A DNA stretch of 32,357 nucleotides from an uncultured Candidatus Nemicrothrix sp. (lineage in GTDB: Bacteria > Actinomycetota > Acidimicrobiia > Acidimicrobiales > Acidimicrobilacustridaceae): the NCBI GenBank assembly GCA_903867185.1, contig CAIPQK010000211.1, forward strand, positions 1 to 32,357. Reading direction: 5' to 3'. The position numbers and the translations under genes are program-made. Positions within the stretch are counted from its first letter, which is position 1, and every line of letters begins with the position of its first letter. Below, one piece after another: positions 1 to 32,357 of this stretch. Below the pieces are notes generated by a model that was not told the origin of the DNA, searched no databases, and saw only the letters and a program-made list of their open reading frames with translations.

Positions 1-1185
1 ACCGCGATGTGCGGCATTCTCTTCTGGGCAGTGGGCTTTGCATTTATGTTCGGTGAAGGAAATGGCTGGATCGGCCATCAGTTCTTCTTCCTGAACGATG
101 CCCCTGCAACCTATGGCACAACTGGTGTTGCGTTCCTTGCGTTCTGGGTCTTCCAGTTTGCTTTCGCCGACACCGCCTCGACCATCGTCTCGGGTGCCAT
201 GGTCGGACGCACCAGTTTCAAGGGTGACCTCATCTATTCGATTGGCGTGAGCGCAATCATCTACCCGATCGTCGGTCACTGGATCTGGGGACCGGGCGGC
301 TGGCTCGCCACGATGGACACGCCGTTCCGCGATTTCGCGGGCTCGACCGTTGTTCACACCGTTGGCGGTGTTCTTGCCCTCACTGGTGCGGTTGCTCTCG
401 GCCCGCGCATTGGACGCAAGTTCAAGCGAGACGGCGGCGGCTTCATGGTCGGTCACGACATGACCATCGCAGCCATCGGCGGCATCATCCTGTGGTTCGG
501 TTGGTACGGCTTCAACCCGGGTTCAACGCTCAGCGCAATGGATCTCGAAGGAATCGGTCGTGTTGCTGCAAACACCACACTCGCTGCATGCGCGGGCTGT
601 CTTGCGGGCTTGGCTTTCATGTACTTCCGCACAAAGAAGTGGGATCCAGGCATCACGATCAATGGCTTCCTCGCAGGCCTCGTTGCGATCACCGCACCGT
701 GCTACTGGGTAAGCCCGCTCGGAGCCATCATTATCGGCGGGGTCGCAGCAATCATCTGCGTGCTTGCGATCGATGTCATCGAATGGTTCCGAGTTGACGA
801 TCCGATCGGTGCAGTTGCAGTCCACGGCGTGTGCGGGATCTTCGGCACCATCGCTGTTGGTCTGTTCGCTACGGGTGACTTCGGAATCCCTGGCGCAACG
901 GGTGCCGATATCAGCACCGGCACTGTGACCGGCCTGTTCTATGGCGGTGGAACCGATCAGTTGGTGTCGCAGCTCATCGGATCCGCAGTGGTGACTGGAC
1001 TCGTTCTGATCGCCGGCATGGTCCTGATGTACGGGCTCAAGGCAGCCAAACAACTTCGTGTACCGGCCGACATCGAGCTCGAGGGTATTGATATCCACGA
1101 ACACGGTGGTTCCGCTTACCACCCTGAATTCGCTTTCACCGGCACGGGCGTTCCCGCCTCATCCGGCGCTAGCAAGGAGGCTTAA
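1..1185 (+). CDS. amt: Ammonium transporter Amt/AmtB, 5'-truncated by the window edge
   Basis: Membrane channel that conducts NH4+/NH3 into the cell. The reading frame is open from the first base, so the first internal ATG (7) is not the start; roughly 80-90 N-terminal residues with the first helices lie outside the window. The visible part has the Amt hallmarks: FAFADTAS in a helix, the first pore histidine in VVHTVGGV, the GPRIGRK loop, GFNPGS, and the second pore histidine in AVHGVCGIFG. Many hydrophobic helices follow one another, then a hydrophilic cytoplasmic tail of about 45 residues ending at 1185. A PII gene starts 3 nt downstream, with its ribosome site AAGGAGG (1174-1180) inside this gene's end, so the pair is co-transcribed and PII should plug this channel when nitrogen is plentiful. 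Family identity is clear. Confidence 0.95.
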   Translation, partial: TAMCGILFWAVGFAFMFGEGNGWIGHQFFFLNDAPATYGTTGVAFLAFWVFQFAFADTASTIVSGAMVGRTSFKGDLIYSIGVSAIIYPIVGHWIWGPGGWLATMDTPFRDFAGSTVVHTVGGVLALTGAVALGPRIGRKFKRDGGGFMVGHDMTIAAIGGIILWFGWYGFNPGSTLSAMDLEGIGRVAANTTLAACAGCLAGLAFMYFRTKKWDPGITINGFLAGLVAITAPCYWVSPLGAIIIGGVAAIICVLAIDVIEWFRVDDPIGAVAVHGVCGIFGTIAVGLFATGDFGIPGATGADISTGTVTGLFYGGGTDQLVSQLIGSAVVTGLVLIAGMVLMYGLKAAKQLRVPADIELEGIDIHEHGGSAYHPEFAFTGTGVPASSGASKEA

Positions 1186-1188
1186 GTC

Positions 1189-1530
1189 ATGCTGAAACTT
1201 GTTACCGCAATTCTCAAACCACACAAGTTTGATGATGTGAAGGAAGCTCTAAAGAAGGACGGCATCACCGGTCTGACCGTTACCGAAGTCAAGGGCTTCG
1301 GACGTCAGGGCGGCAAGACCGAAACCTTCCGAGGATCCGAATACACCGTCGAACTACTTCCCAAACTCAAGATTGAGTTGGTTGTCGAAGAGTCCTCAGT
1401 GGCCAAGGTGGTCGAGACGATCACCGCTGCTGGTCAGACCGGCAAGATCGGCGACGGCAAGATCTGGGTACTCGGAGTCGATGAACTGGTTCGGATTCGC
1501 ACCTCGGAAACGGGTGTTGAAGCCATTTAG
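1189..1530 (+). CDS. glnK: Nitrogen regulatory protein PII (GlnB/GlnK family), paralogue 1
   Basis: Small trimeric signal protein that reads ATP/ADP and 2-oxoglutarate and binds Amt and other nitrogen proteins. It has 113 residues, normal for the family. The sequence shows KPHK near the N-terminus, the T-loop [10 protein letters not shown] followed by RGSEY with the modifiable tyrosine at residue 52 (Tyr51 in enterobacterial numbering), and the C-terminal signature TGKIGDGKIWV with RIRTSE. In actinobacteria this tyrosine is typically adenylylated by GlnD. The start is fixed by AAGGAGG at 1174-1180, 8 nt before the ATG. It lies directly behind amt and before a strong hairpin, so it ends that operon. 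Pairing with amt favours a GlnK rather than a GlnB role, but sequence alone does not separate them. Confidence 0.95.
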   Translation: MLKLVTAILKPHKFDDVKEALKKDGITGLTVTEVKGFGRQGGKTETFRGSEYTVELLPKLKIELVVEESSVAKVVETITAAGQTGKIGDGKIWVLGVDELVRIRTSETGVEAI

Positions 1531-1553
1531 TTAGATTCTTTCTTGGTTGCTAT

Positions 1554-1579
1554 GGGGCCCTCGCTTCGGCGGGGGCCCC
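1554..1579 (+). terminator. Intrinsic terminator after the amt-PII operon
   Basis: An 11-bp GC-rich stem (1554-1564 with 1569-1579, one G-U pair) is closed by a UUCG tetraloop on a C-G pair, the very stable type. Only a weak T-rich stretch (CCGTTTTC) follows. It ends the amt-PII transcript and separates it from the two-component genes. Confidence 0.8.
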
Positions 1580-1605
1580 AAACCGTTTTCGGGTTCGAAC
1601 CTTTC

Positions 1606-1637
1606 CTTCACCCCGTTCTCACCTTTCTCTCACCAGC
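1606..1637 (+). promoter_or_regulatory. Three 11-bp-spaced TCACC direct repeats before the response regulator
   Basis: TCACC occurs at 1608-1612, 1619-1623 and 1630-1634, exactly 11 bp apart, and each copy is preceded by a pyrimidine. Regulators of the OmpR/PhoB class bind tandem half-sites on one face of the helix with about 11 bp spacing, and the PHO box of Streptomyces uses GTTCACC-like units. The third copy ends only 3 nt before the GTG start of the regulator gene, so autoregulation is the simple reading. The binding itself is inferred. Confidence 0.5.
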
Positions 1638-2342
1638 GTGGGCAAGACTCTGGAAATGGGAGCGCACCTAGTCATTGCTGAGGATGATCGAGCAGTTCGA
1701 GAGTCGGTGACTCGGGCCCTTGAACTCGAGGGCTACACCGTCGAAGCGGTCACCGATGGGGTGGCTGCGCTCGAAGCCGCAAGCAAAGAAGGCGTCGATC
1801 TTCTCCTGCTTGATCTCGGTATGCCGAACATGGACGGCCTGACAGTTTGTCGTCGACTTCGTTCGGCGGGTTCGCGCCTTCCGATTCTTGTGCTTACTGC
1901 TCGGACAGAAGTTTCTGATCGAGTTTCAGGTCTCGATGCTGGCGCCGATGATTATCTTCCGAAACCGTTCTCCCTCGATGAACTTTTGGCCCGGTTACGT
2001 TCGTTGTTACGTCGAAGCACATTCGATGACACCGACGAGATCCCGCAGGTGATCGTTGAAGATTTAGTCATCGACGAAGCAGCGCGTAGAGCATGGCGTG
2101 GCGAGCGTGAACTTGAACTGACCAAAACCGAGTTTGATCTCCTCGAGTTATTGGCTCGCAATACGGGAGTGGTTCTTTCCCATTCAAATATTTACGACCA
2201 AATCTGGGGTTACGACTTCGGCCCCGACTCGAAAGCACTCGCGGTCTACATCGGTTATTTGCGACGCAAAACTGAAGAAGGCGGAGAAGCACGGCTCATC
2301 CAGACGGTTCGCGGCGTCGGTTACACCCTGCGATTGTCATGA
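1638..2342 (+). CDS. mprA: OmpR-family response regulator, MprA-like
   Basis: Cytoplasmic DNA-binding response regulator. The receiver domain (about residues 10-125) has the acidic pocket E15-D16-D17, phosphoacceptor D59 in LLLLDLGMP, the switch threonine in VLTART, and the lysine in DDYLPKPF. A winged-helix trans_reg_C domain (about 135-234) ends in QTVRGVGYTLR. The stretch around RVSGLDAGADDYLPKPF closely matches mycobacterial MprA, a regulator of envelope stress. The GTG at 1638 is used as start; an in-frame ATG at 1656 is an alternative that still keeps the whole receiver. Neither has a good ribosome site. The stop overlaps the kinase start by 4 bases (ATGA), implying coupled translation. 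It sits between two Amt-PII modules, so a nitrogen link is possible but unproven. Confidence 0.9.
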   Translation: MGKTLEMGAHLVIAEDDRAVRESVTRALELEGYTVEAVTDGVAALEAASKEGVDLLLLDLGMPNMDGLTVCRRLRSAGSRLPILVLTARTEVSDRVSGLDAGADDYLPKPFSLDELLARLRSLLRRSTFDDTDEIPQVIVEDLVIDEAARRAWRGERELELTKTEFDLLELLARNTGVVLSHSNIYDQIWGYDFGPDSKALAVYIGYLRRKTEEGGEARLIQTVRGVGYTLRLS

Positions 2343-3685
2343 CGCTCCGAGGGAAAATCGCCATTGCTATGGCGGTGTTGACCGCGTTCACCGCGATCAT
2401 CGTTGCGGTTTCAACATATGCAGTGACCGATAATCGCGTTCGGTCAGAGGTCGATCAGTACCTCGACGGATACGCGCAGCGGTTCCAAGATCCCGATGGC
2501 CGCCAAGCGGTGATCACCTGCGCGAGCAATAACGTGCGTCGACTCCCGCAGGGAGTTCAACGTGATCCCGACGCTATTCAGGGGGTGGCGTTTCAATGTC
2601 TCGATAAATCAGGTTCGGTCATAAACACCATTGGCGTAGGAATACTTCCGGTAAGCGAGAAGGATCTTGCGATTGCCGCCAGCGGTCGAAATGAAACAAC
2701 CCGAACTGTCAGGGTGAATGGAAAAACCTGGCGGGTCGAGACGGTTGGTGTTGCTCAAGGTGGAGCAATCCAGATCGCACGCGATTACGGTGCGACCAAT
2801 CGCGTGCTTTCTGCATTGAGAGTCTGGCTTTCGCTGATCGTTGTTGCCGCTGCAGCAATTAGCGCACTGGTTGGTTGGCTGATTGCTCGTCGTGCGACGA
2901 AACCACTGGTGCAGCTCACGGACGCAGCCGAAGAGGTTGCGAACACCGGACGTCTCGACGTCGATGTTCCTGAAGCTGGAAAGGATGAGCCCGGTCGTTT
3001 GGCTCGAGCATTTGCCACGATGCTTGCGGCGTTGGGGCAGTCGCGTGATCAGCAGCAACAGCTCGTGCAAGATGCTGGGCATGAATTGCGCACGCCGCTC
3101 ACGAGTTTGCGCACCAACGTAGAAACGTTGCAGCGCTATCCGGATCTTCCGTCGGAAACCCGTGACGTCATACTTTCTGATCTCCAGTCTGAGACCCGTG
3201 AACTTGGTGCGCTTGTCGATGAACTCGTTCAACTGGCGACCGATACGTGGGATGACGAGCCCGAGGAATCGGTTTCTCTCGATCTCATTGCCGAACGGGT
3301 TGTCGAACGAACTCGGCGTCGCACCGGCCGAGTTGTCGAGCTCGACGTTCAATCATCGGTGATGATCGGTCGACCTCGAGAACTGACTCGAGCGATAGGC
3401 AATCTGGTCGACAACGCCGCGAAGTTCAGCGATGACCCGACGCCAGTCGAAGTCATGGTCCGACCTGGCACCGTTGTGGTTCGAGATCATGGGCCCGGGA
3501 TCAACGCCGAAGATCAACCGCATCTCTTTGACCGCTTCTATCGGGCTGCTGATGCCCGTTCAAAGCCAGGCTCTGGACTTGGGCTGGCCATCGTCGATCA
3601 GATTGTGCGTGCCCACGGTGGAACGGTGACGGCGGCGAACGCTCCGAATGGTGGCGCGGTGTTCACCATCCAGTTTCTGGCCTGA
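2339..3685 (+). CDS. mprB: Membrane sensor histidine kinase, MprB-like, partner of the preceding regulator
   Basis: Inner-membrane kinase of 448 residues. Order: helix TM1 (about 7-29), an extracytoplasmic sensor of about 125 residues, helix TM2 (about 160-183), HAMP linker, HisKA dimerisation helix with the phosphorylated histidine H248 in DAGHELRTPLTSLRTN, then an ATPase domain with N box NLVDNAAKFS, G1 DHGPGI and G2 GSGLGLAI. The H-box sequence is very close to mycobacterial MprB. The sensor holds just two cysteines, C61 and C87, which could form a disulfide. The start overlaps the regulator stop by 4 bases. The signal sensed cannot be read from sequence. No terminator is obvious in the 227 bp that follow. 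Confidence 0.9.
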   Translation: MTLRGKIAIAMAVLTAFTAIIVAVSTYAVTDNRVRSEVDQYLDGYAQRFQDPDGRQAVITCASNNVRRLPQGVQRDPDAIQGVAFQCLDKSGSVINTIGVGILPVSEKDLAIAASGRNETTRTVRVNGKTWRVETVGVAQGGAIQIARDYGATNRVLSALRVWLSLIVVAAAAISALVGWLIARRATKPLVQLTDAAEEVANTGRLDVDVPEAGKDEPGRLARAFATMLAALGQSRDQQQQLVQDAGHELRTPLTSLRTNVETLQRYPDLPSETRDVILSDLQSETRELGALVDELVQLATDTWDDEPEESVSLDLIAERVVERTRRRTGRVVELDVQSSVMIGRPRELTRAIGNLVDNAAKFSDDPTPVEVMVRPGTVVVRDHGPGINAEDQPHLFDRFYRAADARSKPGSGLGLAIVDQIVRAHGGTVTAANAPNGGAVFTIQFLA

Positions 3686-5711
<2,026 letters not shown>

Positions 5712-5718
5712 CCAATTG

Positions 5719-5749
5719 GGGTGTGCGGTCCGAAGACGACCGCACACCC
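5719..5749 (+). terminator. Terminator hairpin after PII-amt operon
   Basis: Perfect 12-bp inverted repeat (5719-5730 with 5738-5749) with a 7-nt loop, starting 7 nt after the amt stop codon. The following sequence is not T-rich, so termination may be inefficient or may need Rho. Confidence 0.65.
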
Positions 5750-5812
5750 TGTGGTTCGTACAAGAGTCTCAAACAGTTCGGTAGTGGTCGCCATAAATCG
5801 AAGGATGCAGCA

Positions 5813-6151
5813 ATGAGCGCAATGACGAACGAGCAATTCGCTCAACGATGGAATGCACTCAACAAAGTGCATCGTCGCCAGATCCGCCGGTTAGCGCGAA
5901 TTGGTCGAGCGCAGGAAAATTCTGCTGATGCACAACTCGCGGTTGTGTTTGCTGCCTTCCAACAAAGTCGGTCGTGGTATCGCCGCTTCTGGTTGTGGTT
6001 TCCAGTTCTTGTGGTTGCTGGAGTTATCGCCGGATTGGCAATCCATCCGCTGATCGTTGGCATCGTTGTTGGCTTTGCGGCGAATGCGTTGTTTGTTCGC
6101 CGCAACTACTCGCGAGTGTCACTCGTAAACGCAGAGTTGCTTTCCTCGTAG
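5813..6151 (+). CDS. Small membrane protein of unknown function
   Basis: I do not recognise this protein. From the ATG at 5813 it has 112 residues; AAGGA at 5801-5805 is a suitable ribosome site. The N-terminal half is hydrophilic and basic (RRQIRRLARIGR), probably helical and cytoplasmic. Two hydrophobic segments follow (about residues 63-79 and 81-95), separated by a very short turn (HPLIVG), then a charged tail with RRNYSR. A hairpin of two helices with both ends in the cytoplasm fits. It lies behind the Amt terminator and before the acyltransferase, with no evident link to either. Coding is supported by the ribosome site, codon-position bias and the coherent membrane pattern. Confidence 0.65.
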   Translation: MSAMTNEQFAQRWNALNKVHRRQIRRLARIGRAQENSADAQLAVVFAAFQQSRSWYRRFWLWFPVLVVAGVIAGLAIHPLIVGIVVGFAANALFVRRNYSRVSLVNAELLSS

Positions 6152-6191
6152 ACTCCAAATTGCTCTCGTCGTGTTCCCGGCGCGTATGCAG

Positions 6192-6197
6192 TACTAT
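6192..6197 (+). promoter_or_regulatory. Possible -10 element before acyltransferase gene
   Basis: TACTAT at 6192-6197 lies in an AT-richer stretch 24 nt before the ATG at 6222. No good -35 was found at 16-19 nt. Weak support. Confidence 0.3.
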
Positions 6198-6221
6198 GAG
6201 GTTTTAATAAGACGGGGACTC

Positions 6222-7418
6222 ATGGCGGAAGCAGAGATCACGGCAGGCGGGCCAACGGATGCTTCGACAGCTGTGACTCGTCGTGTCACAACCCTTGACG
6301 GAGTTCGTGCTCTCGCAGCTCTCGGGGTATTGGTGTTTCACTGCGCAGAGGGGAGCGGGTTCTCCAAAGCTGACCACGGCAACCTGAATTTCATTCTGGC
6401 GATACTGAAGAATCTTGGAAACTTTGGAGTTGCTGTCTTCTTCGTATTATCGGGCTATCTGCTCTTCCGTGAGTTCGTTCGCAAAATACTTTTCGATGGA
6501 AGTCGAACACCGCTTCCACATTATTTCGAACGTAGGTTTCTGCGGATCTATCCCGCCTATTGGGTAGCGCTTGTGGGGTTTGTCCTCGTGGCCGGGGCAC
6601 CTTCGGTAGTTGGAAGCGAATTTGGCTTGCTCACGCTCACGGAACGTCAATTTTCTTCCAAATTGTTTCCTGGATTGGGGGTTGCTTGGACGCTCTACAT
6701 TGAAGTGGCGTTCTACGTGTTCCTCCCGATTTATGCGGGCGCTCTAGCGCTTGCATGTCGAAACCGGAATGTAAAGACTCGCCTCGTTCTGGTGATTAGT
6801 TCGTTGGCTTGTTTGGTTGCTATCGCCCACTTCTGGATCGGCGTAGTTGTTCCATTCGGTGGAGCCGAACTTATGTTGCGACTGAGGATGAATTTGCCGA
6901 CCTACCTCGGGTGGTTCGCTGGTGGAATGGCACTCAGCGTTGCGTCAGTTTGGACTTCAGCGGATCGATCGTTGCCCCGTATGCTGAGACAGCTGGTTGA
7001 TCGAGCTTGGATCTGTTGGGCTATTGCGTTCCTTGCCTACGTGACTGTGGTGCTTGTTGACACCAATATTCGTTTTGCAGAATCGCTCGAGCGGGAGTCT
7101 GCACTCATGTTTCAGACTCGGATTTTTCTCCAAGGAATTGCCGCACTCTTTTTTGTGCTTCCTATGGCGCTTGGTGACCGACCAAGTCACTTGCGCTCAA
7201 TAGTCGGTAATAGGTATCTCGCCTGGATCGGTGGTGTTTCGTATGGGGTCTACCTTTGGCACACGATCATCGTTAGGCAGGTCAATGAATGGGCGACGAT
7301 CCAACCGGACTTTGCTGGATTCCTCTGGATGCTGGCAATCGTGATGCCGAGCGCGATTCTCGTCGGATGGATCAGCTTCCGTTTGATCGAGAAGCCGGCA
7401 CTCTCGCTCGCAAGGTAA
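6222..7418 (+). CDS. Acyltransferase 3 family membrane protein (OafA/YrhL-like)
   Basis: Integral membrane acyltransferase (PF01757) of 398 residues that would transfer acetyl or other acyl groups to cell-surface sugars or lipids. Family marks: RVTTLDGVRALAALGVLVFHC at the first helix with the conserved histidine, LSGYLLFREF, RRFLRIYPAYW with the conserved arginines, and GGVSYGVYLWH near the end. About ten hydrophobic helices are visible. It lacks the C-terminal SGNH esterase domain that some relatives carry. The ATG at 6222 is preceded by GGGGA at 6214-6218; an upstream in-frame start at 6171 would add a non-conserved stretch. The next gene begins 51 nt later and has an exported carbohydrate-binding-like fold, suggesting a joint role in surface-glycan modification. 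The acyl donor and target are unknown. Confidence 0.85.
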   Translation: MAEAEITAGGPTDASTAVTRRVTTLDGVRALAALGVLVFHCAEGSGFSKADHGNLNFILAILKNLGNFGVAVFFVLSGYLLFREFVRKILFDGSRTPLPHYFERRFLRIYPAYWVALVGFVLVAGAPSVVGSEFGLLTLTERQFSSKLFPGLGVAWTLYIEVAFYVFLPIYAGALALACRNRNVKTRLVLVISSLACLVAIAHFWIGVVVPFGGAELMLRLRMNLPTYLGWFAGGMALSVASVWTSADRSLPRMLRQLVDRAWICWAIAFLAYVTVVLVDTNIRFAESLERESALMFQTRIFLQGIAALFFVLPMALGDRPSHLRSIVGNRYLAWIGGVSYGVYLWHTIIVRQVNEWATIQPDFAGFLWMLAIVMPSAILVGWISFRLIEKPALSLAR

Positions 7419-7469
7419 TCAACAGATGGAGAGCGTGATGCAATTCAGCATGATGCCAAAGGAGAAACT

Positions 7470-8129
7470 ATGTCCGAGAACGTGAAACAGAGGGAATGGG
7501 TGAGACTGGTTGCCGGCGTTGTCTTTGTCGTGGTGATTATCGGGGCATTCACTTTTCTCTTCCGTGATCGTTCGCAAGGGACTGCGACAGCGCCACCTGG
7601 GTCCAGCGTTGTCGCCAAAGACTTATTTGGCCGCGCATCCGGATCACTTGAATCTGGAAAAAAAACTACGAATTGGAAGTCGGTCCGAGGCGGATGGAGA
7701 ATTGCGGCAGGAGCGGCGTTTGTTTCGGAGCCGGCGCAATTTTTCAACGTTGCTGTTGTCGATGCTGGTCTGAATGCGTCGATAAATGCGTCGGTCTCGG
7801 GGCGGGGCTACTGCGGGGTAGTCGCGAATTATGTCGACCAAAACAATTATTTATCACTCGTTCGCGTCGAGCCGTATGGGGTTTGGAATCTTGAGCTTCA
7901 CCGCAACGGAACTGCACAGTTAATGGCGACCATAGGCGGGACGAAAAGCGTGATGCTCAAAGCATCAATCGCTGTCGAGGCCCCGATCGTTACAGCGACA
8001 GTTGGAGATCAGCACGTGTCAGTGAGCATTTCAGATCTTGCTCCAGGACGTTCAGCGGGTCTTTATGCCGCTGACCCGAACCCATCAGAGTGTGCATTTG
8101 ATGACGTGGTCATCTCTCGCCCGAACTAA
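7470..8129 (+). CDS. Membrane-anchored exported protein with concanavalin-like (laminin-G-like) domain
   Basis: A protein of 219 residues. One N-terminal helix (about 12-31, VAGVVFVVVIIGAFTFLF) with preceding positive charge anchors or exports it. The outer part begins with DLFGRASGSLES and continues with GGWRIAAGAAF, YCGVVANYVDQNNYLSLVRV, VWNLELHRNG and CAFDDVVISRP. This succession is typical of concanavalin A-like jelly-roll domains found in sugar-binding and glycan-degrading proteins. Two cysteines in the outer part (in GYCGV and SECAF) could pair. AAGGAG about 6 nt before ATG 7470 fixes the start. It follows the acyltransferase gene closely and is ended by a strong hairpin. The ligand is unknown and no catalytic residues can be named; the fold call is from pattern, not from a search. 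Confidence 0.7.
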   Translation: MSENVKQREWVRLVAGVVFVVVIIGAFTFLFRDRSQGTATAPPGSSVVAKDLFGRASGSLESGKKTTNWKSVRGGWRIAAGAAFVSEPAQFFNVAVVDAGLNASINASVSGRGYCGVVANYVDQNNYLSLVRVEPYGVWNLELHRNGTAQLMATIGGTKSVMLKASIAVEAPIVTATVGDQHVSVSISDLAPGRSAGLYAADPNPSECAFDDVVISRPN

Positions 8130-8171
8130 CGGCACTTTCCGAACTTCTCGACAGAGACTTTTTTGAAACGC

Positions 8172-8201
8172 AGAAGGGCCGCCATCGTAGGCGGCCCTTC
8201 T
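8172..8201. terminator. Bidirectional terminator between convergent genes
   Basis: Perfect 12-bp inverted repeat (8172-8183 with 8190-8201), 6-nt loop. Rightward it is followed by TTC; leftward the minus-strand transcript runs into GCGTTTCAAAAAAG. It lies between the exported protein gene (ends 8129) and hppA (ends 8225, minus strand) and can serve both. Confidence 0.85.
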
Positions 8202-8224
8202 TTCAAACTTGGTCCTGCGAGTGT

Positions 8225-10657
8225 TTAGGCGTTGACGGTTTCGGCCGGGGCTTCGATGCCACTGCCGAATCGCTTTGAGATAACAAGCGCACTCACAACA
8301 ACCACAAGTGCTGCGCCAGCGACGACGTAACGCATGTTGTTGTGCTGCAACTCGATGATGGCGGGAAGCATCAACAGCGACACAAGGTTCATCACCTTGA
8401 TAAGCGGGTTGAGTGCCGGGCCGGCGGTGTCCTTGAAAGGATCGCCAACGGTGTCGCCGATGACAGCAGCTTTATGGGTTTCTGAGCCCTTGCCGCCTTC
8501 ATTGCCATCTTCGATGTACTTCTTTGCGTTGTCCCACGCGCCACCGGCGTTGGACAAGAAGTTGGCCATGAGCTGACCGGTAACAATCGCGGCGGCAAGG
8601 AATGCACCAAGTGCGAGGTAACCAATACCGAAACCGATGATGACTGGCGTAAGCACAGCGAGAAGTGCCGGCGTGGCAAGTTCACGAAGTGATGCTCGGG
8701 TGCAAATGTCGATGACGGGTCCGTAGTCGGGACGCTCGCTGTAGTCCATGATTCCGGGCTTCTCGCGGAACTGTCGACGAACTTCTTCGACAACCGTTCC
8801 GGCTGTGCGAGATACCGCACGGATCGCAAGAGACGAGAACAGGAACGCAACAGATCCACCGATGAGAAGACCAATGAAAGTCTTCGGGTCAGCGACGTTG
8901 ATGTTGACAAGGCTTGTAAGCGTTCCGTTGAGTTCGCGGAATGCGACGTCGACGACATCGGAGGTCGCACGCACGATGGTCTCGGAGTACGAGGCGAACA
9001 GCGCGACTGCAGCGATGACAGCAGAGCCGATGGCGAAGCCCTTGGTGACAGCCTTCGTGGTGTTACCAACGGCGTCGAGTCCGACCATGATGCGTTCGGG
9101 CTCACCTTCGAATTCGCCGGCCATTTCCGCAATGCCAGCAGCATTGTCAGCAACGGGACCAAAGGTGTCTTCGGCCACGATGATGCCCGTGGTAGCGAGC
9201 ATGCCAATGCCGGTGAGGGCAATGAGGTAGAGCGAGAAGGCAATGTTTCCGCCACCGAGAATGAGTGCAGCACCAATGGCGACTGCAATCGCGATGAGGG
9301 CCCACACTGCTGATTCAAGGCCAAGCGAAATACCTTCGAGCACGGTTGTGGCAGGGCCAGTGCGTGCTGCCTTGGCAATGTCCTGAACGGGCTTGGTCTT
9401 GGTTGATGTGAAGTACTGCGTGATCTTTGAAGCAACAAAGCCGAGCACAACACCAGTAACAATTGCGCCGAACAAACGAGCGCCGGGCTGCGAGATGGTC
9501 GAGCCCTTTGGGTTACCGATGTAGAAGAAGGCAACAAGACCGGCGCCGATGATGGCGATGATCTGCGCGGTGTAGATGCCGCGGTTGATCGCTTTCAGCG
9601 CATCGTTGCCGTCGCTCGGACGGCCCTTCACGACGAAGATGCCGATCATCGAAGCAACAAGACCGATGGCCACTACGGCGAGCGGGAAGATGAGTCCCTT
9701 CACGGCAACGCCTCCACCCGTGATGATGGTGACACCGTCGACGGGGTTGATCTTGGTGACGCCAAGGCCGATGGCCTGGAATGCCGACACGCCGAGAATG
9801 ATCGACGCCACGAGCGTGACAGCGAAGGACTCGAAAAGATCGGCTGCCATGCCGGCGCAGTCGCCCACGTTGTCGCCCACGTTGTCGGCGATGGTGGCCG
9901 GGTTGCGGGGGTCGTCTTCGGGGATTCCGGCTTCAACCTTGCCGACGAGGTCGGCGCCAACGTCAGCGGCCTTGGTGAAGATGCCGCCACCGACGCGCAG
10001 GAAGAGCGCGAGGAGCGAGCCACCGAAACCGAAACCAATGAGAATTGAGGTTGAGGTGTTCTGGAACAGCATCACGATGACGACGGCACCGAGAAGGCCG
10101 AGACCAGCGGTGAGCAGACCAGCAACGCCACCGGTGCGGAAGGCCACCTTGAGTGCAGCATTGAAGTCGCTGCGCTTGGCTGCAGCGGCGGTGCGGACAT
10201 TGCCGCGAACGGCAAGCCACATACCGAAGAAGCCGATGGCCGCAGAGAAGAGGCAACCCATGATGAATGCTGCGGTGCGGAAAATGCCTGACTGCAGGAA
10301 GGTCATGACCTCAGCGCCGCCAATGATGCTCTTTCCGTCCTTTTCGAGGATCGGCATCTTGTTGATGGCGGTGGAGGTGAGGAACACCACGACGGCAAGT
10401 GGGATGACGATCATGCCGATGGTGCGGAACTGACGCTTCAAGTAGGCGAGTGCACCTTCTTGAATCGCGCCAGCGATTTCCTGCATCTTTTCGGTGCCTT
10501 GGTCCTGTTTGAGCACGCCGCGCATGAGCACGACGCCAAGAGCAAGGGCGAACACTGCAACGGCGGCGGCAAAAATCAGCCATCCCCATTCAGTGCTGGT
10601 AAGCGTGAAGGCTTGATAGCCACCTTCGGCGGCGAGAACCTGGGTCATCTGGTCCAT
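8225..10657 (-). CDS. hppA: Membrane-bound proton-translocating pyrophosphatase, K+-independent type
   Basis: Integral membrane pump of 810 residues, about sixteen helices, that couples hydrolysis of pyrophosphate to proton export. The catalytic site is plain: DVGADLVGKVEAGIPEDD at about 232-249 and DNVGDNVGDCAGMAADLFES at about 258-277, with the Mg-PPi aspartates. The residue that separates the two subclasses is lysine 535 in GNTTKA (531-536), marking the K+-independent class; K+-dependent enzymes have alanine there. The second Asp-rich cluster IEDGNEGGKGSETHKAAVIGDTVGDPFKDTAGP lies near the end. It is a little longer than many homologues, mainly at the N-terminus. The start has only a weak AGGA nearby. 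Its leader contains a terminator-like hairpin (10691-10719). Confidence 0.97.
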   Translation of the reverse strand: MDQMTQVLAAEGGYQAFTLTSTEWGWLIFAAAVAVFALALGVVLMRGVLKQDQGTEKMQEIAGAIQEGALAYLKRQFRTIGMIVIPLAVVVFLTSTAINKMPILEKDGKSIIGGAEVMTFLQSGIFRTAAFIMGCLFSAAIGFFGMWLAVRGNVRTAAAAKRSDFNAALKVAFRTGGVAGLLTAGLGLLGAVVIVMLFQNTSTSILIGFGFGGSLLALFLRVGGGIFTKAADVGADLVGKVEAGIPEDDPRNPATIADNVGDNVGDCAGMAADLFESFAVTLVASIILGVSAFQAIGLGVTKINPVDGVTIITGGGVAVKGLIFPLAVVAIGLVASMIGIFVVKGRPSDGNDALKAINRGIYTAQIIAIIGAGLVAFFYIGNPKGSTISQPGARLFGAIVTGVVLGFVASKITQYFTSTKTKPVQDIAKAARTGPATTVLEGISLGLESAVWALIAIAVAIGAALILGGGNIAFSLYLIALTGIGMLATTGIIVAEDTFGPVADNAAGIAEMAGEFEGEPERIMVGLDAVGNTTKAVTKGFAIGSAVIAAVALFASYSETIVRATSDVVDVAFRELNGTLTSLVNINVADPKTFIGLLIGGSVAFLFSSLAIRAVSRTAGTVVEEVRRQFREKPGIMDYSERPDYGPVIDICTRASLRELATPALLAVLTPVIIGFGIGYLALGAFLAAAIVTGQLMANFLSNAGGAWDNAKKYIEDGNEGGKGSETHKAAVIGDTVGDPFKDTAGPALNPLIKVMNLVSLLMLPAIIELQHNNMRYVVAGAALVVVVSALVISKRFGSGIEAPAETVNA

Positions 10658-10667
10658 CCTGGTGAGG

Positions 10668-10686
10668 GTTCCGTGGGATTCGGAAC
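10668..10686 (-). repeat. Small inverted repeat just before the hppA start
   Basis: GTTCCG (10668-10673) pairs with CGGAAC (10681-10686) across 7 nt. It lies between the T run of the leader hairpin and the start codon and could fold as a second hairpin in the hppA leader. Short, so it may be chance. Confidence 0.3.
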
Positions 10687-10690
10687 GGGC

Positions 10691-10719
10691 AAAAAACGCG
10701 CACGGGACCGGCCCGTGCG
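10691..10719 (-). terminator. Terminator-like hairpin with T6 run in the hppA leader (possible attenuator)
   Basis: Reading the minus strand, an 8-bp perfect GC-rich stem (10719-10712 with 10706-10699, 5-nt loop) is followed by CG and six T (10696-10691), the form of an intrinsic terminator. It lies 34 nt before the hppA start and no minus-strand gene precedes it, because the neighbour is divergent. It could attenuate hppA, stabilise its 5' end, or end a small transcript. Confidence 0.55.
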
Positions 10720-10727
10720 AGGCCAGA

Positions 10728-10733
10728 ACAGTA
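10728..10733 (-). promoter_or_regulatory. hppA: Possible hppA -10 element
   Basis: TACTGT on the minus strand. A transcript starting about 6-7 nt downstream would begin right at the leader hairpin 10699-10719. No convincing -35 was found. Confidence 0.3.
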
Positions 10734-10820
10734 CCGCGGTCGGGTCCTCAGGCTTGAAATGGTGGGTTTGAGGCCGATCGAAGGGTCGGGAATGGGCCCA
10801 GATGGTGCGAACATGGGCAG

Positions 10821-11750
10821 GTGACCTCGCATGATGGCTCCCACGATCACGGCCATTCCCATGGGGTCTCGGTCCGAGCTGGAGCTCGCCACACCGGTCG
10901 GTTGTGGGCTGTCGTGGCGATCCTCGCGGTCTTCTTGGTGGTCGAAGTGGTTGGGGCCCTGGCCACCAACTCGCTTTCGCTGTTCTCCGATGCCGGACAC
11001 ATGCTCACCGATCTCGTGGGAATCGGGATGGCATTGGCCGCGATTCATGTCGCGAACCGAAGAGTTCAACAGTCACATCGCACGTTTGGTTTGTACCGAC
11101 TCGAAATTCTCGCGGCGCTAGCAAATGCGGTCTTGTTGTTTGCCGTTGGTCTCTATGTGTTGTGGGAAGCGATTGACCGCCTCAGGCACCCTGAGGCAGT
11201 GCACAGCGGCGAGATGCTGGTCATCGCGATCGCTGGGGCCATCGCCAACCTCGTGTGCTTCCTTCTGCTCCGAAAAGGAGCAAATGAAAGTCTGAATGTC
11301 CGTGGCGCGTATCTCGAGGTGTTGGCCGATCTCCTCACAAGCGTTGGAGTGATCGTCGCTGCGATCGTCATTGCGGTGACTCAGTGGGAATGGGTCGACC
11401 CAGTAATCGGTGCTGGTATCGGGCTCTTCATCTTCCCGAGAACATGGAAGTTGGGTGCACAGGCGCTGCGGGTTCTTGTCGAAGCAGCACCGCCCCACCT
11501 TGACGTCGAAGCAGTTCGAACTGATCTTTCAGCTGTTGATGGCGTACTCAGTGTTCATGACTTACACGTCTGGACGCTTACGTCAGAGATGGACATGGCC
11601 ACTGCACATCTTGTTGTCGCCGATGAATCCGAAGTCCATGGTGTCTTAGATCAAGCTCGCGAAGTATTACGAGTGAACTATCACATTGATCATTCGACGT
11701 TGCAGGTCGAACCTGCATCACACACGGGGTGTGATGACATCGATTGGTAG
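10821..11750 (+). CDS. Cation diffusion facilitator (CzcD/ZitB-like metal exporter)
   Basis: Metal/proton antiporter of 309 residues that probably exports Zn(II) or a related ion. The N-terminus is histidine-rich (HDGSHDHGHSHG, residues 4-15), as in zinc carriers. Six helices run from about 28 to 200, followed by a cytoplasmic ferredoxin-like domain with HDLHVWTLTSEMDMATAHLVV. The first intramembrane metal motif is H60-x3-D64 in SDAGHMLTD. The second, usually HxxxD in CzcD/ZitB, is here E166-x3-D170 (YLEVLADLLTSVG), so one ligand is glutamate, which could shift metal preference. GTG start at 10821 places the His-rich segment at the N-terminus; the ribosome site is poor. Divergent from hppA and tail-to-tail with the beta-propeller gene. 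Confidence 0.92.
   Translation: MTSHDGSHDHGHSHGVSVRAGARHTGRLWAVVAILAVFLVVEVVGALATNSLSLFSDAGHMLTDLVGIGMALAAIHVANRRVQQSHRTFGLYRLEILAALANAVLLFAVGLYVLWEAIDRLRHPEAVHSGEMLVIAIAGAIANLVCFLLLRKGANESLNVRGAYLEVLADLLTSVGVIVAAIVIAVTQWEWVDPVIGAGIGLFIFPRTWKLGAQALRVLVEAAPPHLDVEAVRTDLSAVDGVLSVHDLHVWTLTSEMDMATAHLVVADESEVHGVLDQAREVLRVNYHIDHSTLQVEPASHTGCDDIDW
11701..11736 (+). repeat. Two back-to-back inverted repeats in the 3' end of the cation-facilitator gene
   Basis: TGCAGGT (11701-11707) pairs with ACCTGCA (11711-11717) across 3 nt; CATCACAC (11716-11723) pairs with GTGTGATG (11729-11736) across 5 nt. Both are perfect and lie within the last codons, where the convergent neighbour leaves no space for a separate terminator. 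No T run follows, so a terminator role is tentative. Confidence 0.4.
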
Positions 11751-11767
11751 TGATTTCGATCGGTGAC

Positions 11768-13312
11768 TTACTGGTCGCCGATTGCGTACAACTGTCCGCC
11801 TCGGGCAGCGACGTAGATGCGGCCTTTGTAAACGGCGGGCGTCGCTTCGATGCAGCCGCTCAACTTCACTGTCCACTTCAGTGGCGGATCGATGCGCGGA
11901 TTTGAGACGTCGTAGGCGTTGAGATTGCCCTTGCAGTCGCCTTCAATGAGTGTCTTGTCGACCACGACGGGAGACTGCCAAGTCTGTGAGCCGAGGCTTT
12001 TCTCCCAAACGACAGCGCCAGTTGCCATGTCAGCGGCAATGACACGACCGCCGTTAGTGGCGAAGTACACGACGCCATCACCAAGTGCGGGAGTGGCCCA
12101 GACTCCTGATTTCCCTCCTGCGGTTTGATCTTTTAGCGACCACACCAGCGGGTTGTCAGGTTTTGATGGGTCGAGCTTCATCATCTGCCCGACCTGCTTA
12201 GAACGATCGTTATGGCGTTCCCATTCGGAACCGACGTACAACATCCCCTGTTTGTCGATGGTGATCGTTGCGTCGGTGTCGTCGCCAGTCCAAAAACGGA
12301 AGACGCGGGTTGCTGGTTGACCTTGTTTGATGCCCGAGATGTCCCATCCCTGGACAAGGCCCGATGAATTCGAGAAGTAAAGGGTGTTGCCAGAAATCGC
12401 GACAGAGTTCTCGATTGAGAACTGATGATCACTGATCAGACCCCAAAGTTCTTGATCCCAGCCAGGAGCGTGGAAAACAACTTGAGGATCGATCTGAACT
12501 TTTCCGGCTGCGTCGTAATGGCGATTGAGTTTCACGATGTAGAAGTTGGAGTTTTCTCCGCCTTCGAACATGTAGTCATCAATAATGAGGGCGGAACCGT
12601 CCCAATCGTCATTCCACACTTGTTGCACACCAAGATCGTGGGCGTTCAATTTCCAAAGGACTTCGGCTTTCGGGCCGCGGTCGGTGGCAACGATGTAGAA
12701 GTTGTTGTCGCGTGAACCTTTGTAGGAAAGAGGGAAACCGTCAGGATCAGTTGTCATTGATCCTTTGGCGAGGTCGCCAGTCTTAAATGGCTCAATCAGA
12801 TTGTCGCCGGTTGCAGCATCAACCCAGTGCAGGCTGTAGTCGTAACCGCCAAACGAAACAACGGTTTTCCCATCGCGTTCATAGACGTTTGGATTTCCCG
12901 TCCAACCATCGCCGCACCAAGTGGAGGTGTCGGCTCCATCGGTAGAAACTCCGCACATGCCACCACTCTTCGGATACGACCAGAGGACATGAGGGTTGCT
13001 GGGGACGGGCCCAACGCCATACCAACTTCGCGTCGGGTTACCGCGGAACGTGAGGTAACCAACGGTCTTGGTGTCGGGTGCTTCTTGTGACGAAAGTGGA
13101 TCGACCCATCCGTTGTAGGGCGGACGCGTGGTGGTTGTGGTCCCCTTGGCAGTTGTGTCTGTCGATTCGGAGGATGCGCGATCGGCATCGGATGACTTCG
13201 AATCAGATCCCCGGGTAATGACAACAAGTCCAAGGACAATGACCGCGACTGCGGCGACTGCAAGAGCGAAAACTCTCCATGGAGTCTTCGGGACCGGCTT
13301 GGCGTGCTTCAT
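11768..13312 (-). CDS. Membrane-anchored PQQ-like beta-propeller protein
   Basis: A protein of 514 residues with one N-terminal helix (about 13-33, VFALAVAAVAVIVLGLVVI) after a basic start, then a Ser/Thr-rich linker (about 34-65, ending TTTTTRPP), then an extracytoplasmic beta-propeller. Repeats resembling PQQ/WD blades are visible, e.g. YFATNGGRVIAADMATGAVVWEKSL, LIEGDCKGNLNAYD and IYVAARGGQLYAIGD. Four cysteines lie in pairs (GGMCGV and TWCGDG; GDCKGN and SGCIEA), fitting disulfides outside the cell. No dehydrogenase active site can be recognised, so it may be a scaffold or assembly protein comparable to BamB-type propellers rather than a PQQ enzyme. It starts 39 nt after prfC on the same strand and may share its transcript. 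Function unknown. Confidence 0.8.
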   Translation of the reverse strand: MKHAKPVPKTPWRVFALAVAAVAVIVLGLVVITRGSDSKSSDADRASSESTDTTAKGTTTTTRPPYNGWVDPLSSQEAPDTKTVGYLTFRGNPTRSWYGVGPVPSNPHVLWSYPKSGGMCGVSTDGADTSTWCGDGWTGNPNVYERDGKTVVSFGGYDYSLHWVDAATGDNLIEPFKTGDLAKGSMTTDPDGFPLSYKGSRDNNFYIVATDRGPKAEVLWKLNAHDLGVQQVWNDDWDGSALIIDDYMFEGGENSNFYIVKLNRHYDAAGKVQIDPQVVFHAPGWDQELWGLISDHQFSIENSVAISGNTLYFSNSSGLVQGWDISGIKQGQPATRVFRFWTGDDTDATITIDKQGMLYVGSEWERHNDRSKQVGQMMKLDPSKPDNPLVWSLKDQTAGGKSGVWATPALGDGVVYFATNGGRVIAADMATGAVVWEKSLGSQTWQSPVVVDKTLIEGDCKGNLNAYDVSNPRIDPPLKWTVKLSGCIEATPAVYKGRIYVAARGGQLYAIGDQ

Positions 13313-13351
13313 GGGGATGCCCGATTCAGATCAGGGGTGAACGTCAGCGGA

Positions 13352-14938
13352 TCAGCCGGCGCTGCCTTCGGCTACCAGTCGTTCGAGCACGAGTTCGGGG
13401 TTGTCGGCCTCGAGGCGCTCGAGCCAAAACTGGCTTTCGAACAGCGCCATGAGCGTACCGTCGGCTTTCTCGAGGATCCGGACACCTCGCATTCCTTGCA
13501 ATTTTGAGCCGCTCTCCCGATCGGTTCGGCGGGCCACCTTGTAGTTGGTGGGCGAAAGCTCAACAGGAGCGCCGAATTCGTTTTCCAGGCGGTAAACGGC
13601 GACATCGAACTGCATCGGGCCGACTGCGGCGAGTACAGGTGCAGAATCGCCTTGATCGACATCGCGCAAAACCTGGACGACACCTTCTTCATCGAGTTGG
13701 GCAATCCCTCGACGGAACTGCTTGTAGCGACCGGTGTCTTTGACCCGAGCAACCGAAAAGTACTCGGGAGCGAAACTTGGGATGGCGGGAAACTCGACTG
13801 GTTTGTCGAGCCACAGAGTGTCGCCCACGCGCACGTCTGTTGCGTTTACGAGGCCAACAACGTCGCCAGGAAACGCCTCGTCGATTGTCTCTCGCTCTGA
13901 CCCAAAAACTTGGTGCGCATATTTTGTAGCAAAAGGTTTTCCGGTCGTTCCGTGTGTAATCACCATGCCCCGCTCAAATTTTCCAGAACAGACGCGCATG
14001 AAGGCGATGCGGTCACGATGCGATGGGTCCATATTCGCTTGAACCTTGAAGACGAAACCCGAGAACGGATCATCGAGTTCGCGGATTGCGCCTTGCGCGT
14101 CTGGACGAGAACTTGGAGAGGGAACGAGGTCGATGATCGCATCGAGAAGTTTGCGAACACCGAAGTTTGTAAGCGCAGACCCAAAAAACGTGGGCGTAGA
14201 TTGCGCACCAACAAAGAGTTCAACGTCAAGGTCTGCGCCAACTTCATCGAGCAACGTGATTCCATCGAGCGCCGCTTGCCACGCATCGCCTTCGTCGATT
14301 GCAGCCTGTGCCGGATCGACGACTTCTTCAGGTGCTTCGGTAGCTCCGCGTGCAACGCGAGTAAATCGCGTGAAGAGCCCGTCTCGACGATCGATGACTC
14401 CGCGGAAATCTCCGGCGATACCAACAGGCCATGTCACCGGCGTAACAACAAGACCGATTTGTTTTTCGATTTGATCGATAAGTTCGAGTGGATCGAGGCC
14501 GGGACGATCCCACTTATTAATGAACGTGAGTAGAGGTAAGTCGCGCTGACGACATACATCAAAGAGTTTGAGCGTTTGTGGCTCGATGCCTTTGGCGGCG
14601 TCGAGCACCATCACAGCGGCGTCGGCAGCAGCCAGTACGCGATAGGTATCTTCGGAGAAGTCGCGATGGCCGGGGGTGTCGAGCAGGTTGATGACGCAAT
14701 CGCGATAGGGAAATTGCAACACCGTCGATGTGATGGAGATCCCTCGCTGCTGCTCGAGTGCCATCCAGTCGGAAGTGGCAGAACGTCGACCAGACCGGGC
14801 TTTTACGGCGCCGGCTTCACTGCTAAGAGCACCCCCATAGAGAAGAAACTTCTCCGTCAACGTCGTTTTGCCCGCATCAGGATGGCTGATGATGGCGAAC
14901 GTACGGCGGCGCGAGGCCTCGGTAGACGGAGTTGGCAT
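13352..14938 (-). CDS. prfC: Peptide chain release factor 3
   Basis: Cytoplasmic GTPase that recycles RF1/RF2 from the ribosome after termination. From the ATG at 14938 it has 528 residues, matching the family (529 in E. coli). GTPase motifs: G1 SHPDAGKTT (18-26), the RF3-typical SDWMALEQQRGISIT (56-70), G3 DTPGH (87-91), G4 NKWD (141-144). The C-terminal domains are intact to the end. A longer in-frame opening to 15112 would add a low-complexity Arg-rich stretch overlapping the fur-family gene and is rejected. TACCCT lies 7 nt before the ATG, suggesting leaderless transcription, though it is also only 17 nt from the upstream regulator gene. Confidence 0.97.
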   Translation of the reverse strand: MPTPSTEASRRRTFAIISHPDAGKTTLTEKFLLYGGALSSEAGAVKARSGRRSATSDWMALEQQRGISITSTVLQFPYRDCVINLLDTPGHRDFSEDTYRVLAAADAAVMVLDAAKGIEPQTLKLFDVCRQRDLPLLTFINKWDRPGLDPLELIDQIEKQIGLVVTPVTWPVGIAGDFRGVIDRRDGLFTRFTRVARGATEAPEEVVDPAQAAIDEGDAWQAALDGITLLDEVGADLDVELFVGAQSTPTFFGSALTNFGVRKLLDAIIDLVPSPSSRPDAQGAIRELDDPFSGFVFKVQANMDPSHRDRIAFMRVCSGKFERGMVITHGTTGKPFATKYAHQVFGSERETIDEAFPGDVVGLVNATDVRVGDTLWLDKPVEFPAIPSFAPEYFSVARVKDTGRYKQFRRGIAQLDEEGVVQVLRDVDQGDSAPVLAAVGPMQFDVAVYRLENEFGAPVELSPTNYKVARRTDRESGSKLQGMRGVRILEKADGTLMALFESQFWLERLEADNPELVLERLVAEGSAG

Positions 14939-14945
14939 TGGTCGG

Positions 14946-14951
14946 AGGGTA
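14946..14951 (-). promoter_or_regulatory. prfC: Leaderless-type -10 (TACCCT) of prfC
   Basis: TANNNT element ending 7 nt before the ATG at 14938, inside the short gap after the Fur-family gene. Confidence 0.45.
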
Positions 14952-14955
14952 GTGG

Positions 14956-15411
14956 TCAGTGGGCCGAGGTCGAACAGGAGGGACAAACGCCGATGAGATC
15001 GAGACGGTGATGTTCGATGCGGAATCCGTGACTTTCCGCGACGGCGGAGGAGAACGACGTGACGCCTTCTTCGAGGTCGGCTGGGACATCGATGTCGATG
15101 ACGGATCCACACTTCTCACAGATGAGGTGATGGTGATGGCCGGTGAGGTCTTCGGCGAGTTCGTAGCGCGAGGTATCGTCGGCCGTAACCAGTCGTCGCA
15201 CGACTCCGGCGTCTTCAAGTATCGAAAGATTTCGGTAGGCAGAACTCTGGGCCATGCCGGGCGCAACTTCGATGAGCTCGAGCACCGTGACGGGTCGATC
15301 AGCGTTGCTGAGAGCATCGATCAGCACGCGTCGATTCGTGGTGTAGCGCTGTCCATCTCGACGGAGTCGCTCGTCGGCGGTGTCGTGCACGTCGATCTGT
15401 TTCGGATGCAT
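14956..15411 (-). CDS. Fur-family metal-dependent transcriptional regulator
   Basis: A protein of 151 residues. The N-terminal winged helix (about 15-88) contains TTNRRVLIDAL, SSAYRNLSILEDAGVVRRL and RYEL, the usual Fur/Zur recognition region. The C-terminal dimer domain has HHHHLICEKCG (92-102), HGFRIEHHRLDLIGVCPSC (128-146): two CxxC pairs, C98/C101 and C143/C146, make the structural zinc site. Whether the sensed metal is zinc, iron or another cannot be read, but the four cysteines and HHHH fit Fur or Zur. Gene lies upstream of prfC on the same strand. TAGACT lies 9 nt before the ATG. No recognisable Fur or Zur box was found in the 65 bp shared with the divergent hydrolase. Confidence 0.92.
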   Translation of the reverse strand: MHPKQIDVHDTADERLRRDGQRYTTNRRVLIDALSNADRPVTVLELIEVAPGMAQSSAYRNLSILEDAGVVRRLVTADDTSRYELAEDLTGHHHHLICEKCGSVIDIDVPADLEEGVTSFSSAVAESHGFRIEHHRLDLIGVCPSCSTSAH

Positions 15412-15420
15412 GGTCGTTCA

Positions 15421-15426
15421 AGTCTA
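15421..15426 (-). promoter_or_regulatory. -10 like element (TAGACT) of the Fur-family gene
   Basis: TANNNT on the minus strand, 9 nt before the start at 15411, implying a leader of 0-3 nt. Confidence 0.4.
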
Positions 15427-15463
15427 CGGGGATTGCGAATACAAGCGATGGGTGCGGGGGACG

Positions 15464-15469
15464 TAGGCT
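15464..15469 (+). promoter_or_regulatory. Leaderless-type -10 (TAGGCT) of alpha/beta hydrolase
   Basis: TANNNT ending 7 nt before the GTG at 15477; there is no ribosome site, so translation from the first base is likely. Confidence 0.5.
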
Positions 15470-15476
15470 CGCCGAC

Positions 15477-16403
15477 GTGGCGAGTACTGATCAGACGCGT
15501 GAGTTCCCAGGGGCGAAGGCGCCTGACCGCACCGGTTCCATCGATAGCAGCGGGCTTCGCTTGGCGCTGAACGAATGGGGCGATCCCGAAGCTCCTGTTC
15601 TCGCGATGGTGCACGGCGGATTCGACTTCTCACGCACTTTCGACGTCTTTGCTCCGATGATCGCTGAAGCCGGATGGCGAGTAGTCGCATGGGACGCACG
15701 CGGTCATGGCGATTCCGATCATGCGCATATGTATGGATGGTCCGCTGATGTTCGCGACCACCTTGCTGCAATCCAGTCGATCTCAAGCGAGCCCATCGTG
15801 TTGCTCGGTCATTCCAAGGGTGGCGGTCAACTTCTCGATCTTCTAGATGGACGCCCATCACTCGCAAAAGCCTTTGTGAATCTCGACGGACTTCCGTCGC
15901 AGTTTTCTTCACCTGATGTGAATGATCGCGAGCGGCGTCGTATGCGCCGTGCAGATCTGGCATCGGGCCTTGACCGTCGTCGCCGGCGCAATGAACTTAC
16001 GCGACGTCCAGACACGATTAAAGGTTTGGCGGAACGACGTCAACCAATGAATCCGCGGTTGTCGCGCGAATGGCTTGAATATCTCGTCACCGTTGGCGCT
16101 CGTCACGATGATGAGGGTTGGCGTTGGAAGATTGACCCGGTGTTGCACCTTGGTGGGTTTGGCCCGTGGCGTCCCGGATGGTCGCTCGATCATCTCGCGG
16201 CGCTGGAAATGCCATTCCTCGGCGTGCTTTCAGGCGTACAAGATGACCCGATGGGTTGGAAGAGTCGCCACAGCGATATCGAACCGTTTCTTCCTCCCGG
16301 TGGGCGACTCGAGTATTACGACGACATCGGACATTTCTTGCACATCGAACAATCGCAGTTGATCGCTGATCTGGTTCTCGAATTCTTGGAGCCACTCCGA
16401 TGA
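15477..16403 (+). CDS. Alpha/beta hydrolase, catalytically complete
   Basis: A protein of 308 residues with the alpha/beta-hydrolase fold. Oxyanion region MVHGGFDFSRTF, then AWDARGHGDSD, nucleophile elbow GHSKGG with Ser113, and near the end DDIGHFLHIE with the catalytic histidine H286. The acid may be an aspartate in SGVQDDP. A cap of about 100 residues rich in Arg lies between. No signal peptide. Substrate unknown; esterase, peptidase or haloalkane-type activity all remain possible. The GTG start at 15477 is supported by TAGGCT 7 nt upstream. The stop overlaps the next hydrolase-like gene by 4 bases (ATGA), so both are made together. Confidence 0.88.
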   Translation: MASTDQTREFPGAKAPDRTGSIDSSGLRLALNEWGDPEAPVLAMVHGGFDFSRTFDVFAPMIAEAGWRVVAWDARGHGDSDHAHMYGWSADVRDHLAAIQSISSEPIVLLGHSKGGGQLLDLLDGRPSLAKAFVNLDGLPSQFSSPDVNDRERRRMRRADLASGLDRRRRRNELTRRPDTIKGLAERRQPMNPRLSREWLEYLVTVGARHDDEGWRWKIDPVLHLGGFGPWRPGWSLDHLAALEMPFLGVLSGVQDDPMGWKSRHSDIEPFLPPGGRLEYYDDIGHFLHIEQSQLIADLVLEFLEPLR

Positions 16404-17050
16404 CGCGCTCAACGGAGTTTTTGCTTAACGGTTCGCTTCGTCTTGCGCTGCACACACTGGCCGAAGGCGAAGGACGTCCATTGCTGTTGCTCCATGGTCT
16501 CGGTGAACAGTCGCCGATGTCTCGTCCAGCGTGGACATCAGCGTGGAATGGCCCGGTTCTCGCTCTCGATTTCACCGGTCACGGCGAGTCGGATGTTCCC
16601 GTGAGCGGTGGGTACACGCCTGAAGGCTTGATGTCCGATGTCGATGCGGTGCTCGCTGAACGTGGCCCCGTCACCATCGTCGGTCGTGGATTTGGAGCGT
16701 GGGTTGGACTCCTAATCGCAGGAGCGCGCACATCGCTCGTCCAGGGCGTTGTGCTTTTTGATGGAAGCGGCGTGGTTGGTGGTGGTTCACAGCCGCCGAC
16801 TCCGTACGTGAATGTTCTTCCCGCTTCAGGAACCACGAAACCTGATCCGTATGCTCTTCTCGAACTCAGCCGTGATCCACGACCGCCCGATTACGCGCTC
16901 GATTACGTGCGATTTGTGCTCGAGGACTCTGAAATTGAAAACCCAATCGTGGTCAGCGCGCGTATTCGGCCCGAGTGGTTAGCCGCTGTTGCTGCTGACA
17001 TCGGTGTGATTGAACTTCCACTGGAACAGGCAATCGCATCGTTCGCCTGA
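16400..17050 (+). CDS. Alpha/beta hydrolase-like protein lacking the catalytic serine
   Basis: A protein of 216 residues with an alpha/beta-hydrolase N-terminal half: LLLLHGLGEQSP, LALDFTGHGESDVP and a strand-turn-helix VTIVGRGFGAW. The nucleophile elbow, normally GxSxG, reads G-R-G-F-G, so residue 97 is glycine instead of serine. After it there is no Asp/His pair in the usual spacing and no histidine at all in the C-terminal 60 residues. It is also shorter than the neighbouring active homologue. The reading frame is clean, with no frameshift, so this is not simply decay. It may be a partner or regulator of the upstream hydrolase, with which it overlaps by 4 bases. Ends 12 nt from the convergent polyprenyl synthase gene. 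Confidence 0.75.
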   Translation: MTRSTEFLLNGSLRLALHTLAEGEGRPLLLLHGLGEQSPMSRPAWTSAWNGPVLALDFTGHGESDVPVSGGYTPEGLMSDVDAVLAERGPVTIVGRGFGAWVGLLIAGARTSLVQGVVLFDGSGVVGGGSQPPTPYVNVLPASGTTKPDPYALLELSRDPRPPDYALDYVRFVLEDSEIENPIVVSARIRPEWLAAVAADIGVIELPLEQAIASFA

Positions 17051-17062
17051 CGATCGAATTCG

Positions 17063-18130
17063 TTACAGGTCGCGAGTTCCGACATAAACGGCGAGTGCTT
17101 CGAGCGCATGGCGTGCTTCGGCTGTGACGTCGATCCCTTCGAGAGCCTTGATCGCTTGAGCGGTGAGCTGACTGATACTCGATTCGATCTCCGCTAACGC
17201 ACCCGTGTCGGTGAAGACAGTCTGAATCGCCAGAATCTCTTCGATGTTGAGGTCGAGGCAACCAATTCGTTCGAGAGTTCGGAGTTGTGTGGGCGTTGCG
17301 CGTTCCAGTGCGATGGCCAAAATCGGCGTTGGCTTTCCTTCTCGCAGGTCGTCACCCACGGGCTTACCCGTGCGTGCGGTGTCGCCGAATGTTCCGAGGA
17401 TGTCGTCGCGCAATTGGAATGCTTCACCCAGTGGCTCGCCGTAATGAGAAAGTGGTTTCTCAAGTTCGTCGAGTCGACCGGCCAGGGCCGCGCCAACATG
17501 TAGCGGTCGTTCGATCGTGTATTTGCCGGATTTGTAGCGGACAATTCGTCGAGCCGTCTGCAGGTCAACGCCGCCTCGGGCGGCCCCAAGGACGTCGAGA
17601 AACTGGCCAATATTCAGTTCGATCTTCAATTCGTTCCATACCTCGAACGCCGCGGCCGGAGCGTTCGACATGAGGCGATCGGCGTAGACCTCGGCGAGGT
17701 CTCCGATAAGGATTGCGATGCCTTCGCCGAATCGTCGCGCTTCACCGCTCAATGCGCCTTTTTGATGATCTGCATCGAACGTGACATGAACGGTTGACTC
17801 GCCTCGCCGAGTCGAAGATCCATCCATGACATCGTCGTGAATCAACGCAAACGCGTGGAGCATCTCGAAGGCTGCCCCTGCATCGATCACGCTGCTGTGT
17901 CCAGGTGCGCCGCCGGCACCGACAAATGCCCAGTGACAGAACGCAGGTCGCAAACGCTTTCCGCCATCGAGTACGAATCGAGTCAATACATCGAGCGGCG
18001 CCGCAAGATCGGGATCGACTGCGACCCATCGGGCGCGTTCGGCCTCGAGGATCGAACGAAGTCGAGCCTCAACGGGAGCGGTAACCGTGGTGAGTGCCGC
18101 GGGAACTTCGGTGTGTGGCGAACCGGTCAC
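17063..18130 (-). CDS. Polyprenyl diphosphate synthase (geranylgeranyl-diphosphate-synthase-like)
   Basis: Cytoplasmic isoprenoid chain-elongating enzyme of 355 residues. GGKRLRP (56-62), first Asp-rich motif DDVMD (99-103) in LIHDDVMDGSSTRRG, KSGKYTIERPL, and second Asp-rich region FQLRDDILGTFGD (238-250) followed by TGKPVGDDLREGKPTP are all present, in the style of actinobacterial GrcC/IdsA-type synthases. Product length is probably C15-C20 but cannot be fixed by eye. The GTG start overlaps the xseB stop by 4 bases (GTGA), the same linkage seen in many bacteria where xseB is followed by ispA. Third gene of the operon xseA-xseB-synthase. Confidence 0.92.
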   Translation of the reverse strand: MTGSPHTEVPAALTTVTAPVEARLRSILEAERARWVAVDPDLAAPLDVLTRFVLDGGKRLRPAFCHWAFVGAGGAPGHSSVIDAGAAFEMLHAFALIHDDVMDGSSTRRGESTVHVTFDADHQKGALSGEARRFGEGIAILIGDLAEVYADRLMSNAPAAAFEVWNELKIELNIGQFLDVLGAARGGVDLQTARRIVRYKSGKYTIERPLHVGAALAGRLDELEKPLSHYGEPLGEAFQLRDDILGTFGDTARTGKPVGDDLREGKPTPILAIALERATPTQLRTLERIGCLDLNIEEILAIQTVFTDTGALAEIESSISQLTAQAIKALEGIDVTAEARHALEALAVYVGTRDL

Positions 18131-18366
18131 TCGTCGTCGACGTCAGCGTCGAGTGCGTCGAGGTCAGCGACGATTCGAGTTACCTCAACTTGAGCGTTTT
18201 CGAGGCGACCGCGGCACAGTTCAATGAGGTCAGCAGCGCGACGAACCTGTTCAGCGAGTCGATCGACATCGACATCGTCCGCTTCGAGTTCGGTGAGTAT
18301 GGCTTCTAGCTCGGTGACGGCTTCGGCGTAGCCAAGTGAATCAGCAGAGTCTTTTTTCGCGGCCAT
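18127..18366 (-). CDS. xseB: Exodeoxyribonuclease VII small subunit
   Basis: Small helical subunit of exonuclease VII, which degrades single-stranded DNA together with XseA. From the ATG at 18366 it has 79 residues (MAAKKDS...), normal for the family. Typical motif: YAEAVTELEAILTELEADDVDVDRLAEQVRRAADLIELCRGRLENA, i.e. an amphipathic helical hairpin; the C-terminus is very acidic. GAGAG 7-10 nt before the ATG is a usable ribosome site. A TTG at 18378 overlapping the xseA stop (TTGA) is a second possible start that would add four residues. Coupled to xseA and to the following polyprenyl synthase. Confidence 0.93.
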   Translation of the reverse strand: MAAKKDSADSLGYAEAVTELEAILTELEADDVDVDRLAEQVRRAADLIELCRGRLENAQVEVTRIVADLDALDADVDDE

Positions 18367-18374
18367 TGGATCTC

Positions 18375-19607
18375 TCAATCAGTTGCGGTTGCGGTGCTGG
18401 TGATGGTTCCGTCGGAAACAGTTGTGACAAGGGTGTCACCTGGAGACACATCGGCGCTTCGGCGAACGACGGTACCTCTCTCGGTGCGAGTAATTGACCA
18501 GCCGCGCGCCAGAGTCCGAACGGGATCGACGGCACTGAGACGAGCGGCAAAGAGTTCGAGATTCTGCTTTTCTGACTTCATTGTGGACTCAAGGGATCTA
18601 TTGAGGCGAGAGGTCGTACTCGAGAGCCGATGTCGCTCAACGGTGAGCCGTGTTCGAGCTCCGAGGGCGGCGTGGCGGGCCGAACGGGCAAGTCGTTCGC
18701 GTTCAACCTCAAGAGTTGTGGACACGATTTCAGCGATATCACCCCACGCGGTTTCTCCACGAGAGACAACTTCCATGGCGATGTCGACGAGAGCTTCGGC
18801 GCACGCGGTTGGAGTCTTGTTCGCGCAGTGGGCCACGACATCGGCAACGCTCGTATCGATTTCGTGTCCGATGCCAGTGAAGACGGGGACCGATGAGGTC
18901 GCGATTGCTCGAGCAACAACCTCGTGGTCGAAGATGGCGAGGTCAAGTCGCGAGCCACCGCCGCGGACGAGGGCGATGACATCGACCTTGTTGCGCTGTG
19001 CGGTTCGGAGAGCAGCAGCGATGGTGCGTTCGGCGCCAGCACCTTGAACTTTTGAGTCGATGAACTCGACCCGCCAAGGAAGTTGGCTTTCGATAAGCGA
19101 ATGCATGAAGTCTGCCTGCGCAGCGCTTTCATCGGCAGTGATGAGCGCGATGTGCAACGGCATTGGTACGAGAGCGAGAGAACGATTGCGCTCGATGAGA
19201 TTCTCGGCGCGTAGCACTGCAAGTACGCGCTCGCGTTCAGACTCGAGCGCTTCGAGTGTGAAGGCAGGATCAATGTCTTGCATCGATAGTTGGAGTCGGC
19301 CACCTGCCAACCACAATTCAAGTGGTCCACGGATGCGAACCTTGACGCCTTCTTCCAGCCGAACGGTTCCGGCGGTCTGAAGTTTCTGTTCAACCTTTGG
19401 TCGGGCGCGACTCCACAGGGCGACGGGCACTTTGGCGGTGACCGCTCCCTTCTCATCGCGATCTACGAGATCAAAATAGAAGTGGCCGCGGGATTCACGA
19501 GCGCCAGAGATTTCGCCGTCGACCCAAACCGCCCCGCCCAGCCGCGCCTTGATGGCATCGGCAGTCGCAGTCATCAATTCAGTCACCGTGTAATTCACGT
19601 CACTCAT
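18375..19607 (-). CDS. xseA: Exodeoxyribonuclease VII large subunit
   Basis: Catalytic subunit of exonuclease VII. From the ATG at 19607 it has 410 residues. An N-terminal OB-fold (about 5-100) shows VWVDGEISGARESRGHFYFDLVD. The central catalytic domain holds HIALITADESAAQADF, LVRGGGSRLDLAIFD, PVFTGIGHEIDTSVADVVAH and TPTACAE, all family hallmarks. A long helical coiled region follows, then the C-terminal RTLARGWSIT. The start at 19607 is chosen because TACGGT sits 7 nt upstream (leaderless type); a GTG at 19634 would add nine residues that lack conservation. First gene of the operon with xseB. Confidence 0.95.
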   Translation of the reverse strand: MSDVNYTVTELMTATADAIKARLGGAVWVDGEISGARESRGHFYFDLVDRDEKGAVTAKVPVALWSRARPKVEQKLQTAGTVRLEEGVKVRIRGPLELWLAGGRLQLSMQDIDPAFTLEALESERERVLAVLRAENLIERNRSLALVPMPLHIALITADESAAQADFMHSLIESQLPWRVEFIDSKVQGAGAERTIAAALRTAQRNKVDVIALVRGGGSRLDLAIFDHEVVARAIATSSVPVFTGIGHEIDTSVADVVAHCANKTPTACAEALVDIAMEVVSRGETAWGDIAEIVSTTLEVERERLARSARHAALGARTRLTVERHRLSSTTSRLNRSLESTMKSEKQNLELFAARLSAVDPVRTLARGWSITRTERGTVVRRSADVSPGDTLVTTVSDGTITSTATATD

Positions 19608-19614
19608 AGGCGGC

Positions 19615-19620
19615 ACCGTA
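19615..19620 (-). promoter_or_regulatory. xseA: Leaderless-type -10 (TACGGT) of xseA
   Basis: TANNNT ending 7 nt before the ATG at 19607. It argues for that start over the GTG at 19634. Confidence 0.5.
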
Positions 19621-19637
19621 GCGGGGGTTTGCACTTC

Positions 19638-19643
19638 TAGAGT
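19638..19643 (+). promoter_or_regulatory. Leaderless-type -10 (TAGAGT) of the lipoprotein gene
   Basis: TANNNT ending 6 nt before the ATG at 19650, the ideal spacing for transcription starting at the A of the ATG. Confidence 0.5.
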
Positions 19644-19649
19644 CGTGCC

Positions 19650-20177
19650 ATGAGAACTCTTGGCTCAGCACGTTCGGCGTACCGTGGGTTCTGCATGTCG
19701 GTCATCGTTTGCGGGACGATGGGGCTTGCTTCGTGCGGGTCCTCGCACTCGTCGACGCCAGTAGTGGGCGAGTCGACATCCATCGCGCCGTCGGTTCCTT
19801 CAGCGCCCTCATCGATACCTCCAGCCCCGTCGTCGATCCCGGGGAATGTCCAGGCTCCGTGTTCGGCGTTGAAAGCAGCATTGCCGATTACCGACCTTGA
19901 ACCGAAGAACTCGGGAAATTGGATCGCGGAACGCCAGCGGATTCAAACCGATGCGGCGAGCAACGTCGCCTTGTTTTCGGCCGCCGAGAAAGGCGTTCCC
20001 AATGATGTCGTGACCGCGCTCGAGACGCTCAAGGAGTTCTCGACATGGATCGGTACAACGGTTGCCAACTCCGCAACGTTTGAAGCAGCGACGAATGCGA
20101 TAAAGGCGTATCCCGATTCGATTCCGGCGACGAAGGCGATGGCGAGCGTTGACACGTGGAGCCGTGCGAACTGCTGA
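19650..20177 (+). CDS. Putative lipoprotein of unknown function
   Basis: A protein of 175 residues with a lipoprotein signal: basic N-terminus, hydrophobic MSVIVCGTMG and lipobox L-A-S-C, giving a lipidated cysteine at residue 29. A Ser/Pro-rich spacer (about 30-65) follows, then a mostly helical domain that begins PCSALKAALPITDLEPK and ends SVDTWSRANC; the two cysteines at its ends could pair. I do not recognise the family. The ATG at 19650 is backed by TAGAGT 6 nt upstream; an in-frame ATG at 19695 would still leave a working lipoprotein signal. Divergent from xseA and convergent with the epimerase gene, whose stop is 3 nt away. Confidence 0.75.
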   Translation: MRTLGSARSAYRGFCMSVIVCGTMGLASCGSSHSSTPVVGESTSIAPSVPSAPSSIPPAPSSIPGNVQAPCSALKAALPITDLEPKNSGNWIAERQRIQTDAASNVALFSAAEKGVPNDVVTALETLKEFSTWIGTTVANSATFEAATNAIKAYPDSIPATKAMASVDTWSRANC

Positions 20178-20180
20178 GGA

Positions 20181-20612
20181 TTACTCCTGAACGAGTTCGA
20201 TCAGTGTGCCGAGCGCATCCTTGGGGTGAATAAACGCAACGGTTGTTCCGCGCGAACCCGGTCGAGGAGCGTCGTCGAGAACTCGGAAGCCTTGTGCCTT
20301 GACGGCATCGAGTGCTTCGGCGCAATTGGCTACGCGATAACCGACATGATGAATTCCAGGGCCACCGCGAGTGTTAAGCCACTTCGCGACGGTTGAATCT
20401 TCACGGGTCGGGGTGAGGAGCTGAACGTAACTCTCGGCGACCTTGAGCAGCGCTTCTTCAACGCCATCGCTTTCGACAACCTCACGATGATCGACAACGG
20501 CACCGAAGGTTTCACGGTAGTAATCGATAGCTGCACCCAGATCAGGGACAGCGATCGCGATGTGGTCGATTTCGGTCAGAAGCGGCTTTTGGTTCGCTGC
20601 AGCTTCGCTCAT
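20181..20612 (-). CDS. mce: Methylmalonyl-CoA epimerase
   Basis: Converts (2S)- and (2R)-methylmalonyl-CoA into each other; here also likely acts on ethylmalonyl-CoA. A protein of 143 residues of the vicinal-oxygen-chelate fold. Metal ligands expected in this family are visible: H17 in EIDHIAIAV, Q64 in SYVQLLTP, H88/H89 in GPGIHHVGYRV and E139 in TLIELVQE. AGGAG, 6 nt before the ATG at 20612, fixes the start; the open frame extends further upstream but overlaps ccrA without similarity. It follows ccrA by 62 nt on the same strand, so the two probably work in one pathway (crotonyl-CoA to methylsuccinyl-CoA branch, or propionyl-CoA metabolism). Confidence 0.93.
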   Translation of the reverse strand: MSEAAANQKPLLTEIDHIAIAVPDLGAAIDYYRETFGAVVDHREVVESDGVEEALLKVAESYVQLLTPTREDSTVAKWLNTRGGPGIHHVGYRVANCAEALDAVKAQGFRVLDDAPRPGSRGTTVAFIHPKDALGTLIELVQE

Positions 20613-20674
20613 TTGAACTCCTGATTCTTCTTCGCCGGGACGGCGTGCGGTGATGGCCATTGGTCGTGTTTCCT

Positions 20675-22015
20675 CTATGCGCCGTGGCGACGGAACGCCG
20701 TGATGCGATCCTCGCCAACCTTGGCGCGGAACTCCGGGTCGTCGATGCCAAGTCCTTCTGAAGGCGCAAGGCACAACACGCCGATTTTGCCTTCATGCAA
20801 GTTCTTGTGAACTTGGTAGGCGGCTTCACCGGTCTGTTCAAGCGGGTACACCGCGGAAAGGATTGGTTGAATCTTTCCTTCACAGATGAGTTGGTTCGCA
20901 GCCCAAGCTTCGGCGTAGTTCGCAAAATGTGAACTGATGATGTTCTTCAGCTTCATCCAGAGATGACGGTTGTCGTATTCGATCATGAAGCCACTCGTTG
21001 CAGCACACGTGACGATGGTTCCGCCGCGAGCAGCGACGAACACTGAGGCGCCAAAGGTTTGGCGACCTGGGTGTTCAAACACGATGTCGACATCGCGACC
21101 GATCATTGAGCGGATGTCTTTGCCCAGTCGCCGCCATTCCGTTTCGTCTTGGGTGTGCTCATCGGCCCAGAACTTGTAATTGGATGCGCGACGATCGATG
21201 ACGTGCTCAACGCCGAGGTCGTTGAGCAGCCCAACCTTTTCTGGTGATGACACAACGCCCACTGGGGTTCCGCCGCCGTTGAGGATGTACTGGACGGCGT
21301 AACCGCCGAGGCCACCCGACGCGCCCCAAACAAGAACGGCATCGCCCTGTTTCATTTGCGCAGCATTTCGGCTGACGAGCATTCGGTAACTCGTCGAGTT
21401 GCACAATGCGTTCACTGATGCTTCTTCCCACGAAAGATGCGCGGGCTTGGGCATGAGCTGATTCGCTTTGACAACCGAAAGTTCGGCAAGGCCGCCGTAG
21501 TTGGTTTCGAAACCCCAAATGCGTTGGTTGTCACCGAGCATTGAGTCGTTGTGGCTTGATGGATCTTGATCGTCGACGTAGTTGCAATGCACGACGACTT
21601 TGTCGCCGACCTTCCACTTGCGCACTGCGCTGCCAACCCGGAGGACAACGCCCGATGCATCGGAACCGACAGCGTGGAATGGTTGGTCGTGGCGTGCTCC
21701 CCAGTAACTCTCTTTGCCGAGGCGTTTGAGAAAGCCGAATGTGGACACCGGTTCAAAGATTGATGACCACACAGTGTTGAAATTGATTGAGCTCGCCATG
21801 ACGGCGATTACCGCTTCATCGGGGGCGAGCTCGGGCATGGCGATCTCTTGGAGATGAAGCGCCTGTCGTGGGTCCTTGTCTTCTGACGCCATGCCGTCGA
21901 ACATCGTCTGCTCGGAGGCGAGAACGACGGTGGCCTTGTAGGACTCGGGCAGGGCGATGGCCGCGAGTTCTTCGCCGGGGGCACCCTGGAGAATGGCATC
22001 GATGATCTGTTGCAT
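20675..22015 (-). CDS. ccrA: Crotonyl-CoA carboxylase/reductase
   Basis: NADPH-dependent enzyme that fixes CO2 onto crotonyl-CoA to give ethylmalonyl-CoA, the key step of the ethylmalonyl-CoA pathway. A 446-residue medium-chain dehydrogenase/reductase. The CO2-pocket residues known for this family are all here: N80 in INFNTVW, F169 and E170 in WGFETNYGG, and the histidine in YDNRHLWMKLK. The nucleotide-binding turn is VLVWGASGGLGGYA. These separate it from plain enoyl reductases. The ATG at 22015 has TAGCGT 8 nt upstream. Downstream neighbour is the epimerase, divergent neighbour a beta-ketothiolase, which supports acetyl-CoA assimilation rather than polyketide extender supply. Confidence 0.95.
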   Translation of the reverse strand: MQQIIDAILQGAPGEELAAIALPESYKATVVLASEQTMFDGMASEDKDPRQALHLQEIAMPELAPDEAVIAVMASSINFNTVWSSIFEPVSTFGFLKRLGKESYWGARHDQPFHAVGSDASGVVLRVGSAVRKWKVGDKVVVHCNYVDDQDPSSHNDSMLGDNQRIWGFETNYGGLAELSVVKANQLMPKPAHLSWEEASVNALCNSTSYRMLVSRNAAQMKQGDAVLVWGASGGLGGYAVQYILNGGGTPVGVVSSPEKVGLLNDLGVEHVIDRRASNYKFWADEHTQDETEWRRLGKDIRSMIGRDVDIVFEHPGRQTFGASVFVAARGGTIVTCAATSGFMIEYDNRHLWMKLKNIISSHFANYAEAWAANQLICEGKIQPILSAVYPLEQTGEAAYQVHKNLHEGKIGVLCLAPSEGLGIDDPEFRAKVGEDRITAFRRHGA

Positions 22016-22023
22016 GACGCGGC

Positions 22024-22029
22024 ACGCTA
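22024..22029 (-). promoter_or_regulatory. ccrA: Leaderless-type -10 (TAGCGT) of ccrA
   Basis: TANNNT ending 8 nt before the ATG at 22015. Confidence 0.4.
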
Positions 22030-22032
22030 CCG

Positions 22033-22096
22033 GGCCTGATGGGCCTCAGGCCATGCGGGCTAGGTGCCCTGACGCCATGCGGTGACCGTGGTTACC
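22033..22096. promoter_or_regulatory. Candidate operators between ccrA and the thiolase gene
   Basis: Perfect inverted repeat GGCCTGA (22033-22039) / TCAGGCC (22046-22052), a near-palindrome GGTGACC-GT-GGTTACC (22081-22096), and GCCATGCGG twice (22051 and 22074 areas). They lie in the divergent promoter region of two genes of one pathway. Regulator unknown. Confidence 0.35.
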
Positions 22097-22102
22097 GGCG
22101 GG

Positions 22103-22108
22103 TACAGT
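22103..22108 (+). promoter_or_regulatory. Possible -10 (TACAGT) of the thiolase gene
   Basis: TACAGT with a poor upstream GTGACC at 15 nt; it would give a leader of about 78 nt ending in the GGAGG ribosome site. Confidence 0.3.
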
Positions 22109-22192
22109 TCTGGCCCGGGACATCGCCGTCCCTCCCGTCGATCGCCTGTCTGAGCCGGTGACGGGGAACAATTCCTCTTGGGAGGTTCAGAC

Positions 22193-23374
22193 ATGGCTGG
22201 TTCGGTCATTCTCGCTGGCGCTCGTACGCCTATCGGCAAGCTTTCTGGTTCATTGGCCGGGTTCGAAGCCACTGATCTCGGTGCACTTGCCATTCGCGCT
22301 GCACTTCAGCGTGCTGGGCTCACCCCAGAACAGATTGATTACGTGTTCATGGGTCAGGTGCTGCTCGGCGGTGCTGGTCAGATGACTGCACGTCAAGCAT
22401 CAACCAAAGCTGGCATTCCCATGTCGGTTCCTTCGACCACCGTCAACAAGGTCTGTCTCTCAGGTCTCAATGCAATTCATCTCGCCGACCTCTACATCCA
22501 GTCCGGCGAGGCCGACATCGTTGTCGCCGGCGGTATGGAGTCGATGACCAATGCGCCGTATCTCATGCCTGGAGCCCGCGCTGGTTTGCGTATGGGCGAC
22601 AGCAAAGTCATCGACTCGATGATGTTCGACGGACTGTTCTGCGCCATTGACCAATTGGCAATGGGTGCTGGCACCGAGAAGTACGCAGCCACCGCCGGCA
22701 TCAGCCGCGAATCACAGGATGCGCTCGCCGCGCTTTCGCACGCACGCGCCGTGAAGGCACAAGCGGAAGGACTTTTCAACGACGAAATCGTCAAGGTGGA
22801 AATTCCGCAGCGCAAGGGCGACCCGAAGTTGTTCTCCGAAGACGAAGGTATTCGCGCCGAATCCACCTACGACTCCCTCAGCGGTCTTCGTCCGGCATTT
22901 GATAAGGCCGGAAACATCACCGCTGGTAATGCTTCGCAAATTTCCGATGGTGGCGCAGCCGTCATCGTTGCGTCGGAAGCAGCTGCTGAGCGTCTTGGCA
23001 TTACGCCGCTCGGTCGCATCGTTGGTTACGGACAGGTTGCTGGTCCCGATGCATCACTGCTCGATCAGCCTGCCAACGCAATCAACAATGCGCTTGATCG
23101 CGTCGGCATGAAGGTCAGCGATCTGGATCTCTTCGAATTGAACGAAGCATTTGCCGCCGTCGGAGTTGCATCGATGGCGAAACTTGGCATCACTGACGAA
23201 GTCACCAACGTCAATGGTGGCGCAATTGCTCTTGGTCACCCCATTGGCATGTCGGGCACCCGTGTTGCTCTGCACCTCTTGATGGAACTCAAGCGCCGCG
23301 GTGGCGGCAAGGGCGCTGCCGCACTTTGTGGCGGCGGCGGTCAGGGCGACGCCATCTTGCTGGAAACGATCTGA
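22193..23374 (+). CDS. Acetyl-CoA acetyltransferase (beta-ketothiolase)
   Basis: Condenses two acetyl-CoA to acetoacetyl-CoA or runs in reverse in beta-oxidation. From the ATG at 22193 it has 393 residues, the normal length. Catalytic residues: nucleophile C88 in VNKVCLSGLNAI, H349 in GGAIALGHPIGMSGTR, and base C379 in ALCGGGGQGDA; DLFELNEAFA is also present. GGAGG at 22181-22185 sits 7 nt before the ATG. Divergent from ccrA, so it can supply acetoacetyl-CoA at the head of the ethylmalonyl-CoA route; a biosynthetic AtoB/PhaA-type role is likely but not proven. Ends 1 nt from the convergent recR. Confidence 0.95.
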   Translation: MAGSVILAGARTPIGKLSGSLAGFEATDLGALAIRAALQRAGLTPEQIDYVFMGQVLLGGAGQMTARQASTKAGIPMSVPSTTVNKVCLSGLNAIHLADLYIQSGEADIVVAGGMESMTNAPYLMPGARAGLRMGDSKVIDSMMFDGLFCAIDQLAMGAGTEKYAATAGISRESQDALAALSHARAVKAQAEGLFNDEIVKVEIPQRKGDPKLFSEDEGIRAESTYDSLSGLRPAFDKAGNITAGNASQISDGGAAVIVASEAAAERLGITPLGRIVGYGQVAGPDASLLDQPANAINNALDRVGMKVSDLDLFELNEAFAAVGVASMAKLGITDEVTNVNGGAIALGHPIGMSGTRVALHLLMELKRRGGGKGAAALCGGGGQGDAILLETI

Positions 23375-23375
23375 G

Positions 23376-23978
23376 CTAGTCGACGTCGCGGCGTCCCTCG
23401 AGGGCGCGGCCGAGCGTGAGCTCGTCTGCGTACTCGAGGTCGCCACCGACAGGAAGTCCGCTGGCAATTCGCGTGACGCGAATGCCGAGTGGTTTGAGCA
23501 AACGCCCCAAGTACATCGCGGTTGCTTCACCTTCGATGTTGGGGTTTGTGCACAGGATGACTTCTTCGATTCCTTCGGGCTCGATGCGCACGAGCAGTTC
23601 TTTCACGCGTAATTGATCGGGGCCGATGCCTTCGATGGGGCTAATTGCACCTTGAAGGACGTGATAGCGGCCGCGGTATTCGCCGGTTTTTTCAACGGCG
23701 ACGATGTCGCGAGGTTCTTCAACGACGCAAACCACGCCCGCTTCTCGGCGCGTATCGCTGCAGATTCCGCAGGAGTCACCTTCGGACACGTTGAAGCATG
23801 TCGTGCAAAAGCTGACGCGCTCTTTCACAATGAGAATGGAATTCGCTAACCGAGTGGCATCTTCGGTGGGCATCTTGAGCAAGTGAAACGCGATGCGTTG
23901 GGCCGACTTCGGGCCAACACCAGGAAGGCGACCGAGTTCATCGATGAGATCCTGAACCGGACCGGCGTAGATACTCAC
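23376..23978 (-). CDS. recR: Recombination mediator protein RecR
   Basis: Ring-forming DNA clamp that loads RecA with RecO in gap repair. 200 residues, the family length. N-terminal helix-hairpin-helix [24 protein letters not shown] (about 10-33), four-cysteine zinc finger [18 protein letters not shown] (about 57-74), Toprim domain with [26 protein letters not shown] and [12 protein letters not shown]-like [15 protein letters not shown]. The GTG start overlaps the ybaB stop by 4 bases (GTGA). Last gene of dnaX-ybaB-recR, a widely conserved order. Confidence 0.97.
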
Positions 23979-24397
23979 GCTTGATCGTCCGGGTGGGGTG
24001 AATCGATTTCGATGATGTCATCGGGTGCTCCGAAAAGACCAAGGGCCTCGAGATCGACAAGACCGCCGAGGTCGCCGAGGTCGCCGAGGTCGGGCATAGC
24101 TGCGTTCTGAAATGGCCCGAGCACTTCTTGTTGCATCGCATCGATTTGCGCGAGCGCATCGTGAAATGAGGCAAGCACAAGATCTTCGAGCATGGCGACG
24201 TCAGAGGGATCGACTGCTTCGGGAGAAATCGAAACATTGAGCACCTGCATGCCACCGGTGACGCGAATGGCGACTGCGCCTCCGCCGGCTTGACCGACAA
24301 ACTCGCGAGTAGCGGCATCGGCGCGAGCTTGCTCAAATTGCTGTTGCATCGCCATTGCTTGGCTAAGCATTGAGCCGAGATCGAATTGGTCAGACAC
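23975..24397 (-). CDS. ybaB: YbaB/EbfC-family nucleoid-associated protein with extended acidic tail
   Basis: Small DNA-binding dimer that coats the nucleoid. Residues 1-95 are the standard family: [64 protein letters not shown]. Compared with the usual 100-110 residues it has about 40 extra C-terminal residues, acidic and Gly/Leu-rich, containing the triplet repeat LGDLGDLGG made by a 9-bp tandem repeat (about 24067-24096). The GTG at 24397 is preceded by GGGAG. Located between dnaX and recR; its stop overlaps the recR start. Confidence 0.93.
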
Positions 24398-24429
24398 GTG
24401 GGCTCCCGCAGGGGCGATGGGGTAGGGAA

Positions 24430-26367
24430 TCAGTTTTCGTCGACGAGTTCGGCGCCGGGGAAGACCGCAGCAATGCGATCAGCCCCGGCAGAATTTGCGC
24501 CTCTGGCATTTCGGAGGTCGTCGAGATCGATGGATTCGTCGACGGGGTTTTCGTCGGTTGCGGCCCTGCGTGCAGCAGCGACACTGCGGGGCGCAGAAGG
24601 ATCGGGAGCAGAGCCATCGACAACAAGTCGGATGGGAACTGGGGCACCGAAGTGTGTCGCTAATGCAGTTTCAACCTCGGAACGACATTCTTCGCAGCGA
24701 ACCGCATGCGGCTCATTGGGCAATCCAAACACGGCGACTCCATCGACAACGTCGACCCAATGCCCACCGGAGAATCGAGCGCGAGAGCGCTGGGGAAGCG
24801 AGGGCAGAAGAGTGTCGCTCCAATTGCTCGTGAGATCGATGAGTGCCGGCATGGCGCCACCCTTAGCGGCGGGTGCGGTCGGTGCACTTGGCGCTGCTTC
24901 AATGATCGGCTCAGCGGCGGGTTCGGCGATCGGCTCAGGCGTGGGTTCAGCAACTGTTTCAGCAACTGGTGCAGGGGCGGGCGCTTCTGGCGGGCTGGGG
25001 GCCGCACTGGGGGCCGGTGCTGCGCCGGGACGACCAGGACGAGCGGGACGGCTCGGCGGGCGAGTGGCGGCGCGACTCGGTCGAACTGGTTCTTCGCCTC
25101 CTGTTCGACGGCGAAGTTCCTCGCGGGCAACATCGGCGGGACGACTACCCGCGGCGGGCATGGGACTGGAATCGACCTGCTCGTCGTCGGTGTCGTCGGC
25201 GATGGGAGGTGGGAGTGCGTTGGGTCGTGCGGGGCCCGGTGCCTTGGGTGCCGCGTCAGTCGAAACGACGACGCCATCGCGTTCGAGTCGTGAAATGCGA
25301 TCGGCGAGTGATGACAGCGACACATCGGCATCGTCGCGAGTAAGTCGAACTAACGCGACTTCGAGTGGGATGCGTGGGTCGAGAGCGTCTTGAATACCCA
25401 CGAATGCTTCGCCCAGTGCTTCGAGTGCACGCGTTGCGCCGGCCGCACCGAGGCGTTGGCCTTGTTCGGTGGCACGAGCACGATCGGTATCGGTCAGGCG
25501 AGAAAGGTCGGCACCAACCGATGCAAGGAAGACATCGCGTAGCCGTGCAATGAGAGCTTCGCCAAGAACCCGTGGATTGCGCCCACGCGAGAGCGCACCC
25601 TCGACGGCAATGAGCGCCCGACCGGTGTCGCGTTCGCACAATGCTTCGACAAGTTCATCGACAGCATCTTCAGAATCGGGGATACCGCCAGCGGCAACGA
25701 CGCGATCGAGCGCAGAGAGCGTGTCGCGAGCAGAACCAGCGCCGACGCGCAAGACATAGGAGCGACCTTCAGATGACAATTCAAGGCCAGCGTCGGCGAC
25801 GACGTAGTCGACAAGGCCCTCGAGATCGGCGGCCGAAAGCAGATGCACTTCAAAATGCTGCGTGCGGCTTCGGATCGTTGGAAGAACCTTCTGAGGGTCG
25901 GTTGTTGCCAAGACGAAGATGACATGTGATGGCGGCTCTTCAAGGGTCTTCAACAGTGCATTCGACGCCGCGGTCGAAAGCATGTGGACCTCATCGAGGA
26001 TGTACACCTTGTAGCGACCAGGCGTAGCGAGTGACGCGCTTGAGATGAGATCGCGGATTGCATCGACGCCGTTATTGGAGGCGGCGTCGAGTTCGTGGAC
26101 ATCGAAACTGGTTCCCGCATCGATGGAAAAGCACGAGTCGCACACACAACATGGCTCGCCCGCTTCGGGATTCTGACAATTGAGAACCTTGGCAAGGATG
26201 CGAGCGGTTGAGGTTTTGCCGGTACCTCGGGGGCCAGAGAAGAGATAGGCGTGGCCCAGGCGATCTTCGGTGACGGCGTTGCGCAGCGCAGACACAAGGT
26301 GCTCTTGGCCACGAACCTCACTGAAGCGACTCGGGCGATAGCGGCGATAGAGCGACTGATAGGACAT
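24430..26367 (-). CDS. dnaX: DNA polymerase III subunits gamma/tau
   Basis: Clamp-loader ATPase of the replicase. From the ATG at 26367 it has 645 residues. AAA+ domain with Walker A GPRGTGKT (45-52), four-cysteine zinc site C64, C73, C76, C79, Walker B VYILDEVHML and the SRC-type ATTDPQKVLPTIRSR. Domain III runs to about residue 370. A Pro/Ala/Glu-rich linker (about 395-540) leads to a tau-like C-terminal domain. No slippery frameshift site was evident, so separate gamma production is not supported. The start has TAGGCT 8 nt upstream; the longer open frame to 26613 runs through the SRP RNA gene and is rejected. Confidence 0.96.
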   Translation of the reverse strand: MSYQSLYRRYRPSRFSEVRGQEHLVSALRNAVTEDRLGHAYLFSGPRGTGKTSTARILAKVLNCQNPEAGEPCCVCDSCFSIDAGTSFDVHELDAASNNGVDAIRDLISSASLATPGRYKVYILDEVHMLSTAASNALLKTLEEPPSHVIFVLATTDPQKVLPTIRSRTQHFEVHLLSAADLEGLVDYVVADAGLELSSEGRSYVLRVGAGSARDTLSALDRVVAAGGIPDSEDAVDELVEALCERDTGRALIAVEGALSRGRNPRVLGEALIARLRDVFLASVGADLSRLTDTDRARATEQGQRLGAAGATRALEALGEAFVGIQDALDPRIPLEVALVRLTRDDADVSLSSLADRISRLERDGVVVSTDAAPKAPGPARPNALPPPIADDTDDEQVDSSPMPAAGSRPADVAREELRRRTGGEEPVRPSRAATRPPSRPARPGRPGAAPAPSAAPSPPEAPAPAPVAETVAEPTPEPIAEPAAEPIIEAAPSAPTAPAAKGGAMPALIDLTSNWSDTLLPSLPQRSRARFSGGHWVDVVDGVAVFGLPNEPHAVRCEECRSEVETALATHFGAPVPIRLVVDGSAPDPSAPRSVAAARRAATDENPVDESIDLDDLRNARGANSAGADRIAAVFPGAELVDEN

Positions 26368-26375
26368 TGGTGGCG

Positions 26376-26381
26376 AGCCTA
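26376..26381 (-). promoter_or_regulatory. dnaX: Leaderless-type -10 (TAGGCT) of dnaX
   Basis: TANNNT ending 8 nt before the ATG at 26367, between the SRP RNA gene and dnaX. Confidence 0.4.
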
Positions 26382-26433
26382 CCGATCGGCTGGGACTGCC
26401 ATTGCCCTGATCTGTGGGCAATGGGCGGGAAAA

Positions 26434-26569
26434 GACCCGCTCTCCCGTGTGACGGTCAGGCGACCTGCGGCACATCGGTGATCCCGTTGAGAGCTGCTGC
26501 CTTCCGGCCCTGACTCGATTCGCGGGTTCCGATTGCACAGGACCCGACCGCCACACGCGAGAGCGGGTC
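26434..26569 (-). ncRNA. ffs: Signal recognition particle RNA (4.5S type)
   Basis: RNA scaffold for Ffh in membrane-protein targeting. The minus strand carries the universal core GTCAGGGCCGGAAGGCAGCA, i.e. the GGAA-tetraloop helix that binds Ffh, in the middle of the transcript. The two ends pair: GACCCGCTCTC at the 5' end with GAGAGCGGGTC at the 3' end, extended to about 24 bp with two interruptions. This sets the ends at about 26569 and 26434, about 136 nt, a little longer than E. coli 4.5S RNA. A -10 TATCGT (26582-26577) lies 7 nt before the predicted 5' end. It is in the usual place upstream of dnaX. Confidence 0.93.
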
Positions 26570-26576
26570 GGGAGGA

Positions 26577-26582
26577 ACGATA
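26577..26582 (-). promoter_or_regulatory. ffs: -10 element (TATCGT) of the SRP RNA gene
   Basis: TANNNT on the minus strand, 7 nt before the 5' end predicted from stem pairing. The -35 is poor. Confidence 0.5.
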
Positions 26583-26627
26583 CCCTGTCGGCTCGGAACA
26601 CCGTCCGGCACAAATGGATGGTCCCCG

Positions 26628-26715
26628 GGAGGGGTGCGAGAGCGGCCGAATCGGCACGCTTGGAAAGCGTGTGTGGGGTAACTCACCGTGGGTTCGAATC
26701 CCACTCCCTCCGCCA
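26628..26715 (+). tRNA. tRNA-Ser(GGA)
   Basis: 88-nt class II tRNA. Acceptor GGAGGGG pairs with TCCCTCC (one G-T), anticodon loop TTGGAAA gives GGA, a long variable arm (GTGTGGGGTAACTCAC), T-loop GTTCGAATC, and CCA encoded at 26713-26715. The long variable arm and anticodon both indicate serine. Confidence 0.97.
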
Positions 26716-26751
26716 GCAAGTACAGACGAACGCAACGTGATCGGAGACCGA

Positions 26752-27240
26752 ATGGGAGTTGCAACTGACACCCCCGAGTCCTCCGATCACGGGCTTTCTG
26801 ATTTTGACCTCATGGGCTTGGCCCTAGAAGAAGCAAGGCTCGCCGGCGAACAAGGCGAAGTGCCGATCGGTGCTGTTGTGGTGATCGACGGCAAGGTCGT
26901 TGCTCGTCGTCATAACGAACGTGAGCAGTCACAGGACCCCACCTCGCATGCAGAACTCCTCGCCGTTCGAGACGCCGCGGCCGCCGTAGGTTCGTGGCGA
27001 CTCGAGAATGCCACCGTGGTCGTCACTCTGGAGCCGTGCGCAATGTGTGCCGGGCTCATGGTGAACGCTCGTGTTGGCCGAGTGGTCTTCGGTGCACGGA
27101 GTTATGAAAATGGTGCCTGTGGTTCGCTGTATCAACTCGGCAGTGATCCTCGACTCAACCACGAGTTCGTGACTGTTGCCGATGTTCGAGCAGACGAGTG
27201 CAGCGAGCTGCTTTCGTCCTACTTTGCTGGCCTGCGCTGA
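26752..27240 (+). CDS. tadA: tRNA-specific adenosine deaminase
   Basis: Zinc enzyme that converts adenosine 34 to inosine in tRNA-Arg(ACG). From the ATG at 26752 it has 162 residues. Zinc and proton-shuttle site: H66-A-E68 in DPTSHAEL, and C96 and C99 in TLEPCAMCAG. GAVVV, NEREQSQDPTSHAE, ARVGRVVFGARS and GACGSLYQL-type residues mark TadA rather than a nucleoside deaminase. GGAG 5 nt before the ATG fixes the start; an upstream open frame crosses tRNA-Ser and is not used. It lies between two serine tRNA genes. Confidence 0.94.
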   Translation: MGVATDTPESSDHGLSDFDLMGLALEEARLAGEQGEVPIGAVVVIDGKVVARRHNEREQSQDPTSHAELLAVRDAAAAVGSWRLENATVVVTLEPCAMCAGLMVNARVGRVVFGARSYENGACGSLYQLGSDPRLNHEFVTVADVRADECSELLSSYFAGLR

Positions 27241-27265
27241 ACTCTTTCTGATCCTCAAGGCGCGT

Positions 27266-27288
27266 TGGCCCCTTTCGAACAGGGGCCA
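27266..27288 (+). terminator. Hairpin after tadA
   Basis: 8-bp stem (27266-27273 with 27281-27288), 7-nt loop, no T run. It may end the tadA transcript; it sits directly before the tRNA-Ser(CGA) promoter. Confidence 0.5.
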
Positions 27289-27289
27289 C

Positions 27290-27295
27290 TAGTGT
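27290..27295 (+). promoter_or_regulatory. -10 element (TAGTGT) of tRNA-Ser(CGA)
   Basis: TANNNT ending 7 nt before the tRNA 5' end; a TTGGCC at 27265-27270 could be a -35 at a long 19-nt spacing. Confidence 0.45.
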
Positions 27296-27302
27296 CGAAG
27301 AC

Positions 27303-27392
27303 GGAAAGTTGCCAGAGCGGACGAATGGGGCGGCCTCGAAAGCCGTTGTGGCCTTCGGGTCACCGAGGGTTCGAATCCCTCACTTTCCGCCA
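27303..27392 (+). tRNA. tRNA-Ser(CGA)
   Basis: 90-nt class II tRNA. Acceptor GGAAAGT pairs with ACTTTCC, anticodon loop CTCGAAA gives CGA, long variable arm, T-loop GTTCGAATC, CCA encoded at 27390-27392. Confidence 0.97.
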
Positions 27393-27398
27393 CCAATG

Positions 27399-27418
27399 CC
27401 GGCGCCCTCGGGCGCCGG
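27399..27418 (+). terminator. Hairpin after tRNA-Ser(CGA)
   Basis: CCGGCGCC (27399-27406) pairs with GGCGCCGG (27411-27418) around a CTCG loop, 7 nt after the tRNA. GGCGCC occurs three times within 35 bp. No T run, so this may be a processing or Rho-independent pause hairpin. Confidence 0.5.
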
Positions 27419-27459
27419 TGGCGCGTTCGGCGCCGGGAGTGAATGCGCTCGGTCGGTCC

Positions 27460-27465
27460 TAACCT
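27460..27465 (+). promoter_or_regulatory. -10 like element (TAACCT) of the ABC transporter gene
   Basis: TANNNT ending 9 nt before the ATG at 27475. Confidence 0.35.
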
Positions 27466-27474
27466 GAGCGGACC

Positions 27475-29355
27475 ATGATGCCCAGTTCCCTTCACATGAT
27501 GATGTCCGGAAATCGCGATGCGATTGCCAATGCATCAATCGGCCGCCGAACCGTTGTTCGGGTGCTCTCCTATGCCCGCCCCTATCGGTGGGCAATCTCT
27601 GCCTTCGTCTTTGTCATTGTTATTCAGGCCTTGCTTGGCCTCATACCGGCGTTGCTCTTCCGACAGATCATCGACTCGGCGATTCCTCAGGGAAATCGCG
27701 GACTCCTCCATGTTCTCGCCGCCATCGTGATCGCCGCAGCAGTGTTTTCTTCGGCGATGTCATTTTTTGAGCGCCTCTATTCATCCCGCATTGGTGAAGG
27801 TTTGATTTACGACCTTCGAGTGAAGTTGTTCGATCACGTTTCCGCAATGCCGATTGGTTTCTTCACGCGCACTCAAACCGGCGCACTCATGAGTCGCCTC
27901 AATAACGATGTCATCGGAGCTCAGCGCGCGGTAACGACAACACTCGGATCAGTCGTATCAAACGTCATCGTGCTCATCACCACGCTGGTCGCGATGTTCT
28001 ACCTGGAATGGCGCCTCACGTTTATTGGAATCTTGGTTCTGCCAATTTTCATCATTCCGGCCAAGCGTGTTGGGCGTCGACTGTCGGCGATCACTCGTCG
28101 GGGGTTCGACCTCAATGCAGCGATGAACACTCAGATGACAGAACGGTTCAATGTCTCAGGTGCACTCTTAGTGAAGTTGTTTGGTAACCGAAAGCGCGAG
28201 ACCAAACAGTTTTCTGACCGAGCCGCCGAAGTGCGCGACATCGGTATTCAGAGCGCGATGTACAGCCGAACATTCCTCATTGCACTCGCTCTCGTTGGAG
28301 CAATCGGAACTGCGCTGGTCTATTGGATCGGCGGGCAACTCGTTATTTCCGATGCCATCACTCTCGGCACGCTGGTTGCGTTAGCTGCATTGGTGACGCG
28401 TATCTACGAACCGCTCACCGCGCTTTCAAGTGCTCGCGTTGACATCATGACTGCTCTTGTTTCGTTCGACCGAGTTTTTGAAGTACTCGATCTTCGTAAT
28501 TCGCTCGACGACAAGGACGATGCAGTCGATCTTCCGCCGTCAAAGGGTGCGATCGAGTTCGATCACGTCACCTTCCGCTATCCGTCAGGTGCTGAAGAGT
28601 CGCTTGCATCGCTCGAGATCGGTCTGAGCGGTTCGGTCGACGATGGCCCAGGAGCCGAAGTTCTTCATGACGTGTCTGCGTCGATTCTTCCGGGGCAGCT
28701 CATTGCGCTCGTAGGCCCTTCGGGTGCGGGAAAGACCACGATGAGCTCGCTGGTGCCGCGTTTGTACGACGTTTCCGAGGGTTCGGTGCGTATCGACGGG
28801 CACGACGTTCGCGATCTCACGCTCGATTCATTGCGCAGCGCTGTTGGTGTTGTGTCACAGGATCCCCATCTCTTTCACGACACGGTGGCGGAAAATCTTC
28901 GTTATGCACGGCCCGACGCAACCGATGCCGAAATAGTTGCTGCCTGTCAGGCCGCCCAAATTCACGATGTCATCGTTGGCTTTCCCGACGGGTACAACAC
29001 CGTTGTCGGTGAACGTGGCCACCGTCTCTCTGGTGGAGAGAAACAACGTTTGGCGATCGCCCGAGTGTTGGTGAAGGCACCGGCCATCATCGTTCTCGAT
29101 GAGGCCACGAGCCACCTCGATTCAGAAAACGAATCGCTTGTGCAACAAGCTCTTGCATCAGCACTTAAGGGAAGAACCTCGTTGGTCGTCGCCCATCGAT
29201 TGTCAACGATTACCGGTGCCGATCAAATTCTCGTTCTCGAGTCCGGACGCATCGTCGAGCGTGGGCGTCATGAGGAACTGTTGGCCGCAGAAGGCTTGTA
29301 TGCCGACCTCTATCGCACGCTGGTTCGTCAAGACCTCGAAGGCATCGAGATCTAA
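27475..29355 (+). CDS. ABC transporter half-transporter (fused permease and ATPase), exporter type
   Basis: A protein of 626 residues that should work as a homodimer or heterodimer to export lipids, drugs or peptides. Residues about 30-325 form the six-helix exporter domain with SRLNNDVIGAQRAVTTTLGSVVSN, typical of ABC type-I exporters. The ATPase domain starts near 360: Walker A GPSGAGKT (414-421), Q-loop GVVSQDPHLFHDT, signature LSGGE (518-522), Walker B with D542-E543 in IIVLDEATSHLDSE, and switch histidine in VVAHRLST. A stretch of about 20 residues before Walker A (SLASLEIGLSGSVDDGPGAE) is an insertion compared with the common form. The substrate is not deducible. No ribosome site is evident; TAACCT lies 9 nt upstream. 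Convergent with the LLM oxidoreductase. Confidence 0.93.
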   Translation: MMPSSLHMMMSGNRDAIANASIGRRTVVRVLSYARPYRWAISAFVFVIVIQALLGLIPALLFRQIIDSAIPQGNRGLLHVLAAIVIAAAVFSSAMSFFERLYSSRIGEGLIYDLRVKLFDHVSAMPIGFFTRTQTGALMSRLNNDVIGAQRAVTTTLGSVVSNVIVLITTLVAMFYLEWRLTFIGILVLPIFIIPAKRVGRRLSAITRRGFDLNAAMNTQMTERFNVSGALLVKLFGNRKRETKQFSDRAAEVRDIGIQSAMYSRTFLIALALVGAIGTALVYWIGGQLVISDAITLGTLVALAALVTRIYEPLTALSSARVDIMTALVSFDRVFEVLDLRNSLDDKDDAVDLPPSKGAIEFDHVTFRYPSGAEESLASLEIGLSGSVDDGPGAEVLHDVSASILPGQLIALVGPSGAGKTTMSSLVPRLYDVSEGSVRIDGHDVRDLTLDSLRSAVGVVSQDPHLFHDTVAENLRYARPDATDAEIVAACQAAQIHDVIVGFPDGYNTVVGERGHRLSGGEKQRLAIARVLVKAPAIIVLDEATSHLDSENESLVQQALASALKGRTSLVVAHRLSTITGADQILVLESGRIVERGRHEELLAAEGLYADLYRTLVRQDLEGIEI

Positions 29356-29359
29356 ACGG

Positions 29360-30328
29360 TTATCCGTTTGCGAGCTCAGCTCGTAATCGAGGAAGAACTT
29401 CTGCCCCCAACGCAGCAATCTGCTCCCGAGCGGCTTCGGCAGCGATGCCGGGCGCATGAATTCGCAGGTTGATGCACGTGGTGTTCGTGGTTCGCAGAGC
29501 ATCTGCGAGTTCTTGCGCGAGTGCGGCGCCGTCATCGCCACAGATCCATCCGTTATCTCGCCAGTGAGATAACGCCTCGGTTGTGGAATAGCTCTGATAC
29601 ACCTCGAACTGTGCTTCGAATGCTTCCTTGGGCGGCGGACCTAGCCACACGCGGCGAATGAGAATGCGCGGCGCTGTGCCGCCGGCTTCGAGATAGGCAT
29701 CGGAAAGTGTTCGCAGGCGATCGGGGTTACTCCCGCCGTCGTAAATGACTCCTGCTCCAGCAGCCGCGGATCGGCGCACCGCAGTGGGACTCATGGCCGT
29801 GCTGATCACGGGGATGGGCTGCGTTGTGAGTTCGCGTAACGCTCGGTCACCGTCGATGACGCCGAGTCCGCGACCAGAAAGCATCTCGACGAGGCGCGGA
29901 AGATCGCGTTTGAAAACGTCAACCGCTTTGCTTTGGTCGATGTCCATTGCTTCAAAGTCGAGCGGCAATGAACCCGAACCGACGCCGATGCCAACGCGAC
30001 CGGGGAAGCGCGCGTTGAGCCAGGCGACTTCTTCCGCCAACATCGCAACCGGGCGTAGCGGAAGGAGTACCGGACAGGCCGCCGCCCATCCTTTGGCCAT
30101 GGAAGCGAGTTGAAAGCCGCTGATCTGCAAAGGGTTCGGCAAATAGCCGGCGAACCCTCCGTGATGTTCCGATGTCATAACCCCATCGAAACCAGCGTCA
30201 GCGGCGATCGCTGCTTGTGTGCACAACTGATCGACGATGGTGACGGCATCGAGTTCGTTGTGAGGATAAAGGCGAAGCGAGATCGATCCGTCGGCAAAGA
30301 CGGCGGTGGAGTCGGATCGAGGAGCCAT
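29360..30328 (-). CDS. LLM-class oxidoreductase, probably F420-dependent
   Basis: A luciferase-like TIM-barrel oxidoreductase of 322 residues. Family features: ADAGFDGVMTSEHHGG near residue 45, RPVAMLAEEVAWLNARFPGRVGIGVGSGSLPLDFEA, and VIYDGGSNPDRLRTLSDAYLEAGG. In Actinobacteria such proteins mostly use coenzyme F420, less often FMN; the sequence alone does not decide. Substrate unknown. The ATG at 30328 is supported by TATCCT 6 nt upstream; a longer frame to 30682 would run across the divergent SnoaL-like gene and is rejected. Ends 4 nt from the ABC transporter gene, tail to tail. Confidence 0.87.
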   Translation of the reverse strand: MAPRSDSTAVFADGSISLRLYPHNELDAVTIVDQLCTQAAIAADAGFDGVMTSEHHGGFAGYLPNPLQISGFQLASMAKGWAAACPVLLPLRPVAMLAEEVAWLNARFPGRVGIGVGSGSLPLDFEAMDIDQSKAVDVFKRDLPRLVEMLSGRGLGVIDGDRALRELTTQPIPVISTAMSPTAVRRSAAAGAGVIYDGGSNPDRLRTLSDAYLEAGGTAPRILIRRVWLGPPPKEAFEAQFEVYQSYSTTEALSHWRDNGWICGDDGAALAQELADALRTTNTTCINLRIHAPGIAAEAAREQIAALGAEVLPRLRAELANG

Positions 30329-30334
30329 CCCCGG

Positions 30335-30340
30335 AGGATA
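30335..30340 (-). promoter_or_regulatory. Leaderless-type -10 (TATCCT) of the LLM oxidoreductase
   Basis: TANNNT ending 6 nt before the ATG at 30328. Confidence 0.5.
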
Positions 30341-30378
30341 CGACTCCCGGAATGCGGACGCAGGGGTGTGGGTCGTCC

Positions 30379-30384
30379 TACGCT
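30379..30384 (+). promoter_or_regulatory. Leaderless-type -10 (TACGCT) of the SnoaL-like gene
   Basis: TANNNT ending 6 nt before the ATG at 30391, back to back with the LLM promoter in a 62-bp gap. Confidence 0.5.
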
Positions 30385-30390
30385 CCGGCC

Positions 30391-30918
30391 ATGGCATCTT
30401 CGGACCCGACAGAGATCGTTGAACGATTGTGGGCACATGAGCAGATCCGTCAACTGGCCTCGCACTACGCCGTTGCGGTGGACTCCCGCGATCTCGATGC
30501 ACTCGTTCTGCTCTTTGTCGACGACGTTCGGGTTGGACGAGACACCTTCGGCCGCGAAGCGTTGCGCGCGTCGTTCGCGGAATCCCTAGGCGCAATCGGA
30601 ATCTCGATGCTGAATGTGGGGACTCACGCAATTGATTTGGTTGATGCTGATCACGCAACCGGTCAGGTGTATTGCCACGCACAGATCCAAGACGGCGAGC
30701 GCTGGATTCACCAATTCATTCTTTACCGCGACGCCTACGAACGGCGCGACGGCCAGTGGCTCTTCGTTCGCCGCGTCCATGAACTTTGGTACGGCGAAGA
30801 AGCGCCGAATTCACCGATGTCATTGCCGGCTGCGGAATGGCCGAAGAATCACGATGGGCTCGGCACGGTTCCTAGTTCCTGGCCGTCATGGACAACATTT
30901 TGGGCCAATCGCGCGTAA
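30391..30918 (+). CDS. SnoaL-like / NTF2-fold protein
   Basis: A protein of 175 residues. The sequence IRQLASHYAVAVDSRDLDALVLLFVDDVRVG, then GTHAIDLVDADHATGQVYCHAQI and QFILYRDAYERRDGQWLFVRRVHELWYGE, is the pattern of the SnoaL-4 cone fold (PF13577), which includes cyclases, dehydratases and hydroxysteroid or ring-hydroxylating partners. Possible active residues are the histidine of ASHYA and aspartate pair DD; no certain function. It is divergent from the LLM oxidoreductase, and such pairs often sit together in steroid- or aromatic-degrading gene sets. The ATG at 30391 is supported by the -10 element 6 nt before it. Confidence 0.82.
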   Translation: MASSDPTEIVERLWAHEQIRQLASHYAVAVDSRDLDALVLLFVDDVRVGRDTFGREALRASFAESLGAIGISMLNVGTHAIDLVDADHATGQVYCHAQIQDGERWIHQFILYRDAYERRDGQWLFVRRVHELWYGEEAPNSPMSLPAAEWPKNHDGLGTVPSSWPSWTTFWANRA

Positions 30919-30960
30919 GCGGATCCCGTCGTTACTCCCGGCGCATTCCTCTTCGATCGC

Positions 30961-30966
30961 TAGCGT
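30961..30966 (+). promoter_or_regulatory. Leaderless-type -10 (TAGCGT) of the ATP-grasp gene
   Basis: TANNNT ending 6 nt before the ATG at 30973. Confidence 0.5.
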
Positions 30967-30972
30967 GACGGT

Positions 30973-31878
30973 ATGAGAGTTGCGTTTGTGACCACAAGTG
31001 ATCTCGACGCGATTCACGACGACGTCGACCTTCCACTGCAAATCATCGCCTTTGCCAATGCCGGAATCGATCTCGTTCAAGCGGCATGGGAAGACGAAAC
31101 GATTGCTTGGGATTCGTTTGATCTGATCGTGGTTCGAAGTCCATGGAATTACGTCGAGAAGCTCGACGCGTTTCGAAAATGGCTGGGTGATCGGCGCGGG
31201 CTTAGGACGTTTCACAACCCCGTCGAACTCATCGACTGGAATATCGACAAGCGCTACCTCGCTGATCTTGCGCAACGAGGAGTGCCAGTCGTTCCGACAG
31301 CCTTTGTGTATTCGATCGAAGAGTTTCGATCAGCAGCGGCATCCCTTGGCAGCGCAGAAATTGTGGTGAAGCCATCGGTGTCTGCCGGGAGCCGGTTGAC
31401 CGGTCGCTTTCTGAAGGCTGATCGGGCCGCTGAACTGCTCGCCAGCGAAATCCTTGCCAACGACCTAACGGTGATGCTTCAACCGTTTGCAGCGCGGATC
31501 GATTCCGAAGGCGAAATTGGAACGGTGCTCTTCGACGGGATGATTTCCCACTCGTTCAACAAAGCAGCGTTGCTCGCTGAAGGCGGTCAGCTCGTGGGCG
31601 GTGAGTATCAGGAGCAGATCACGTCAGTGCGAACTCCCGACGACGTACGAGTCGTTGTTGATGCAGCGGCGAACGCCGCAACGGAGATTGCTCGCGAGCG
31701 CAGTTGGATCTCAACGCACGAGCAACTTCTCTATGGCCGATACGACGTGGTCCGTCTCGATGACGGATCACCAGCGCTCCTCGAAGCGGAACTTTTTGAG
31801 CCCTGTTTTTTCTTACCGACTGACGTAGATGCTGCCGACCGAGTCGTTGGCGCGGTTCTTCGTCGACTCAGCGCCTAA
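30973..31878 (+). CDS. ATP-grasp domain protein, related to DcsG/RimK-type ligases
   Basis: A protein of 301 residues. The N-terminal part (MRVAFVTTSD, VRSPWNYVEKLDAFRKWL) and RTFHNPVELIDWNIDKRYLADLAQRGVPVVPT resemble the ATP-grasp ligases around O-ureido-serine cyclo-ligase (DcsG) and glutathione-synthetase-like enzymes. The ATP-binding region includes EIVVKPSVSAGSRLT; the metal-binding end is LLEAELFEPCFFLP. It would join a carboxylate to an amine through an acyl-phosphate; the partners are unknown and no biosynthetic cluster is visible. The ATG at 30973 has TAGCGT 6 nt upstream. It ends 1 nt from the heliorhodopsin stop, tail to tail. Confidence 0.8.
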   Translation: MRVAFVTTSDLDAIHDDVDLPLQIIAFANAGIDLVQAAWEDETIAWDSFDLIVVRSPWNYVEKLDAFRKWLGDRRGLRTFHNPVELIDWNIDKRYLADLAQRGVPVVPTAFVYSIEEFRSAAASLGSAEIVVKPSVSAGSRLTGRFLKADRAAELLASEILANDLTVMLQPFAARIDSEGEIGTVLFDGMISHSFNKAALLAEGGQLVGGEYQEQITSVRTPDDVRVVVDAAANAATEIARERSWISTHEQLLYGRYDVVRLDDGSPALLEAELFEPCFFLPTDVDAADRVVGAVLRRLSA

Positions 31879-31879
31879 T

Positions 31880-32357
31880 TCAGGAAGGGCTGGCGAGCGT
31901 GCCGCCAAAGATCTGCCAAGCAAGAGCGCTCTTCGCAACAAGGCTGAGTACGAGATACACCTTTTCACCGTAGAGGTAGTCGGTGAACTTTCCCTTACCT
32001 CGGTATTGCAGCCATTGATTGAGAGCGAAGCAATTGAACAAGAGGAACAGCGAAATCACGATTCCGTAAACGAACGGTGGTACTCCATCGGCATTTACGG
32101 GAATGCCGTTGATCATCGTGTTGTCGGTTGCTGAAGTGACAAGCCCGATGACGATTGCGATCCACGGGACGATGCCGGCAATGCAGCCGAAGATGAATGG
32201 CCACCAGTTCACAGACTCCCGATTTTGGTTGACCTGTTCCATCACAAGCCCGAACAAAATCATCGCGGCGTTGACGCCGAAGATGGCGATGATGGCGTAG
32301 AGGTTATTGATGCCATTCAAGAGCGCGATCAGCACGATCATGATTGACGCGCTCACC
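31880..32357 (-). CDS. Heliorhodopsin, 3' part (gene continues beyond window edge)
   Basis: Light-sensing seven-helix retinal protein with inverted membrane topology (N-terminus inside). The visible 158 residues cover about helix 3 to helix 7. Marks of the family: SASIMIVLIALLNGI, AIFGVNAAMILFGLVME, WWPFIFGCIAGIVPWIAI, FVYGIVISLFLLFNCFALN, the segment DYLYGEKVYLVLSLVAKSALAWQIFGGTL. The retinal lysine is in VAKSALAWQ (codon 31931-31933). The frame stays open to the last base, so the GTG near 32354 is internal; the first two helices and the Schiff-base counterion glutamate, which lies just before SASIMI in known members, are outside. Helio- rather than type-1 rhodopsin is clear from the helix 7 sequence. 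No carotenoid or retinal synthesis gene is in the window. Confidence 0.95.
   Translation of the reverse strand, partial: VSASIMIVLIALLNGINNLYAIIAIFGVNAAMILFGLVMEQVNQNRESVNWWPFIFGCIAGIVPWIAIVIGLVTSATDNTMINGIPVNADGVPPFVYGIVISLFLLFNCFALNQWLQYRGKGKFTDYLYGEKVYLVLSLVAKSALAWQIFGGTLASPS

Follow-up and report, generated by a model that had tools for sequence, protein, structure and literature searches.

The heliorhodopsin AbHeR of Actinobacteria bacterium IMCC26103 is described as binding and activating glutamine synthetase (GS), with which it shares an operon (PMC9529153, in excerpt), and OcHeR likewise lies in one operon with the genes of its ABC transporter (PMC11109279, in excerpt). The latter source gives the topology of the family as inverted, with the N-terminus in the cytoplasm, and we assume the same for the protein described here. 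In helix G, heliorhodopsins carry the motif SxxxK in place of the DxxxK of type-1 rhodopsins (PMC11561045). The supply of retinal has also been discussed for bacteria with rhodopsins: the text available from PMC7771536 describes 'Ca. Actinomarinales' as retaining heliorhodopsin without retinal synthesis genes, exogenous retinal has been inferred from a missing blh in Luna-1 actinobacteria, many of which have heliorhodopsin (PMC12422013, in excerpt), and a genus of Acidobacteriota is reported to carry proteorhodopsin without a retinal pathway of its own (PMC11561045, in excerpt). A full-text literature search found no paper joining heliorhodopsin with Ilumatobacter.

The stretch of DNA analysed here (hereafter the window; 32,357 nucleotides) is the complete contig C211 of G000, a 2.57-Mb draft genome of 232 contigs (100% complete, 1.07% contaminated) from an uncultured actinobacterium that is probably of freshwater. 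On the minus strand at 31880..32356, a frame of 158 codons plus stop runs open to the contig edge, and since the window is the whole contig, the gene is truly cut, as an earlier note on this DNA had stated. That note had named the gene a heliorhodopsin from two peptides, both of which are present in the frame, and the name is borne out by profile searches: the fragment scores 206.1 bits against PF18761 (cut-off 26.7 bits; E 6.8e-61; profile positions 100-242 of 242) and 205.1 bits against the NCBIfam equivalog NF038020, 'heliorhodopsin HeR' (cut-off 100), a family match that is far beyond chance. PF01036, the type-1 rhodopsin family, has no match at E <= 0.001 in the window protein and none in the whole of genome G000. 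The codon of the Schiff-base lysine lies at 31931..31933 on the minus strand (residue 142 of the fragment, position 241 of 48C12 in a printed alignment), the role of this helix-G lysine being described in PMC9529153. Four residues before it, at 31943..31945, lies the serine codon of the SxxxK motif, which reads SLVAK here, and both S and K are invariant in our alignment of 22 rows (A1). Judged by its sequence, the fragment is real and correctly named, a member of the family that is ordinary as a protein, and because the gene is an ordinary heliorhodopsin, the find in itself adds little.

Comparison with relatives puts the missing 5' part at about 110 codons. At the cut edge (32347..32357, minus strand) the window protein starts VSAS where relatives read RWIEYSVSAS or RWIEYSASAS, so the counterion Glu, three residues ahead of the first in the window, would have its codon just outside the window if the gene follows its relatives. 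Because a search of the assembly did not find the first ~110 residues, the Glu and helices A-B of the window gene rest on these relatives, and the full-length gene of the closest of them, G015, has both; the earlier note had named the lack of either as a sign against the family. A profile search of the G000 contigs finds heliorhodopsin in one place, with no second piece. DNA of G015 that spans the starts of heliorhodopsin and of the 5'-3' exonuclease gene beside it matches contig C201 of G000 up to the exonuclease start, with no match in G000 for the heliorhodopsin start. The exonuclease on C201 is 91.8% identical, and the contig runs on for 76 bases past the match, the first of which resemble the spacers of other members of the genus. 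Given the synteny in relatives, C201 and C211 should flank one gap, and since there is no second piece and the C201 match stops at the exonuclease start, the missing 5' part should lie in that gap. We infer that the two contigs adjoin without insertion, in which case the gap would measure roughly 340 bases; an insert such as four relatives have is possible. As far as relatives tell, the gene would be intact.

The heliorhodopsin of G015 is 95.5% identical to the window fragment over 157 residues, is full length at 268 aa and has Glu108 and Lys252, the latter corresponding to the lysine of the window. Its AlphaFold model (mean pLDDT 87) has seven long helices, on which the window fragment spans the second half of helix C to helix G, in keeping with the helices 3-7 of the earlier note. 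A Foldseek search with the model returned heliorhodopsins in its ten best rows, including 48C12 entries with TM 0.85-0.86 (by query length), and bacteriorhodopsin in the eleventh, after which no row reaches E <= 0.001, and all six sequence matches of the protein are heliorhodopsins; structure prediction, which had been proposed as a check on the family, thus agrees with it. Compared with 48C12 (PDB 6su3, 6su4, 6uh3), the G015 protein has the same fold, shows 46-47% identity in structural alignment and shares the positions of Glu, Lys, two His and SxxxK. The residues that PMC9529153 names as counterion, pocket and Schiff base of a heliorhodopsin map by offset to E108, Y109, S112, F217, F220, Q224, S248 and K252 of G015, and these eight are invariant or nearly so across the 22 rows of the alignment. 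Six of them are present in the window fragment, while E108 and Y109 fall outside it, and the helix-C Glu is found in all 21 rows that cover the position. The two proteins differ in the extracellular E-F stretch, which is nine residues shorter in 48C12 than in G015, and that of the window is long too. This stretch, in which the G015 model has short strands drawn, spans 34 in the window and in 14 of 15 full-length proteins of the genus, with 28 in that of G004; the remaining measurable rows give 20-28, apart from seven named rows of span 34 that repeat genus members, and 11 named rows are unmeasurable by the pattern used.

PF18761 was matched in 34 of 61 genomes, namely the window's own, 20 of 20 of the same genus and 13 of 40 of the family and order. 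Among the copies of the 21 genus genomes, 15 are full length, five are truncated at contig ends (G000, G003, G013, G018, G020), and that of G011 lacks its first 44 codons inside a contig, through a deletion or misassembly. In a tree of 98 rows (105 before seven repeats of genus members were removed), the window protein groups with those of G015 and G006 inside a single genus clade (support 99/89), whose sister group consists of G027 and G034, from the same family. The simple reading would be vertical descent of heliorhodopsin within the genus.

The usual enzymes of retinal synthesis are a different matter. In profile searches of the 21 draft genomes of the genus, ten of them with completeness of 90% or more and contamination of 5% or less, neither PF15461 (Brp/Blh) nor PF00494 (phytoene/squalene synthase) was matched in any. 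Elsewhere both profiles have matches, PF15461 in 4 of 14 other genomes, including G034 of the same family, and PF00494 in 12 of 27 (five of these among 16 genomes from other genera of the family); in 14 control genomes PF00494 was matched in seven, and PF01036 and PF15461, whose positives lie elsewhere, in none. The genus would thus seem to be without the usual retinal-making genes. With both phytoene synthase and Brp/Blh unmatched in the genus, its retinal is most likely scavenged from the environment; a route to retinal of another kind is possible. The missing phytoene synthase is not peculiar to the genus, since 7 of 18 other heliorhodopsin-bearing genomes (13 taken from the family and order profile search, five reached via heliorhodopsin loci) also lack a PF00494 match (G024, G031, G035, G038, G048, G055, G058).

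Type-1 rhodopsin (PF01036) was detected in 8 of the 21 genus genomes and in none of the other 13, among them G000. A carotenoid oxygenase (PF03055) is found in five (G008, G010, G011, G012, G013), G000 being negative, and never together with type-1 rhodopsin; each of the five has it in one to three places and is without a PF00494 match. As a possible replacement for Brp/Blh, this enzyme has no match in G000 or most of the genus, and its substrate is unreadable from sequence; the five genomes that have it might perhaps cut retinal from scavenged carotenoids. Eight genomes, including that of the window, have heliorhodopsin but none of PF15461, PF00494, PF01036 and PF03055, and two of these, G000 and G003, reach 90% completeness with contamination of no more than 5%. 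The genus thereby differs from both actinobacterial precedents as they are presented in the available text: most 'Ca. Actinomarinales' also encode a type-1 pump, and their heliorhodopsin lies in the context of nuo operons, which is not the context here (PMC7771536), whereas in Luna-1 most genomes have retained crtB and crtY (PMC12422013).

A genus in which PF00494 and PF15461 are unmatched in 21 genomes, and in which one copy lacks its first 44 codons, might be expected to be losing its heliorhodopsin gene. Such decay is extremely improbable in our view, as the pocket residues are retained, 15 copies are full length, and the window fragment gives dN/dS values of 0.04-0.12 when compared with 15 genus members. 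Across 116 of the 120 pairs, the four others having been dropped for lack of a usable dS or for dS >= 2, the median is 0.08 and the maximum 0.23. By this measure of codon change, the genus is keeping its heliorhodopsin under purifying selection.

Gene order around heliorhodopsin is largely shared within the genus. It runs from methylmalonyl-CoA mutase-like, CoA transferase-like and carboxyl transferase-like (by eye) genes through a divergent 5'-3' exonuclease to heliorhodopsin, and continues with a convergent ATP-grasp-like gene, a luciferase-like gene, an ABC transporter and dnaX/ybaB/recR-like genes (the last by eye). In the window the ATP-grasp-like gene occupies 30973..31878 on the plus strand; it has no Pfam match and resembles DcsG, a D-cycloserine synthetase, whose model gives it 237 bits where the cut-off is 360. 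Its stop codon and that of heliorhodopsin converge 1 bp apart (31876-31882), and in 16 of 21 genomes the distance between the two gene ends is -14 to +3 bp, so the two transcripts probably overlap. The distance is 27 bp in G013 and 834 bp in G008 and G012; the gene is cut off in G003 and was not found in the 3.8 kb searched of G014.

On the upstream side, which is cut off in G000, G013 and G018, the exonuclease (PF02739/PF01367) starts divergently 78-126 bp from heliorhodopsin in 12 of 21 genomes, including the closest relatives, G015 and G006. This head-to-head arrangement could point to a heliorhodopsin that acts with the exonuclease in DNA repair. A precedent of a kind exists in TfHeR, which reportedly helps photolyase (PMC9769723). 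We regard the idea as very unlikely, however, because such an exonuclease was found in seven of the 80 loci from named genomes, all seven of the genus, and because two genes separate the pair in G003, G004 and G017 and G014 has another neighbour. The spacer itself is poorly conserved: apart from the two gene starts, it retains little that could point to a common promoter or motif.

The two separating genes in G003, G004 and G017 encode a PqqD/Ig-domain protein and a 2OG-Fe(II) oxygenase, and genes of the same kinds lie upstream on the heliorhodopsin strand in G001 as well; the naming comes from Pfam for the G004 pair (L023:7470-9075) and from clustering or by eye for the others (L035 in G003, L015 in G017, L019 in G001). 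The PqqD-domain protein also has a twin-arginine-like stretch (by eye) next to its Ig domain, and the pair could be a small peptide-modification cassette. In G014, the sole genus member with other neighbours (L011:3-2271 on contig C72), the gene lies near one for an OmpR-type response regulator (by eye) and, on its own strand, one for a small protein that looks secreted; this genome is 6% contaminated, but its heliorhodopsin still groups with the genus. Given same-strand upstream genes, a heliorhodopsin operon is possible in G001, G003, G004, G017 and G014. In the closest relatives of the window heliorhodopsin is alone on its strand, and guesses at function based on operons are therefore inapplicable to them.

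The same gene order bears on the transporter. An MsbA-type ABC transporter lies at 27475..29355 on the plus strand and is syntenic in the genus, and in both this locus and that of OcHeR (PMC11109279, in excerpt) an ABC transporter is thus near a member of the family. By analogy with OcHeR and OmrDE, the window heliorhodopsin might regulate the transporter, which is about 2.5 kb downstream of it. The arrangement makes this highly improbable: OcHeR has its transporter upstream in the same operon, whereas here it is downstream on the opposite strand with two genes between.

A link to nitrogen had been put forward in the earlier note, which pointed to ammonium-transport and PII modules at the other end of the window and to the GS partner of AbHeR. 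The modules are indeed there, at 1..5711 on the plus strand and 26 kb off, as Amt (cut)-PII, a response regulator with histidine kinase (by eye) and PII-Amt. Of five genus genomes read downstream, four (G002, G004, G013, G019) also have Amt and PII at a distance of about 25 kb, the contig of the fifth, G005, ending before that point; around the gene of G034, outside the genus, the DNA read showed neither. Thiolase, RF3 and H+-PPase genes in between (the latter two by eye) keep their places equally, so the Amt/PII linkage is plain synteny, and the note's own caution that 26 kb apart is not evidence of linkage was apt. As a side observation, the four relatives show one Amt and one PII place each (G002 being contig-cut) against two pairs in the window, so that the pair may be duplicated in the window or lost in the relatives.

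As to GS itself, AbHeR and the window gene belong to the same family and, by mapping, have the same named pocket residues, and a light-dependent regulator of GS or of ammonium uptake on the AbHeR pattern would draw further on the ICL3 loop, where by offset two of the three AbHeR lysine positions are positive (R229, K233) and the third is a Gly beside a Lys. AbHeR has Lys at all three named positions, while the window gene reads RGKGK. As a signature of GS binding we rejected these charges, since positive charges occur there in many clades. AbHeR, moreover, has GS in its operon, whereas three GS-family genes were found in G000, two on contig C154 and one on C80, and the neighbours of heliorhodopsin are the ATP-grasp-like gene and, in the closest relatives, the exonuclease. 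GS stands beside heliorhodopsin in 1 of 80 loci of named genomes, L101 of Nanopelagicaceae, in a search with GS1 and GS3 as queries over flanks of less than 1 kb to 10 kb that would miss remoter GS genes. The L101 protein belongs to a separate clade of 24 rows (100/97) and the window protein to its own genus clade, AbHeR being absent from the tree. With GS genes elsewhere, no operon in the closest relatives, the sole GS-linked heliorhodopsin found in another clade and an Amt/PII linkage that is general synteny, we consider a role in GS or ammonium regulation very unlikely. Of the earlier note, the heliorhodopsin identity stands and the light-nitrogen link is not supported. The GS, repair and ABC links were all set aside as best explanation, with gene order, clade and locus counts against them.

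In our judgement it is probable that the window ends in the 3' part of a heliorhodopsin gene cut by nothing but an assembly gap, and that the gene encodes a retinal photoreceptor that uses scavenged retinal and has its partner elsewhere. The protein would be a seven-helix membrane photoreceptor that holds retinal as a protonated Schiff base on the lysine of helix G, the glutamate of helix C serving as counterion. Light would isomerise the retinal, most likely taken from the environment, and start a slow photocycle that pumps no ions, in the course of which the cytoplasmic loops would change and act on a partner; as the closest relatives have no same-strand neighbour, that partner is probably encoded elsewhere.

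What makes the locus useful is its setting, with heliorhodopsin in 21 of 21 genomes, phytoene synthase and Brp/Blh in 0 of 21 and type-1 rhodopsin in 8 of 21. The genus parts heliorhodopsin from proton pumping and from a retinal supply of its own, and in most of its readable genomes also from the operon partners used to guess function, which makes it a handy test case for heliorhodopsin function. A bolder proposal, to which we give rather little weight, is that a heliorhodopsin without cell-made retinal and, in 13 of 21 genomes, without a detected pump would be a sensor with a public-good chromophore. If so, it would report both light and the presence of neighbours that release retinal; within the same proposal, it might instead sense another apocarotenoid or work as an apoprotein.

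In 5 of 21 genus genomes a contig ends within heliorhodopsin, against about 1.6 expected, an excess with P of about 0.015 as calculated from contig numbers and rounded sizes for a pattern noticed post hoc. In G020, no overlap of contig ends longer than 10 bases was found. Local strain diversity or recombination might be breaking assemblies at this gene.
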